Part shown: positions 1-64,000 of the stretch, one piece after another
How the letters are laid out: every line of letters begins with the position of its first letter
How positions within the stretch are numbered: position 1 is the first letter of the stretch
Source: an uncultured Anaerolineae bacterium
GTDB lineage: Bacteria; Chloroflexota; Anaerolineae; Aggregatilineales; Phototrophicaceae
Length of the DNA: 64,000 nt
Reading direction: 5' to 3'
Assembly: GCA_937922795.1 (NCBI GenBank)
Contig: CALAJK010000061.1
Span: 1-64,000 of the forward strand
Made by a program: the position numbers and the translations under genes
The notes under the pieces: model-generated
The model's input: only the letters and a program-made list of their open reading frames with translations
Told to the model about the DNA's origin: nothing
The model's database searches: none

Positions 1-1
1 C

Positions 2-817
2 CCGCCCTTCTGGGGGCCCAGAACCATCCGCGAGAGGCCGCTGGAGATCGTGTTCAAATATCTGCACAAACCGGAGCTGTACCGGCTGTCGTGGGGGGCG
101 AAGAACGCCCAGGGCGAGGAATGGGCGCGGCTGGAGGCCGAGTTCGAGGCGCGGCTGGCGCGCATGACGCGGGAAGCTCTGCGCGAGCGCACGCTGCGCC
201 CGCAGGCGGTTTACGGCTACTTCCCCTGCAACCGCGACGGCGACGACCTGATCATCTGGGACTGGCGGCCGTTCGCCGCGCTCGATGGGACGCTTGAAGC
301 TGCGCCGCGGCGGGAGATCGCTCGTTTCCGCTTCCCGCGCCAGCCGGGCGGCGAGTATCTGTGCATCAGCGACTATTTCGCCCCGCTGGATGGCGGCCAG
401 GTGGACACGGTGGCGCTCCAGGTGGTGACGGTGGGCGAGGTCGCCACTGAGGCCTTTGACCGCTTGCAGGCCGCCGACCGCTACAGCGAGGCCTACTTCT
501 TCCACGGCCTGGCCGTGCAGACCGCCGAGGCCACCGCCAACTACGTCAACCGGCAGGTCATCAACCGCGAGCTGGGCATCCCGCCGGGACAGGGCAAACG
601 CTACAGTTGGGGTTACCCGGCCTGCCCAGATCTGGAAGATCACCAGACGGTGTTCCGGCTGCTGCCGGCTGTGGTGGACGAGCTGGGCATGAGCCTGACC
701 GTCTCGCACCAGTTGGTGCCGGAGCAGAGCACGGCGGCCATCGTGGTGCATCACCCGGACGCCAAGTACTACAGCGTCGGCAGCCTGGATCGCTCGGCGC
801 AGATTTTGGGAGAGTGA
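2..817 (+). CDS. metH: Cobalamin-dependent methionine synthase, C-terminal activation domain (5'-truncated by window edge)
   Basis: Frame is open to the window start (PPFWGPRTIRERPLEIVFKYLHKPELYRLSWG...). Activation-domain hallmarks: LAVQTAEATANYVNRQV, GKRYSWGYPACPDLEDHQTVFRLL, LGMSLTVSHQLVPEQSTAAIVVHHPDAKYY. Confidence 0.9.
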   Translation, partial: PPFWGPRTIRERPLEIVFKYLHKPELYRLSWGAKNAQGEEWARLEAEFEARLARMTREALRERTLRPQAVYGYFPCNRDGDDLIIWDWRPFAALDGTLEAAPRREIARFRFPRQPGGEYLCISDYFAPLDGGQVDTVALQVVTVGEVATEAFDRLQAADRYSEAYFFHGLAVQTAEATANYVNRQVINRELGIPPGQGKRYSWGYPACPDLEDHQTVFRLLPAVVDELGMSLTVSHQLVPEQSTAAIVVHHPDAKYYSVGSLDRSAQILGE

Positions 818-818
818 C

Positions 819-1499
819 GTGATGGAAGAGGCGCAAGCGCGCAGGACGGTCATCGCGACGGGCCCGATCGAGGACGCTGACGCGCTGGCGGGCGAGACCA
901 TCGTCGCGCGCGATGTGACTTTTGAGGACTATCTCACTAGCCGGTACGGCGAACGCACGGAGTGGGTGAACGGGGTGGTGATCGCCATATCGCCAGTAGG
1001 TGAAGTTCATGACCGCTTGGTGCGTTTTCTGGAAGATGTCTTCGATGTCTATCTGGAACTTACCGGCGGCGGGCGCGTACTTCAAGGCCCGATGGTGATG
1101 AAGCTCGGCGACGAGCTGCCGGCGCGCGAGCCAGATCTTCAGGTTCTGCTGCCAGATCGTTTGCATCTCCTGCAAAAAACGTCGGTAGCGGGCGCTGCCA
1201 ATCTCGTCGTCGAAGTGGTGTCGCCGGAAAGCGTACAGCGCGACCGGGGGGCGAAATTCCGCGAATATGAACGGGGCGGCGTAGATGAATACTGGATCAT
1301 TGACCCGGAACGCCGAGAAGCGCTGTTTTACGTGCTCGGCGACGATCGCTTGTATCACAGCCGGCTGCCTGTAGACGGCGTTTATAGCTCGGCGGTGCTG
1401 GATAAACTTCGCCTGCCTGTCAGCCTGCTGTGGCAGGAAAAGCTGCCCACGACGCGCCAGACCGTGCACATGGTCGAACGAATGGTGAGGGCGGAATGA
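819..1499 (+). CDS. Uma2-family putative restriction endonuclease (DUF820)
   Basis: TFEDYLTSR...EWVNGVVIAISP, REPDLQVLLPDR, LVVEVVSPESVQRDRGAKFREYERGGVDEYWIIDPE is the typical Uma2/DUF820 PD-(D/E)XK pattern. Confidence 0.88.
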   Translation: MMEEAQARRTVIATGPIEDADALAGETIVARDVTFEDYLTSRYGERTEWVNGVVIAISPVGEVHDRLVRFLEDVFDVYLELTGGGRVLQGPMVMKLGDELPAREPDLQVLLPDRLHLLQKTSVAGAANLVVEVVSPESVQRDRGAKFREYERGGVDEYWIIDPERREALFYVLGDDRLYHSRLPVDGVYSSAVLDKLRLPVSLLWQEKLPTTRQTVHMVERMVRAE

Positions 1500-2572
1500 C
1501 CCCCAGCCAAGAACTGGCCCCGGTCGATCTGGCCGGCTTCATCCGGGATATGCCTAAAGTCGAACTGCACGTCCATCTGGAAGGGGCGACGCAGCCAGAG
1601 ACGCTGTTGCGGCTGGCGCGGCAGCACGGCGTGGCGCTGCCGGCGGACACGGTGGACGGGCTGCGCCAGTGGTTCACCTTCCGCGACTTCCCGCATTTCG
1701 TGGACATCTACCTCAAGATTTCGACGTGCATCCGCACGGAGGACGACATCGAGCTGCTGGCGCGCGAGTTCCTGGCCGGGCAGGCGGCGCAGAACATCCG
1801 CCACACCGAATTCACCTATACACCCTACACCCACTATCAGCAGAAGGGGCTGTCGGGCGCGGCGCAGTTGGCGGCGCTCAACCGCGCCCGCGCCTGGGCG
1901 GAGCGGGAATACGGCGTCACTAGCGGCGTCATCTTCGACATCGCCCGCGAAGTCTCGCCGGAGGAGGGGCTGTGGACGGCGGAGGCGGCCATCGCCGGCA
2001 TGGACGACGGCGTGATCGCGCTGGGGCTGGGCGGCGGCGAGGCTGGCCACCCGCCGGCGAAACACGCGGTGTCGTTTGAACGCGCCCGCCGTGCCGGGCT
2101 GGCCTGCATCCTGCACGCCGGCGAGACGGTCGGGCCGGCCAGCATCTGGGGGGCGCTGGCGCAGGGGACGGTCCGCATCGGCCACGGCGTGCGCTGCCTG
2201 GAAGACCCGGCGCTGGTGGACGAACTGCGGGTGCGGCAGATCCCGCTGGAGGTGTGCCCGACCAGCAACGTCTGTCTGGGCGTGTCCCCGTCGCTGGCCG
2301 AACACCCGATTCAGCGGTTGATCGAGGCCGGGCTGTACGTCACGCTCAACTCAGACGACCCGCCCATGTTCAACACCACCCTCACTGACGAATGGCAGCG
2401 CTGCGCAGCGCAGTGCGGCTGGCAGCCGGACACGATCGAGCAGCTCACGCTGAACGCGGTGCAGGCGGCGCGGCTGCCGGCGGCGACGCAGGCGCAGATG
2501 GAAGCCGAGTTCCGGGCGGCGTTCGGGCGGCTGCGCGCCCGCCATCTGACACAGGAAGGCCGGGATGGATGA
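1496..2572 (+). CDS. add: Adenosine deaminase family protein
   Basis: MPKVELHVHLEGATQPETLLRLA, HAGE(T), GHGVRCLEDP, CPTSNVCLGV, LNSDDPPMFNTTL metal/active-site motifs. Start ATG overlaps the Uma2 stop (ATGA). Confidence 0.9.
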   Translation: MTPSQELAPVDLAGFIRDMPKVELHVHLEGATQPETLLRLARQHGVALPADTVDGLRQWFTFRDFPHFVDIYLKISTCIRTEDDIELLAREFLAGQAAQNIRHTEFTYTPYTHYQQKGLSGAAQLAALNRARAWAEREYGVTSGVIFDIAREVSPEEGLWTAEAAIAGMDDGVIALGLGGGEAGHPPAKHAVSFERARRAGLACILHAGETVGPASIWGALAQGTVRIGHGVRCLEDPALVDELRVRQIPLEVCPTSNVCLGVSPSLAEHPIQRLIEAGLYVTLNSDDPPMFNTTLTDEWQRCAAQCGWQPDTIEQLTLNAVQAARLPAATQAQMEAEFRAAFGRLRARHLTQEGRDG

Positions 2573-2969
2573 CCGTCCGTATGGCTGCCGGGGAAGATTA
2601 GGGGTCGGCTGCCTGGTGATCGTCCTGGCGGTGACGCTGTGCGTCGGCGGTTTGATGTTCGCGGCGGACAATGCTTGCTACGCCAGCCTGACCCACTGCC
2701 TGCCGATCTACCCTGGCGCCGAGGTCATCAGCGAACGGCACAACTTCCTGCGGGCGTGGGGCATGGGCGAGACGGTGATGATCCTGTACAGCCCTGATCC
2801 GCCGGAGGTGGTGACCGGTTGGTACGGGCAGATGATCGGGACGCGGCTGTACGAGCAGGTCACGCAGGGCGTTGGGCCGCCGCGTTTCGGCGAGACAGAC
2901 TGGACGGTAGGCCGCGCCGAGGACGGCGTGGGCAGCCAGATCATCCTGTATGGGACGTGTGTGCAGTGA
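2565..2969 (+). CDS. Hypothetical protein with N-terminal transmembrane/signal segment
   Basis: Short ORF between confidently assigned same-strand genes; hydrophobic GCLVIVLAVTLCVGGLMFAA; coupled to upstream CDS (overlap). Confidence 0.6.
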   Translation: MDDRPYGCRGRLGVGCLVIVLAVTLCVGGLMFAADNACYASLTHCLPIYPGAEVISERHNFLRAWGMGETVMILYSPDPPEVVTGWYGQMIGTRLYEQVTQGVGPPRFGETDWTVGRAEDGVGSQIILYGTCVQ

Positions 2970-3846
2970 GGCGGCGGTGATCGTCTCGGCCAGCTACCGC
3001 ACCGATATTCCGGCTTTCTACGGGCGCTGGTTCCTCAATCGGCTGGCGGCCGGCTACTGCCTGGTGCACAGCCCTTACGGCGGCGCGCCCTACCGGGTGA
3101 GCCTGCGGCCGGAAGACGTGGACGGTTTCGTATTCTGGACGAAGAACCTGGGGCCGTTCTGGCCGGCGCTGGCCGAGCTGAGGCGGCGCGGCTTGCCGTT
3201 CATCGTGCAGTACAGCGTCACCGGCTATCCCCGCCAGCTTGAAGGAGGGGTGGTCGCGGCGGCGCGGTCGGTCGATCACCTGCGCCGGCTGGCAGGCGAG
3301 TGCGGTCCGCGCGTGCCGGTGTGGCGCTACGATCCGATCGTGACGACGACGCTGACGCCAGCGGATTTTCACCGGCGAACGTTTGAGCGGCTGGCGACGG
3401 CGCTGGAAGGCGTAGTCGATGAGGTCGTCATCTCCTTCGCCCAGATTTACCAGAAGACCCGCCGCAATCTGGACGCGGCCGCCCGGCGCGCCGGCTTCGG
3501 CTGGGCAGACCCGCCGGCTGATGCCAAGCGCGTCCTGCTCGCCGACCTGGCGGCGATGGCGGCGGCGCGCGGGATGCGGCTGTCGTTGTGCGGCCAGCGC
3601 CAACTGCTGGGCGAGGGCGTGGCCGATGCCCGCTGCGTGGACGCCGTCCGGCTGTCTGACGTGGCCGGGCGCGACTTGACCGCCGGCGCGCGCGGCCACC
3701 GGCCAGCCTGCGGCTGTTTTGCCTCGCGCGATATTGGCGCGTATGACACCTGCCCGCACGGCTGCATCTACTGCTACGCCGTGCAGACTCCGGTGCGGGC
3801 GCGGGCGGGCTGGCGGGCGCACGACCCGGCGGGCGAGTTTTTGTGA
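2950..3846 (+). CDS. DUF1848 family protein with C-terminal radical-SAM-like Cys cluster
   Basis: IVSASYRTDIPAFYGRWFLNRL, VDGFVFWTKN, VWRYDPI, C-terminal CGCFASRDIGAYDTCPHGCIYCYA. Confidence 0.85.
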   Translation: MGRVCSEAAVIVSASYRTDIPAFYGRWFLNRLAAGYCLVHSPYGGAPYRVSLRPEDVDGFVFWTKNLGPFWPALAELRRRGLPFIVQYSVTGYPRQLEGGVVAAARSVDHLRRLAGECGPRVPVWRYDPIVTTTLTPADFHRRTFERLATALEGVVDEVVISFAQIYQKTRRNLDAAARRAGFGWADPPADAKRVLLADLAAMAAARGMRLSLCGQRQLLGEGVADARCVDAVRLSDVAGRDLTAGARGHRPACGCFASRDIGAYDTCPHGCIYCYAVQTPVRARAGWRAHDPAGEFL

Positions 3847-3899
3847 CCGGAGTGCGCGGACGGCGGCGGATCGGTTTGAAGAGGCGAAGCAGATGGCAG

Positions 3900-3966
3900 G
3901 GACGCGCTTCTTCGCGTCCACAGCGGTGGGCGGCAGGCCGTCCTGCCGGACGTCTGAGATCAGACG
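3900..3966 (+). other. Array of three short perfect hairpins in the leader upstream of the homocysteine methyltransferase/MTHFR gene
   Basis: GGACGCG-cttctt-CGCGTCC (3900-3919), CGGCAGG-ccgt-CCTGCCG (3931-3948), CGTCTGA-ga-TCAGACG (3951-3966), read directly. Confidence 0.6.
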
Positions 3967-4044
3967 CCGCAGTCTGGGCGGAAGTGAGGGTGAACAGCGC
4001 GTAACAGCGATTGAGTTTGGCCGGATAGGGAGCGGGGATGAGCG

Positions 4045-5919
4045 ATGAACAAACTGAGCTTTCGGGAACGTTTGAAACAGGGCGCGCCGCTGCTGGCGGA
4101 TGGCGCGATGGGGACGCTGCTGCACCAGCACGGCGTGCCGATGCGGAGCTGTTTTGACGAGCTGAACCTGACGCACCCGGAACAGGTGGCGCAGATCCAC
4201 CGGGCTTACATTGAGGCCGGAGCCGAGCTGATCGAGACCAACACCTTCGGCGCTAACCGTTACAAGCTGGCCAAACACGGCCTGGAAAGCCGGGTGGCGG
4301 ACATCAACCGCGCCGGCGTGGATCTGGCGCGGCGGGTGATCGAGGCTAGTTCCCGCTCGGTGTACCTGGCCGGCTCGGTCGGGCCGCTGGGTGTGCGCTT
4401 GCGGCCGTTCGGCCGGGTAGACCCGGCGGACGCGCGGGAGGCCTTCGCCGAGCAGATCGGCGCGCTGGCCGAAGCCGGCGTGGATGTCATCCTGCTGGAG
4501 ACTTTCAGCGACCGGCTGGAACTGCTGGAAGCGGTGGCCGCCGCTCGTCAGGTGTCCCCGTCCGTGCCCGTGATCGCCCAAATGACCTTCGCCCAGGATG
4601 ATCGCACGCTGCTGGGCGACCTGCCGTCGCAGGTGGCTCGCGACCTGTATCAATCTGGCGCGGATGTGATCGGCGTCAACTGCGGCGGCGGGCCAGAGCA
4701 GCTCTCGCGCATCCTGCAGGCGATGCGCCAAGCTGTGCCTCAGGCGACGTACTCCGCCATGCCCAACGCCGGCCTGCCGGAGCTGGTCGGCGAACGTATG
4801 ATGTACCCGGCCACCGGCGAGTACTTCGCCGACTACGCGCTGACGTTCAAGGCGATCGGAGCCTGCATCATCGGCGGCTGCTGCGGCACGACGCCTGACC
4901 ACATCGCCGCCATGCGCCGGGCGCTGGACGATCCCACGCTGCCGCTGCCCCAGATCGCCGTGCTGGAGGCGGACGGAGACGACTACGCGCTCGTGCCGGA
5001 GCGGCCGACCGAACTAGCGCGCAAGCTGGCTGCCGGCCACTTCGTCGTCACCGTTGAGATGGCGCCGCCTCGCAGTTTTGTGCCCCAGAAGCTGCTGGCT
5101 TCGGCGCGGCTGCTGCAGGATGCCGGCGCGGATATGGTAGACGTGGCCGACAGCCCCACCGCCCGCATGCGGATGAGTCCCTGGGCGTTGTGCCACTTCC
5201 TGCAAACCCGCCTGGGGCTGGAGACGGTGCTGCACTTTCCCACCCGCGGGCGCAATCTGCTGCGCGTGCAGGGCGACCTGCTGGCGGCGCACGCCCTGGG
5301 GCTGCGCAATCTGTTCGTCGTCATGGGCGACCCGACCAAGATCGGCGATTATCCGGAAGCCATGGACAACTACGATGTGGCTCCGTCGGCCTTGATCGGG
5401 ATCATCAAGAATCGGCTGAACAAAGGCGTTGACCAGGCGGGCAATTCGATCGGCCAGCCGACCACCTTCACTGTCGGCTGCGCGCTGAACATGTGCGCCC
5501 AGGACCTCGACCGCGAAATCGCCACCCTGCGCAAGAAGATCGAGAACGGCGCTGACTTTGCCCTCGGCCAGGCGGTGTTCGAGCCGGCGGCGGTCGAGCG
5601 CTTTCATCGACGCTACGAGGAATTAGTGGGGCAGCCGCTGACGCTGCCGGTGCTGATGGGCGTCATGCCGCTGTACAGCCTGAAGCACGCTCAGTTCCTG
5701 CACAATGAAGTGCCGGGCATCGTCATCCCGGACGCCATCCTCAAGCGCATCGAAGACGCGGGCGAAGATGCCCCGGCGGAAGGCGTGCGGATCGCCGCCG
5801 AGCTGCTGCGCGACATGCGCGGGATGGTGCAGGGCGCGTACTTGATCCCGGCTTTCGGGCGCTACGAGCTGGCCGCCGAGGTGATTGACGCGGCGATCCC
5901 CGCCGGCGCGCAAAGGTGA
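4045..5919 (+). CDS. Bifunctional homocysteine S-methyltransferase / methylenetetrahydrofolate reductase
   Basis: N-terminal homocysteine-binding domain (LADGAMGTLLHQHG, GVNCGGGPE, IIGGCCGTTPDHI) followed by MTHFR domain (VTVEMAPPRS, HFPTRGRNLLRVQGDLLAAHALGLRNLFVVMGDP, GADFALGQAVF). Confidence 0.93.
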   Translation: MNKLSFRERLKQGAPLLADGAMGTLLHQHGVPMRSCFDELNLTHPEQVAQIHRAYIEAGAELIETNTFGANRYKLAKHGLESRVADINRAGVDLARRVIEASSRSVYLAGSVGPLGVRLRPFGRVDPADAREAFAEQIGALAEAGVDVILLETFSDRLELLEAVAAARQVSPSVPVIAQMTFAQDDRTLLGDLPSQVARDLYQSGADVIGVNCGGGPEQLSRILQAMRQAVPQATYSAMPNAGLPELVGERMMYPATGEYFADYALTFKAIGACIIGGCCGTTPDHIAAMRRALDDPTLPLPQIAVLEADGDDYALVPERPTELARKLAAGHFVVTVEMAPPRSFVPQKLLASARLLQDAGADMVDVADSPTARMRMSPWALCHFLQTRLGLETVLHFPTRGRNLLRVQGDLLAAHALGLRNLFVVMGDPTKIGDYPEAMDNYDVAPSALIGIIKNRLNKGVDQAGNSIGQPTTFTVGCALNMCAQDLDREIATLRKKIENGADFALGQAVFEPAAVERFHRRYEELVGQPLTLPVLMGVMPLYSLKHAQFLHNEVPGIVIPDAILKRIEDAGEDAPAEGVRIAAELLRDMRGMVQGAYLIPAFGRYELAAEVIDAAIPAGAQR

Positions 5920-5940
5920 CGCGCCGGCCGCCGAGGCGCG

Positions 5941-7527
5941 ATGACTGCAACCGCCCGCCGGCCGCCGGCTCATGCCGGGCAGATGATGGCCTGGTCGCCG
6001 GGGCGCGCTGACAGGCTGGCCGCCCTGGTCGCGCTGCTGCTGGCCGCCTGGCTGCGCTTCGCCGCGCTGGCGCTGGACAGCCGTTTTCACCCCGATGAGG
6101 CGCTGTTCGCGGCTTTCGCCCGCGGGGCGGCCGTGCAGGGATACTGGCTGCTGCCCGGCCCACTGGACAAGCCGCCGCTGGCGCTGTATGCCCAGGCGCT
6201 GGCGATGGCCGCCGCCGGCGTCACCACGCTGCCGGACGGCGTGCTGACGCTGGAGCCGCGCGCCGGCGAATTCGCCGCCCGCCTGCCGGGGGCGCTAGCC
6301 AGCCTGGCGCTGGTCGCGGCGCTGGGGGGCGCGGCGCGACGGTTGTATGGTCGCCGTGTGGGGCTGCTGGCGCTGGGGCTGGGGGCGCTCTCGCCCTACC
6401 TGGTGGCTTTCAGCGCCACCGCTTTCACCGACAGCCTGATGCTGCCCGCCCTGGGGCTGGCTTTATGGGCGGCGTCCGGCGGCCGCTGGCGGCTGGCCGG
6501 TCTGTGGCTGGCGCTGGCGTTCGGCTGCAAACATCAGGCGCTGTTGTTCCTGCCGCTGCTGGCGCTGCTGGCATGGGAGCGGCGCGGCAAACGGCGGCGG
6601 GGGTCGCTGCTCGCCCTGGCGCTGCCGTCGCTGGCGGCGGCCGCCGCGCTCAGCCTGTGGGACGCGGCGCGGGCGGAGCCGGCGGGCGTGTGGGCGCTGG
6701 CGGTCGCCAACAACGATCCGGGGCGCCTCATCCACCTGGACGAAATGCTGCCGCGCCTAGCCGCCTGGGGCCGCTATGCCGGCTTCGCCGCCGGCCCGCC
6801 GCCGCTGACGGCTGCGCTGGCGGCATTGGCTGCGGTCGTCCTGGTGGCGCGCGCGCGCCAGCCCCGCCCCCCAGACGCGCGCACCGATCTGCGCCTGGCG
6901 GCCTACTGTCTGGGCTACAGCCTGCTGCACACGGTGATCGCGTTCAATCTCTACGACCGTTATTTACTCATCCCGCTGCTGCCGGGGCTGCTGCTGCTGG
7001 CGCGCGGGCTCGATGGGTTGGCGGCGGCGCTGCGCCGGCCGGCCGCCGTCTGGGCTGCGCTCGGCCTGCTGGCGCTGGCGGCGCTGCCGGCTGCCACCGA
7101 CGCCGCTCAGGGGCGCGCGCCGGTCGGCGCTGACCGGGGGCAGCACGCCGGCATTGACGCGCTGGCCGACTATCTGAACGCGCAGCCGCTGGGGACGATC
7201 ATCTATGATCGCTGGTTGGGATGGGAGCTGAGCTATTACTTGGGGTCGTGGAGCGATAAACGCCGCGTCTACTACCCGACGCCGTCCGCGCTGGCCGCTG
7301 GCGCGCGCTGCCAGCCCGACCCGGCCGTGCGCTATTTCGCCGTCCCGGCCTGGGTCGATCCGCGCCCCTGGCTGGAAGCGCTGGCTGGCGCGGGCTTTGG
7401 CATCCGGCTGGACTACGACGACGGGCGCTTTCAGGCCTATGCGCTCACGCCTCCGCGTCAGGCCGCGCCGGGCGCTTCAGCCGCTGGATCATCTTGGCCG
7501 GATCGGACGCCACCGTGCGGGCGTTGA
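5941..7527 (+). CDS. Glycosyltransferase family 39 / ArnT-like membrane protein
   Basis: Multi-TM protein with N-terminal LDSRFHPDEALFAAFAR (DExxF-type acidic motif) and DKPPLALYAQ typical of PMT/GT39. Confidence 0.8.
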   Translation: MTATARRPPAHAGQMMAWSPGRADRLAALVALLLAAWLRFAALALDSRFHPDEALFAAFARGAAVQGYWLLPGPLDKPPLALYAQALAMAAAGVTTLPDGVLTLEPRAGEFAARLPGALASLALVAALGGAARRLYGRRVGLLALGLGALSPYLVAFSATAFTDSLMLPALGLALWAASGGRWRLAGLWLALAFGCKHQALLFLPLLALLAWERRGKRRRGSLLALALPSLAAAAALSLWDAARAEPAGVWALAVANNDPGRLIHLDEMLPRLAAWGRYAGFAAGPPPLTAALAALAAVVLVARARQPRPPDARTDLRLAAYCLGYSLLHTVIAFNLYDRYLLIPLLPGLLLLARGLDGLAAALRRPAAVWAALGLLALAALPAATDAAQGRAPVGADRGQHAGIDALADYLNAQPLGTIIYDRWLGWELSYYLGSWSDKRRVYYPTPSALAAGARCQPDPAVRYFAVPAWVDPRPWLEALAGAGFGIRLDYDDGRFQAYALTPPRQAAPGASAAGSSWPDRTPPCGR

Positions 7528-8131
7528 CGCGGGTGACGGCGCGGGTGGGATCATCGGAATCCTCGTCAGCGTCTTTCTGATCTACGCCCGGATAGCGCGC
7601 TCTCCAGTCTTCCAGAAACGCGGTCATCCATTCCAGCTCAGCCCGCATGATCGCCAGGCTGTGGGTGTACAGCGCCTGAATGTGCTCAGCGCCCGGCCGG
7701 GACTCCTGCTGCTGGCGCGCCCAGGCGCTCTCCACCAGCTCAAGATGGCGCTGCAGATCGGTGCGATGATGGAGCAGCACCCGGTACACCTGGCGCGGCT
7801 TGAGCGCCCGCAGGTTGGCCAGCCCCAGCTCGAAGCCGGAGCCGAGCGAACGCGGCTGGCGCAGCAGATCGGCCACGGCCGTTTGCAGCACGCCGCGCCC
7901 TGCGTCGGTGATAGCGTAGACTTTGCGCGCCGGCCCGCGGCCTTCAGGTCGCAGTTCGCTGGCGACCATCCCCTGGCCCTCCAGCCGGTTAAGGATGTAG
8001 TAGATCGACGAGAAACCGATCGTCAGCCAGTCGCGCAGGCCGCGCTCGTCAATGATCTGCTGGATTTCATAGCCAAAGCGTGGGCTTTCGGCGACCAAGC
8101 TGAGGATGGTGAGTTCTGCATCCGTCATCAC
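7445..8131 (-). CDS. PadR family transcriptional regulator
   Basis: LTILSLVAESPRFGYEIQQIIDERGL...FSSIYYILNRLEGQGMVASE...ARKVYAITDAGRGVL: PadR winged helix plus Vir-like C-terminus. Confidence 0.88.
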   Translation of the reverse strand: MMTDAELTILSLVAESPRFGYEIQQIIDERGLRDWLTIGFSSIYYILNRLEGQGMVASELRPEGRGPARKVYAITDAGRGVLQTAVADLLRQPRSLGSGFELGLANLRALKPRQVYRVLLHHRTDLQRHLELVESAWARQQQESRPGAEHIQALYTHSLAIMRAELEWMTAFLEDWRARYPGVDQKDADEDSDDPTRAVTRVNARTVASDPAKMIQRLKRPARPDAEA

Positions 8132-8200
8132 AGCGGTTTTTCCTGGCGTTCGGCCGGTCTTCCTTGAGCATACCAGCGCCGCCGGAAAACCGTCAAGCGG

Positions 8201-8605
8201 TCACTCTACTCGCCGCCGCCCGGTGCGCAGCACATCATGGATCGTCTTGAGCAGGTTATGGGCGATATAGGGTTTGGTCAGGTAGCGGTCTGCGCCCAAG
8301 TCCAGCCCCTGCCTGATCTCTTTGGGGTCGGCCAGTGCCGACAGGATGATGATGGGCAGATCGTCGAAAATCGGTTTGGCGCGCATCTGCCGCAGCAGTT
8401 CAAACCCGCTGACATCGGGCAGCATCAGGTCCAACACCATCAGGTTGGGCAGCGGCCGAGTACGCAGCACCGCCACCGCATCGCTGACGGTCAGCGCCCG
8501 AATATACTCGAAGCCAGCGCGCTCTAGCAAACCACGGATGAGGTCTTGCAGTTCTAGGTCATCTTCGACCACCAGAACGCGAACTTTGCGCTGCTCCTGT
8601 GCCAC
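8201..8605 (-). CDS. Single-domain response regulator (CheY-like REC)
   Basis: VLVVEDDLELQDLI, LMVLDLMLPDVSGFELL, ADRYLTKPY: canonical D/D/K receiver residues. Confidence 0.9.
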   Translation of the reverse strand: MAQEQRKVRVLVVEDDLELQDLIRGLLERAGFEYIRALTVSDAVAVLRTRPLPNLMVLDLMLPDVSGFELLRQMRAKPIFDDLPIIILSALADPKEIRQGLDLGADRYLTKPYIAHNLLKTIHDVLRTGRRRVE

Positions 8606-8784
8606 GCAGTCTTCACCTTTGGTTAGCGAACATCAACCAAACGATTTTACAACCTTGTTCAGACCAGCAGCAAGAGCCAGGCCTGCGAACGGCCGCATGA
8701 GGTCGTTCCAAAAGACGCCGGCCAGGCGGAAGCCCACGGGGGAACCTGGCCAGCGGTGATGACGAGAGCGCAGGTTGAGCGCGT

Positions 8785-10128
8785 TCAACCGGCGGGCTGA
8801 GGGGATTCCTCGGGGCCGGGACTGACATGCCGTAGCGCCGCCACAAGTAGGACAGCCATGGCGATGCCGCCTACCAGGAAGGGCGCAGTCGTGCCGAAGA
8901 ACTGGAACAGCGCCCCACCCGTGATCGGGGTGATGGCATTGGCCGCCGACACCAGCGACGCGCTCACCCCTAGAATGCCGCCCACTTCGGTCGAGCTGAC
9001 GCGCTTGGTGATCAGGCTGTTGATGCTTGGCGACAGGATGCCGCCGCCGATGGTGGCCGGGACTATCGCCACGAACAGCCAGGCCAGCCCCACCCAACCC
9101 TTATTGGCCTCGCTCGGCAGCGGCACCGCGATCTCGCGCCCGCTTTCCCCGGCCGCCTCGGCCACGATGGCCGCCCGCGAGTACCAGGGGACGGCTACTT
9201 CTGGGGTGATCGAGGTGAGGATGAGGCCAATAGACAGCAGTCCCAGCCCGGCGTAGATCAGCCGGCGCTCGCCGTATTTGCGGCTCCACGGCCCGATGAA
9301 CTTGCCCTGCACCAGCACGATCAACACGCCGACGAACACGAAGACGACCGTGTTGCCCATGCCGTCCATGCCCAACCGGCTGAGGTTGAACAGCGCCAGC
9401 AGCGACTCCAGACCGCCGAATACCAACTGCTGCAGGAACATCAGCACCAGCAGCACGCCCACCCGCGGCGTCCGCACCCCTCGGATGATCTGGGCGACCA
9501 GCCCGCCGGAGCGCCCACGCTTCTGGCCGCGCTTTTCCGGCGGCAGCGTCTCCTGAAACCAGAACGCCGTCAGCAGGATGGACAGGAGCGAGAAGGCCGC
9601 CGCCACGAACGCCGGGGCGCGGTAGTCGTTGCCGCTCAATCCCAGCGCGATGAAGGCGATCACCGGCCCCAGCGTGAAGCCGATGCCGAACGCCGCCCCG
9701 ATCAGCCCCAACCCCTGGGTGCGGGTGCGTTCGGTGGTGCTGTCGGTGATGGCCGCCTGCGCCGCGACGAAGTTCGCCCCAGAGATGCCGTCGATGATGC
9801 GCGCCAGGAACACCAGCAGCAGCGTGTTCGACACGCCCAGCAGGATGAAGCCGACGAACGTGCCGACCTGGCTGATGAGCAGGATCGGCTTGCGCCCGAA
9901 GCGGTCGGACAAACCGCCGAGCAGCGGCCCGCCGATGAACTGCATGACCGGGTAGGCGGCAGCCAGCACGCCGATGAGGAAGGGGTTGGCGCCGAACTCG
10001 ACCGCGTAGTACGGCAGCAGCGGGATGATGATGGTGAGTCCGAGCAGATCCACCAGCACGATGATGAAAATCGGCAGGATGCGTTTGAAATCCAGTTTGT
10101 CTTCAGGAGCAGCAGCAACCTGGGTCAT
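8785..10128 (-). CDS. MFS transporter (TetA-like drug/H+ antiporter type)
   Basis: About 12 hydrophobic segments; PLLGGLSDRFGRKPILLISQ motif A; RIIDGISGANFVAAQAAITDSTTERTR. Confidence 0.88.
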   Translation of the reverse strand: MTQVAAAPEDKLDFKRILPIFIIVLVDLLGLTIIIPLLPYYAVEFGANPFLIGVLAAAYPVMQFIGGPLLGGLSDRFGRKPILLISQVGTFVGFILLGVSNTLLLVFLARIIDGISGANFVAAQAAITDSTTERTRTQGLGLIGAAFGIGFTLGPVIAFIALGLSGNDYRAPAFVAAAFSLLSILLTAFWFQETLPPEKRGQKRGRSGGLVAQIIRGVRTPRVGVLLVLMFLQQLVFGGLESLLALFNLSRLGMDGMGNTVVFVFVGVLIVLVQGKFIGPWSRKYGERRLIYAGLGLLSIGLILTSITPEVAVPWYSRAAIVAEAAGESGREIAVPLPSEANKGWVGLAWLFVAIVPATIGGGILSPSINSLITKRVSSTEVGGILGVSASLVSAANAITPITGGALFQFFGTTAPFLVGGIAMAVLLVAALRHVSPGPEESPQPAG

Positions 10129-10192
10129 ATCCCTTTCCTCCGGCAGTTGGACGATGCAGCCAGCGATTAATTATCTGAATCAGGTACGGCGG

Positions 10193-10774
10193 TTAGGTGG
10201 GCGCCAGCCGCCAGCCCTGGGGCAGCAGCGCCACGCCGATGACCACCAGCGCCAGCGCGATCACCACGGTGATCAGGCCGCTGCGGTAGCGTACGGCGGC
10301 GTCAGCGCCCTTCCAGCGGTTGTGCAGGTGCGAGATGGCCACGGCCACAGTCATCACGGCGGCGTGTTCCCACAGATGGCGGAAGCCGAAGCCGAAGGTG
10401 ACGCCGTAGATGATGAGCGTCGCTAACCCGACCAGCCACTGGACGCTGATGCCCGCGCTGAAGGCCAGCATCAGCCGCCCCGTCAGTGCGTCGTATGGGG
10501 CTTTCCGCGCCAGCCCCAGCGCCAGTTTGGCGATGGCCGCCAGCGTGATGAGCACCACGACCCAGCGCACCAGCGAGTGCAGGTGGCGCGCGCCGATGAA
10601 CAGCGCCGTCGGCTGCGAGGCGTCCGCTTCCGCTGGCGCAGGCGTTTCCGAGGCGGCCTCCGGCGTGGCCTGCGGCTCCGGCGCGGCCTCCTGGGCGGCG
10701 GCCAGTCCGGCCAGCAGCAGGGCGGCCGCTGCCAGCGCGATCAGCAGCGGTCGAGTCAGTGAACGGATAGACAT
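10193..10774 (-). CDS. Cytochrome b-like small four-TM membrane protein
   Basis: After the signal/TM and Pro/Ala linker: RHLHSLVRWVVVLITL...FRHLWEHAAVMTVAVAISHLHNRWK, resembling a bacterial 'cytochrome B'-annotated family with conserved His. SD GGAGGAAAGCTGACATG supports start at 10774. Confidence 0.65.
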   Translation of the reverse strand: MSIRSLTRPLLIALAAAALLLAGLAAAQEAAPEPQATPEAASETPAPAEADASQPTALFIGARHLHSLVRWVVVLITLAAIAKLALGLARKAPYDALTGRLMLAFSAGISVQWLVGLATLIIYGVTFGFGFRHLWEHAAVMTVAVAISHLHNRWKGADAAVRYRSGLITVVIALALVVIGVALLPQGWRLAPT

Positions 10775-10775
10775 G

Positions 10776-11315
10776 TCAGCTTTCCTCCTCTTCATGGTCA
10801 TGCGATTCTATGGATGTTGTGATCTGGGCGATCACGCGATCCAGCCACTCCAGTTCAGACGCCAGATGGTGGCGTAGGTGATCGATCACCCACTGCATAC
10901 TGCCGGCGTGCTCCGGGATGCGCGCCGCCGCTTCCAGGTCGGCGGCCAACTGCGCCCGCCGCCGCAGCAGGCAATCGCGCGCTTCGGCCGGGGGCAGGGC
11001 GTCCAAGAACGCCAGCCCGATGTCGCCGGCGAAACGCGCCGGCTCGTGCGCGGCCAAGTTGGCGCGCAGCAGCCGCTGGAAAGCCGCCTCGCCGGCCGGC
11101 GTGAGCTGGTAGACGCGGCGCGGGGGGCGGTTGCCCTCCTGACTTTCGGTCTCAACCATCCAGCCGGCTTCAGCCATGCGATCCAGCAGGAAGTAGGCGG
11201 TGGATTTCTTCAAGTTCACACATGAAGCGAGGTTCTGGTTGATGAACTCATGAAGCTGGTAGCCGTGCATCTCCTGGCGGCGCAGCAGCCCCAGCAGCAG
11301 CAGTTCGCGATCCAT
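10776..11315 (-). CDS. PadR family transcriptional regulator
   Basis: LLLLGLLRRQEMHGYQLHEFINQNL...KKSTAYFLLDRMAEAGWMVE...PRRVYQLTPAGEAAF. Confidence 0.88.
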   Translation of the reverse strand: MDRELLLLGLLRRQEMHGYQLHEFINQNLASCVNLKKSTAYFLLDRMAEAGWMVETESQEGNRPPRRVYQLTPAGEAAFQRLLRANLAAHEPARFAGDIGLAFLDALPPAEARDCLLRRRAQLAADLEAAARIPEHAGSMQWVIDHLRHHLASELEWLDRVIAQITTSIESHDHEEEES

Positions 11316-11340
11316 CGCTCACACACCTTTTGATCCTGAC

Positions 11341-11356
11341 TAGTCAATATTGACTA
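11341..11356. promoter_or_regulatory. Perfect 16-bp palindrome TAGTCAATATTGACTA, probable PadR operator
   Basis: Palindrome read directly in the AT-rich promoter region immediately upstream of the PadR gene starting at 11315. Confidence 0.7.
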
Positions 11357-11521
11357 ATCAAAATCGATTATAGACGCCGCTGGACGCGAGTCAAGGGTGT
11401 CGTCGGGCAGCTCCCACATCGGCTTTTTTCAGCAGGCGCAAACAGCGGCGGCGCATGAATCTTAACCTTTATGCTGTATAGTGGGTATATCCGTTGGGAA
11501 AGGACTGCGACGAGGAGATAT

Positions 11522-12928
11522 ATGCTGAGAGTCAAAAGGCTAGCGACGAGTGTGACGATCATAGGGGTGTTGGGGGCGCTGGGGCTGACGCTGCCGATGC
11601 AGCGCCTCACCGCTCAGACCGGCGTCGACGCGACCGCCGTCCAGCAAACGCTCGACGCCAGCGTCCACGCCTTGTTCACCCAGACGGCCCAGGCGGGCGC
11701 TGCCACGCCCAACTACACGCAGACGGTGGAAGCGCTGTTCGGCGCGGCCCTCACCACCACCGCGCAGGCCGCGCCGCCGCGGCAGCCTGCGCCGCTCGAC
11801 CTGGATGCGCTGACCGTGGTCGAAACCCGCGCCTTCGATCTGTACTCCGGCCCGGCGCGCACTAGCAGCTATCTGGCGCCGTCCGGCGAGCGCTTCGCCC
11901 ACTTCAACGACCGCCAGCAGATCTGCATCTACAGCGTCATGGACCGATCCGCGTCCCCGACCTGTACGGCTCTGCCCCGACCCTTCAACTACGATCCAAA
12001 CTCCCCACGCTGGTCGCCAGACGGACGCTACCTAGCTTTCATTGATGATCAACCGCTCCAATATGTGAGAGACTCTGATATCTGGCTGCTGGATACCCAG
12101 ACCGGCAGCCTGACCAACTTGACCGACGACGGCGCATACCTCTGGGATTGGCTCGAGCCTGTGCCAGAAGGCGAGCGCGCTGGGGTGGTGGATGTCGCGC
12201 CGCGCTTCTCGGCGGACAGCCAAAATGTGTGGTTTGTGCGTTACGAGACACAGGGCGGACGTTTGCTGGGCACGCTCTACAGCGTCAGCGTGGATGGCGA
12301 CGCGCCGGTCGCTCGGCACGTCTTAGTCGATGATGCGCGTGAAGACGGCTTCGTCAGCGTGATGGACTTAGCGCCGGATGGTCAGACGCTGGTCTTCAAC
12401 CAACTCCGGTTAGGGGTTGGTAGGGACTCGGTGAACCTGCTGAACCTGGCCACCGGCGAGACGCGCCGGCTGTACGAGCTGGACCGCGACCGCGAGGGGG
12501 CAGTCGCCGCCCTTGATTTTGCGCCGACGGGCGACGCCATACTGGTTCAGAACAGCACAGTATTGTATCCTGACATTCTCACCAGAGATGATTTGACGCT
12601 CTGGCGGGTGGTCACGCTGGACGGCCGCAGGCAGCCAGGGCCTGTGCCGCCCGCGCCGAATTCGGCGGTGATCGGCGCCGGCTGGTCGCCGGACGGCGCG
12701 GGACTGGCCTATCTGGTAGTGGCTGATATGCCGGAACACAACGGACTGTATATAGGCGCGCCTGGCCAGGCAGGGCGCCTGCTGCTGGCCGCAACTGAAG
12801 ACCAAAGGTTTCTGACGCCGACCAGCACTTTTTACGATCGGCTCGACTGGGGCGCGAACGGCGTGGTGCTGGTCGCAGTGCGCAGCGGCGCGCCCACGAT
12901 AGCCGTGCGCCTGGGGACAGGGCAGTAA
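11522..12928 (+). CDS. Secreted TolB/WD40-like beta-propeller protein
   Basis: Signal peptide-like N-terminus; repeated propeller signatures SPRWSPDGRYLAFIDD, APDGQTLVFNQ, APTGDAILVQN, GAGWSPDGAGLAYLV. Confidence 0.75.
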   Translation: MLRVKRLATSVTIIGVLGALGLTLPMQRLTAQTGVDATAVQQTLDASVHALFTQTAQAGAATPNYTQTVEALFGAALTTTAQAAPPRQPAPLDLDALTVVETRAFDLYSGPARTSSYLAPSGERFAHFNDRQQICIYSVMDRSASPTCTALPRPFNYDPNSPRWSPDGRYLAFIDDQPLQYVRDSDIWLLDTQTGSLTNLTDDGAYLWDWLEPVPEGERAGVVDVAPRFSADSQNVWFVRYETQGGRLLGTLYSVSVDGDAPVARHVLVDDAREDGFVSVMDLAPDGQTLVFNQLRLGVGRDSVNLLNLATGETRRLYELDRDREGAVAALDFAPTGDAILVQNSTVLYPDILTRDDLTLWRVVTLDGRRQPGPVPPAPNSAVIGAGWSPDGAGLAYLVVADMPEHNGLYIGAPGQAGRLLLAATEDQRFLTPTSTFYDRLDWGANGVVLVAVRSGAPTIAVRLGTGQ

Positions 12929-12945
12929 GCCCGCTGGGGCGGCAA

Positions 12946-12973
12946 AGGGCGGATGCGCGCTGGCGTCCGCCCT
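12946..12973 (+). terminator. Stem-loop after beta-propeller gene
   Basis: AGGGCGGA-N12-TCCGCCCT perfect 8-bp stem 17 nt after the stop codon; no U tract. Confidence 0.5.
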
Positions 12974-13067
12974 GCGCCGTCAACAAGATGAGCGCTGTAT
13001 AAAAAAAGCGGGCGGCGCGGGCGGCGTCTGGGTTATATATAAGTAGTGACTAACGCTGAGGTAATCC

Positions 13068-13751
13068 ATGCAGCCTAAGACGCAGCAGCCCGCCTGGCGC
13101 GGGCTGGCCGCCGGCTTGGCCGGCTTCATCATCATCACTGTCGCGCTCACCGTGCTGCTTAACCGGGTGGGTGCTGAAGAACTGCAAGCGTTCATCGTTA
13201 GCGCTGGTCCGGCAGCGCCGCTGCTGTACATCCTATCGCGGATGATCGGGTTCGTGGTCGCGCCGCTCAGTACTGGGGCGATACAGTTCGCCGCCGGCGC
13301 GCTGTTCGGCCTCGTGCCAGGGGTGATCTACTCGCTCATCGGGGAGCTCATCGGCGGCAGCATCAACTTCTGGATCGCCCGACGGCTGGGGCGGCCAGTT
13401 GTCAAACGGCTGGCCGGCGATGAAGGCATGGCGCGGATCGAGCATTTCTACCACCAGGCGGGCGATGTATGGGCGCTGGTGTACGCGCGGTTCTTTCTGT
13501 TCGCCGCCTATGATTTCCTGAGCTACGCGGCCGGGCTGACGCCGCTGCCTTACCGACAGTATGCGCTGGTCACGGTCGTGGCCGGCATCGTGCCGACGTT
13601 CGCGGCGGTCTGGCTGGGGAGCAGGCTCACCGGCAGCGCCGGCCAGCTCTTGGGCTTCTATGCGGCGCTGGCCGTCATCTCGCTGGTCGCGTTCCTGGGC
13701 TTCCGCCTGCTGCGCCGCCGGACGCAGTCCACGGAGGGCTCAGCGGACTGA
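13068..13751 (+). CDS. TVP38/TMEM64 (VTT/DedA-like) family membrane protein
   Basis: APLSTGAIQFAAGALFGLVPGVIYSLIGELIGGSINFWIARRLGRPVVKRL and ARFFLFAAYDFLSYAAGLTPLPYRQY. Confidence 0.85.
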   Translation: MQPKTQQPAWRGLAAGLAGFIIITVALTVLLNRVGAEELQAFIVSAGPAAPLLYILSRMIGFVVAPLSTGAIQFAAGALFGLVPGVIYSLIGELIGGSINFWIARRLGRPVVKRLAGDEGMARIEHFYHQAGDVWALVYARFFLFAAYDFLSYAAGLTPLPYRQYALVTVVAGIVPTFAAVWLGSRLTGSAGQLLGFYAALAVISLVAFLGFRLLRRRTQSTEGSAD

Positions 13752-13754
13752 AGC

Positions 13755-14330
13755 TCACGGCGCATCGCCGCGCTCCAGCCACTCCCGCGCCAGCATGCCG
13801 TACAGGTACACATCGTGCCGCTGGCCGTCGCGCTGCAGCGCCTCGCGGAAAACGCCCTCGCGCTGGAAGCCCAGTTTCTCATAGAGGGCGATAGCCGGTT
13901 CGTTGTAGGCGAACACGGTGAGCTGCAGGCGGTACAGGTTCAGCTCGTTGAAGGCATAGTCCAGCGCCAGCCGCAGCGCCTCAGTCCCATAGCCGCGCCC
14001 GCGGTGGCGCGCCTCGCCGATGCCGAGCGCCACCCAGCCGGTGCGGTGCGTCCAGGCGATCTCGCCCAACTCGACGAAACCGATCAGCTCGCCGGTGGCG
14101 ACCAGCCGGATGCCGAACAGATAATCTTCGCGCCCCCGGCTGTGTTCGCGCATCCAGTCTAGCACCTGCTGTTCGCTGCGGGGAAACGCGGGGTCGGCAT
14201 CCAGGTGGCGCAGGTAGTCCACATCCAGCCCCCAGGCGGCGATCGTCGCCGCGTCCGCCTGGGCCAGCGGCGTCAGATGGACTCGGTCGCCGTGCAGCAG
14301 ATGGGCGTACAGCACGATGTCAAGCCTCAT
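13755..14330 (-). CDS. GNAT family N-acetyltransferase (RimJ/RimL-like)
   Basis: LTPLAQADAATIAAW, IGFVELGEIAWTHRTGWVALGIGEARHRGRGYGTEALRLALDYAFNELNLYRLQLTVFAYNEPAIALYEKLGFQREG. Confidence 0.92.
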   Translation of the reverse strand: MRLDIVLYAHLLHGDRVHLTPLAQADAATIAAWGLDVDYLRHLDADPAFPRSEQQVLDWMREHSRGREDYLFGIRLVATGELIGFVELGEIAWTHRTGWVALGIGEARHRGRGYGTEALRLALDYAFNELNLYRLQLTVFAYNEPAIALYEKLGFQREGVFREALQRDGQRHDVYLYGMLAREWLERGDAP

Positions 14331-14368
14331 GCGCCGGACGGTCTACTGCCCTAGGCCAAGCGCGCATC

Positions 14369-15370
14369 TCAACGCCGCCGTTTCCAAGCCGTCAGCAGTT
14401 CGGCTTCGCGGTCGAGCGTCATGCCGGCGCGCAGCCGCAGCGGATCGTCGGCCACGGCGTCGCCGCGGCTGGCGTTCCAGGCTAGGGTATCGTACAGCGT
14501 ATCTTCCAGCGCCCGGAACGCCAGCCCTTCGGCCAGCGCTTTGCGGATCTGGATCGCCTGAATGCCGTTGTAAGCTGCCGGAACCCACAGCGGCAACTCG
14601 GTGAACGGCGTGACGCCCTGTTCCAGCAGGAAATCATCGTCCACCCAGGTGAAGGCCGCATCGGACTCGGTGACGGCGCGGCACACCTCCAGCAGCCGTC
14701 CTATCGTCAGCCGATAGTTGGGGCCGGCGGCGTTGTATACGCCCGCGCGCCGCGCCTCGGCCATGCGGAGGATCCATGCGGCCAGGTCGCGGGCGTCAAT
14801 GAACTGCACCTGCCGGTCCGGGCTGCCCGGCGCCAGGACTTCGCCGCCCAGCGCCACGCGCACCGGCCAGTAGGTGAAGCGGTCGGTCGTGTCCCAGGGG
14901 CCGACGATCAGCCCGGCGCGCACGTGCAGCACGCGCCCCGGCAGCATGTGCTCCAGCGCCTGCTCGCACAGAGCTTTCAACGCGCCGTAGGTCGAGCCCG
15001 TCACACGTTCGGTGTCCTCGGTCAGCGTCGCGACTGGCGACTCCTCATCCAGTCCCATGATGGTGGTATCGGAGTAGACGGAGATGCTGGAGATGAACGT
15101 ATAGTGTTCGATCGCGTCCGCCAGCAGGCGCGCTGTCGCCACCACCTGGCGCGGCACGTAGGCGCTGGTATCGATCACGGCGTCCCAGCGCCGCCCCGCC
15201 AGCGCCGACAGATCGCCGTCGCGGTCGCCGCGCAGCCGTTCGAGCTGAGGGAACAGCTTCGGGTCGCTGATCCCCCGGTTGAACAGCGTCACCTCGTGGC
15301 CGCGTTCGAGCGCGGCGGCGACCACATGCCGGCCTAAGAAGCGCGTCCCGCCCAGGATGAGAAGTTTCAC
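14369..15370 (-). CDS. NAD-dependent epimerase/dehydratase (extended SDR)
   Basis: MKLLILGGTRFLGRHVVAAALERGHEVTLFNRG Rossmann motif; STYGALKALCE (YxxxK). Confidence 0.88.
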   Translation of the reverse strand: MKLLILGGTRFLGRHVVAAALERGHEVTLFNRGISDPKLFPQLERLRGDRDGDLSALAGRRWDAVIDTSAYVPRQVVATARLLADAIEHYTFISSISVYSDTTIMGLDEESPVATLTEDTERVTGSTYGALKALCEQALEHMLPGRVLHVRAGLIVGPWDTTDRFTYWPVRVALGGEVLAPGSPDRQVQFIDARDLAAWILRMAEARRAGVYNAAGPNYRLTIGRLLEVCRAVTESDAAFTWVDDDFLLEQGVTPFTELPLWVPAAYNGIQAIQIRKALAEGLAFRALEDTLYDTLAWNASRGDAVADDPLRLRAGMTLDREAELLTAWKRRR

Positions 15371-15496
15371 GGCTTATTTCCATTCACGACTCGGCCAGGC
15401 CTGGTAAAAGAGCGATTATAGCCCGCGTTAGCCGATCTGTCATACGCCGTGGAAGGCAGGCGCGTCGCGGCTGCCCTCATGCCGGCGATCAGGCTG

Positions 15497-16054
15497 CTAC
15501 GCCTCAGAGTCATCAGGCGGGGCGGCGAACGTTAGGCCGGGATGCTTGAACGGGATGAGCGCTAGGGTGACGGCGTGGGCGTAGTAGGCGGTGCGATCGA
15601 TGGCGTCGGCGGTGAGGATGCCTACCGCGCCGTTGGCCTGTTTGGAGTTGGAGCGCCCGAACACCCGGTCGTCGGCCTCGCCCAGCTCCACCCCCTGGCG
15701 CACCAGCGCCGCGATGGCCGCCGGCAGGCTGAAAGTGGCGGTGCGGCTGCGCCCGAAACCGGACGCCGACAGCGCCACTACCCAGGCGAAGGTCAACAGC
15801 TCGCCGTCGAAGTCCTGCACGCCGCCCTCGATGCCCAGCCAGTAGTCAGCGTCGGGGCGGGCGCGCCGGGCCTGGCGGGCGCGGTTGAGCGCGCCCCGAT
15901 AGGTTTCGTAGTCGGACATCGGCTGGTCACTGACGCCGGAGGCCACGGCCGCGCCTTCGACGCGGCAGAGGACGTCTGGGAATAGGGCGGCGAAACCCCG
16001 ACGGGCGGCCTCGATCTTGACCGGGTTGGTGGAAGCGACGACGATCGTGATCAT
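15497..16054 (-). CDS. yjjX: Inosine/xanthosine triphosphatase (YjjX/NTPase family, DUF84)
   Basis: MITIVVASTNPVKIEAARRGF, ASGVSDQPMSDYETYRGALNRA, YWLGIEGGVQDFDGELLTFAW, GRSNSKQANGAVGILT. Confidence 0.88.
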   Translation of the reverse strand: MITIVVASTNPVKIEAARRGFAALFPDVLCRVEGAAVASGVSDQPMSDYETYRGALNRARQARRARPDADYWLGIEGGVQDFDGELLTFAWVVALSASGFGRSRTATFSLPAAIAALVRQGVELGEADDRVFGRSNSKQANGAVGILTADAIDRTAYYAHAVTLALIPFKHPGLTFAAPPDDSEA

Positions 16055-16779
16055 CTGGCCAGCGTCAGCAGTTTCACGACGGCGAACAAGCCAAAAGCGG
16101 CGTGGGTGACGATGGCGGCGCGGGTGGAGCCGGTGTGAAGCCGCACCGCGCCGAAGATCAGCCCGCCGACAAACGGCAGCAGCAGGCCGTACCACAGGCC
16201 GTCAAAGTCGGACGTCAGCGGCGGATAGGCCAGCAGATGGAACACGGCGTAGGCCAGCGCCGCCGTCACGTAGCCCGGCCACGGCCCAACCGCGGCGCGC
16301 AGCGCCGGCAGGATCACGCCGCGAAAGACCAGCTCATCAGCGACCGGCAGCGCGACCGCCATGAAGATCAGCGCCATCACCAGGCTGAAGACCTCTAACG
16401 GCTGGCGATACAAGCTGAGCAGTTCGGGATCGGGTAGGAACTGCGAAGCAGCCCGCAGGCTGATGACGTCCAGCGTCAGCGCCAGCGCCAGGCCGACCAG
16501 CAGCAGCAGGAACAGCGGCGCGTTCAGCTCGCCGAGCCGCAGCGCGCTGCGTTCCGCTGGCGTGCGGCGGGTGAACCACACGAAGACAGCCGCCAGCGCC
16601 GCCCCCAGCGTCCAGCCGGCCAGCACCACCCACTGCGCATTGGCAAACAGGAGCTGGGCGACAGTCGAGCCCAGGACGAGCGCCGCGAACGCCGCCACCA
16701 GCGTGCTGAGCGCCGCGCCCATGCCCCACGGCGGGGCGGCCTGCGGCGCACTGATGCGAGCCAGCAATCGACGGAACAT
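16051..16779 (-). CDS. CPBP family intramembrane glutamic endopeptidase
   Basis: ALPVADELVFRGVILPALRA (ExxxR-like), LAYAVFHLLAYPP, FGAVRLHTGSTRAAIVTHAAFGL. Confidence 0.88.
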   Translation of the reverse strand: MFRRLLARISAPQAAPPWGMGAALSTLVAAFAALVLGSTVAQLLFANAQWVVLAGWTLGAALAAVFVWFTRRTPAERSALRLGELNAPLFLLLLVGLALALTLDVISLRAASQFLPDPELLSLYRQPLEVFSLVMALIFMAVALPVADELVFRGVILPALRAAVGPWPGYVTAALAYAVFHLLAYPPLTSDFDGLWYGLLLPFVGGLIFGAVRLHTGSTRAAIVTHAAFGLFAVVKLLTLAR

Positions 16780-16867
16780 GACAGCCTCCTGTGTACAGCG
16801 CTGCCGCCAGGCTTGAGCGTGCGTCGGGCAGCGCTGGGATTATAGCGTAGATCGCCGCGCCGGCTGC

Positions 16868-17437
16868 TCAGCCGCGGCCGTTGGTGGCGCGCCGCTCCAG
16901 CAGCACGTAGGCCAAAATCCGCGCCGCGTTCCAGGCATCGTCGCCGCCGCGGTGGTGTGCCCCTTCCAGCGGCAGCGCCAGATGCGCCAGCGCTTGTTCT
17001 AGGCTTAAGTCATGCGGCAGCACCTGCACTAGGGTGAACAGCGTCTTGATGTTGAGATGGCTGGCGCTGAACGGATACTCGACCGCCTGCGCCCGGCATT
17101 GGGCTTCGAACTGTTTGCGGTCGTAGTCGCCATAGCTGGCCCAGACGCGGCGGTGCGTCTGGTACTCGCGGCGCAGCAGGGCGCAGGCCGCGGCGAACGG
17201 CAGGCCGCCGTCTACCTGTTCCTGCGTCAGACCGGTGAGTTCGGTGCAGAATGGGCTGACCGTCGAACGCTCCGGGCGGACGAGCAGGCTGCGCTTCTCC
17301 AGGCGCTCGCCGGTGGCGGCGTCCAGGCGGCACAGGCCGATCTCGATGATGTCGATCTCCTGGCCGGGCGGCGGCAGCTTCGGCCAGCAGGTGCATTCGA
17401 TATCGACGACGATGATCTGATCGTACTTGCGGGTCAC
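16868..17437 (-). CDS. DEDDh 3'-5' exonuclease, ERI-1/KapD-like
   Basis: IIVVDIECTCWPKLPPPGQEIDIIEIGLC (ExoI), ASYGDYDRKQFEAQC (ExoII), AHHRGGDDAWNAARI (ExoIII). Confidence 0.88.
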   Translation of the reverse strand: MTRKYDQIIVVDIECTCWPKLPPPGQEIDIIEIGLCRLDAATGERLEKRSLLVRPERSTVSPFCTELTGLTQEQVDGGLPFAAACALLRREYQTHRRVWASYGDYDRKQFEAQCRAQAVEYPFSASHLNIKTLFTLVQVLPHDLSLEQALAHLALPLEGAHHRGGDDAWNAARILAYVLLERRATNGRG

Positions 17438-17441
17438 GCGG

Positions 17442-18449
17442 TCACAACGTCACGATCTTATTGGCGACGCGCAGCGCCTTCGGGAACACCGGCATGAAGT
17501 CCATCAGGTCGTGGTAGCGGCCGCTGCCGTGCTCGTTCAAGTAGCGCCGCAGCACGCTGATCATGCCGGGCAGGCTGTGCATGCCTTTGAGCTTGCGTTC
17601 CATCAACACGTAAGCCTTGGCCTCGGCCTTGCTGACGTGTTCCTCCAGAAAGATGGCCACCGCCGCCGATACGAACAGGCTGGTGAACTGCTCCTGCCAG
17701 CTCGGAAACTGGGCGCGGAACTGGTCGCTGACCGGCAGCGGCGTGGCGGCCACTGGGGCCAGCGCATCGGCATGGGTGCGCAAGAAGGCCAGCATCAGCA
17801 GTCGGCCGTACTGGGTCAGCGCGGCGCGGTAGATGTGCGCCGCGTCCTCATCGAACGGCCAGGGGGGGCTGTCGCCCCAGGCCAGGCGGGGTGGCGCGAT
17901 GCACACCAGCTCGTCTCCTACCCGGATGCCGACCTCACGGTTGGTCGGGAACGAGATGTTGGGGAAGAAGACCAGCGTCTCAACCACCGGGCCTACGAAC
18001 GGCGCTAAAAACCGTTTGAGGCTGACGCTGCGGAACATTTTCTGGGCTTCCAGCACGCTGCTGTGCCAGTGGTGCTCTTCGTCCTGCCACCATCGTTCCA
18101 AGCCGCTGCGCTGGTAGAAGTCGCGCAGGTGGTCGTTCCAGCGCGGCGGGGCCCAGGCCGGCAGCGCCTCGATCTCCAAATCTGGCCAGCGCATCCGCAT
18201 GACCAGCGCGAACATCGCTTCTAGCGGCGCGCCCTGGTCGAGCAGCGCCTGAAACCCCTGGACGGCCTCGTGCCCGCGCAGCGGCTCCAAAAACCTGCGG
18301 GTGGCGCGGCTGTGGGCGTGCGTGCCGTGCGGTTGGTGCTCTTGAGCTTTGTCCGGCCAGTCGGTCAGCGCCAGCACCGCTGACGCCAGCCGAATGCGGT
18401 CGTCTGTGCGTACCATGACGTCCTGTTGTTCGCTCATGCGCTGCACCAC
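17442..18449 (-). CDS. Hypothetical protein, possibly DUF4932-like
   Basis: Long ORF in a minus-strand operon-like run; no motif I can assign with confidence. Confidence 0.6.
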   Translation of the reverse strand: MVQRMSEQQDVMVRTDDRIRLASAVLALTDWPDKAQEHQPHGTHAHSRATRRFLEPLRGHEAVQGFQALLDQGAPLEAMFALVMRMRWPDLEIEALPAWAPPRWNDHLRDFYQRSGLERWWQDEEHHWHSSVLEAQKMFRSVSLKRFLAPFVGPVVETLVFFPNISFPTNREVGIRVGDELVCIAPPRLAWGDSPPWPFDEDAAHIYRAALTQYGRLLMLAFLRTHADALAPVAATPLPVSDQFRAQFPSWQEQFTSLFVSAAVAIFLEEHVSKAEAKAYVLMERKLKGMHSLPGMISVLRRYLNEHGSGRYHDLMDFMPVFPKALRVANKIVTL

Positions 18450-18654
18450 ACCGGGGAAAATCGGTCACTGTTGTCTTTACGATTGTAGAGACCAATGACG
18501 ACGGCGGCAAGCATCTATTCGTTCACGCGCCGTCGTGGCCGGCGCAGTGCCCCAATCATCTATCCGCGCCTTTGGCCGTCTCGCCACCTCGCATTCACGC
18601 AGTTTGCAGTATTCTGCGTGCTGTCCACGTACCTGTTCTATAGAGGAGGCGTGG

Positions 18655-19230
18655 ATGAAGCGACAACTGAAGCTGTCCGATGAACATGCTTTGATCCAGC
18701 AGGCACAACGGAATCCGGCGCGGTTTACTAGGCTTTATCGCGCTTATGTCGAGCGCGTGTATGGGTATGTCGCCTACCGACTGAAGAATGCGCAGGAGGC
18801 GGAAGACCTGACTGCGACTATTTTCATGCAGGCCTTCCGCCGCTTGCCTCAGTACGACCCAACGCGCGGCAGCTTCTCGGCTTGGTTGTTCGGTATCGCC
18901 CATCATGCTCTCCTCGATCATTGGCGGCGCAACTCCCATCAGAACGCCGCGCTAGTGGAAGATGGTGAGGGCTGGGCCGTGGACACTTCGCTAGAACAAT
19001 CTGCGATCCGATCCGAACAAGCGGCCTTTGTCCGCCGGATGATCGCCATGCTGCCCGCTCGCCGCCGCGAAGTCGTGGTTTTGAAGTTCTTCGGCGGGCT
19101 GCGGAACAAAGAGATCGCAGCGGTGCTCGGCTTAGATGAACGTACAGTAGCCAGTCAGCTCAGTCGTGCGCTGGATGATTTGAGAAAACTGCTAGCAGTT
19201 GAGGAGGAGCGGCGTGACACAGCCTCATGA
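18655..19230 (+). CDS. ECF-type RNA polymerase sigma factor
   Basis: Region 2 (YRAYVERVYGYVAYRLKNAQEAEDLTATIFMQAFRRLPQYDPTRGSFSAWLFGIAHHALLDHWRR) and region 4 (VVVLKFFGGLRNKEIAAVLGLDERTVASQLSRALDDLRKLL). SD AGGAGG before the ATG at 18655. Confidence 0.92.
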   Translation: MKRQLKLSDEHALIQQAQRNPARFTRLYRAYVERVYGYVAYRLKNAQEAEDLTATIFMQAFRRLPQYDPTRGSFSAWLFGIAHHALLDHWRRNSHQNAALVEDGEGWAVDTSLEQSAIRSEQAAFVRRMIAMLPARRREVVVLKFFGGLRNKEIAAVLGLDERTVASQLSRALDDLRKLLAVEEERRDTAS

Positions 19231-20431
19231 TTTTGAACACATCGATCAACTGCTGCGCGATGAAACACGGGCTGGCGCGGATGACCGCCTGTATGTCCAG
19301 CTGATACAGGCTGCGCCCCGTCCCAGCGAAGCTTTCGTTCAATCCCTGGAAAAACGGTTTGAACAGGAGAGATCTGCCATGCGTATTCCAAGAAGAGGCC
19401 GTCAAGCTGCGGCGCTGGTGGCCGTTTGTCTGCTGATGGTTGGCGCTGTATTGGCGCTGGATAGTCTGCTGAACCAGGCGCTCAACTCGGATGCTGGACT
19501 CCAGAGCGTCCGCGAAGAGGGCAAGGGCGTTGAGTTGAACCTGTCGGCGGAGGTTGATCAGTTCACCGTGGACATTCAGTGGGGCTACGCGGACCCGCAG
19601 CGGATCAGCCTGGGCTATGTCATTCGGGCGCACGATGACCAGGTATATACCAATATGGACATCGTGGACGCGCTCTTGACCCTGGCCGATGGTCGACAGG
19701 TGGCGCTGCAGTCGCCTGGCCTGCACCTGATCGAGAACAACCAGTCCGCGGGCAGGCTGGAAGCAGACGCTGCGGCTCTGGAGCTGGGCGATGAACTGAA
19801 TGCCCAATTATCATTCCGGCTGGCTTATGCCCATTACGCTCATCGGACGGCCGTGCCGCTGCCAGGTCCCGGATCTTCTGCCATGCGGCTGGAGGACTGG
19901 ATGCTGCGCACGCCGCCGGTGACGTTCGATCTCCGTCTGCCGGTGGAAGCTGGCTATACCGTCCAGCTCGATCTGGCCGCTGAAGACGCAGGAATCGAGA
20001 TGCGCCTGCGCGAATTCCAGGCAGCCCCGTCCTCAGGCCGCGCGCTCGTGTGCTTCGCCCCGCCGCCGCGGCCGGACGAGGAGGCCTGGGAGTGGGATGT
20101 GCTGAATGCGACGCTCGCATACAACGGTGAGCCAATCGCCACCTGGGCCGGCGGACGTTATACAGCGGAAGGGTGCAGCGAGATTCGTTTTGCCGAAAGT
20201 CTGCCGCTGGAACCTGGTACGTGGACCTTGACCGTTCACGAGATCGACGGCGTCCGCACCCGGCTGCCAAATGGCCCTGAATGGGAAGCGACGGTTACGG
20301 CGGCCGGGGGCGAAATCCAAGCGCTGGAAGGCGGCACAGGCAGTCTGTCGCTGCCGGCAGGCGCAGATGAAGCGCTCGGGCTGCGCGGGCGGATTTCGGG
20401 CCGATGGACATTCATCTTTGATGCGCCATAA
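19214..20431 (+). CDS. Anti-sigma factor-like membrane protein (DUF4179-like)
   Basis: Overlaps the sigma-factor stop; cytoplasmic N-terminus, one TM (AAALVAVCLLMVGAVLAL), large extracytoplasmic beta-rich domain. Confidence 0.75.
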   Translation: MTQPHDFEHIDQLLRDETRAGADDRLYVQLIQAAPRPSEAFVQSLEKRFEQERSAMRIPRRGRQAAALVAVCLLMVGAVLALDSLLNQALNSDAGLQSVREEGKGVELNLSAEVDQFTVDIQWGYADPQRISLGYVIRAHDDQVYTNMDIVDALLTLADGRQVALQSPGLHLIENNQSAGRLEADAAALELGDELNAQLSFRLAYAHYAHRTAVPLPGPGSSAMRLEDWMLRTPPVTFDLRLPVEAGYTVQLDLAAEDAGIEMRLREFQAAPSSGRALVCFAPPPRPDEEAWEWDVLNATLAYNGEPIATWAGGRYTAEGCSEIRFAESLPLEPGTWTLTVHEIDGVRTRLPNGPEWEATVTAAGGEIQALEGGTGSLSLPAGADEALGLRGRISGRWTFIFDAP

Positions 20432-20469
20432 ACGTCACTCCACCTGAGCCTCACAGCCGCTCCGCTGCG

Positions 20470-20528
20470 GGGGCGATCAGACATCGCCCCAGAAATGTTC
20501 AGGGCGAACCAGAGTGTTCGCCCTGAAC
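20470..20528. terminator. Tandem hairpins between convergent genes (bidirectional terminator or repeat element)
   Basis: GGGGCGAT-cagac-ATCGCCCC (20470-20490) and GTTCAGGGCGAA-ccagagtg-TTCGCCCTGAAC (20497-20528), both perfect. Confidence 0.65.
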
Positions 20529-20558
20529 GCATTCCTACGGCTGGTGAACGGTTGGGAT

Positions 20559-23117
20559 TCAGACGGGTTGGTTGGCCGTCTCGACTTCGACTGCCGGCAT
20601 CTCGGCGGCCTGGACGTCGGTCTCCGGCGGGAGCAGCGCCGCCTCCAGCACTTCATCCACGCGCTCCGCCAGGATGAAGGTCAGATCGTCGCGCACTTCC
20701 TGCGGCAGATCATCCAGATCATTGGCGTTCTTGTGCGGGATGATGACGGTGTCCACGCCGAAGCGGTGCGCCGCCAGCACTTTGTCCTTGATGCCGCCCA
20801 CCGGCAGCACCAGCCCGCGCAGGGTGATCTCGCCGGTCATGGCGACGTTGGTGCGCACGCGCCGGCCAGTCAGCAGCGACGCCAGCGCCACCGCCATCGT
20901 CACGCCCGCCGACGGACCGTCCTTCGGCACAGCGCCCGCCGGGACGTGGATGTGGATATCGGACTTCTCAAAGAAGTTGGGATCAATGCCTAGTTCTTCG
21001 GCCTTCGAACGGATATAGGTCAGGGCCGTGCGGGCGCTCTCCTGCATGACCTCGCCGAGCTGACCGGTATACTGGAAGCCCTTGCCGCCGGGCATCCGGG
21101 CGGCCTCTACGAACAGCACGTCGCCGCCGACCGGCGTCCAGGCCAGGCCAGTGGCCACGCCGGGGCGGTCGGTGCGTTCGGCCAGCTCCTCGCGATAGCC
21201 GTAGCGCGGCTTGCCCAACAGCTCGCGCACCATCGCTTCGTCCACCACGATCTTGCCGACCTGGCCTTCGGCGATGCGCGTCACCACTTTGCGCGCCGCC
21301 CGGCCGATCTCGCGCTCCAGCGTGCGGACGCCCGCCTCGCGGGTGTAGTCGCGTATGATCAAGGTCAGCGCTTCCGGCGTGAATTCGATCTCCTCTGGGC
21401 GCAGGCCGTTCTCGCGGATTTGCCGCGGCACCAGGTACTGCTGGGCGATGGCGGCCTTCTCCTGCTCGGTATAGCCGCTCAGGTGAATGATCTCCATCCG
21501 GTCGCGCAGCGGGCCGGGGATCGGCTCCAGCTCGTTGGCGGTGGTGATGAAGAACACCTCGCTCAGGTCGAACGCCACGTCCAGGTAGTGGTCGCGGAAC
21601 TCGGCGTTCTGCTCTGGGTCGAGCACTTCCAGCAGGGCGCTGGCCGGGTCGCCGCGGAAGTCGCGGCCCAGCTTGTCCACCTCATCCAGCATGATGACTG
21701 GATTACGCGACTCAACGCGCCGGATCGTCTGGATGATCCGCCCCGGCATAGCGCCGATGTAGGTGCGCCGAAAGCCGCGGATTTCAGCCTCATCGCGCAC
21801 CCCGCCCAGGCTCATGCGGATGAACTTGCGGCCCATGGCGCGGGCGATGGACGCGCCCAGCGAAGTCTTGCCGACGCCGGGCGGGCCGACAAAACACAGG
21901 ATCGCGCCCTTGCGTTCGCGCCGGATGACGTAATCGATGGCTTCTTTCTCCTCGGCGTCGACGCCGCGCTCGGCGCGCAGCTTGCGCACGGCCAGATATT
22001 CCAGGATGCGCTCCTTGATGTCCTTCAGGCCGTAGTGGTCGGCATCCAGCACCTGGCGCGCATGGGCGATGTCCAGATGGTCTTCGGTGCGCTTGGACCA
22101 CGGCAGACTGACCAGCCAGTCCAGGTAAGTGCGGATGACGCCGTACTCCGCCGCCGCTGTCGGCAGTTTGGACAGCCGGTCGAGTTCGCGCTCAGCTTCT
22201 TTCTGCGCTTCTTCCGACATGCCGGCCTCGGCGATGCGCTTGCGGAAGTTTTCGATCTCCGCCGCCTGCTCGTCGCCTTCGCCTAGCTCGCGCTGGATCG
22301 CCTTGAGCTGCTCGCGCAGGAAGTACTCCCGCTGCATCTTCTCCATCTCAGACTGGGCTTCGGTCTGGATCTTGCGGCCCAGCTCCAGCACCTCCAGCTC
22401 TTTGGTCAAGATGGTCATCAGGCGGCGCAGCTTGGCGTCGGTGCTCTCCAGCTCCAGCAGCTCCTGCGCGTCCTCCAGGCTAATGCGAATGTAAGTGGCG
22501 ATGGCGTACACGAGCTGCAGCGGGTCGTCTACGTTGAGCGCCGACGTGATCAGTTCGCCGGGGATGTTCGGCACCAGGTCAGCCAGCCGCGTGAAGAGGT
22601 TGACGACGTTGCGCACCATCGCCTCGACTTCCAGCGTATCCTCGCTGGTCTCCGGGATGGCGCGGACGCGCGCGCGCAGATACGGCTCAGTCCGGGTGTA
22701 TTCCTCGATCCGGATGCGCGCCAGCCCCTGCACGAGCAGGCGGATCGTGCCGTCTGGGGCGCGGAACAGCCGGTGGATCGAGGCCAGCGTGCCGACTTGA
22801 TAGACATCGTCCGGGCCGGGCGTCTCCATTTCGGGATCTTTGGCCGCCACCAGGCCGATCAGCCGATCGCCGGAGACGACATCATCCACCAGCTTGATGC
22901 TGCGCGGCTGACCGACGGTCAGCGGGATGGCAGTTTGCGGGTAGACCACTAGGCCGCGCAGCGGTAGGATCGGCAGTTCCGCCGGGATATCAGTCTGGTC
23001 AAATTCTCCGTCTGCGTTCACCGCATCGGGCGCATTGGCGTCCGCCTGCGACTCGGTCGAGCCGCTGTCGGGGCGAGCCCAGAAGGGTGAGCGCATTTTC
23101 CGTTGTATGTAGATCAT
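20559..23117 (-). CDS. lon: ATP-dependent Lon protease (alternative start 23096)
   Basis: [75 protein letters not shown] (catalytic Ser), [20 protein letters not shown]. Confidence 0.97.
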
Positions 23118-23403
23118 CGGTCGTCTGTCCTGTCAATGATCACAATCAGGCTGGTATGAGCCGCCGGCATGGTTTGCACTGCACGAAGGGATGCTGGATG
23201 CCGGCGGGCAGGTATCAGGGAATCGGGCAGGCGATCTTATCCCCTTTTTTGTCCTGAGTATAACGCCTGCAAGTAAGAAATAAATTAGATCACCATTTTC
23301 ATTGTAACAGAAGACCGCTGTATGGTCGGATGATCGCCGCATAAACAGGTTGAGTATACAATGGCTGCTTCGGACGGATACACGTGGTGACAGGATGGCG
23401 CAT

Positions 23404-24006
23404 ATGAAGATCGGGATTTTGGGGGCGGGTTCGGTAGGGCAGTCGTTCGCGCGGGCGGTGCTGCCGCTGGGGCACGATGTCATGCTCAGCTCGCGCGCGC
23501 CGCACAGCGAGGCGATGCAGCAGTTGGCGCAGGAACTTGGCGCGCCGGTGAGCACCGTCGCCGAGACCATCACCTTCGGCGACCTGATCGCGCTGGCGCT
23601 GCGCTGGGACGCCGTCCCCGGCGTCATCGCCCAGGGGCGCTGGGACGGCAAGGTCATCGTGGATATGACCAACCGCTTTGGCGGTGGTTCGGGCTTCTCC
23701 GCCGCTCAGGATCTGGCGCGGCTGGCCCCGGACGCGCAGGTCGTCAAAGCCTTCAACACGCTGGGGGCTGAACACTATACCAACCCGATCTTCGACGGCC
23801 AGGCGGCGACGCTGTTCATCGCCGGCGACAGCCCAGACGCCAAACAGGTCGTCCGACGGCTGGCCGAGGCGATGGGGTTCGACGTGGTCGACGCCGGCGA
23901 TCTGGCCGCCAGCAGCCACCTAGAAGCGCTGGCGGCGCTGTGGGTGCACCTGGCGCTGCGCGCCGGGTACGGCCGGCAGATCGCCTTCAAGCTGCTGCGA
24001 CGGTAG
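23404..24006 (+). CDS. NADPH-dependent F420 reductase-like / NADP oxidoreductase (F420_oxidored fold)
   Basis: MKIGILGAGSVGQSFARAVLPLGHDVMLSSR; DMTNRFG; VVKAFNTLGAEHY; LFIAGDSPDAKQVVRRLAEAMGFDVVDAG. Confidence 0.85.
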   Translation: MKIGILGAGSVGQSFARAVLPLGHDVMLSSRAPHSEAMQQLAQELGAPVSTVAETITFGDLIALALRWDAVPGVIAQGRWDGKVIVDMTNRFGGGSGFSAAQDLARLAPDAQVVKAFNTLGAEHYTNPIFDGQAATLFIAGDSPDAKQVVRRLAEAMGFDVVDAGDLAASSHLEALAALWVHLALRAGYGRQIAFKLLRR

Positions 24007-24101
24007 CCGAAGCCCTGCCATCACCCCTGACTTTGCGCCCGCTTTCCCGTTTGGCGGCCTCATCGCTATAATTAGCGGTGTAGCAGAAATGCGAGGCCGC
24101 G

Positions 24102-25826
24102 ATGCGACGGTATACCTGCCTTTCCATCCTCATGCTGCTGGCGCTGGTCAGTTCAGTGCGGGCGCAGCCCATCACCGATGTGCGCCGCTTTGTGCTGGAG
24201 ACCCGCGCCAATCTGGAGTTCCTGGCCAATGCGGTGGCCGGCGAAGGCGTGCGCCCAGAAGCCTGGACGTTCAACGTCAACGACGTCAGTTCGCCGACGT
24301 TCATCGCCGACCTGTGGTTCGATCTGGAGCAGATCGCCGACCAGATCTACGGGGCGGGCGTGCGCCCGGAAGCCTGGAACGGCGCCCCCGCCACCAGCGA
24401 CGCCGCCATCGCCGCCCGCAACATCCGCCATGATCTGGAGCTGGCCGCCGACCAGCAGTTCGGCGCGGCCAACCGCCCCGACAACTGGCGGCCGGCGCCG
24501 CCGCTGGTGCGCTGTGACCGGGCGGTGCAGAACCTGGCCAAGACGCTGGACGAAGCCTTCAACTACAATCTCCAGACCCCCGACACGACCGCCAACTACT
24601 GCAACGTAGTGGCGGGCGAAGTCGAGGCGCAGGTGCTGCGGCTGGTGCTGGCCACGCCGGAGGCCGAAGCCCGGCTGCCTGATTTGATTCTGGCGGTGCG
24701 CGGCGACCTGGAACGGCTGGCCGATGAGGAGTTCGGCGTCAATATCCGGCCGGAGGGGTGGAAGGCCAACAAAGACAAGAACTCGCCTACGCTGCTGAGC
24801 GATACATTCCTTGACCTGGACACGCTGGCCAATACTGAACTGGGGTTAGGCCGCCGCCCGCCAGGCTGGATTGGGCTGCTGCCCAACGCCGCCGCCCTAG
24901 CCTACCGCAACCTGCGCCACGACCTGGAGCTGCTGGCGAACGAACTGGGGCGCGTCCCGCGTCCGCGCGGCTGGCAGGGCGTTGACCCACTGGCGATCTG
25001 CGACCCGATGGTGCAGAACCTAGCGGCGCTGCTGGCGCAGGTGTACGGCTTCAGCACAGCGGAGATCCCTCTGGGCGGGGGCTTCTGCCGCGATGCGGCG
25101 CTGGCGGCTAACCAGCTCGCCGAACAGCCGCCGGCGCTGGAGGGCGAGGGCGGCGAACAGGCCGAGGCTGATCGCTTCGTGGCGCAGTCGCAATACGCTT
25201 TCAGCTATCTCGATCCGGCGGCCACCCAGTACATGGGGGTCATGCCGCCCGGCACGCGCTTCAAGGCCTGGTATCGCAACTTTGGCGAATCGACCATGAT
25301 GTTCGTCAGCGGCCAGGATTTCGCCGTGTTCGTTGATCTGCGCTGGACGACGCTGCCGCCGGAGATCTTCCAGCGGCTGCCCACGCTGGAGGGCGTGAAG
25401 CCGCTGACCTTCTGCGATGCGAGCTGGTGCAACGGCCCTGGGCCGACGCCGACGCCGACGGGCGCGGGCGCGATCGCCGCGCTGCTCAATGCTGGCACGC
25501 CGCAGGCTGCCCCCAGCGTGCAGGAGATCCAGGCGCAGAAGACCCGGGTATCGTGGAACAACATCCGCGTCACCTACCTGTTGGACAACCCGACCACCCG
25601 CACCGCTCAGGTGACGCTGGAGATCTGCACCGACACCAGCCAGACGGTGTGCGAGCCGGTGCTGAAGGTCTTCGACAACGCCCTGGGCGCGCCCAAACCG
25701 GTGCTGTCGCAGTTCAACGGGCTGAACGTGTACGAGTTCCCGTATGGCTACTCGTCTAACCTGATCATCGAAGGCGCGACGCTGTTCTCGCCGGATGTAT
25801 GGATCAGCGATCCGACCATCCGCTGA
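24102..25826 (+). CDS. Secreted repeat protein with duplicated 3x'DLExLA..G..RPxxW' module plus C-terminal beta domain
   Basis: Signal peptide, six RPxxW repeats (RPEAW, RPEAW, RPDNW, RPEGW, RPPGW, RPRGW) in two sets of three, each followed by a Cys-containing helix (RCDRAVQNLAKTLDEAF / ICDPMVQNLAALLAQVY). Confidence 0.8.
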   Translation: MRRYTCLSILMLLALVSSVRAQPITDVRRFVLETRANLEFLANAVAGEGVRPEAWTFNVNDVSSPTFIADLWFDLEQIADQIYGAGVRPEAWNGAPATSDAAIAARNIRHDLELAADQQFGAANRPDNWRPAPPLVRCDRAVQNLAKTLDEAFNYNLQTPDTTANYCNVVAGEVEAQVLRLVLATPEAEARLPDLILAVRGDLERLADEEFGVNIRPEGWKANKDKNSPTLLSDTFLDLDTLANTELGLGRRPPGWIGLLPNAAALAYRNLRHDLELLANELGRVPRPRGWQGVDPLAICDPMVQNLAALLAQVYGFSTAEIPLGGGFCRDAALAANQLAEQPPALEGEGGEQAEADRFVAQSQYAFSYLDPAATQYMGVMPPGTRFKAWYRNFGESTMMFVSGQDFAVFVDLRWTTLPPEIFQRLPTLEGVKPLTFCDASWCNGPGPTPTPTGAGAIAALLNAGTPQAAPSVQEIQAQKTRVSWNNIRVTYLLDNPTTRTAQVTLEICTDTSQTVCEPVLKVFDNALGAPKPVLSQFNGLNVYEFPYGYSSNLIIEGATLFSPDVWISDPTIR

Positions 25827-25862
25827 GGCGGGTATGATGGCGGCGATCATCGGGATGGCGCG

Positions 25863-25883
25863 GGGCTGCGTATACCGCAGCCC
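25863..25883 (+). terminator. Stem-loop downstream of the repeat-protein gene
   Basis: GGGCTGCG-tatac-CGCAGCCC perfect 8-bp stem 37 nt after the stop codon; no U tract. Confidence 0.5.
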
Positions 25884-26028
25884 TGCGGTTTGTGATGCGC
25901 CGGACGAGCGATCGGCTGAGGAAAGCGGCATCAGGCGGTAACGAATGTCGGCTGCGCTTGAAGTGTCTGCCGCGCCCTGACGCCGGCGGGGGATAAGCCC
26001 TGCGCTTCGAGACAAACTACGATCAGGC

Positions 26029-26060
26029 CGTCAGCCAGTCGCTCCTACGGCTGGCTGACG
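26029..26060. repeat. Perfect inverted repeat/hairpin
   Basis: CGTCAGCCAG-tcgctcctacgg-CTGGCTGACG (10-bp arms). Confidence 0.6.
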
Positions 26061-26144
26061 CTTGAGCGCCGCCGCCGGGCGCGGGGTACACAAGCCGCCA
26101 CCTTGCCCCTATAATGCCAGCGAACGACGTCAGGAGTATGCATC

Positions 26145-27593
26145 ATGCGGATTCCAGTCTGGCTGCTGGTGGTGGGTATGCTGGTGGTGGTGGTCGTCAC
26201 CGGCCTGCTGTCGGTGACCGCTTTCACCGTCGCGCGGCAGGTGGCCATTGACGCCGGCGAGAGCGGCGTCCGGTTCGTGCCACCGGAGCAGAGCTTCAAC
26301 CTGGAGCCCACGCCGTCGCTGCCGCCCACGGCGGCCGTCGCCGCTGCGGCCACGCCCACGCCCGGCTCCCCGCTGGCCGCGCCCACGCCCGGCCCGACCG
26401 CCACGCTCGACCCGGCGGCGGGCATCGCCGATTGGACTGACCCGCGCCGCGTCAACCTGCTGCTGCTGGGCATCGACCAGCGCACCGGCGTAGATGAACC
26501 CGGCCCGTACCGCACCGATACCATGATCGTCGTCAGCGTCGACCCGGTGCGGAAAACCGCCGGCGTCCTGTCCATCCCCCGCGACCTATGGGTGAAGATC
26601 CCCGGCTTCAACCAGGGGCGCATCAACACCGCCAACTCGCTGGGCGACGCCAGCGCCTACCCTGGCGGCGGCCCGGCGCTGGCCGCCGAGACGGTGCGCC
26701 AGAACCTGGGCATCCCGGTCAGCAAGTATGTGCTGGTGAACTTCGACGTGTTCTTGAAAGTGGTCGAGACGCTGGCCCCGGACGGCGTGGAGATCTGCGT
26801 GCCGGAGCCGATCGACGATGCCGCCTATCCGGACGCCGGCTACGGCGTCATCCGCGTCCAGTTCGCCGCCGGCTGCCAGACGCTGAACGCGGAGCGGCTG
26901 CTCCAGTACGCCCGCACCCGCCACGGCAATTCGGACTTTGAGCGTTCGCGCCGCCAGCAGCAGGTGCTGCAAGCGCTGCGCGACAAAGTGTTGAGCGTGG
27001 GCGGCATCGCCAACTTCATCGGCCAAGCGCCTAAGCTGTGGAATGACCTGGCCGGCAGCTTCAAGACCAACCTCAGCCTCGATGAAATCCTCAGCCTGGG
27101 GCTGCTCATGCAGGAAATCCCGCGGGAGCACATCCGGTTCGGCGTGATTGACAACCTGTACGTCGACTTGGCGACCACCACCAGCGGCGACCAGGTGCTG
27201 GTCCCGCGCACCAACGCCATCCGGCTGCTGGTGCAGCAGGTGTTCAACCCGCAGGATGACCTGTCGCTGTCCGACCTGCGCGCGCGGGCGGAGGCGGAGA
27301 AGGCTTCGATCATCGTGCTGAACAATTCTGACGTGGCCGGTCTGGCGCGCCAAACCGGCGACTGGCTGGCCGGGCGCGGCGTCTCGGTGACGCAGGTGGG
27401 CAACGTGCCGCAGCCGAGCAACAGCGACACGGTGATTCAAGTGTACACGGGCAAGGTGTGGACGGGCAAATACCTGGCGGCGCTGCTGGGGCTGCCGCCC
27501 GAACGGGTGCGCCCCGGCGCGGACGGCTTGACCGCCAGCGACATCGCCATCCTGGTCGGGGCGGACATCCAGCCGAAGCTCAGCGCCCCGTGA
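26145..27593 (+). CDS. LytR-CpsA-Psr (LCP) family protein with LytR C-terminal domain
   Basis: NLLLLGIDQRTG...PYRTDTMIVVSVDPVRKTAGVLSIPRDLWVKIPGF, INTANSLG, ARTRHGNSDFERSRRQQQVLQALRDK; C-terminal IIVLNNSDVAGLARQTGDWLAGRGVSV. Confidence 0.95.
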   Translation: MRIPVWLLVVGMLVVVVVTGLLSVTAFTVARQVAIDAGESGVRFVPPEQSFNLEPTPSLPPTAAVAAAATPTPGSPLAAPTPGPTATLDPAAGIADWTDPRRVNLLLLGIDQRTGVDEPGPYRTDTMIVVSVDPVRKTAGVLSIPRDLWVKIPGFNQGRINTANSLGDASAYPGGGPALAAETVRQNLGIPVSKYVLVNFDVFLKVVETLAPDGVEICVPEPIDDAAYPDAGYGVIRVQFAAGCQTLNAERLLQYARTRHGNSDFERSRRQQQVLQALRDKVLSVGGIANFIGQAPKLWNDLAGSFKTNLSLDEILSLGLLMQEIPREHIRFGVIDNLYVDLATTTSGDQVLVPRTNAIRLLVQQVFNPQDDLSLSDLRARAEAEKASIIVLNNSDVAGLARQTGDWLAGRGVSVTQVGNVPQPSNSDTVIQVYTGKVWTGKYLAALLGLPPERVRPGADGLTASDIAILVGADIQPKLSAP

Positions 27594-27602
27594 GCCGGCT
27601 GC

Positions 27603-28652
27603 TCAGCGGGGGCGCAGGTCGGTCTCCGGCGTCAGCTCGCGCACCAGCGCGGCGATCAAACGGGCGGCGTGCTCCACATCGCTCATCTGCACCATCTCGT
27701 TCGGCGAATGCATGTAGCGGTTGGGGATGCTGATGACCGCGCTGGCCGCGCCGCCGCGCGTCAGGTAGATGGCGTCGGCGTCGGTGGCTGAGTTGTGCGC
27801 CGTCACCTTGACCGTGTACGGGATGCCATCGCGCTCGGCGATGTCCAGCAGCATCTGGTGCAGGATGGGGTTGTTCACCGAGCCGACGCTGATGGCCGGC
27901 CCGCCGCCCAGACGCGCCTCGCCGCGCAGCTTGCGGTCGGCGTTCGGGTAGTCGGTGGCGTGGGTCACATCCACGATGACCGCCGCCTGCGGCTCAAATG
28001 TGAAGGCGGAGGTGAACGCCCCGGCGAACGAGATCTCCTCTTGGGTGGTTGCCACCGCGGCCACCGTCGCCGCCGGGCGCTCCTGCGCCAGCAGCCGCAG
28101 CGCCTCCAGCACGGTGTAAGCGCCGATGCGGTTGTCTAGGCTGCGCGAAACCACGCGCCCATTGGGCAGCTCCACCACCGGCGCGTCAATCACGCCGACC
28201 GTGCCGACCCGCACCAGCTTCAGCGCGTCGGCGCGGCTGCTGACGCCGATGTCCAGCCACAGGTCTTCGATCTTGCTGGCCTTGTCGCGTTCGTCCGGCT
28301 TCATCAAGTGGATGGCTTTCTTGCCGACGACGCCGGTCACGTCGCCGCCCTTGCCCAGCAGCCGCACCCGCTGGCCGACCAGCACCTGCGGATCCCAGCC
28401 GCCCACGCCGGTGAAGTACAGATAGCCGTCATCATCCACATAGGTGACGATCAGGCCGATCTCATCCACATGGCCGGCCAGCATCACCCGCAGCGGGCCG
28501 CCGTGCAGCACGGCGTAGCTGTTGCCGGCCACATCGAGCTGCACCTCATCGGCGAAGGTGGCCGCTTCCTCCCGCCAGATGCGCGAAGGGTTGGCCTCGA
28601 AGTTCGATGGGCCGGGGGCTTGCAGCAGCCGCTTGAGAAACGCGAGCGTCAT
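27603..28652 (-). CDS. M42 family metallopeptidase (glutamyl aminopeptidase/cellulase M)
   Basis: VMLAGHVDEIGLIVTYVDDDGYLYFTGVGGWDPQVLVGQRV, DNRIGAYTVLEAL, ATTQEEISFAGA, VDVTHATDYP, YMHSPNEMVQMSDVEHAARL. Confidence 0.93.
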   Translation of the reverse strand: MTLAFLKRLLQAPGPSNFEANPSRIWREEAATFADEVQLDVAGNSYAVLHGGPLRVMLAGHVDEIGLIVTYVDDDGYLYFTGVGGWDPQVLVGQRVRLLGKGGDVTGVVGKKAIHLMKPDERDKASKIEDLWLDIGVSSRADALKLVRVGTVGVIDAPVVELPNGRVVSRSLDNRIGAYTVLEALRLLAQERPAATVAAVATTQEEISFAGAFTSAFTFEPQAAVIVDVTHATDYPNADRKLRGEARLGGGPAISVGSVNNPILHQMLLDIAERDGIPYTVKVTAHNSATDADAIYLTRGGAASAVISIPNRYMHSPNEMVQMSDVEHAARLIAALVRELTPETDLRPR

Positions 28653-29521
28653 GAGGCGCGGCTTTCAGCATTGGTTTGCGCGACCGCGCCGGGGCGGTGG
28701 CGGTACAGGAAGTACAGCAGCGACGCCACGAACAGCACCGCCGTCACCGCCTGCGACCAGTTGATGCCGCCCACTAGCGTGACATCCACCCGCAGGAACT
28801 CCAGCAGGAAGCGGATGAAGCTGTACTGCGCCACATAGAATAGGAAGATATCGCCCGGCAGCAGCCGCGCCCGCAGCCGCTGGAAGACGTTCAGCAGCAC
28901 GATGAACGCCAGCAGGCTCCACAGCGATTCGTACAGGAACAGCGGATGAAACAGCGTCGTAGCCACCGGATAATCGATGATGCTCTTGTAGGGCGCGACG
29001 CGGTGCGCCGAGTCAATCGTCAATCCCCAAGGCAGCGTGGTGACCGTGCCGTACAGCTCCTGGTTGATGAAATTGGCCCAGCGGCCGATCGCCTGCCCCA
29101 GCGGCAGCGCCACGGCGGCGATATCCAGCCAGAACCCGAGCGGCAGTTTGTTGCGGCGCACATACAGGTAAGCGCCCAGCAGCCCGCCCAGCACGGCGCC
29201 GAAGATGCTCAGGCCGCCGCTCCAGATGGCCAGCGGGCCGTTCTGCAGGTCGGTGATGTTCTGCAAGAACCAAGCGGTGTCGCGCCCGGCCTCGACCACC
29301 GACTGAGACGGGAACAGGACGAACCACAGCCGGGCGAAGATGATGCCGGGGATGATGGCCCAGGTCAGCCCGCCCCAGACATGTTCCGGGTCGTGGCCGG
29401 CGCGTTTGGCCAGCCGCGCCGCCGCGAACGCCGCCACCAGCATGGCGAACACGATGATCAGGCCGTAATAGCGAATTTGCAGGCTGTCGAATAACAGGAT
29501 GCCTTCTTTTTGGAATTCCAT
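28649..29521 (-). CDS. lgt: Prolipoprotein diacylglyceryl transferase
   Basis: IRYYGLIIVFAMLVA, SGGLSIFGAVLGGLLGAYLYVRR, LPLGQAIGRWANFINQELYGTVT, LFHPLFLYESLWSLLAFIVLL. Confidence 0.95.
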   Translation of the reverse strand: MEFQKEGILLFDSLQIRYYGLIIVFAMLVAAFAAARLAKRAGHDPEHVWGGLTWAIIPGIIFARLWFVLFPSQSVVEAGRDTAWFLQNITDLQNGPLAIWSGGLSIFGAVLGGLLGAYLYVRRNKLPLGFWLDIAAVALPLGQAIGRWANFINQELYGTVTTLPWGLTIDSAHRVAPYKSIIDYPVATTLFHPLFLYESLWSLLAFIVLLNVFQRLRARLLPGDIFLFYVAQYSFIRFLLEFLRVDVTLVGGINWSQAVTAVLFVASLLYFLYRHRPGAVAQTNAESRAS

Positions 29522-29533
29522 GCCCAACCCTCT

Positions 29534-30127
29534 CTAGCGAATATGGCGATGCACATACCACAGCCGGCGCAGCGCTGTGGCGTTCGCCCCGACCGCCAGC
29601 AGCAGCAGCCCCCACTCCAGCAGCGGCGGCAGCAGCAGGGCGGCCACGATCACCACCACGCGCACCAGCCGGTCGAACAGACCGATCTTCACGGACAGCC
29701 CGGCTTCGCCAGCGCGGGCGCGCACGTAGCTCACGCCGAAGGCCCCGATCAGCGCCGCGTAGCACAGCAGCAGCATGTCCGGGCGGTTGTGGACGGCAAA
29801 ATGATAACTCAATCCGCCAAAAATGAAAGCATCGGCATAGCGGTCGAGCGTCGAGTCGAGGACGCCGCCGAACGGGTTGGGCAGGCCGCGGGCACGCGCC
29901 ACCGCCCCGTCTAGCGCGTCCAGCGGCAGCCCCAGCGCCAGGATCAGGCCGCCGAGTTGAAGCTGCCCCTGGGCGATGACCAGCGCGGCGGCCGCCACCA
30001 CCGCCAGCCCGGCGATGGTCAGCGCGTCAGGATGGATGCCCAGGCGGTGCAGCATCGTCCCAGCCCAGTCAGTCAAATGGCGCGTAGCGGCGCGCGCCCG
30101 GTCGTTGAGGGTGGTCGGCTCGGTCAT
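29534..30127 (-). CDS. CDP-alcohol phosphatidyltransferase family protein
   Basis: LPLDALDGAVARARGLPNPFGGVLDSTLDRYADAFIFGGL matches DGxxAR..x8..GxxxDxxxD. Confidence 0.92.
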   Translation of the reverse strand: MTEPTTLNDRARAATRHLTDWAGTMLHRLGIHPDALTIAGLAVVAAAALVIAQGQLQLGGLILALGLPLDALDGAVARARGLPNPFGGVLDSTLDRYADAFIFGGLSYHFAVHNRPDMLLLCYAALIGAFGVSYVRARAGEAGLSVKIGLFDRLVRVVVIVAALLLPPLLEWGLLLLAVGANATALRRLWYVHRHIR

Positions 30128-30177
30128 AACTCCCTCTTGCAAATGGCCGTGAAGTCCGATACACTCCAGGATGCATT

Positions 30178-30251
<74 letters not shown>

Positions 30252-30256
30252 CAGCG

Positions 30257-30279
30257 ATCCCGCCAATCTCTGGCGGGAT
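30257..30279 (+). terminator. Terminator after tRNA-Pro
   Basis: ATCCCGCC-aatctct-GGCGGGAT followed by TTCGATT. Confidence 0.75.
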
Positions 30280-30361
30280 TTCGATTCGGGTCATCTTACG
30301 GCGGCGGCCAGCGGCTGACCAGGGGCAAGTTGGCGACAGGCAGGGGCTCACCGAAAAATCG

Positions 30362-30388
30362 CCGGGGTGAAGCGGCGCTTCACCCCGG
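30362..30388 (-). terminator. Intrinsic terminator of HtrA-like gene
   Basis: CCGGGGTGAAGC-ggc-GCTTCACCCCGG 12-bp perfect stem; on the minus strand followed by CGATTTTTCGG. Confidence 0.8.
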
Positions 30389-30415
30389 TTCGTCCGGCAC
30401 AGGTTGCCGCGATGA

Positions 30416-31546
30416 TCACTCCTGCGGCAGGGAGGTCGGCCGCTCTTGCAGGGTGACCGGCACATCGATCTCCGCGCCGTCGCGCCACACCCGCAGCGTC
30501 ACCGTGTCGCCCGGCTGGGTGTTCTTCAGCAGGTAGGCGGTCAGATCGGGCACTTGGCTGACGGGCTGGCCGTTGATGGCGATGATGACATCGCCGTTGA
30601 TCGGCTGCTCGCCGAAGGGCGTGTTGATGGTCATGCGCGACCCGCGCAGGCCGGCTTTCTCTGCCGGGCCGTCGGGCAGCACGCTGGCGACCATCACGCC
30701 GTTCATGGTGATAGGCATGCGCATGATCTCGCGCTGCTCCGGCGACAGCGGGCCGCCGGTGATGCCCAAATAGCTGTGGCGGTACGTGCCGTTGGCGATG
30801 AGGTACGGCACGATGCGGCGCACCGTGTTCGACGGCACGGCGAAGCCCACGCCGGACGCGCTGCGCGTGGCGCTGGCGATGGCCGTGTTCACGCCGATCA
30901 CCTGGCCGGCGGCGTTCAGCAGCGGGCCGCCGCTGTTGCCGGGGTTGATGGCCGCGTCCGTCTGGATGATCTCCGGGATGCTGAAGCGGCTCTCACCGCT
31001 GAGGCTGCGCTGCAGGGCGCTGACGATGCCGGTCGTCAGCGTGAAGTTCTCGCCGAAGGGGCTGCCGATGGCCAGCACAGTCTGGCCGACTTTCACCTGA
31101 TCGGAGTCGGCGAACGTTACCGGCTTGAGCGACAGGCCGGGAATATCAGTATCTACCTTGATCACGGCCAGGTCAGAGTCTGGGTCGCGGCCAACCAGCT
31201 TGGCGCTCACGGTCAAACCGTTGAAGAACGTCACCCGAATGCTGCTGGCGTTCTCCACCACGTGATTATTGGTGACGATGTGGCCTTCCTGGTCAATGAC
31301 GAAACCGCTGCCTGTGCCCAACCCGGTCATACCAGACCGGACGTTGGTCTTGGCCACTTCGATGTTGACGGTCGAGTCCACAACCGACTGGTAGACGTCG
31401 GCCAGCGCCTGCTCCGCGGGCGCCAGCGTGTAGGGCGGCGCGGCCGGCAGCGGTTCCAGCCGCTGCGCCGCGGCCGGCGCGAAGGCGGTCAGCGCTAGGA
31501 TGGCCGCCGTTAGAATCGCTAAAATCAAGTGTTTGTGTTTTTGCAT
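30416..31546 (-). CDS. HtrA/DegP-like trypsin-type serine protease with PDZ domain
   Basis: GSGFVIDQEGHIVTNNHVVENA, DPDSDLAVIKVD, IQTDAAINPGNSGGPLLNAAGQVIGVNTAI, C-terminal PDZ. Confidence 0.95.
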   Translation of the reverse strand: MQKHKHLILAILTAAILALTAFAPAAAQRLEPLPAAPPYTLAPAEQALADVYQSVVDSTVNIEVAKTNVRSGMTGLGTGSGFVIDQEGHIVTNNHVVENASSIRVTFFNGLTVSAKLVGRDPDSDLAVIKVDTDIPGLSLKPVTFADSDQVKVGQTVLAIGSPFGENFTLTTGIVSALQRSLSGESRFSIPEIIQTDAAINPGNSGGPLLNAAGQVIGVNTAIASATRSASGVGFAVPSNTVRRIVPYLIANGTYRHSYLGITGGPLSPEQREIMRMPITMNGVMVASVLPDGPAEKAGLRGSRMTINTPFGEQPINGDVIIAINGQPVSQVPDLTAYLLKNTQPGDTVTLRVWRDGAEIDVPVTLQERPTSLPQE

Positions 31547-31805
31547 ATGACTCCTCCTTCAAGCAAGATAGCCGCCGGAAGAATGTGTGGTAGCTGTGCT
31601 GCGAGAAGGCTGATGCTGGTTCAGCCGTCTTTCAGCAGATTGGTCTAAGCAGCAGCTTTCGGCTGTGAGCAGCCGCAGCCAGCTGCCAGCGTCCTCCCAA
31701 GCGGATGTAAATCTAAGGTAGCTGCTCGCCATTCATCACCGCATCAGAAATTGATGAAGATTCAGTGAAGTTTATGTTGGATTCGTGTCAGCATGTGCGC
31801 AGCGG

Positions 31806-32161
31806 CTAAATGATCTCCAGCTCCTCGCCATCGCGGGTGCGGAAGGTGGCGGGCGCGTCGTCGTTCTTGCGCTTCTTGCCCCGCCAGGGATCATCGTTCT
31901 TGCGCTTGCCGGGGTCGCCTTCTGGGCGGTCACAGGCGGCGCCCTTGAGCGCCGGCAGGATGACGAAGAACAGGACGCCCAGCGCCGCGCCAGCGGCACG
32001 ATCATCTTCCAGCCGAGCAGCAGCAGGAACAGCAGCCCCAACGCCGGCCATGGCATCCAGAAGCGGTAGCCGCGCCGGCCCCAGCCGCGCCGAGACCAGT
32101 CCCAGTGCGTGTGGTTCCAGCCGCGCCCATGATACCCGCGCCAGTTCCATTTCCCGTGCAT
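31806..32161 (-). pseudogene. Small Trp/His/Gly-rich two-TM protein gene with an apparent frameshift
   Basis: N-terminal half in one frame (MHGKWNWRGYHGRGWNHTHWDWSRRGWGRRGYRFWMPWPALGLLFLLLLGWKMIVPLA), C-terminal half in the +1 frame (GAALGVLFFVILPALKGAACDRPEGDPGKRKNDDPWRGKKRKNDDAPATFRTRDGEELEII*). Break near 31985-31997. Confidence 0.6.
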
Positions 32162-32292
32162 GATCCACCTCCGGTTCACCTCGTACATATGGAATTACGC
32201 ACGGGACAGCCTGGGGTTGCAAGGCGGGCGGGCTTCTCATCGGTTTCTGATCGAAAGAACAGGCCGGGGCCCACGCTGACCTAGCCATCAGG

Positions 32293-33549
32293 CTAGGTCT
32301 GAGGCCGGCCTCCGTTGTAACGGCGCCGGCGGCGGCGGCGCGGCGAACCCGGCTGCGCCTGGCGCGTCGGCGCGGCGGCGGATGCCGGCTGGCCAGCCGA
32401 AGCTGCCGGAAGCCCCAGCGGCGACTGGTAAGGGTGATCGGCTGCTACTGGCACGCGCAGCCGGATGAGCTTCTCGATGTCGCGTAGATAGGCGCGTTCG
32501 TCGGCGTCGCAGAAGGAATAGGCTGTCCCCGACGCGCCCGCCCGCGCGGTGCGCCCGATGCGGTGGACGTAGGTCTCCGGCTCGTTGGGGAGCTCGTAGT
32601 TGATGACGTGCGTCACATCGTCCACATCAATGCCCCGTGCGGCGATGTCGGTGGCCACCAGCACCCGCGTCCGGCCGGATTTGAAGTTGGCCAGCGCCCG
32701 TTCGCGCGCGCTCTGCGACTTGTTGCCGTGGATGGCCTCGGCCTGGATGCGGGCGCGCTCCAACTGCTGCGCCAGTTTGTTGGCGCCGTGTTTGGTGCGG
32801 GTGAACACCAGCGCGCGCCGGATGGTGGGATCGCCGAGGATGTGTTCGAGCAGGGCGCGCTTGTCGCCCTTCTCGACGAAAAACACCGACTGGGCGATGG
32901 TCTCGACCGTGGTGGCCTGCGGCGTCACCTCGACATGCACCGGATCAACCAGGATGTGGTCGGCCAGATCCTGGATGTCGGACGGCATAGTGGCCGAAAA
33001 CAGCAGCGTTTGCCGGCGGACGGGCAGGGCAGCGATGACCCGGCGCACGTCGTGGATGAACCCCATATCCAGCATCCGGTCGGCCTCGTCCAGGACGAAG
33101 GTTTCGATGGTGTTCAGCCGCACCAGCCCCTGCCCCATGAGGTCGAGCAGCCGGCCGGGGGTGGCCACCAGGATGTCAGGACGGCGGCGCAGCGCCTCGA
33201 CCTGGGGCTGCTGGCCGACGCCGCCGAAGATGACGGCGTGTTTCAGCCCGGTGTGGCGGCCGTAAGCGGCGAAGCTGTCGCCGATCTGGGACGCCAGCTC
33301 GCGGGTGGGCGACAGCACCAGCACGCGCAGGCCGCCGCGCGGGCGGCTCGCCTCGGCCGCCAGCCGCTGCAGGATGGGCAGCGCGAAAGCGGCGGTCTTG
33401 CCGGTGCCGGTCTGGGCGCAGCCGATCAGATCGCGGCCGGCCAGCACGTGCGGGATCGCCTGGCGCTGGATCGGAGTCGGTTGTTGGTAACCCTCGGCGC
33501 GCAGGGCGCGCAGCAGCGGGTCAATCAGGTTCAAGTCGGAAAAATCCAT
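32293..33549 (-). CDS. DEAD/DEAH box RNA helicase (RhlE-like)
   Basis: Q motif [84 protein letters not shown]. Confidence 0.96.
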
Positions 33550-33855
33550 GTGACCTCTCAAATATCGTGGATGCTCAGCCCGTTGCCGGCTTCATCCACT
33601 TCGTCTACCACAGGTTGAGCGTGATCGGGGAAGGTGCAGCGGAGATGAAACTGCGCGTACAGCACTCGCGGAACGTCTATGCCCAGATCATAGCACAGAT
33701 TGCTGCCGAAGAACAGCGTGATGGATGCCTTTGCCCTCGCTCTAAATCTCGCTCCTGCATCGAGAGAGACTTTGCAGAACCTTTCGATGCGCCCCCTCAG
33801 GGCGAAAGGGGCTGTGAAGATGAGGGCTCTTTGAAGTCTCTTCCGCCCGGCGGTT

Positions 33856-34257
33856 TCACTCCGCCTTGACGACGTAGGTGCTGACCAGCTTGTCGTGCAG
33901 CCCCTGGTTTTGGTCATCGAAGAAGGCGATGATCCAGCCGATCATCATCAGCGCCGAGTTGATATAGTAGCCGATGTAGCGGATGACGGCGTCGGCGTCG
34001 GTCAGCGGTTCGCCGCTGGCCTTGATGACGCGCACCTTCATCAGCATCTTGCCCGGCGTCTGGCCGTAGTTGCGCGTCCAGAAATACCAGTTGTACAGCA
34101 GGCCGATGACGAAGCTGCCGACGCCGCCCGCGCCGACTCGGCCGAATATCCCGGCGAACACGCCGCCGATCAGCCCCAGGATGATGCTGTCGATGACGAG
34201 GGCGATGAAGCGCGGGCCGAGCGAGGCCAGCTCGTAGGTATCGTTCTTGCTTTTCAT
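33856..34257 (-). CDS. RDD family membrane protein
   Basis: LGPRFIALVIDSIILGLIGG (RxxAxxxD), WTRNYGQTPGKMLMKVRVIKASGEPLT. Confidence 0.9.
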   Translation of the reverse strand: MKSKNDTYELASLGPRFIALVIDSIILGLIGGVFAGIFGRVGAGGVGSFVIGLLYNWYFWTRNYGQTPGKMLMKVRVIKASGEPLTDADAVIRYIGYYINSALMMIGWIIAFFDDQNQGLHDKLVSTYVVKAE

Positions 34258-34320
34258 GCGGTTGTCTCTTCCCCTGGTGGTCGTAGTGCTGCCTGTTAAT
34301 ACGCAGCCGAGGAATAAAAG

Positions 34321-34941
34321 TTACGCCGCCGCCAGCAGCGCGCCCACGCCCTGGCGGATGAGCGCCAAGCCGAAGGCCGCCATCACGCCGATCGTTAGCA
34401 GCAGCAGGCCGCGCGTCACGCGGTCGTCCAGCCGCCGCAGCCGGTCGAACACGACCACATACAGCGCCAGGAAGCCCAGAAACGTGCCGTAGAACGCCGC
34501 CAGGAAGGCCAGCCCATGCCAGGCGGACTCGCTCAGCGCCCGCACCAGCAGCGGCCCGTTGACCGTCGTCCAGAAGAGGTACGGGCCGGGGCTCAGCCAG
34601 TTCATGATCAGCCCCTGGGCCAGCGTGCGCGCCGGCGGCGGGCCGCCCCCGGCCAGGGCGCTGCCGGCGCGGAAGCGCTGCCACGCCCCCCAGGCGATCC
34701 ACAGCAGGTACAGCCCGCCGGCCACCTGCACCGCCTGGATGAAGCCGTCCGGCATCTGCCGCAGCAGCAGCACCACCGCCAGGATGATCGGCCCGTCGGT
34801 GAGCAGCGGCGACAGCACCACGATCAGGCTGCGCCGCCAGCCGTAGGCCAGCGTCAGGCTGACCAGGTAGCCGGTGAACGGGCCGGGCATGGCGCCGGCG
34901 GCGAACCCCAGGCTGACTCCTTGCGTGATGAAAGCGAACAT
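34321..34941 (-). CDS. LysE family amino-acid translocator
   Basis: TQGVSLGFAAGAMPGPFTGYLVSLTLAYGWRRSLIVVLSPLLTDGPII; six hydrophobic segments. Confidence 0.85.
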   Translation of the reverse strand: MFAFITQGVSLGFAAGAMPGPFTGYLVSLTLAYGWRRSLIVVLSPLLTDGPIILAVVLLLRQMPDGFIQAVQVAGGLYLLWIAWGAWQRFRAGSALAGGGPPPARTLAQGLIMNWLSPGPYLFWTTVNGPLLVRALSESAWHGLAFLAAFYGTFLGFLALYVVVFDRLRRLDDRVTRGLLLLTIGVMAAFGLALIRQGVGALLAAA

Positions 34942-35009
34942 GATCCCCCCTAGGCCGATGTCTCCGACGTGATCGCGACACAGCCGGCCGTGCTCTGACT
35001 ACTTCAGCG

Positions 35010-37001
35010 TCAATCTGGGACGAACGCCAGCGCCAGCGCCTCTAGGCGCAGGCCGCCGCAAGCCAGCGCCGGCGACGGGCTGACCGGGCAGGACGGCTCC
35101 AGCGCCAGCGCCAGCGTGTGATAGCCGGGCGTGATCGCCACCCGCAGATCCAGCGCCCAGGCGCTGATCCCTGTCCATGTTTCGACCGGCTGGCCGTCCA
35201 GGAGCAGGACGACGGTGCGGTCGGCAGCCAACGCCCCGCGCAGGTGGACGATGCCGCCGGCCGGCGCAAACAGGTAGGACTCGGCGCGGCTGGCATAGCT
35301 GCCGGGGCGCGCTGGCAGGGTGACAAAGCCGGGCGGGCTGTCAGCCGGCGGCGCTTGGAACACGGCGAAGCGGGCATCTTCGTAAACAGGCGGCCCCAGC
35401 CGTTCGCGCAGCCGAGCTTCCAGGCTGGCCTCGCCCCATTCGCGGTGCAGGATCAGGACGTCAGCGCCGGCGGCCTCCAGCAGCGCCGGGTCGAGCGTCT
35501 CCTCCAGCAGCGTCAGCTTGGCCGGGTCTACCGGCGTGCGCCGCGTGACCTGGCCGGCGATCAACGGCCGGCGGTGCGCCGTTTGTAGGTACAGGCCGGT
35601 TTTGGCCGCCAGCGGATGATGCGCAGGCACGTCCAGCACCGCCCGCGCGTCCGGGCGTTCGGCCAGCGCCGCCACCGCCGGCGGGATGTCGCCGGGGATA
35701 GTGGGCATGCCCGACCAGAACACCTGATATTCCCACAGCGTCAGGCCGGCAGCCAGCAGCGCCAGGCCCCACGCCTGCCGCCCGCGCCGGCCCAGCGCGC
35801 TGAAGCCGTAGGCCGCCAGAAACGCCAGCGCCAGGCCGACTGTCAGGTTGAACCGCGCCGGCGCGCGCACGATGTTGAACAGCGGGAGCTGCTGGTACAG
35901 CGCCCAGGGCAGCGTGACGTAAGTTGGATGGCCATCGAACGCTAGCATGACCGGCGCGTCCAGCGCTTTCAGCAGCGGTCCCAGCGCCAGCGCCCAGGCG
36001 ACCGCCGCCAGCGCCAGCCACAGGCGGCTCGCTGGCCGCCGCCAGACGCCGATCGCCGCCAGCCCGGCCGCGACCAGCCCCATGTAGGCCGGCTTCTCGA
36101 ACGGGTCGATCCCCAGGATGCGGTGGGTATAGTCTAGCTGGCCGAAGACCGGGTGCTGAAACGACGGCGTGACCAGGCTGAGCAGGTCGACGCTGTAGAG
36201 GACGTCGCCGCGTTCGCGTATCCAGGGGGGCGCGGCCAGGGCTTCCAGCAGGCCGGGCAGGATGAAGACCGCCGCCAGCGCCGCGCCCAGCGCGCTCGCC
36301 ATCAGCCCCCACCGCAGCGCCGGCCAGTCCCGCGCCAGCGCCATCCCCAGCAGCGCCAGCGCCGTCAGCGGCAGCAGGTTGAACACCAGGATCTGGTTGC
36401 TGCCCAGCACGCCCAGCACGAAGCACCCCGCCGCCAGCAGTAGCCGGCGCGGCGACCGATCCTGGCGCAGGCGCAGCAGGTGGTAAGCGTACAGCGGCAG
36501 CGGCCACAGCGCCAGCAGGCCGGTGTGCCCAGCGGCCAACTGCCCCTGCATGGCCGGGAACGCCAGGAAGATGACGCCCCCCAGCAGCGCCCCCGGCCAG
36601 GAGCCGGTCAGCCGCCGGGCGGCCCAGCACAGCGCCCAGCCGTTGAGCGCCAGCCGCAGGATGGCCGCCAGGTTGAAGGCCGCCGGCAGCGGCAGGATGA
36701 AGGCGAACAGCCAAGCCGGGAACGATTGGAGCGGGATGCTCCATAGCAGCGCCGACGGCAGGCCGTCGGGGTAGGCCAGCAGCGGCTGGAAGAAGGGCGA
36801 TTGGCCGGTGCGCAGCGCCTCGACAAACCACCAGATGAAGCGGGCGTATTCGTAAGAGTCGCCAAACGGGTGGCCGATGAAGCGGGTGGAGAAGGTCAGC
36901 GCCGCTGGCCAGGTGACCAGCAAGGCGACCCCCAAGTAGAAGCCGTAAGCAGCCGCATACCCTGCTGCGGGCGATCTAGCCCAGCGCACTCGATCAGACA
37001 T
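35010..37001 (-). CDS. Large multi-TM glycosyltransferase-like membrane protein
   Basis: About 10+ TM helices, FSTRFIGHPFGDSYEYARFIWWF acidic loop, C-terminal beta-rich extracytoplasmic domain. Confidence 0.7.
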   Translation of the reverse strand: MSDRVRWARSPAAGYAAAYGFYLGVALLVTWPAALTFSTRFIGHPFGDSYEYARFIWWFVEALRTGQSPFFQPLLAYPDGLPSALLWSIPLQSFPAWLFAFILPLPAAFNLAAILRLALNGWALCWAARRLTGSWPGALLGGVIFLAFPAMQGQLAAGHTGLLALWPLPLYAYHLLRLRQDRSPRRLLLAAGCFVLGVLGSNQILVFNLLPLTALALLGMALARDWPALRWGLMASALGAALAAVFILPGLLEALAAPPWIRERGDVLYSVDLLSLVTPSFQHPVFGQLDYTHRILGIDPFEKPAYMGLVAAGLAAIGVWRRPASRLWLALAAVAWALALGPLLKALDAPVMLAFDGHPTYVTLPWALYQQLPLFNIVRAPARFNLTVGLALAFLAAYGFSALGRRGRQAWGLALLAAGLTLWEYQVFWSGMPTIPGDIPPAVAALAERPDARAVLDVPAHHPLAAKTGLYLQTAHRRPLIAGQVTRRTPVDPAKLTLLEETLDPALLEAAGADVLILHREWGEASLEARLRERLGPPVYEDARFAVFQAPPADSPPGFVTLPARPGSYASRAESYLFAPAGGIVHLRGALAADRTVVLLLDGQPVETWTGISAWALDLRVAITPGYHTLALALEPSCPVSPSPALACGGLRLEALALAFVPD

Positions 37002-38094
37002 ACACGTTCAGGGTCTTCAGCCCGCTGCCCGTCAGCGCCAGCACGATGACCGCCCCGCTCCCGGCGTGGGCGCGCACGGTCGGCAGGGCCGCCGCCGCCG
37101 CCGCGCTGGTCGGCTCGACCAGCAGGCCGCGCTTGTGCAGGGCGGTCTGCGCCTGCCGAATGGCGGCGTCGTCCACGCGCAGCGCCATACCGCCCGTCTG
37201 GCGCAGGGCGCGCAGGATCTCCAGGCCGCGCACCGGCCGGCTGACGACGATGCCGTCGGCGATGGTCGGCTGCTCGGCTGCCGCCGCCGGCTCGTCGCGC
37301 CCGGTCTCCCAGGCGCACACCACTGGGTCGCAGGCGGCGCTCTGCACGGCGTACAGGCGCGGCAGTTGGGCGACCAGCCCGGCACGGCGCAGCGCGGCGA
37401 AGCCCTCGGCCAGCCCCAGCAGCAGCCCGCCCTGGCCGACTGGGCAGACGACGGCGTCCGGGCCGCGCCGACCTAACTGCTCCCAGATCTCCCAGGCGCA
37501 GGTCATCTGCCCGGCGATGAACAGCGGACTCCAGGCGTGGCTGGCGTAGACCACGGTGCGGGCCGCCTCGCGGCAGGCGGCGGTGACCGCCGACCGCAGG
37601 CCGTCCACCTCGACCAGTTCCGCGCTGGCGGCGATCAGCCGTTTCTTGCCGGCGGGGGCGCTGGCTGGGGCGAAGATGCGCGCCCGGATGCCGCAGGCGC
37701 TGGCGTAGGCCGCCAGCGAGGCGCCAGCATTGCCGGACGAGTCCTCGACGACCTGGCCGACGCCGTGCGCCAGCAGGTGATTGACCAGCAGCGCCGTGCC
37801 CCGGTCTTTGTATGAGCCGGTCGGGTTCAGATATTCCAATTTGGCGTAGACCGGGCCATCTGGCAAGTGGGTCAGCACCAGCGGCGTCGCCCCTTCACCC
37901 AGCGAAAACCGGCGCTGAACCGGCAGCAGGGTGGCATAGCGCCACAGCGACCACTCGCCCGTGAGCGCGCTCGCGTCAAATTCCAGCGGGGCGCGCAGCC
38001 CCAGTGGGCCGCCGCAGACCTCACAGCGCCAGTCCAGCGGGCCGGCTGGCTGGCCGCAGCGGGCACAGACGAACTGCGGTTCGGCAGCGCTCAT
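36994..38094 (-). CDS. Threonine synthase / PLP-dependent lyase with N-terminal zinc ribbon
   Basis: FVCARCGQPAGPLDWRCEVCGGPLG; YAKLEYLNPTGSYKDRGTALLVNHLL (PLP Lys); VVEDSSGNAGASLAAYASACGI. Confidence 0.92.
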   Translation of the reverse strand: MSAAEPQFVCARCGQPAGPLDWRCEVCGGPLGLRAPLEFDASALTGEWSLWRYATLLPVQRRFSLGEGATPLVLTHLPDGPVYAKLEYLNPTGSYKDRGTALLVNHLLAHGVGQVVEDSSGNAGASLAAYASACGIRARIFAPASAPAGKKRLIAASAELVEVDGLRSAVTAACREAARTVVYASHAWSPLFIAGQMTCAWEIWEQLGRRGPDAVVCPVGQGGLLLGLAEGFAALRRAGLVAQLPRLYAVQSAACDPVVCAWETGRDEPAAAAEQPTIADGIVVSRPVRGLEILRALRQTGGMALRVDDAAIRQAQTALHKRGLLVEPTSAAAAAALPTVRAHAGSGAVIVLALTGSGLKTLNVYV

Positions 38095-38390
38095 GATCTC
38101 TCCTCGTGCGCTGGGCGACGGCTGGTAAGCCGCAGCGGATGCGTCGAGATAATAATCAACCGCAATCAGCAGGATTGACGGCCAGCGCGGGGCGCGAACC
38201 CGCTCCCGACCGCCCGAAATCGAGTATAGTACAGCCTTGTGTGAGCCGAAAGACCGGACTGAACTGGGCTTACCGCGAGCGGATCGCAAGGCTTCAAGAA
38301 ATGCCGTAGTGGCGCGCTGACCGTTGCAGTTCCGGCGCCGGCAGGGTATAACCGCCGCCATCGTCCACCGCAGCGCGTGGGGAGGGGGAA

Positions 38391-38975
38391 GTGACGCTTG
38401 GACTGGGGCTGGTTTACATCCTGGTGGGGGCTGCCCTGCTGGTCTTCGGCCTGCTCATCTACTATGGCCTGCTGCAGTTATTCTACGCCCTGCTGGGCGC
38501 AGTCGTCGGCTACAGCCTAGGCGTAGCGCTGACTGGCGGCGGCTACAGCTCGCCCAGCCTGGTCGAGATCGCGCTGGCCGTAGTGGGCGGCGTGCTGTTC
38601 TGGCTGGCGGCGCGCGGCCTTGACCGGCTGCGGAGCGTGTTGGGCGGCGCGCTGTTGGGCGCGCTGCTAGGGCTGGCGATCGCGCAGGCGCTCGCTTTGT
38701 CTGGGGCGATGGCGCTGCTCGCCGCGGTCATCGGCGCTTTCATCCTGGGCTTCCTGGCGAACACGCTCTATGAGCCGATCATCATTTTGTCCACCGCGCT
38801 CAGCGGCGCGGCGCTGTTAGTAGACGGTCTGTTCCTGGTGCTGAACCTAGATTTTCTCAACCGTAATGTCAGCCGCGGCGATGTGACGCCGCTGCTGCTC
38901 TGGCTGGTGCTGGCCGCCATCGGCGCGGCCTGGCAGGCCAGCCAGCGCGCGCGCTGGCGCAGGCGTCGGTCGTAG
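38391..38975 (+). CDS. DUF4203-like (TM198-type) multi-TM membrane protein
   Basis: Highly hydrophobic, about 7 TM segments; LIYYGLLQLFYALLGAVVGYSLGVAL. Confidence 0.65.
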   Translation: MTLGLGLVYILVGAALLVFGLLIYYGLLQLFYALLGAVVGYSLGVALTGGGYSSPSLVEIALAVVGGVLFWLAARGLDRLRSVLGGALLGALLGLAIAQALALSGAMALLAAVIGAFILGFLANTLYEPIIILSTALSGAALLVDGLFLVLNLDFLNRNVSRGDVTPLLLWLVLAAIGAAWQASQRARWRRRRS

Positions 38976-38978
38976 CGT

Positions 38979-40136
38979 TCAGCGGCGCGCCCCCAGCGTC
39001 ACCGGCAGCGTGATCGTCTGGCCGCCGCGCCACACCGTCAGGGTGATCGTCTGGCCGGGGACGGTATTGGCCGCCAGATACGATACCAGCGAGCTCATGC
39101 CGGTCATGGGCACGCCGTCAATGGCTGTGATCACATCGGCGGACGACGGCACGACCACGCCGCCGACCTCGACCGGGTTCGACGCGCCGCGCAGCCCCGC
39201 CCGGTCAGCCGGGCCGCCAGGCGCGACCGAGCCGACCACCACGCCGCGGATGTCGTTCGGCAGCCCCAGTGCCTCGATCAGCCGCAGGCTCAATCCTTCC
39301 TCCGAGATGGATGAGATCCCCAGGTAGCTGTAGTTGACGCGGCCTGATGCGACTAGTTCAGGCACGACCCGCGCCACCAGATTGCTGGGGATGGCGAAGC
39401 CGATGCCGGAGTTGCTGCGCGTGCGGCTGATGATCTGCGAGTTGACGCCGATGACTTCGCCGCGCAGATTGAGCAGCGGGCCGCCGCTGTTGCCGGGGTT
39501 GATGGCCGCGTCCGTCTGGATGACGGAGCCGACGCTGAACTGCGTCAGCCCCTGGATAGTGCGGTCGAGCGCGCTGATGATGCCGCTGGTCAGCGTCCAG
39601 CGCTGACCGAACGGGCTGCCGATGGCCAGCACCGTTTGGCCGATGAACAGCTCATCGGAGTTGCCCAGCGTCACCGGGTACAGTTTCTCAGCCGGCAGAT
39701 CCACCTTCAACACCGCCAGATCCGAGTCGGGGTCTAGGCCGACGATCCTGCCCGCGACGATCGTCCCGTCTAAGAAATTGACCTCGATGCGCGTAGCGCC
39801 GTCCACCACGTGGTTGTTGGTGGCGATGTGCCCCTGCTGGTCAAGGACGAAGCCAGTGCCCGACGACTCGAACGAGTCGGTCAGAGTGCGGCGGGCGCTG
39901 CCGGCCACATTGATCGAGACGACTGACGGGCTGACGCGGTTGTAGATGTCCGCGAACAGGCGTTCGTTTTCTGTGAGCGCCGTCTGAGCCGCGGGCGGTG
40001 CCAGCCGCAGCTCAACCGAAGCAGGGGCGGTGGTCGTGCCGGTGAACACGGTCGTGCCCAGCACAAAACCCAGGGCGACCAGCAGCGCCGACCCCACTAA
40101 CGCCGCCGCGCGGCGCACGATATTCCATAACAACAT
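38979..40136 (-). CDS. HtrA/DegP-like serine protease with PDZ domain (second copy)
   Basis: GTGFVLDQQGHIATNNHVVDGA, DPDSDLAVLKVD, IQTDAAINPGNSGGPLLNLRGEVIGVNSQI, PDZ. Confidence 0.95.
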   Translation of the reverse strand: MLLWNIVRRAAALVGSALLVALGFVLGTTVFTGTTTAPASVELRLAPPAAQTALTENERLFADIYNRVSPSVVSINVAGSARRTLTDSFESSGTGFVLDQQGHIATNNHVVDGATRIEVNFLDGTIVAGRIVGLDPDSDLAVLKVDLPAEKLYPVTLGNSDELFIGQTVLAIGSPFGQRWTLTSGIISALDRTIQGLTQFSVGSVIQTDAAINPGNSGGPLLNLRGEVIGVNSQIISRTRSNSGIGFAIPSNLVARVVPELVASGRVNYSYLGISSISEEGLSLRLIEALGLPNDIRGVVVGSVAPGGPADRAGLRGASNPVEVGGVVVPSSADVITAIDGVPMTGMSSLVSYLAANTVPGQTITLTVWRGGQTITLPVTLGARR

Positions 40137-40277
40137 AAGCGATCCCTCGCGGTCAACAGTCGATCGATGCTTTTATTCTAAGCCTGTCGCTGCTGCAAGG
40201 CTATGCGAGCAGGCTTTGACATCGTTGACGATAAATCAGGACTATGAGGGAAAACTGAAACAGGCATTAGGGGGCTG

Positions 40278-41477
40278 TCAGCCGCCAGTGGGCGTGGCAC
40301 AGCCGGGCGGCCCCTCCGGCGGGTAGACCCAGGTTTGGCGCACGGCGGCGTCGGCGGCCATAGCGCGAAACTCGTTGTAGGTGGCCAGCAGGCTGGGGCA
40401 GTCGCCCAGGATTTCCGCCGCCTGCCCCTGCAAGTACCAGCACTCGAAGCGGCGTTCGCTCACGGGAACGTTCTGCATCACCTGGAGCGATGAACAGCGG
40501 TGGAGCGCTGCCTGCGCGGCGCGGAAGTCTCCCTGCAGGAAGTATTCGCGCCCCAGTTGATACCAGCCGTCAGCCCAGTCGGGGGCGCGTTCGGTGACTT
40601 GGCCACAGTAGTCCAACGCCGCTTCGCGTTCGCGCAGCAGGCTGGACAGTTCGCACAACCGCAGGCGGGCTTTGATGTTGGCCGGATCATAGGCCAGCAC
40701 CTGGAAATAGGCGGCGGTGGCGGCGTCGGCGTCGCCGAGCTGGAGCGCGTACAGCGCCCGCTCAAAGTACAGCGGCAGCAGCCGGTTGTGCAGCGCCAGG
40801 GCACGCTCGACCGCTTGGACGGCGCTGCGGTAATCGCCCAAGTCGCTGTAGCTGATAGCCAGGGCGCGCAGGCCGTCGAGCGCCCACTCCGGCTGTTCTA
40901 GGGCGCGCTGCGTCTCGCGCAGGGCGCTTTCGAAGCTGCCCACGCTGCCGTAAGCCAGCGCCAGCGCCAGCCGGGCCATGCCGTTGTCCGGCTGGCTCTG
41001 GAGCACCCGGCGGGCGATTTCGGCGGCGGTCACCGGCTGGCCGGCGGCCTGGAGCGCGTAGGCCTGGGCGGCCTGCAAGCGCGGATCCGACGGGTCGAAG
41101 GCGACGGCTTCGGCGGTGATCTGCACGGCAGACTGCCGGTCGGCGGCGTGGTTGTAGTCGCTGTAGCTGCGGTAGATGAGCGCCCGCGTCAGCAGCGCCA
41201 GCGCGTCGGCGTGGTTGGGCGTTTCGATCAAGAGCTGCCGCGCCAGCCGGATGGCGGTGTCTAGGTCGCCGCGGTCGAAAGCCTGCTGGGCCCCGGCGAT
41301 TTGGCCGGAACGAGCGGCTCCGGGGGCGGCCGTCCGCAGCGCGCTGCCGAAGATGCTCCACGAGAACGCCGCTATGCTGGCCAGCACGCCCAGCAGCACG
41401 GTCAGCGACAGGCAGCCGCCGCGCCGGCGGCGCTGTTTGCGAAAGGTCAGGCGAGAGCGATTCCGTTCGACGCGCAT
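40278..41477 (-). CDS. TPR-repeat protein with N-terminal TM anchor
   Basis: Tandem 34-aa-like helical repeats (ALALLTRALIYRSYSDYNHAADRQSAVQITAEAVAFDPSDPR, ALRALAISYSDLGDYRSAVQAVERALALH...). Confidence 0.85.
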   Translation of the reverse strand: MRVERNRSRLTFRKQRRRRGGCLSLTVLLGVLASIAAFSWSIFGSALRTAAPGAARSGQIAGAQQAFDRGDLDTAIRLARQLLIETPNHADALALLTRALIYRSYSDYNHAADRQSAVQITAEAVAFDPSDPRLQAAQAYALQAAGQPVTAAEIARRVLQSQPDNGMARLALALAYGSVGSFESALRETQRALEQPEWALDGLRALAISYSDLGDYRSAVQAVERALALHNRLLPLYFERALYALQLGDADAATAAYFQVLAYDPANIKARLRLCELSSLLREREAALDYCGQVTERAPDWADGWYQLGREYFLQGDFRAAQAALHRCSSLQVMQNVPVSERRFECWYLQGQAAEILGDCPSLLATYNEFRAMAADAAVRQTWVYPPEGPPGCATPTGG

Positions 41478-41641
41478 AGGTTGTCTGGCCGGCAGCGATT
41501 ATAACAGCGGGTGAAGTCGTTCTATAGTACCGTCATTTCGCGCAAAAAACAGCCGACGGGCGGAGACAAAACAAATCCCTCTTGCAGCGGCGCAGGGGAG
41601 TGGGTATACTCATCCTCGCTTCAGGCGCGCCTGAAGCATCG

Positions 41642-41714
41642 GCCGAGGTAGCTCAGTTGGTAGAGCAACGCACTGAAAATGCGTGGGTCCCCAGTTCAAG
41701 TCTGGGCCTCGGCA
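41642..41714 (+). tRNA. tRNA-Phe (anticodon GAA)
   Basis: Acceptor GCCGAGG/CCTCGGC, D arm GCTCAGTTGGTAGAGC, anticodon arm CGCAC-TGAAAAT-GCGTG, T arm CCCAG-TTCAAGT-CTGGG. CCA not encoded. Confidence 0.96.
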
Positions 41715-41718
41715 CAGC

Positions 41719-41741
41719 AGCCCGACGCATAAGGTCGGGCT
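41719..41741 (+). terminator. Stem-loop after tRNA-Phe
   Basis: AGCCCGAC-gcataag-GTCGGGCT, 8-bp perfect stem. Confidence 0.65.
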
Positions 41742-41833
41742 GTTATGCTGTTACCCCGCTTGTGACCCCTTCGCCCTGGCACTATAATGCCTATTAGAAT
41801 GTCGTAAATGGCCTCTTACGGGAGTATCCGCGC

Positions 41834-43561
41834 ATGCTGCCTCGACTGGCTGTTCGCGCTGCTGCAGCGGCAGTCCTGCTGATCGCCCTCAACGGCCTGC
41901 TGTCGCAGGTGACCGCCCAGACCGGCGCGGGCTGCCCGGTGTTGGTTGATTTGGCGCTGTCGCAAATTGGCGCTAACTGCGACCGCCTGGACCGCAACGC
42001 GGCCTGCTACGGGTTCAATCGAGTCGAAGCCCGCTTCAGCAGCGCTATGCCCGAAGGATTCTTCACCCGGCCGTCCGACCGCGCGCCGTTGGCCACCATG
42101 CAAAGCATCCGCACCGCCCCGCTTGACCTGGGGTTGGGCCAGTGGGGCATCGCCGTGCTGAACGTCCAGGCCAATGTGCCGGAGACGCTGCCCGGCCAGG
42201 CGGCGACCATGCTGCTGATGGGCGATACCGAAGTCGAGAACGCGGTCAGCGCGCCGTCCGCCAGCGAGCCGGTGACGGTGACGCTGGCGCTGGAAGCCGC
42301 GCTGCATGCCGGACCGGACGCGGGCACGCCCATAGTAGTCACCATCCCCGCCGGCACGCAGCTCGCCGTGCAAGCGCGCACCGCCGACAGCCAGTGGCTG
42401 CGCATCGCCGCCGGCCTGGATCCGGTGTGGCTGCCGACCGCCGCCATCGCCGCCAATCCGGCCGTCGTCCGGCTGCCGGTAGACCAACCGGTCAGCGGCA
42501 GCCCCATGCAGGCTTTCTACTTTCGCACCGGCCCGGCGTCCACGCAGTGCCTGGGGACGCCGTCGGTGCTGGCCATCCGCAGCCCGGAGAACCTCACCGT
42601 TGACCTGACCGTGAACGGGGCTGATATTCGTCTGGGATCGCTAGTGACGCTGCGGACGATCGGCGATTTGATGCGGCTGACGACGCTGCATGGCCAGGCG
42701 ATCATTGACCCGAACGGTCGCAATCCGATCGTGGTGCCGGCCGGCTTCACCACCAGCACCTGTCTGGCCGCCCCTGACGATCTGGGCGCTGACGGCCAGG
42801 CCAATGATCGCAGCGTGGATGCGAGCTGCGCCTGGGAGCCGCCGCGTCCGGCCGCGCCGGACGAACTGGCCGATCAGGCGCTGATCCGGCGCATGCTGGC
42901 CGAGCTAGGGCTACAGGCTGAGCTGCCCACTCCCACGCTGCCCGCGCCTGAGTGCCCCGTCGGCGCGACCATCACCCACGTGGTCAGCCGCGGCGAGAAC
43001 CTGTTCCGCATCAGCCTGCGCTACCAGACCAGCGTGGCGGCCATTCTGCAGGCCAACGGCCTGACCAACCCCAACCTGATTTATCCCAACCAGCGGCTGA
43101 CGATTCCCTGCGGCGTGGACACCGGCCGGCCGTCGTTCCCGCCGCCGCCGCTGCCGCCGCTGCCGCGGCCCGGCTTCGACCAGGGCGCGCCGCCCGTCGC
43201 CGGCGTGGACTGCTCACGCTTCCGGGCGACTTCGCCGCTGGACGGCTTGCCCGTCGGACAGGCGACGTTCTTCTGGGACCCGGCGCCGGGCGCGGCCTCG
43301 TACCGGGTCAACATCTACAACCTGGATGAGCGCCGCGGCGCGCTGGTGGGCACGTTTGTCACCGGCGGCGAAAACACCAACTTGACTGCCCCGGTGACCA
43401 TTGACGCGCTGGGCTACGGCTTTCAATTCGCCTGGGAAGTGCTGGCGATCGGTCCCGATGGGCAGGTGGCCTGCGCTTCAAACCGCTATACCGTCCCGCG
43501 CGCGCCGCAGCCTGAACCGGGCGCGCCGCAGCCTAGCCCAAGCGCGCCGCGGCCTCAGTAG
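41834..43561 (+). CDS. Secreted protein with LysM domain and SH3-like region
   Basis: Signal peptide; THVVSRGENLFRISLRYQTSVAAILQANGLTNPNLIYPNQRLTIPC is a LysM; Pro-rich linkers; C-terminal Fn3/Ig-like. Confidence 0.85.
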   Translation: MLPRLAVRAAAAAVLLIALNGLLSQVTAQTGAGCPVLVDLALSQIGANCDRLDRNAACYGFNRVEARFSSAMPEGFFTRPSDRAPLATMQSIRTAPLDLGLGQWGIAVLNVQANVPETLPGQAATMLLMGDTEVENAVSAPSASEPVTVTLALEAALHAGPDAGTPIVVTIPAGTQLAVQARTADSQWLRIAAGLDPVWLPTAAIAANPAVVRLPVDQPVSGSPMQAFYFRTGPASTQCLGTPSVLAIRSPENLTVDLTVNGADIRLGSLVTLRTIGDLMRLTTLHGQAIIDPNGRNPIVVPAGFTTSTCLAAPDDLGADGQANDRSVDASCAWEPPRPAAPDELADQALIRRMLAELGLQAELPTPTLPAPECPVGATITHVVSRGENLFRISLRYQTSVAAILQANGLTNPNLIYPNQRLTIPCGVDTGRPSFPPPPLPPLPRPGFDQGAPPVAGVDCSRFRATSPLDGLPVGQATFFWDPAPGAASYRVNIYNLDERRGALVGTFVTGGENTNLTAPVTIDALGYGFQFAWEVLAIGPDGQVACASNRYTVPRAPQPEPGAPQPSPSAPRPQ

Positions 43562-43703
43562 CGGCAGCGCCGCGGCATCTTCCCGAACTGGCAGCAGTCA
43601 GCCACACTGGCGGAAGAGAGGTCGCACCGAGTGGATCATCCGGCTGGCGGCGCTGCCGCTGAAGGGGCGCCCAACTGCCGGATGAGCGCTACCATGTCCA
43701 CGC

Positions 43704-44792
43704 TCAGTTCACCTGCTCGGTCAGGCGCGCGAGCGCTGCCTCGCATTTCAAGGTCAGTGAGGGTCTGCCAGATGACTGATGCCAGCCGGACGCTTCCTGG
43801 TAGACCAGATCAGCCATCGCATCCAGCCAGTCGGGTTGGTCGTTGAGGCACGGCACGAGCTGGAAGGATTCGCCGCCGGCCGCGTAGAACGCGCGAGCCG
43901 CCTCGTGCCCCAGTTCGTCCAGCGTCTCCAAGCAGTCAGCGGTGAAGCCGGGGCAGGCCACCAGCACTGATTTGACCCCCGCCCGCGCCAGCTCGATCAA
44001 CGTCTGGTCGGTGTAGGGTATCAGCCACGGCTCGCGCCCGAACCGCGATTGGAACGTCAGCAGCCACTGGTCGGGCTTCAACCCCAGCGCGTCCGCCAGC
44101 AGGCGGGCTGTCGTCTCCGCCTGCGCCCGATACGGGTCGCCGCCGTCCACAAAGCGCTGCGGCACCCCATGAAACGAAAACAGGAACCGCTCCGGCGGGC
44201 GCGGCATGGCCCGCATCACCCGCTCGACTCCCGACTGGAGCCCGGCCAGATACCCTGGGTGATCGTAATACGGGGGGACGAAGCGCAGTGTAGGCAGCGC
44301 GCGCTTGCGCTCAAAGAACAGCGGACAGCGCCGGCCGCCCGCCGCCCGCACGACCGCATCATAGATTGAAGCGGTCGTGCTGGATGAGAACTGCGGGAAC
44401 ATCGGCAGCACCAGGATGCGATCAATTCCCTCAGCCTCAAGCTGCGCCACCGCCGCGGCGATGCTCGGCTGACCGTAGCGCATCCCCAGCACGACGCGAA
44501 AACCGTCGCCCAGCCGCGCCTGCAGCCCTACCGCCTGGCGCTGGGAATACACCAGCAGCGGCGATCCCTCCGGCGTCCAGATGCGCCGGTAGAGCGCCGC
44601 CGACCGCGCCGGTCGGCGCGGCAGCACGATCAGCCGCAGGATGAGCTGCCACAACAGCGGGTTGGTATCCACCACCCGCCGGTCGGAGAGGAACTCTTTC
44701 AGATATGAGCGCAGGGCGGCTGGCGTAGGCGCGTCAGGCGTGCCGAGCGCCGCCACCAGCACGCCGATCGGACGCGACAGGCGGTCATTCAT
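43704..44792 (-). CDS. hemH: Ferrochelatase
   Basis: IGVLVAALGTPDAPTPAALRSYLKEFLSDRRVVD, GMRYGQPSIAAAVAQLEAEGIDRILVLPMFPQFSSSTTASIYDAV, FSFHGVPQRFVDGGDPYRAQAETTARLLADALGL, TFQSRFGREPWLIPYTDQTL. Confidence 0.96.
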   Translation of the reverse strand: MNDRLSRPIGVLVAALGTPDAPTPAALRSYLKEFLSDRRVVDTNPLLWQLILRLIVLPRRPARSAALYRRIWTPEGSPLLVYSQRQAVGLQARLGDGFRVVLGMRYGQPSIAAAVAQLEAEGIDRILVLPMFPQFSSSTTASIYDAVVRAAGGRRCPLFFERKRALPTLRFVPPYYDHPGYLAGLQSGVERVMRAMPRPPERFLFSFHGVPQRFVDGGDPYRAQAETTARLLADALGLKPDQWLLTFQSRFGREPWLIPYTDQTLIELARAGVKSVLVACPGFTADCLETLDELGHEAARAFYAAGGESFQLVPCLNDQPDWLDAMADLVYQEASGWHQSSGRPSLTLKCEAALARLTEQVN

Positions 44793-45046
44793 GCGGTGCA
44801 CACTCCAGGACAATCCGCCATAATGCGGATTAAACAGCCGAAAAAATCTCCACACAGCATACCAAAACCTTAATAAAATTACAAAAACCTGTAGGGTTGC
44901 GGGTGCAGGTGTAGGGCTTGGCGTTTGAGGCCGAAATCGCCGCCGCCCGGCGAGGCTGTTCTAGGTGGCGGGGTGCTGCGGCTGATACCTGCGCTCAGCG
45001 CCGGCCGTCTTACGCTATAATAGCCGCCAGCAGGAGGACAAACGCG

Positions 45047-45361
45047 GTGAACGAGACGATCGAACCCATCCCGCCGGAGCAGGCGCGCGCCATCCTGGAG
45101 GCGGCCATCGCCGCCCGGCTGGGGCCGGACTGGGAGCGTGAGGACAGCGGTTGGGTGCGCGTGACCGGCCACGACTACATGGCGCGGCTGTCGCGTGGGC
45201 GCGTCAACCTGGATTTCTACGTGGATCTGGTGGGCAACGTCACCGTCGAGCAGTCGGAGGCGAGCGCCACCGTGGACGGCCTGCGGCTGGCGCTGCTGCT
45301 CCTGATCGGCCTGTCGGTGGCCATCGCGCTGCTCATCGTCCGCATCGCTAGCGGCGGCTGA
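45047..45361 (+). CDS. Small hypothetical protein with C-terminal TM segment
   Basis: GTG start with upstream AGGAGG; tail LRLALLLLIGLSVAIALLIVRI; directly abuts next CDS. Confidence 0.65.
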   Translation: MNETIEPIPPEQARAILEAAIAARLGPDWEREDSGWVRVTGHDYMARLSRGRVNLDFYVDLVGNVTVEQSEASATVDGLRLALLLLIGLSVAIALLIVRIASGG

Positions 45362-45362
45362 T

Positions 45363-46955
45363 ATGCGCCGCGAGCGCCTGTTGTTGGGGGCGGCGCTGGC
45401 CGCCGTGCTGCTGCTGGCGCTGCCCATCCTCACCTACCCGTTGGGGCGCGACCAGGGCGAGTTCGCCACCATCGCCCGCGGGCTGCTGGACGGCCGCGTC
45501 CCGTACCGCGACCTGTGGAATCCCAAACCGCCGGCCGTGTTCCTGGTCTACGCGGCGGCGCTGCTGCCCGACCGCGCCGGCGGGCTGCTGCGGGCGCTCG
45601 ACCTGCTGCTGTACGCCGCCGTGGGGAGCGCGCTGTACGCTGTTGGCCGGCGGCTGGCGTCGCCGGCGGCGGGGCTGTGGGCGGCGCTGGTCTTCGGCGT
45701 CTTCTACTTCACCGAGTCGTTCTGGACGCTGACGCAGAACGACGGGCTGGCGCTGCTACCGATGACGCTGGCCGCCGTCTGCGCCGTCCGGCTGCTGCCC
45801 GCCGGCGACCGCCCGCAGCCGCCGGGGACTCAGCGCCGGTTGGGCTGGGCGGCGTTGGCCGGCGCCTGGTGCGCGGCGGCGGTATGGTTCAAGTACCCGT
45901 TCGCCCTGTTCGGGCTGGCGCTGGCGGCGGGCTATGCGCTGGCGCGGCGCGGGGCGGGGGACGCCTGGCGCGCCGCCTGGGCGGAGGCGGCAGCGTTTGC
46001 AGCCGGGGGGCTGGCCGTCGGCGCGGCGGGGCTGGCGTGGGTCGCGGCGGCAGGGGCGCTGCCCGACCTGGTCGAGAGCGCCCGCGTCACCTCGCAGTAC
46101 ACGGCGCTGACGTTCAATCGAGACGATTTGCCGGCGTTGATGACCACGGCGCTGGGCTTCCGCTGGGCGCAGTGGGGGCTGCTGGCCATCCTGGCGGCGG
46201 CCAGCTACGGGCTGGCGCGGCTGACGCCGGAGCGCCGCCGTCCCGGCTGGCGGCTGGTCAACCTGTGGCTGGTGGCCGGCGCGGCCATGATGCTGGTGCA
46301 GGCCAAAGGTTACGACTATCACTGGCTGCCGCTGCTGCCGCCGCTGGCGCTGCTGGCCGGCGATGGGCTGGCGCGCGCTGTGCAAACGCTCACCTGGCGT
46401 TTAACCCACGTTAGCCCCGTTCCATCTAGGATAGTGATGGCTGGCGCGTCCGCCGTCGCCGCGGGCGGCCTGCTGCTGGCGCTCGCGCTGAGCGTGTGGC
46501 CGAAAGCCTGGCCGTATTTGACCGGCCAAGAGGATCAGCTCGCCTATTACGACCGGTTTCAAGGCGGCGAGTTCATCGCCGGCGAGTCGCTGCGGGTGGC
46601 GGCGTGGCTGTCGGCGCGCACTACCCCCGGCGATTCGCTATTCATCTGGGGCTTTCGCCCGGAGGTATACGTCCTCAGCCGGCTGAATCCGGCATCACGG
46701 TTCATCTTCCATTTCCCGCTGGTGGGCGATTGGTATCCGGCGGCCTGGAAGCAGCAGACGGTCGATACGTTGTGGGCCGCGCTGCCGCCGTATGCGCTGG
46801 TGCTGCAGGCTGACTATATGCCCTGGGTGACGGGGCGAGATGCCGACTCGAACACGCTGCTTCAGGAGTATACTGAACTCAACAACTGGTTGATGTTCAA
46901 CTACGAGCGCGAGACGCAGATAGGCAGCTTCTTCATATGGCGACGAAAGTCATGA
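45363..46955 (+). CDS. Glycosyltransferase family 39 membrane protein
   Basis: YPLGRDQGEFATIARGLLDGRVPYRDLWNPKPPAVFLVYA (GT39 acidic loop) and multi-TM. Confidence 0.85.
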   Translation: MRRERLLLGAALAAVLLLALPILTYPLGRDQGEFATIARGLLDGRVPYRDLWNPKPPAVFLVYAAALLPDRAGGLLRALDLLLYAAVGSALYAVGRRLASPAAGLWAALVFGVFYFTESFWTLTQNDGLALLPMTLAAVCAVRLLPAGDRPQPPGTQRRLGWAALAGAWCAAAVWFKYPFALFGLALAAGYALARRGAGDAWRAAWAEAAAFAAGGLAVGAAGLAWVAAAGALPDLVESARVTSQYTALTFNRDDLPALMTTALGFRWAQWGLLAILAAASYGLARLTPERRRPGWRLVNLWLVAGAAMMLVQAKGYDYHWLPLLPPLALLAGDGLARAVQTLTWRLTHVSPVPSRIVMAGASAVAAGGLLLALALSVWPKAWPYLTGQEDQLAYYDRFQGGEFIAGESLRVAAWLSARTTPGDSLFIWGFRPEVYVLSRLNPASRFIFHFPLVGDWYPAAWKQQTVDTLWAALPPYALVLQADYMPWVTGRDADSNTLLQEYTELNNWLMFNYERETQIGSFFIWRRKS

Positions 46956-47368
46956 GCAAGGTCATCATCCGGCCGGCGGTAGAGGCGGACATCCCCCAAC
47001 TGGCGCAGTTCATCCGCCCGTTTGTGGACGACGGCCAACTGCTGCCGCGCACGATGGATGAGCTGTCGGAGCTGATCCCGTCGTTCTTCATCGCCGATAT
47101 GGACGGCCGGATCGTAGGCTGCGCCGCCCTGGAGATCTACTCGCCCAAGCTGGCCGAAATCCGCAGCCTGGCGGTTGACCCGCACGCGCGCGGCCACGGC
47201 ATCGGCAAGCTGCTGGTCGAGGCCTGCCTGGAGCGCGCGCGCGAGCAGAACGTGTTCGAGGTGATGGCCATCACCGCCACCGATGGTTTCTTCAAGGCGT
47301 GCGGCTTCGACTACACGCTGCCCGGTATGAAGCGCGCCCTGTTCATGCAAATGCGCGATAAACATTGA
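46952..47368 (+). CDS. GNAT family N-acetyltransferase (N-acetylglutamate synthase-like)
   Basis: IRPAVEADIPQLAQFIRPFVDDGQLLPRTMDEL...VGCAALEIYSPKLAEIRSLAVDPHARGHGIGKLLVEACLERA; ATG overlaps upstream TGA. Confidence 0.9.
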   Translation: MSKVIIRPAVEADIPQLAQFIRPFVDDGQLLPRTMDELSELIPSFFIADMDGRIVGCAALEIYSPKLAEIRSLAVDPHARGHGIGKLLVEACLERAREQNVFEVMAITATDGFFKACGFDYTLPGMKRALFMQMRDKH

Positions 47369-47444
47369 TGGACGCTGAGGACAGCGCCGTCGCGGCGCTT
47401 AGCGGAAGCGAGCGAGAAGCCTCTCGCTCAGAAATGGTGTAAAC

Positions 47445-48233
47445 ATGAGCTTCACCGAACTGGTGGCGTTGGGCGGGCTGGCGATACTGGCGTTCATGGT
47501 CGTCTTGTGGCTGGTCAGCCTGAGGCTGAAGGATGCCAGCATCGTGGATATTTTCTGGGGGCCGGGCTTCGTCCTGGCCGTCTGGCTGTACTTTGCGGCT
47601 GCGCCAGACGGTTACGCGCCGCGCAAACTGCTGGCGGCCGTCCTGACCACCATCTGGGGACTGCGGTTAGGCGGCTATCTGGCCTGGCGCAATCTGGGGC
47701 GGGGCGAGGATTTTCGCTATCGCGCCTGGCGCGAGGCGCACGGTCCAAAGTGGTGGTGGCACAGCCTGTTCAAAGTCTTCCTGCTGCAAGGAGCAGTGAT
47801 GTGGCTGATTTCGGCCCCGCTGGCGCTGGCGCAGTTCAGCTCAGAACCGGCCGCCGGGACGGCGCTGGACGCGCTGGGCGCGGCGCTGTGGGGGATCGGC
47901 TTGTTTTTCGAGGCGGTGGGCGACTGGCAGTTGGCGCGCTTCAAAGCCGACCCGGCCAACCAGGGGCAAGTGATGGACCGGGGGTTGTGGCGTTTCACCC
48001 GGCACCCCAACTACTTCGGCGATGCGTTGGTGTGGTGGGGGCTGTTCCTGCTGGCGGCCTCGGCGCCCTGGGGCTGGCTGACCGCCGTCAGCCCGGCGGT
48101 GATGACGCTGCTGCTGCGGCGCATCTCCGGTGTGACCATGCTGGAACGCAGCCTGAGCCGGACGAAGCCGCAGTACGCGGACTACATCCGTACCACCAGC
48201 GCGTTCTTCCCGCGTCCGCCGCGCGAGCCCTGA
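47445..48233 (+). CDS. DUF1295 / steroid 5-alpha-reductase C-terminal-like membrane protein
   Basis: KDASIVDIFWGPGFVLAVW, DRGLWRFTRHPNYFGDALVWWGLFLLA, SRTKPQYADYIRTTSAFFPRPP. Confidence 0.92.
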   Translation: MSFTELVALGGLAILAFMVVLWLVSLRLKDASIVDIFWGPGFVLAVWLYFAAAPDGYAPRKLLAAVLTTIWGLRLGGYLAWRNLGRGEDFRYRAWREAHGPKWWWHSLFKVFLLQGAVMWLISAPLALAQFSSEPAAGTALDALGAALWGIGLFFEAVGDWQLARFKADPANQGQVMDRGLWRFTRHPNYFGDALVWWGLFLLAASAPWGWLTAVSPAVMTLLLRRISGVTMLERSLSRTKPQYADYIRTTSAFFPRPPREP

Positions 48234-48318
48234 GCGAAAGCCTATTCTCAAACGACGGCCGAGCGTCTATAATCCCCTCGTACTGGCCCGTGGGCGGGCC
48301 TAGCAAAGGAAACACCGT

Positions 48319-48831
48319 ATGACCGATCAAATCCGAGATGGCATGGTTGTCAGCCTGGCCTATGTCTTAACCGTGGACGGCAAAGAAGTTGGCCGCTCCG
48401 ATCACAATGAGCCGCTGGAGTATCTGCACGGGGCTGAGAACATCGTGCCAGGTCTAGAGGCGGCGCTCACGGGCAAACGGGTAGGCGATCAGTTCACCGT
48501 CACCATCCCGCCTGAAGATGCCTACGGCGAGTACGACGAGGACGATATCGACGAGTTCCAAGTTGAAGACATCCCCGGCGCGGAGAATCTTGAGCCCGGC
48601 ATGGTCGTCGAGATGGAAGATGACGACGGCTACATCGAAGTGGGCATGGTCAAGTCGGTCGAGGATGGTGTGGTGGTGGTGGACTTCAACCCGCCGCTGG
48701 CCGGCAAGACGCTGACCTTCGACGTGAAGGTGCTGTCCATGCGCCAGGCGAACGCTGAAGAGCTGAAACACGGCCACCCGCACTCGCTGGATGACTATTA
48801 CGACGACGAGGATTACGACGACGAAGATTGA
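48319..48831 (+). CDS. FKBP-type peptidyl-prolyl cis-trans isomerase (SlyD-like)
   Basis: DGMVVSLAYVLTVDGKEVGRSDHNEPLEYLHGAENIVPGLEAALTGKRVGDQFTVTIPPEDAYGEYDEDD; acidic C-terminal tail DDYYDDEDYDDED. Confidence 0.94.
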   Translation: MTDQIRDGMVVSLAYVLTVDGKEVGRSDHNEPLEYLHGAENIVPGLEAALTGKRVGDQFTVTIPPEDAYGEYDEDDIDEFQVEDIPGAENLEPGMVVEMEDDDGYIEVGMVKSVEDGVVVVDFNPPLAGKTLTFDVKVLSMRQANAEELKHGHPHSLDDYYDDEDYDDED

Positions 48832-48849
48832 CCCGCGTCTCGGCCTTCA

Positions 48850-49494
48850 ATGATGCCCTTCATCCTCGCTTCTAGCTCGCCCCGGCGGCGCGAACTGCTG
48901 GCGTCGCTGGGGATCGCCTTCACCATCATCAAACCCGACATTGATGAGACTCAGCGCCCCGACGAGCCGCCGCTGGACTACGCGCGCCGGCTCAGCCGCG
49001 AGAAGGCCGCCGCTGTCGCCGATCGCCTATCCGCGCCGGCGGCAGTGCTGGCCGCCGACACGGTCGTCATCCTGGGGGCTGACACGCTGGGCATTGACGA
49101 TCAGGGCGTCATCTTGGGCAAACCGGCAGACGCGGACGAGGCGCGAGCGATGCTGCGCCGCCTGCGCGGGCGGACGCACCAAGTGGTCACGGCGCTGACG
49201 CTGGCGCGGCTGATCCCGTTCGCGCCGCCGGCGCTCGACACCCGCCTGACGACCAGCCGGGTGCTGATGCGCGACTACAGCGACGCCGAGATCGAAGCCT
49301 ACATCGCCACCGGCGACCCGTTCGACAAGGCCGGCGGCTATGCCATCCAGCACGCCGGTTTCAACCCCGTGGCGCGGGTCGAGGGCAGCTATACCAACGT
49401 GGTCGGTCTGCCGCTGGAGACGCTGCGCGCCATGCTGGACGCCATCGGCTGGCCGGACACTGCCCTGACCGACCGCGCTGGAGATCCTGCCTGA
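48850..49494 (+). CDS. maf: Maf family nucleotide pyrophosphatase
   Basis: ILASSSPRRRELLASLGIAFTIIKPDIDE, LAADTVVIL, GRTHQVVTALTL, YIATGDPFDKAGGYAIQ. Confidence 0.95.
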   Translation: MMPFILASSSPRRRELLASLGIAFTIIKPDIDETQRPDEPPLDYARRLSREKAAAVADRLSAPAAVLAADTVVILGADTLGIDDQGVILGKPADADEARAMLRRLRGRTHQVVTALTLARLIPFAPPALDTRLTTSRVLMRDYSDAEIEAYIATGDPFDKAGGYAIQHAGFNPVARVEGSYTNVVGLPLETLRAMLDAIGWPDTALTDRAGDPA

Positions 49495-49736
49495 TGGACG
49501 GCCGCCAGCCGCTGAACACTTCCTGGATGTGGCGCACCGACGATGGTGAAGTCTGGGGGCTGTCGCTGGACGCTGAGCGCGCGCTCGTCGAGTGGTTCGA
49601 CGGCATCGGCTGCGCCTGCGGCGACAGTTTCGCCGTGCAGACCTTCGCCGACTTCTTGCAAACCGGGCCGCGCTACGGCGACCCGCCCGCCGACGTGCTG
49701 GCGGAAATCTACGCATCGCTGCGGGCGCTGAGCTGA
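49494..49736 (+). CDS. Small hypothetical protein
   Basis: 80-aa ORF coupled to maf; GCACGDSFAVQTFADFL. Confidence 0.5.
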   Translation: MDGRQPLNTSWMWRTDDGEVWGLSLDAERALVEWFDGIGCACGDSFAVQTFADFLQTGPRYGDPPADVLAEIYASLRALS

Positions 49737-49851
49737 CCGACAGCGCTCCGGCTCAGGCCGCGGCGGATAGGGGAAGTCCGGCAGGTTCAGATGATGAAAA
49801 CAGATTCGTCAGTTGACAGTAGAGGAGTTTATTGGTCAATCACGGTCGAAT

Positions 49852-50667
49852 TTAATTATCACAGATAAATGTATCATCACTTATCTGTTTTATGGTTTTA
49901 TAACCGACACTTTCCAATATGGCGCGAATACTCCGTGAGTCAGCCACCCACCAGTTCGTAGGATCGTTATTGGCACTTTTTTGAATGAAACTCAACTTGG
50001 GAAAATCTGGGTGGCTCATCAAATAGCTTTGATCAATGCTGAGATTATCTGGAATTTCAAGCGATTTCGTGAGATTACGCCATACTGAATTTAATGCTTG
50101 ATCAAACTTACCACGTTTAATGAGCACTCCGAATTCGTATGCGGCGAAGAGCACGCGACGCGCTCTAGTTAATATGGCTCCCTCATTTCTGACCCATGTT
50201 TGAAAGTATAGTCGCTCACGGGTTAGATTAAAAAGCTTATCGAGAGCGAACAAAGGCGCACGTAAGTGATAGAAGATCCCTAGAAATATAACATAGTCAA
50301 ACTGATCATGGGAAGCGATCAAGAAGTCGTAGATGTCACTTTGAATTATTTCAACTGGCGTTTCAAAGATCTCTGTCAATAACTGAGCTTCGCGGACGGC
50401 TGAGTCAGATATATCCACTGCTACAACGCGTTCTGCACCTCGTTTTTTGAACATTGCAGAGAAGAAACCAGAACTACAGCCTAAATCCAGCACAGTTTTT
50501 CCGGACAAGTCTTCGGGCACATATGGCTCGATCAATTTCCACCGCGCCATAGGGTGATCTCCCATTTGAGGATTAGTCCACACTCCAGGCGCCAGTTCGA
50601 CATTGTGATGCCACGGCCTCATGGTCGATAACTGCTGCTTTATCTGGTCAGATTTAATTTTCGACAT
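49852..50667 (-). CDS. Class I SAM-dependent methyltransferase, DUF1698/CmoB-like
   Basis: MRPWHHNVELAPGVWTNPQ...GKTVLDLGCSSGFFSAMFKKRGAERVVAVDIS...FDYVIFLGIFYHLRAPLFALDKL; markedly AT-rich relative to flanks. Confidence 0.88.
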   Translation of the reverse strand: MSKIKSDQIKQQLSTMRPWHHNVELAPGVWTNPQMGDHPMARWKLIEPYVPEDLSGKTVLDLGCSSGFFSAMFKKRGAERVVAVDISDSAVREAQLLTEIFETPVEIIQSDIYDFLIASHDQFDYVIFLGIFYHLRAPLFALDKLFNLTRERLYFQTWVRNEGAILTRARRVLFAAYEFGVLIKRGKFDQALNSVWRNLTKSLEIPDNLSIDQSYLMSHPDFPKLSFIQKSANNDPTNWWVADSRSIRAILESVGYKTIKQISDDTFICDN

Positions 50668-50725
50668 TCTATTATATCTCCTAATATTATAATACTTTAG
50701 CCTGTTATGTGAACTATGATTAAGT

Positions 50726-51865
50726 TCACTTCACCACGCCCGCCGCCGCCAGCGCCTCGATCTCGGCGTCGGTATAGCCGGCTTCGGTCAGCACCTGGCG
50801 GGTATGTTCGCCGTAGCCGGGGACCGGGCCGGGCGTGAACGCGCCGCCCGGCCACAGCGGGCTGCGCATCCACGTCGCGCCGTCCGCGCCCACGCCCATC
50901 AGCCCGCGCGCCTGGATGTGCGGGTCGTCCGCCACCGCGCCGGGCGGGTTCGCCGCCGCGAAGCAGCAGTCGGCCGCGTCTAGCAGCGCCCGCCACTCGG
51001 CCAGCGGGCGGGAGGCGAACAGCGCCGCCACCTCGGCCTTCAACGCCGGCTGGCGCTCCGGCAGCAGGTAGTCCGCCGTCCAGTCCGGCCGCCCGACCGC
51101 CGCGCAGAAGTTCGACCAGAACTTGGGCTCCAGCGCCGCCAGCGTGACCGCCGCGCCGTCCGCCGTCCGGTAGACGTTGTAGCAGGCCAGCCCGCCGGTC
51201 AGCGTTCCCTGGCCGCCAGCCGTCCCCAGGGCGACCGCCTCAGTCCAGGCGTGCAGCGCGAAGGGCAGCGCCGCCTCGAACAGCGATACGTCCACCTGCC
51301 GGCCAGCGCCGGTGCGTTCGCGTTCGAATAGCGCCGCCAGGATGCCGGCCAGCGCCAGATACGCGCCGGCCAGGTCGCCGACCTGGCCGCCGAGGACCTG
51401 CGGCGTCTCCATCGCCCCGATCAGACCGGCCACGGCCACGTAGTTCAGGTCGTGGCCGCTGCGCTCTCGGTATGGACCGTCAGCGCCCCAGCCAGAGATT
51501 GAACAGTACACCAGCCGGGGGTTGACCGCTCGGAGCGCATCGTAGTCGCAACCTAACCGCGCCATGACACCCGGCCGAAACCCTTCGACCAGCACATCAG
51601 CCCGCGCTGCCAGCCGCCGCAGCACAGCCGCGCCCTGCGGGTGCTTCAGGTCGAGGACAGCGCTGCGTTTGTCGCGGTTGTTCATGCGGAAGAAGACGCT
51701 TTGGCCGTCTACCAGCGGCGGCATCCAGCGGGCGTAGTCGCCGCCGCTGGGGTCTTCGATCTTGACCACGTCGGCGCCCAGGTCGGCCAGTAGCAGCGTG
51801 CACACGCCGCCCGGCAGCAGCCGGGTGAGGTCGAGCACGCGCACACCATCTAGCGGTTTAGTCAT
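50726..51865 (-). CDS. CaiB/BaiF family (class III) CoA-transferase
   Basis: LDGVRVLDLTRLLPGGVCTLLLADLGADVVKIEDPSGGDYAR, NRDKRSAVLDLKHPQGAAVLRRLAARADVLVEGFRPGVMARLG. Confidence 0.94.
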   Translation of the reverse strand: MTKPLDGVRVLDLTRLLPGGVCTLLLADLGADVVKIEDPSGGDYARWMPPLVDGQSVFFRMNNRDKRSAVLDLKHPQGAAVLRRLAARADVLVEGFRPGVMARLGCDYDALRAVNPRLVYCSISGWGADGPYRERSGHDLNYVAVAGLIGAMETPQVLGGQVGDLAGAYLALAGILAALFERERTGAGRQVDVSLFEAALPFALHAWTEAVALGTAGGQGTLTGGLACYNVYRTADGAAVTLAALEPKFWSNFCAAVGRPDWTADYLLPERQPALKAEVAALFASRPLAEWRALLDAADCCFAAANPPGAVADDPHIQARGLMGVGADGATWMRSPLWPGGAFTPGPVPGYGEHTRQVLTEAGYTDAEIEALAAAGVVK

Positions 51866-51895
51866 GAGCTGCTACTCCGGGTGAACAGCCAGCTG

Positions 51896-53191
51896 TCACG
51901 GCCGAGCGATGCGCGAGCGCTTGAGGGCTTCTTCGGCCTCGTCCAGCAGGCGCGCCATCATCTTAATCACGGCGGCGGTCTCGCCCGTCACCAGCCGTAT
52001 CCGCCCGCGGTAAGCCTCGCGCAGATCGTAGAGCATCGTCCAGGGGTTGTCGTCTTTGAGCGTGACGAACAGATTGACGACCAACCCGCCCATCACCAGC
52101 GGCAGGTAAGCGTAGACTAGATCCGGCTCGCCTTCGCCGGCCAGCCAAGTGAGCAGCCGATTGGCATAGCTGACGCGTTCGGCGTAATCGCCCAAGTCTT
52201 CGTTCACTTTGGGCTCGATGACGCTGAAGCCGAGGATGATGGCGTCGAACAGGGCCGCCTCAAACAGGTAGTGCACCGCCAGCTCGCCGCGGTCGGCCAG
52301 CTCCAAATCGGGATCATGAGCCAGCACTTGGCACAAGGTCTGGAACCAGCGGCTCTCCTGCACGTCGAAGCCCGGCTCCAGCTCCAAACCCTCATCCAGC
52401 GTGTAGGTGATCATCTTGGCGATGGCCAGCGCCTCGCCGGGGTGCAGCGGGATGCCGCGGTCGGCGAAGCGCTCCTCAACCGCGTGGGTGATCGGCCGCA
52501 GGACGGCGCTGCGCGTCAGGCCAGCCGATATGCGGATGGCATCCGGGATGCGCGCGCGCACCAGCTCGCGTTCTTCCTCCATTTCCTCGTGCGTCCACAG
52601 GCTCTCATAGCGCGCCTGTAGGTTCTGCTGGGACAGCGGGACGCGCTTGGGCGCGATGTCGAAGTAGGTGGTCATGATCTCCGCCGACTTGTTCCAGGTG
52701 TGGGCGGAAAACTCGACCTCGCGCAGCGCCTGGAGCTTGAAGGCCGAGATGCTCAGCACCGTGGGCGGGGCGCCGCCGGTCGGCGGGCGCACCGCGCGGC
52801 CTTCGGCGGGCGTCCGGTAGCGCACTGCCACCCGCACCGGGAAGCCCGTGCCGGGCTGCGTGGGCGGCAGCGGGATGACCGGCATGCGCAGCACGCCGAC
52901 CTCGCCAGGCCGCAGCCCCAGCGTCACCATCTTCTTGGGCGTGTCCATCACCACCGGCCCGCCCTTGCGATCCTGCGTCGGCAGTTGGATGCCCACCTTC
53001 AACTGCATGTTCTGATCCACCATGTTCTGCAGGATGAGGATGATCTCCACCGGCTGGTTGATATAAGTGCGGCGCGGGAACACGCCTAGCGCGCACTGAA
53101 GTTTGTCCATGCTGATGCGCGTGCCGCCGGTGATAGCGCCCAGCACATCGGGGTACATCGGTTCCAGCCGCTGCGTGGGATCTCGCGTCAT
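51896..53191 (-). CDS. Hypothetical protein, member A of a paralogous pair
   Basis: YPDVLGAITGGTRISMDKLQCALGVFPRRTYINQPVEIILILQN..., co-linear with the upstream gene over full length. Confidence 0.8.
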   Translation of the reverse strand: MTRDPTQRLEPMYPDVLGAITGGTRISMDKLQCALGVFPRRTYINQPVEIILILQNMVDQNMQLKVGIQLPTQDRKGGPVVMDTPKKMVTLGLRPGEVGVLRMPVIPLPPTQPGTGFPVRVAVRYRTPAEGRAVRPPTGGAPPTVLSISAFKLQALREVEFSAHTWNKSAEIMTTYFDIAPKRVPLSQQNLQARYESLWTHEEMEEERELVRARIPDAIRISAGLTRSAVLRPITHAVEERFADRGIPLHPGEALAIAKMITYTLDEGLELEPGFDVQESRWFQTLCQVLAHDPDLELADRGELAVHYLFEAALFDAIILGFSVIEPKVNEDLGDYAERVSYANRLLTWLAGEGEPDLVYAYLPLVMGGLVVNLFVTLKDDNPWTMLYDLREAYRGRIRLVTGETAAVIKMMARLLDEAEEALKRSRIARP

Positions 53192-54546
53192 GGGCGATAC
53201 CCATATTTCTGGAGCGCTTGGTCTAGGACCCGCTCCGCCAGTTCGAACACCAGTTCGTTGTCCTCGCTGCGCTCGTCGGCGCGTTCCTGCAGCACGGTCT
53301 CCATCTCGACCAGCCGGTCGCCCACCCTCTCGTCTGGGGCGATGACGCGGTCGGCGAAGATGATGCCGCCGATCACCAGCGGCAGGTAGACGTCGGAGAA
53401 CGTCAGCGGCTGGCTGGGCTTGACGATCAGGCTGATCAGCCGCTCGCTGTACTCGCGCATGTCATCCTCTGTGCCCAGGTCAGCGCCGGTGACGGCGATG
53501 ATGGCGCGGAACGCCAGGCGCACAGCGTCGCGCAGCAGCTCATCGAACAGCGGCCCGACCAGCATCTGGATCGGACGGTCAGCGGCGTGTTCGTCGCGCT
53601 CCAGGGCACGCAGGAACGCCCGGCACCAGCTCGGCAGGGCGATGGAGCCGTCCGCCTGCGGCACGCCGCCGCGCTTTTTCAACAGGAGCGCCACGTTCAA
53701 CTGGTCATCGTTTGGGTGATCATAGGCTTCAGCGGTCGGCGACGCCATCTCCAACACGGTCACCAGCAGTTTGGCGATGTACAGCGCCTCGACCGGGCGC
53801 AGCGCGTAGCCAGCGCCGCCGATGCGCCGCTGCACCGCATTGAGGATCGGCGTGAACAATTTGTGCCGTTTCAACAGCGGCAGCACCCGCGTCAGCAGCA
53901 CATCGCTGTGGCGCTCCAGCAGCAGACGTTCGTCGCGGTAGTAGTCCAGCATCGTCCACAGGCTGTGCCAACCGGGTTTGAAATCGGGGATCGCGCCCAC
54001 CTGCGACCCCATCACCACAAACGGCGCTTCGATGATCATCCCGATCAGCCCACGCCGGGCGACCGAGAACGTCAGCCGTTTGAGTTCGAGCAGATGCGCC
54101 TGGATCTCATCCGATACGTGTTCGACGGCGAAAGGCGCGCCGCCCTCCGGCAGGCGCACACGTCTAGGCTTCGAGACCGGCTTGGCCTCTACTGCCATGC
54201 CCAGCTTGTAGCCGTCGCCGACGGCGGTATCCGGCAGGCAGGCCAGCGGCAGCGAGACATAACCGACTTCCGCCGCCCGCAGCCCGACGACCAGCCGCTC
54301 GGTCTTGCTGACAAAGCGCCGCCGCTGCCTGCGCGCGTCCAGCTCTGGCATCTGCAGCGTAGCGATCAGGTCTACCGCCACATCGGACGCATTCTGGATC
54401 AGCAGGATCGCTTCAAACGGATGTCCGGCGCGCACCACCCGCGGTCGTACCGCCAGCGCGAGCTGGGTGACGCCGGCGTTCAGACGCGGTCCGCCGGTGA
54501 TGTAGCCGAGCACATCGGGATAGTTGAGGGCGTTTGTGTCCGGCAT
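53188..54546 (-). CDS. Hypothetical protein, member B of a paralogous pair
   Basis: YPDVLGYITGGPRLNAGVTQLALAVRPRVVRAGHPFEAILLIQN...; 4-bp overlap with the downstream paralogue. Confidence 0.8.
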   Translation of the reverse strand: MPDTNALNYPDVLGYITGGPRLNAGVTQLALAVRPRVVRAGHPFEAILLIQNASDVAVDLIATLQMPELDARRQRRRFVSKTERLVVGLRAAEVGYVSLPLACLPDTAVGDGYKLGMAVEAKPVSKPRRVRLPEGGAPFAVEHVSDEIQAHLLELKRLTFSVARRGLIGMIIEAPFVVMGSQVGAIPDFKPGWHSLWTMLDYYRDERLLLERHSDVLLTRVLPLLKRHKLFTPILNAVQRRIGGAGYALRPVEALYIAKLLVTVLEMASPTAEAYDHPNDDQLNVALLLKKRGGVPQADGSIALPSWCRAFLRALERDEHAADRPIQMLVGPLFDELLRDAVRLAFRAIIAVTGADLGTEDDMREYSERLISLIVKPSQPLTFSDVYLPLVIGGIIFADRVIAPDERVGDRLVEMETVLQERADERSEDNELVFELAERVLDQALQKYGYRP

Positions 54547-54679
54547 CAGCCGCTTTCTCCTCTACGTTAGGCTGGCCATGCGCCATCAGTGTTTGTTCAC
54601 ATTCATTATACGTTGGAACTAACGCCGCGCGAATGTCTGGAAGCGGACGGGGCGAGGGTGGTCTGTGCGCTGCCCCTGT

Positions 54680-55528
54680 TCAGGCGATCGGCCGCGAGTC
54701 GTCATTGCCCCAGTCTTTCCACGAGCCGTCATAGACCGCCCCAGCAGCGAAACCGGCGGCACGCAGCGCCAGCAGGCCGTAGCTGGCCGACACGCCCGCG
54801 TTGCAGTAGAAGATGACCTCCTGCGCGTCACCAGTGACGCCCGCCTGGGCGAACAGCTCGCGCAGGGTTTCGGGCGGCGGCATCGTCCCATCCGGGGCGA
54901 TCAAGCTGCGACGGGGCAGGTTGACCGCCCCGGGGATGTGCCCGGCGCGGCGGGCGCGGGAGGCCAGCCCGTGATATTCATCTGGCGAGCGCACATCCAC
55001 CACCGGCGCGCCCGCCGCCAGCGCCGCCGCCACCTGGTCGGCGTCACGGTACAGCGACGGGTTGGGGCGCGGGACGAACACGGCGGGACGAATGGCAGGG
55101 ATCGCCGCCGTGACGGGGCGACCTTCCGCCGTCCATTTCGCCCAGCCGCCATCCAGCACGGCGGCACGTTCGTGGCCGTAGTAGTTCAGGCTCCACCACA
55201 GCCGCGCCGCGAACATGCTGTCGGCATTGTCGTAGGCGACGACCAGCGTCTCGGCGTCAACGCCGATGCGGTTCATGACCGCCGCATAGCGCTCTGGCGG
55301 GGCGATGCGGGCGTGCAGCGGGCTGTCGGGGTCGGTGATCTCCTGCACCCAATCCACGAAGACCGCGCCAGGGATATGGGCGCGGTCATAGTCGGCGCGG
55401 TGGTTGAAGTAGTGCGGCAGCGGGTCGGTGGCGGGCAGCACGTGGCCGCGAATATCCACGATGCGCAGATGCGGGTCATCCAGATGATCGGCCAGCCAAG
55501 CGGTGGTCACCAGCGGTGCGAGCGGCAT
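54680..55528 (-). CDS. Thiosulfate/3-mercaptopyruvate sulfurtransferase (two rhodanese domains)
   Basis: RIVDIRGHVLPATDP, RAHIPGAVFVDWVQEI, VVDVRSPDEYHGL, GHIPGAVNLP, VIFYCNAGVSASYGLLALRAAGF. Confidence 0.93.
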   Translation of the reverse strand: MPLAPLVTTAWLADHLDDPHLRIVDIRGHVLPATDPLPHYFNHRADYDRAHIPGAVFVDWVQEITDPDSPLHARIAPPERYAAVMNRIGVDAETLVVAYDNADSMFAARLWWSLNYYGHERAAVLDGGWAKWTAEGRPVTAAIPAIRPAVFVPRPNPSLYRDADQVAAALAAGAPVVDVRSPDEYHGLASRARRAGHIPGAVNLPRRSLIAPDGTMPPPETLRELFAQAGVTGDAQEVIFYCNAGVSASYGLLALRAAGFAAGAVYDGSWKDWGNDDSRPIA

Positions 55529-55609
55529 ATGGGTGGTTGATCCTTTCAGAAAGCGACAAGGCTGGTTTGATCCCGCCTCGCCATCATATCGTATTCGGCG
55601 CGGCGTCGT

Positions 55610-57154
55610 CTAAGCGTCCGGTTCGATCACCGCCTGAGCCGGCCAGGGAAAGCGGCACTCGCTTTGCTGGCCGGCAGTCACCGTATTACAGCGGGCGATC
55701 TTTTCGCCGGCTACCCAGACCTCGAAACTGGCCAGCGTGCCGCCGTCGGGCGTCTCGGCGCGCCAGAACATCAGCGGCGCCTGATACAGCATCTCGACGC
55801 TTTGGATCGCCCGGCAGTCGGCGGGCGGGGCATTGTCGAACTCCATCAGGCGCACGCGAGCGCAGCTCCCGGCGGGCAGGATTTTGCCCTTCACCCGCTC
55901 GCCGATGTAATCGTCGCGATCGCCATCTGCGCCGCGCACGAACTTGAGCTTGCGCAGGTCCAGGGTGGCCTGGCCGCCGTTGTACATGGTGAATTCACCC
56001 TCAGAATACCACAGCGTCACCGGTGGGGAGGCCGGGCTAGCGCCCGCCAGCAGCGCGACCAGCACCCCGATGACCGCCACCGCCGCCACCGCCGCCGCTG
56101 CTAACGATCCCCAGCGCGAGCGCGCCCCGGCAGCCGGGGCTGCCTCAGGGGACGGCTTGCGGCGCGCTGGCGCATCGGCCGAGCTGGCGCTGACATCGGC
56201 CGGGCGCGGCGGCCGGCGGGCGGCAGCCGTGGCCGCGGGAGCCGACGCGGCGGGCGCGGCTGGCGTCTCAAGATTGTAGGCGGCGCGCACTGCCTGAATG
56301 AGCGCGGTGGCGGATGGATGCCGCGCCTCCGGCTCTTTCGCCAACCCCTTGAGCAGTTCCCGCTCGACCGCTTCGGGGATGTCCGGGTTGAGGCTGCGCG
56401 GCGGCGGCGGCGGGTCGTTGATCTGGCTGAGGGCGATCTCCATCGGCGACTCGCCGTTGAAAGGCGTCTCCCCGGTCAAGATTTCGTACAGGATCACGCT
56501 CAGGGCATAGACATCGCTCTGCGGCACCGCCTTGTTTGACGAGATGGCCTGCTCCGGGGCGATGTAGCGCGGCGTGCCGAAGGCCGTGCCCATGGTCGTT
56601 TCCGCCGACGTCCGCAGCACCAGCCCGAAATCGGTGAGGATCGCTTTGTCCGATTCGTCCAGTAGAATGTTCGACGGTTTGATATCCCGGTGAATCACGC
56701 CGGCGGCGTGGGCGAAATCCAGGGCTGAGGCCACCTGTCCCAGGATGCGCAGCGCGCGCTCAACGTCCATGCGCTGGCCGGCGCGTTTGAGCCGGCGCAG
56801 TTCCTGCGCCAGGTCCTTGCCCTTGACCAGCTTCATCGCCAGGAAGTAGAGGCCGTCCTGCTCGCCATACTGGTAGATGGTGATGATGTGATCGTGCTCC
56901 AGCGCCGCGACAGCGCGCGCCTCGCGCTGGAAGCGTTTGGCCAGCGTGCGGTCGCCCTCCAGCTGCTCCTGCGCCAGCACTTTGACCGCCGCCTGCCGCT
57001 GCAGCTTGTAGTCTGTCCCTTTGTAGATGCGGGCCATGCCGCCCGTCGCCAGGATGCTGGTCAGGCGATAGTCGCCCAACTGCCTGCCGATCAAAGGATC
57101 GCGGCTGGCGTCAGCGCTGCCAGCGCCGCTGGCGGGTGCTTCTTTGCTCATCAT
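55610..57154 (-). CDS. Transmembrane Ser/Thr protein kinase with extracytoplasmic Cys-containing domain
   Basis: YRLTSILATGGMARIYKGTDYKLQRQAAVKVL, HRDIKPSNILLDE, LTDFGLVL, GTPRYIAPEQ, SDVYALSVILYEILTGETPF; TM AAAAVAAVAVIGVLVALLAG. Confidence 0.95.
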   Translation of the reverse strand: MMSKEAPASGAGSADASRDPLIGRQLGDYRLTSILATGGMARIYKGTDYKLQRQAAVKVLAQEQLEGDRTLAKRFQREARAVAALEHDHIITIYQYGEQDGLYFLAMKLVKGKDLAQELRRLKRAGQRMDVERALRILGQVASALDFAHAAGVIHRDIKPSNILLDESDKAILTDFGLVLRTSAETTMGTAFGTPRYIAPEQAISSNKAVPQSDVYALSVILYEILTGETPFNGESPMEIALSQINDPPPPPRSLNPDIPEAVERELLKGLAKEPEARHPSATALIQAVRAAYNLETPAAPAASAPAATAAARRPPRPADVSASSADAPARRKPSPEAAPAAGARSRWGSLAAAAVAAVAVIGVLVALLAGASPASPPVTLWYSEGEFTMYNGGQATLDLRKLKFVRGADGDRDDYIGERVKGKILPAGSCARVRLMEFDNAPPADCRAIQSVEMLYQAPLMFWRAETPDGGTLASFEVWVAGEKIARCNTVTAGQQSECRFPWPAQAVIEPDA

Positions 57155-57320
57155 TCCCTGCGCTGCCTCCTGATACTCCGGGATGGATGCCGACTGGAGC
57201 CTACACCCGCATTATACTGTCAGCAGCGCCCGGAGATGCAAAAGCTTTTAATCTGGACGCTGCCTGGAAGCCCATATAAGCCCGCCTGTCTGCGAGGGAC
57301 GCTGCCCGGTTATATGTCAC

Positions 57321-57340
57321 TTAACGGATATTTAACGGAT
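57321..57340 (+). promoter_or_regulatory. Direct repeat TTAACGGAT-at-TTAACGGAT with 11-bp period
   Basis: Read directly in the AT-rich divergent intergenic region upstream of the methyltransferase gene. Confidence 0.5.
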
Positions 57341-57405
57341 GCTGCAAGTAATAAAAAATGAAATGCGCTAGGGTATGTTCGTCATGGATAGGGGACTGCG
57401 TCAAC

Positions 57406-58215
57406 ATGCGAGACCAACTGGAACGTATCCTCTCGCTGCTGCGCTGTCCAGAATGCGGGCAGCCGTCCTTGCAGCGCATCGCCCATACCCTACAGTGCGC
57501 CGCCTGCGGCCAAATCTACGACCAGCAAGCGGGGTTTGTGCGCCTGCTGGCCAAGCGTGACCAGGGTTTGGCGGCGAAAGCGTTCGGCAAATTGGCGGCC
57601 AAAGCTTATGACCTGTCAGCCGCCCGCGGCGGCGTGCGCAAATTGTTCGCGCGGAGCTTTGCTGATGAAGTGCGCGCCTACACCCGCGGCTTCGAATTAC
57701 AACCGGACGACATCGTGGTAGATGTCGGCTGCGGGACGGGCAATTACACGCTCGCGTTTGCCGAACAGGCGTATGAGGGGGTGGCCGTCGGCATTGACAT
57801 TGCCGCTGCCATGCTTGAGCTGTTCGTTCACCATGCTCAAGCGCACAACCGGCCTAACGTCATCGCCATCCAGGCCAGCGCCGAGAATCTGCCGTTCCGC
57901 GACGCCGCGCTAAAGAAGATGTTCAACGGCTGCCTGCACCATCTCTCCCCCCGCATGCGCCCCGCCATTGCCGAGGCTTATCGCTGTTTGCAAGCGGGCG
58001 GGGTCCTCTACGGCGTCGCCAACCTTGCCGCCCGTTCAAGCGGGATGAGATGGCTGCAGCAAATCAGCCTGGGCCGCTCCGCCCATCCGGTTGACCCCGA
58101 CCAGCTCGCGCAGGAACTCCGTCAAGCGGGATTCGGGGGCATCGAGGTGGACGCTGCCCGCTTCGATCGCTTCTTCTTCGGCTCATTTCGGGCGGTCAAA
58201 CCTCAGTCAGCCTGA
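57406..58215 (+). CDS. Methyltransferase with N-terminal zinc ribbon (RlmA/Trm112-like) and class I SAM domain
   Basis: LLRCPECGQPSLQRIAHTLQCAACGQIYDQQAGFVRLL; DIVVDVGCGTGNYTLAFAEQAYEGVAVGIDIAAAML; LPFRDAALKKMFNGCLHHL. Confidence 0.9.
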   Translation: MRDQLERILSLLRCPECGQPSLQRIAHTLQCAACGQIYDQQAGFVRLLAKRDQGLAAKAFGKLAAKAYDLSAARGGVRKLFARSFADEVRAYTRGFELQPDDIVVDVGCGTGNYTLAFAEQAYEGVAVGIDIAAAMLELFVHHAQAHNRPNVIAIQASAENLPFRDAALKKMFNGCLHHLSPRMRPAIAEAYRCLQAGGVLYGVANLAARSSGMRWLQQISLGRSAHPVDPDQLAQELRQAGFGGIEVDAARFDRFFFGSFRAVKPQSA

Positions 58216-58235
58216 GCAGGTGCTGGCCGCGCCGG

Positions 58236-59408
58236 TCACGATGAGCCGCCGCCCTGGTCCAGGTCGGGCAGCACGCCGATCTCAATCGCCTCTTCGAACG
58301 ACACCTCTTTGCGGCCACTGCCCTTGCTGGCCAGTTCGGCCAGCCTGTCCGGGTCGAACAGATCGTCGGCTGCTGACAAATCCAGTTTGTCCAACTGGTC
58401 GAGGATGCTCAGATCGAGGTCGGCGATCGGCTCCAGTTTGACCGGCTCCGGCTCCGGCGCTTTGATCTCCGGCCGCACCAGGATCGGCTCCGGCACTTCG
58501 TCAGTCTTGCGTTTGTCGCGGCGGACGGGCTTGCGTTCGATCGGCGGCGCCTCAACCGCTTTTTGAATCAGGAAGGCGGACGCGCCGAGCAGCGCCAGCA
58601 AATCCTGCACGGCCTGCCGGCCGTAGCGGTTGACCAGCCCGAACTGGCGCGAACCGGCCTGGCCATCGAACACGATGCACAGGAAGTGATGCAGCCCGAC
58701 CGAGAACACGAACATGTCTTTGTCATCGCCGTCGTAGAACTGCAAGCTCTGGGCCTGGCCGCCCACCAGATCGCGCATTTGCAGATTGGTCGTCACCATC
58801 GGCAGCAGGGCGTTGGCGAGCAGTTCGCGGTTGAGATAGCCGACTGCGCCGCGTTCTAGGATCGTCTCGCCGACACGGCTGATGAGGATGATCGCCATCG
58901 CGCCCACGTCGGCCAGCAGCCGGTCAATGATGGCGCGGGCGTTCTCAAAGTCGATCGGCGGCACTGGGCCATGATCCACGCGGGGCGCGGCGGGCGCGGC
59001 GGCGGGCGCAGCGGCGGCGAAGATATCCTCGCCCTTCAGGCCGGCCATCAGCACCTGGGAAAACTGCTGCAGATCCACCGGCCGATGCAGGTAGACGAAC
59101 GGCGATTCGGCGGCCGTCTCAGGATCGAGCGCTTCCGGGTCGTCGACGTCGGCCAGGATGATGACCGCCGTATCCGGCGAAGCCTGCTTGACGCGCAGCG
59201 CCAGCTCCAGCCCTTGAATGTCGTCGGTCAGCTCCCAAGCGGTGACGACCAGACGCGCGCCGCCCCGGCGGGCTTCTTCCAGCGCATCAGCCCCGCCGGG
59301 CACATCCACCTGCACCGCCGGAAAATCCAGCAGGTCGAGCGCCGCACGCACGATACGGGCAATCGTCCAAGTGGGGTCTACAGTGATCACTCGCGGCAGA
59401 GAGGGCAT
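58236..59408 (-). CDS. Degenerate receiver domain fused to Roadblock/LC7-like domain
   Basis: N-terminal REC fold (PRVITVDPTWTIARIVRAAL...YLHRPVDLQQF), Ala/Pro linker, Roadblock-like region (ARAIIDRLLADVGAMAIILISRVGETILERGAVG...LCIVFDGQAGSRQFGLVNRYG). Confidence 0.75.
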   Translation of the reverse strand: MPSLPRVITVDPTWTIARIVRAALDLLDFPAVQVDVPGGADALEEARRGGARLVVTAWELTDDIQGLELALRVKQASPDTAVIILADVDDPEALDPETAAESPFVYLHRPVDLQQFSQVLMAGLKGEDIFAAAAPAAAPAAPRVDHGPVPPIDFENARAIIDRLLADVGAMAIILISRVGETILERGAVGYLNRELLANALLPMVTTNLQMRDLVGGQAQSLQFYDGDDKDMFVFSVGLHHFLCIVFDGQAGSRQFGLVNRYGRQAVQDLLALLGASAFLIQKAVEAPPIERKPVRRDKRKTDEVPEPILVRPEIKAPEPEPVKLEPIADLDLSILDQLDKLDLSAADDLFDPDRLAELASKGSGRKEVSFEEAIEIGVLPDLDQGGGSS

Positions 59409-59516
59409 AGCAGTTTCTCGATTTCACTCATCAACACCAGCTCAGCGTTTTTATTATACGACAAAACGCGCCTCAGCAGACGGTTAAGCCTCCAGCCGTC
59501 AGGGCACTCGCATCAA

Positions 59517-59597
59517 GTAGGGGCGTAGGGGCGCGCACACTGGCGCGCCGGCGTGGCCAATATGCCGGTCGGGCAGACACAGCGGTCTGCGCCTACC
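59517..59597. repeat. GC-rich hairpin-array element upstream of tRNA-Arg
   Basis: GGCGCGC-acactg-GCGCGCC (59530-59549) and GCAGAC-acagcg-GTCTGC (59573-59590), with outer GTAGGGGCG / GCGCCTAC. Confidence 0.5.
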
Positions 59598-59709
59598 GGG
59601 TCGTGGTGGTCGTTTGTCGTCCCGCGCTGCCCGGCGATGCGTTCGCCCTGGGGAAACCCGGCGCGGCGATTGACGCTGCCCGGCTCACCGCGTATAATGC
59701 GAGGCAGTC

Positions 59710-59782
59710 GGGCCTGTAGCTCAGTGGTCAGAGCCGTCGCGTCCTAAGCGATGGGGCGTAGGTTCGAATCCTACCAGGCCTA
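59710..59782 (+). tRNA. tRNA-Arg (anticodon CCT)
   Basis: Acceptor GGGCCTG/CAGGCCT (terminal G-U), D arm GCTC-AGTGGTCA-GAGC, anticodon arm GTCGC-GTCCTAA-GCGAT, T arm GTAGG-TTCGAAT-CCTAC. CCA not encoded. Confidence 0.92.
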
Positions 59783-59852
59783 TTGGATTGAGCGCCTGGC
59801 CGCGTAGATCCCGGCCCGCGCCGGCGCTTCGGGTGTGTAAGTAAAGCCCAGC

Positions 59853-62003
59853 TTATCGCTGACGCTGGAGATACGCCTCCGGAACATCGTCCAGGAACCG
59901 CGATGGTTGTCCCCGCGAACAGGTGAGGTACAGCAGGTCACGCGCGCGCGTCATCGCCACGTACAGCCGCTGCCTTTCTCGCGTCAGATAATCATCGAGT
60001 TCAGCGCCATTGAGGGTTAAGTCATCTTTCGGCACCAGAGTGCCATCTGTCACGCCGACTACAAAGACCACTTTGAACTCAAGCCCTTTCGATGAGTCGA
60101 ACGTGGTGTGTTTGGCTGCCGGGCCGAAGTAGGTGCTGGCATCTTTGGTCAGTTCCTGGAGTTCAATGACGCCGGACAGCAGCTCAACGATGAGCTTCTG
60201 ATACGGATCGCGCCAGCGGTAGAGCAGCGCAAAATCGCCGTTGGCGTAATGGTGAGTTTGCTTGAGCCGGTTGATCTCGTGGCAGATCCAGCCTATCTCG
60301 GCTTCAGGCGTGTCGAAGCGATGCAGAATCGGCACCGGCCCAGATCGAACGGAATAAACCGGCTCTTCTGGCGCGCTGCCGATGGTATCTTCCAAGTCGT
60401 CGAATTTGTGATTTTTGACCATGGCATGAGCAGCGCGAAGAATTTGCTGGGTGTTGCGATAATTCCGCTTCAAGAGCGCGCTGCGGCCTGTCACATCAAT
60501 GCCTAATCTGGCCAAAGAGTAGCCGCCAGGATACAGGCGCTGTAAACCATCGCCGACCAGAAAAAGGTCATTCGGCCCCGGTTCGACGATCTGCCGAATG
60601 AGCCGTATGACCGCCTCTGACAAATCCTGGATCTCATCCACGACGGCGGATACATAACGGTGTTCGGGTCGGGCACCGTTTTCGAGCATTTCCAAAGTCA
60701 TGAGGATCCAATCATCGAAATCGCAGCAGTTCTGCGCTGCCAATGCTTGCTGATAAATTCGATACACCTCAAAGACGGCTTGGCGCTCACGTTCTTTGAG
60801 GGCAGTTCCTCGCCCAGAGCGGTCAAGCTGAAGATACGCATCAAGGGTGCAGATGGCGCGCCCTTTAATCGCATACTGAATTTCATCCTTGAAGAAGTCT
60901 ACTGGCCGCTCCCACAACACGAAGTCAGGGTAGCGCGGTTTGGCGCGGTCAATTGCTTCGGATAACAATCGCTTCGGGTTATCAGCGATTTCAAGCAGAC
61001 GTTTTCTGTTTTTGAGGAAATTGCGGCACCATTGATGAATAGTGACACATTCAATGACATCCAGTTCCGGCGCCTGTGGCCCAGCTAGCTGTTCAAGCAG
61101 ATAATTCACAATGCCGGGCAACCGATTGCCATAGGTCAAGAACAGCACCTTGCCGTCCGCCTGGTCGCGAATGATCTGTTTGGCGAGGTGATAGGCGCGA
61201 TGAATGGCGACTACGGTTTTGCCGGAACCAGCCACGCCCCGAATCCGCGCCGGCCCTTTGATGCGGCGCTGAGCGAGATCGCGCTGGAACGGTGCCAGGA
61301 ACAGCATCCATTCAGCCATAGAGCCGTTGAGCGCACGCTTGAACTCATCGCTGTCCACAAACTGATACAGATCTTCACCACCCTGGTGACGGTTGAGGCT
61401 CTGACTCAGTTTGTCGTCGGTCACCCGGGGACGGTCAACGAGATCCAGCGCGATTTCGAGAAGTCGATCGAACACTTCTTCGGGAAGTGCGTCTTCAAAT
61501 GCTGCTAGTTGGTTGGCATCTTCCAGGGCACGGATATTGGGAAGATAATCTTCCGGCACGCCAAGCGCCAGCAGGTCGGCGTCGCGTTGGGCGATGAACA
61601 GCTTGCCGGGTTTGGGTTTTGCCCCGAACAGGCCGAACGGCCCCGGTGCGCCGGTAGGTTTCGCTCCCACTTGCAGGATGTCAGCAATTTTCACCACGCC
61701 ATCCTCTAATGTGAACGTCTGGCGTGCAGCCCGTCGATAGGCTTCGTCATGATTGGCTATCAGGCAGAAAACAATATGGTTGGGTTTGATGTGTTTGTAG
61801 ATGATCCGGTACTTTTGATCCACACGACAGGAATAAACTCCATCCTCCGCCTGCCTGACTTTTTCAGGATGCAGTTCCCGCGCCCAGGGATCTTCGATGA
61901 GGCGGTCAACGGCTGCTAGTGCGCGCGGAAGCACCGCATGAGGCAAACTGCGCATATCCGCAAAGAATTCTTTGGCCATGACAGGTTGATACTTGAAACT
62001 CAT
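59853..62003 (-). CDS. UvrD/Rep-like superfamily I helicase with N-terminal RelE/ParE-like domain
   Basis: N-term FKYQPVMAKEFFADMRSLPHAVLPRALAAVDRLIEDPWARELHPEKV...YSCRVDQKYRIIYKHIKPNHIVFCLIANHDEAYRRA; Walker A IRGVAGSGKTVVAIHRA; Walker B VVDEIQD; motif V SKGLEFKVVFVVGV; motif VI RERQRLYVAMTRARDLLYL. Confidence 0.9.
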   Translation of the reverse strand: MSFKYQPVMAKEFFADMRSLPHAVLPRALAAVDRLIEDPWARELHPEKVRQAEDGVYSCRVDQKYRIIYKHIKPNHIVFCLIANHDEAYRRAARQTFTLEDGVVKIADILQVGAKPTGAPGPFGLFGAKPKPGKLFIAQRDADLLALGVPEDYLPNIRALEDANQLAAFEDALPEEVFDRLLEIALDLVDRPRVTDDKLSQSLNRHQGGEDLYQFVDSDEFKRALNGSMAEWMLFLAPFQRDLAQRRIKGPARIRGVAGSGKTVVAIHRAYHLAKQIIRDQADGKVLFLTYGNRLPGIVNYLLEQLAGPQAPELDVIECVTIHQWCRNFLKNRKRLLEIADNPKRLLSEAIDRAKPRYPDFVLWERPVDFFKDEIQYAIKGRAICTLDAYLQLDRSGRGTALKERERQAVFEVYRIYQQALAAQNCCDFDDWILMTLEMLENGARPEHRYVSAVVDEIQDLSEAVIRLIRQIVEPGPNDLFLVGDGLQRLYPGGYSLARLGIDVTGRSALLKRNYRNTQQILRAAHAMVKNHKFDDLEDTIGSAPEEPVYSVRSGPVPILHRFDTPEAEIGWICHEINRLKQTHHYANGDFALLYRWRDPYQKLIVELLSGVIELQELTKDASTYFGPAAKHTTFDSSKGLEFKVVFVVGVTDGTLVPKDDLTLNGAELDDYLTRERQRLYVAMTRARDLLYLTCSRGQPSRFLDDVPEAYLQRQR

Positions 62004-62228
62004 CGTGCACTTTCCCGACTGAATAGTTGTGACGATCTGCATTAACTAATTGTATGGTCATTAACGCATACGCAACCCTTAAATCATCCCCCCCAACCCG
62101 CCCAATCTGCTATAATCGCTGCCGTCGCAGCGCGTCGCTGCCCGTCGCCCGGCGGGCGGTGATTTTGATGCAGCCAGGGCAGAACCTCAACTGCCCGGTT
62201 CCCGCCTGGGGAAAGGACGGCCACACCC

Positions 62229-62786
62229 GTGTCAGGACAGTCAAAATCGTATCTGTCGCCCCGCCTGGAAGCGCGTCCGGTCGGGGATAAGGGGTTGTAC
62301 GGCGTGTTCGCCCGCGAGCCGGTCGCCGCCGGCGAGCTGCTGGCAATGTGGGCTGGCGAGCTGGTCAGCGCCGCTGATCTGCCGGCTGTGCCGCCGCTGG
62401 TGCGCAGCCGCAGCGTCCAGGTCGAAGAGGAGCTGTATTTAGTGCCGACAGTCACCGAACCGGCCGATTTTTTCAATCACTCCTGCCGCCCGAACGCCGG
62501 CCTCAGCGGCCAGATCGCCTTGGTAGCGCTGCGCGACATCGCGCCCGGCGAGGAGGTCTGCTACGACTACGCCATGTCGGACGGCAGTCCGTACGACGAG
62601 TTCGTCTGCCGCTGCGGTCAGCCGGAATGCCGGGGACGCGTCACCGGCGACGACTGGCGCCGGCCGGAACTTCAAGCGCGCTACCGTGGCTACTTTTCCC
62701 CCTATCTCCAGCGCCGCATCGACCGGCTGGCGGTTCAGCTCGCGGCCAACGGCGTGCATGCAGCGGCCGGCGCCGCTTCCGAATAG
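62229..62786 (+). CDS. SET domain-containing protein (lysine methyltransferase-like)
   Basis: GLYGVFAREPVAAGELLAMWAGELVS, DFFNHSCRPNAGLSGQIALVALRDIAPGEEVCYDYAMSDG, post-SET CRCGQPECRG. Confidence 0.93.
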   Translation: MSGQSKSYLSPRLEARPVGDKGLYGVFAREPVAAGELLAMWAGELVSAADLPAVPPLVRSRSVQVEEELYLVPTVTEPADFFNHSCRPNAGLSGQIALVALRDIAPGEEVCYDYAMSDGSPYDEFVCRCGQPECRGRVTGDDWRRPELQARYRGYFSPYLQRRIDRLAVQLAANGVHAAAGAASE

Positions 62787-62795
62787 AGGCGGGCG

Positions 62796-63359
62796 ATGCC
62801 GTTTGACTGGAGGACAGCCGGGCACGGCCTGCACAGCGCCCTGCGCGACCATTTCGCCGTCCGCTGGGCGCTGGCCACCCTCATCGGCTGGACGGTCGGG
62901 CTGTATGTGGGCGCGTGGACGATGCGGACGCCGCTGATCTGCGGCGGCTGGCCGCTGGTCGGCGCGGCGGTCGGCGCGGCGCAGTGGCTGGCGCTGCGCG
63001 GCGTCTGGCCGGTGCGGGCGCGCCGCTATGTGCTCGTCAGCGCCGCCGCCAGCCTGACTGGGATCGCGCTGGCGCTGCTGCTGGCTGGGCTGGGCATCTT
63101 CGGCCTGGAGGTGTGGGCTGTCGGGGCCGGGGCAGTCATCGGCGGCAGCGTGGGCGTCGCCCAGGGCTGGGTGTTGAGGTCGAACGGGCAGCGCTGGGTG
63201 GCCGCTAACCTGGCGGGCGGCGGGCTGTGCGGCCTGCTCACCGTCACGCCAGTCATCGGCGGGCTGCCGCTGGGGTTAGTGGTGGGGTCGGCGCTGTTCG
63301 GCGCGCTCACGGGCTGGGCGCTCAGCCGTAGCGCACCCGCCACACATGACCGTGGATGA
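62796..63359 (+). CDS. Hypothetical multi-TM membrane protein
   Basis: Several hydrophobic Gly/Ala-rich segments; ORF follows the SET gene closely. Confidence 0.6.
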   Translation: MPFDWRTAGHGLHSALRDHFAVRWALATLIGWTVGLYVGAWTMRTPLICGGWPLVGAAVGAAQWLALRGVWPVRARRYVLVSAAASLTGIALALLLAGLGIFGLEVWAVGAGAVIGGSVGVAQGWVLRSNGQRWVAANLAGGGLCGLLTVTPVIGGLPLGLVVGSALFGALTGWALSRSAPATHDRG

Positions 63360-64000
63360 AATCGGCCACCACCAGCGCCCCATCCGGCGCGACTGCCACA
63401 TCCACCGGGCGGATGAGGCCGGTCAGGAACGGCTCCGGCGTGTAGTCGTCGCGCCCCAGCCGCCAGTCGCGCGGATCAATCCGGACGACGCGCTGCCCCC
63501 AGGGCGTGCCGTTCCAAAATGTCACGAACAGGTGGCCGAACACGTTGGCCGGGAACTGCGTCCCGGTGTAAGCGACCAGCCCGCGCGGCAGCGTCAGGTC
63601 AGGGAACGACAGCAAATCGGGCTCGATGACCTCCGCGCCCCGCAGCGGGCAGTCGGCGCAACCGCGGAGGCGGTAGTACGGCCAGCCGTAGAAGCCGCCC
63701 GGCTTGACGGCCAGCAGTCGGTCGCCGGGGCCGCTCACCAGGCCGTTGTCGGTGGCGTAGAGCTGGCCATCGGGCGCGAAGGCTAGATCGAACGGGTTGC
63801 GGATGCCGCGGGCGTAGACCTCGATCTGGCCGGTGTGCGGCTGGATGCGCAGCACGGCCGCCTCATAGGGCTGGATCTCGGCATACGGCTGCGACTCCGG
63901 GCGCGGCGACTCGGCGCGGTCGGTGAGCGCCCCCACGCCCAGGTACAGGTAGCCGTCCGGGCCGAAGACCATGCCGTTGGGCTGGTTGTCAATCAGCGAA
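63322..64000 (-). CDS. PQQ-dependent sugar dehydrogenase / glucose-sorbosone dehydrogenase-like (5' end beyond window)
   Basis: NGMVFGPDGYLYLGVGA, VYARGIRNPFDLAFAPDGQLYATDNG, GGFYGWPYY, RPVDVAVAPDGALVVADFIHGHVWRV; frame open to the window edge. Confidence 0.88.
   Translation of the reverse strand, partial: SLIDNQPNGMVFGPDGYLYLGVGALTDRAESPRPESQPYAEIQPYEAAVLRIQPHTGQIEVYARGIRNPFDLAFAPDGQLYATDNGLVSGPGDRLLAVKPGGFYGWPYYRLRGCADCPLRGAEVIEPDLLSFPDLTLPRGLVAYTGTQFPANVFGHLFVTFWNGTPWGQRVVRIDPRDWRLGRDDYTPEPFLTGLIRPVDVAVAPDGALVVADFIHGHVWRVRYG

Follow-up and report, generated by a model that had tools for sequence, protein, structure and literature searches.

Paired two-domain proteins of Aggregatilineales as a candidate accessory family of ClpC

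The A/B gene pair and the proteins it is predicted to encode

The stretch of DNA that we analyzed (the window; 64,000 nucleotides) comes from an uncultured bacterium of the order Aggregatilineales (Chloroflexota, class Anaerolineae) and contains two adjacent genes, A and B, on its minus strand. Gene A (53188..54546, minus strand; 452 aa) is the upstream paralogue and gene B (51896..53191, minus strand; 431 aa) is the downstream one. Both were defined by their open reading frames, by their places in the A and B clades of a phylogenetic tree, and by AlphaFold2 (AF2) models, and for A also by its alignment to B. The two genes share a 4-bp ATGA stop/start overlap (53188..53191, minus strand), through which they are likely to be translationally coupled. 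A sigma-70-like -10 element, TATAAT, was read by eye upstream of A (54605..54610, minus strand) and is the predicted promoter of that gene. A and B align end to end in BLASTP (28% identity and 44% positives over 440 columns; 138 bits; E=1e-40). An earlier note on this DNA had described two overlapping minus-strand genes encoding full-length, diverged paralogues with a set of shared motifs, and in these respects its description was accurate. Within the genus, B has full-length relatives at 57-75% identity, with more distant relatives across the order, and such relatives show that A and B are real protein genes. No N-terminal signal sequence or membrane helix was seen by eye in either protein.

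Tight A/B overlaps are present in many genomes of family f1, and junctions of -4, -1 or -17 bp were found in ten loci (L021, L038-L041, L043, L044, L057, L114, L118). An apparent A-B fusion of 881 aa (L033/L089) was rejected as an overlong open reading frame around B, with A in a different frame.

AF2 models were computed from alignments of 53 and 54 relatives and gave a pLDDT of 90.0 and a pTM of 0.63 for A, and a pLDDT of 92.1 and a pTM of 0.86 for B. These confident models support the earlier suggestion of an Ig-like N-terminal part followed by a helical C-terminal part. In A, the predicted Ig-like beta domain covers residues ~9-197 (53956..54522, minus strand) and starts with YPDVLGYITGG, and the all-helical domain covers residues ~199-447 (53206..53952, minus strand). 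The corresponding domains of B are residues ~13-199 (52595..53155, minus strand), starting with YPDVLGAITGG, and residues ~201-425 (51917..52591, minus strand). The beta domains were assigned from the models together with partial Foldseek matches, and the helical domains from the secondary structure of the models. A version of B that consists of the N-terminal domain only is encoded at two loci, L028 (207 aa) and L096 (206 aa).

Foldseek searches against the PDB gave convincing matches to beta domains only (MG, MSP, PapD-like and CARDB; E 2e-5 to 1e-2). There was no PDB match to the whole fold of A or B, the whole-model TM-score normalized to the query being ≤0.22, and the helical domain had no match of its own in the Foldseek PDB lists. 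A viral structure library yielded nothing at E≤1e-3 for either model. The columns that are invariant in the family (P14, G18, Q55, P71, R135, W199, E253, W282, P364 and L365 in B numbering) are mostly P, G, Q, R, W, E and L, with no catalytic Cys/His set. They do not suggest an active site, in agreement with the earlier failure to recognize a catalytic motif.

Elsewhere in the window, a UvrD/REP helicase gene (59853-62042, minus strand) encodes ~110 initial residues that resemble, by eye, a RelE/ParE-type fold, possibly a toxin-like domain fused to the helicase. A small open reading frame (62229-62786, plus strand) appears by eye to encode a SET-domain-like protein, which is unusual in a bacterium.

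Family membership, distribution and duplication

Searches for a named family bore out the earlier note, which could assign neither protein to one. A and B gave nothing significant in Pfam, NCBIfam or PADLOC, 35 aligned relatives gave nothing significant in Pfam, and neither phmmer with B nor a search with the family profile found anything among PDB sequences. There was no Pfam match to MecA (PF05389) or ClpS (PF02617) in A, B or the 35 relatives, and none at the gathering score to the Transglutaminase C-terminal, CARDB or MG Ig-like families; a weak match to Transglut_C (E 0.03) occurred in one family member only. Viral contigs and plasmids gave no relatives or no convincing match. On this sequence evidence, A and B belong to an undescribed family of two-domain proteins in Anaerolineae, defined by a full-length profile match, an N-terminal YPD.LG and a C-terminal YLPL..GG, all of which are found in A and B.

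The family profile matched 96 of the 154 genomes of Aggregatilineales, representing 43 of 61 genera, and gave no match in the other 58. A sample of the phylum had suggested that the family is restricted to this order, a view overturned by a class-wide profile search, which recovered full-length relatives, each a single copy, from further families and orders of Anaerolineae. These homologues (e.g., L128 and L135) belong to the same full-length family, with profile E values of 1e-48 to 1e-68, and residues 13-415 of B align with L128 at 6e-27 (phmmer). They differ from A and B in having no A/B split, and in often being flanked by a gene for a CPBP/Rce1-like protease rather than by clpC. In two samples of the phylum, with 301 and 399 genomes, a single chance match was all that turned up outside the window's own genome, and this was so even though one of the searches used a profile that included outgroup rows. 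Two weak matches (each E about 5e-5 over 45 aa) were set aside: that in G252 arises by chance from YLPLVLS in an open reading frame unrelated to the family, and that in G638 covers the same short part of the profile. Among the genomes sampled, the family is found only in the class Anaerolineae (Chloroflexota). One contig labelled Bacteroidetes (L071; JAPUDW010000268.1) carries family genes that are nearly identical to, and nest within, those of the window's genus; it is probably a mislabelled metagenome-assembled genome (MAG).

In the tree, the sequences from Aggregatilineales divide into an A clade and a B clade (SH-aLRT 100). When the tree was rooted on the single-copy relatives from other orders, A (98), B (97) and the outgroup (100) each formed one clade, and because of this the tree indicates that a single duplication at the base of Aggregatilineales, before its families diverged, gave rise to the A and B clades. 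The ancient tandem duplication proposed in the earlier note is thereby upheld. The tree also contains a further duplication of A in and around the window's genus.

The same note had inferred an obligate heteromeric complex and had looked to conserved pairing of the two genes as support. The order of the genes is conserved, A preceding B on the same strand in all fetched loci that have both, but many genomes keep only one of the two. Among genomes with a reported completeness of 92-100%, six have B only (G020, G025, G038, G051, G364, G407) and ten have A only (G021, G028, G029, G043, G048, G053, G054, G390-G392), and in other orders the gene is single. Because A-only and B-only genomes are common, mutual dependence of A and B is not general, and an obligate complex is not supported as a rule for the family. 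An A/B heteromer is possible in those genera that keep the coupled pair.

Genomic neighborhoods of the family

The conserved neighbor of the family in Aggregatilineales is clpC. In 14 of 40 loci that were fetched irrespective of their neighbors, the last family gene is followed within 2 kb by clpC on the same strand. The same arrangement was found in 21 fetched Aggregatilineales loci in total, from families f1, f3, f4, f6 and f8, a count that takes in later loci, some of which were chosen for an already known nearby clpC. Five further linked genomes (G006, G369, G374, G397, G403) were identified by coordinates in an order-wide search for clpC. The linkage occurs both in A-only loci (L020, L034, L036) and in B-only loci (L022, L106, L113). 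The neighboring Clp protein is of the ClpC type, its best PDB matches being B. subtilis ClpC/MecB, with which it aligns as a single unbroken segment. In several genomes the cluster is extended by a gene for an S1-domain protein and then a second clpC, as in the order A, B, clpC, S1-protein gene, clpC2 at L021 and L051.

Most family loci are not adjacent to clpC. Recurrent linkage to a Clp unfoldase gene, which is supportive of membership in the ClpC adaptor class though not strictly defining for it, was seen in the 21 loci and not in the window, whose genome carries clpC on another contig (C85, 46414-48888). The gaps between the family gene and clpC range from ~50 to 1,800 bp, so that the genes may or may not be co-transcribed, a point that we count against an accessory role. 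The earlier note had pointed to a nearby Ser/Thr kinase as a possible partner; that suggestion was dropped because a homologue of this kinase was seen close to the family at a single other locus (L047).

Some loci combine the family with other genes of protein quality control. At L037, the order is SPFH, DnaJ, HtrA, HspR, A, B and, after a gap of 1.8 kb, clpC; at L028, SPFH, DnaJ, HtrA and HspR precede the stand-alone B N-domain. A heat-shock gene context was also found at L019. The HspR assignment scores above the equivalog cut-off of NCBIfam (NF047375; 107.5 vs 105 bits), and those of DnaJ and HtrA are strong NCBIfam family matches that fall below the strict cut-offs. No HAIR-type operator (CTTGAGT-N7-ACTCAAG) with two or fewer mismatches was found anywhere in L037, L028 or L019, and the best sites upstream of family genes had 4-8 mismatches; this phylum may use a different operator sequence. 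The CIRCE element was not found upstream of family genes.

All 31 relatives that were surveyed have ClpP. MecA and ClpS were found in none of the 31, in searches whose positive controls matched; for the McsB profile (PF00217), no control genome gave a match. Many Aggregatilineales have ClpC and lack the A/B family, so ClpC does not need it.

Other neighbors were observed in particular lineages. An SDR oxidoreductase gene lies 29-1250 bp upstream on the same strand at eight loci (L042, L047, L049, L051, L020, L022, L019, L106), sometimes accompanied by a B3/4-domain-like gene. In genus g32 (L035, L056), A-only copies adjoin FtsZ, named by eye from its sequence. In genus g28 (L032, L054, L055), A-only copies lie inside a peptidoglycan-recycling-like cluster with NagZ (by eye), beta-lactamase-like and DUF1343-like genes. 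In other orders of Anaerolineae, a gene for a CPBP/Rce1-like intramembrane protease (PF02517) is directly upstream of the single-copy relative in 11 of 20 loci (L130, L133-L138, L140, L144, L146, L147).

A possible role in ClpC-centered protein quality control

Judged from gene context, A and B probably assist in the folding or degradation of proteins. Our tentative reading, drawn from the same context, is that the family assists protein quality control in Aggregatilineales without being enzymatic itself, most likely as an adaptor or regulator of ClpC. Confidence in this reading is limited because other lineages show other neighbors, namely the CPBP protease, FtsZ and peptidoglycan recycling. 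Further points against it are that the window's own pair and most family loci do not adjoin clpC, that many Aggregatilineales with ClpC do without the family, and that neither a HAIR nor a CIRCE element was found upstream. The ClpC unfoldases studied so far are kept inactive and are activated by partner proteins, as set out in two papers (PMC5699869, PMC12583610). Under the proposed mechanism, A and B would be cytosolic, non-enzymatic two-domain proteins that serve ClpC-centered quality control. The Ig-like N-terminal domain would bind a client or partner, the helical C-terminal domain would bind the unfoldase or oligomerize, and together the two would supply ClpC(P) with substrates or control its activity in the manner of an adaptor. 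We infer ClpC binding, this division of labor between the domains, and hetero-oligomerization of A with B in the coupled-pair genera. In its fullest form the proposal is doubtful: an undescribed family of Ig-like plus helical ClpC adaptors or regulators, acting as an A/B hetero-oligomer that arose after one duplication and replacing MecA and ClpS in Aggregatilineales.

A somewhat unlikely alternative is that A and B are induced by stress and serve as holdase-type chaperones or scaffolds, encoded in a proteostasis neighborhood but not binding ClpC, the beta-sandwich binding unfolded clients and the helical part forming oligomers. The heat-shock gene context at L037, L028 and L019, the adjacency of the stand-alone B N-domain to HspR, and the partial matches of the beta-sandwich to PapD-like, MSP and MG domains all speak for such a role. 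Against it, neither dnaK nor groEL but clpC is the most recurrent neighbor, the strong conservation of the N-terminal YPD.LG motif points to a specific partner, and no long disordered tails or similar hallmark of holdases were seen.

It is also unlikely, though to be weighed, that clpC and the family are linked by conserved synteny and share no function, and that the family acts elsewhere, for example in envelope biology with the CPBP protease or cell-wall genes. The neighbors of the single-copy relatives and of the A-only copies in g32 and g28 point in that direction, as does the window pair, which has no clpC neighbor. Synteny of whole segments is itself improbable, since five families of the order, and both A-only and B-only loci, have the link to clpC while most other neighbors are not conserved, and CPBP-like genes were not found in any of the fetched Aggregatilineales loci. 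Very unlikely is an obligate A+B heteromer unrelated to proteostasis and possibly regulated by the nearby kinase, which would fit the ATGA overlap, the fixed A-before-B order and the retention in many genomes of both copies from one ancient duplication, but is contradicted by the highly complete A-only and B-only genomes, the single-copy relatives elsewhere, and the near absence of the kinase from other loci.

If A and B are accessories of ClpC, the family offers a concrete, testable candidate for control of ClpC in these Chloroflexota, in whose 31 surveyed members MecA and ClpS were not found. The candidate is lineage-specific, its predicted fold as a whole is unmatched, and its genes are found near clpC and, at some loci, near dnaJ, htrA and hspR as well.

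Two sets of known proteins bear comparison with A and B. The likeness to Ig-like beta-sandwich domains (MG of alpha-2-macroglobulin/complement, MSP, PapD-like and CARDB) is local, confined to the N-terminal domain, with identities of ~10-15%, and A and B differ from these proteins in the low query-normalized TM-score given above and in their additional, unmatched helical domain. From the ClpC adaptors MecA/YpbH, McsB and ClpS they differ in their size of ~430-450 aa, their Ig-like plus helical architecture, their lack of similarity to Pfam, NCBIfam or PDB families, and in a connection to ClpC that comes from gene context. What A and B would share with these adaptors is the character of a non-unfoldase partner linked to the gene for a ClpC-type AAA+ protein, in organisms where ClpP is present.
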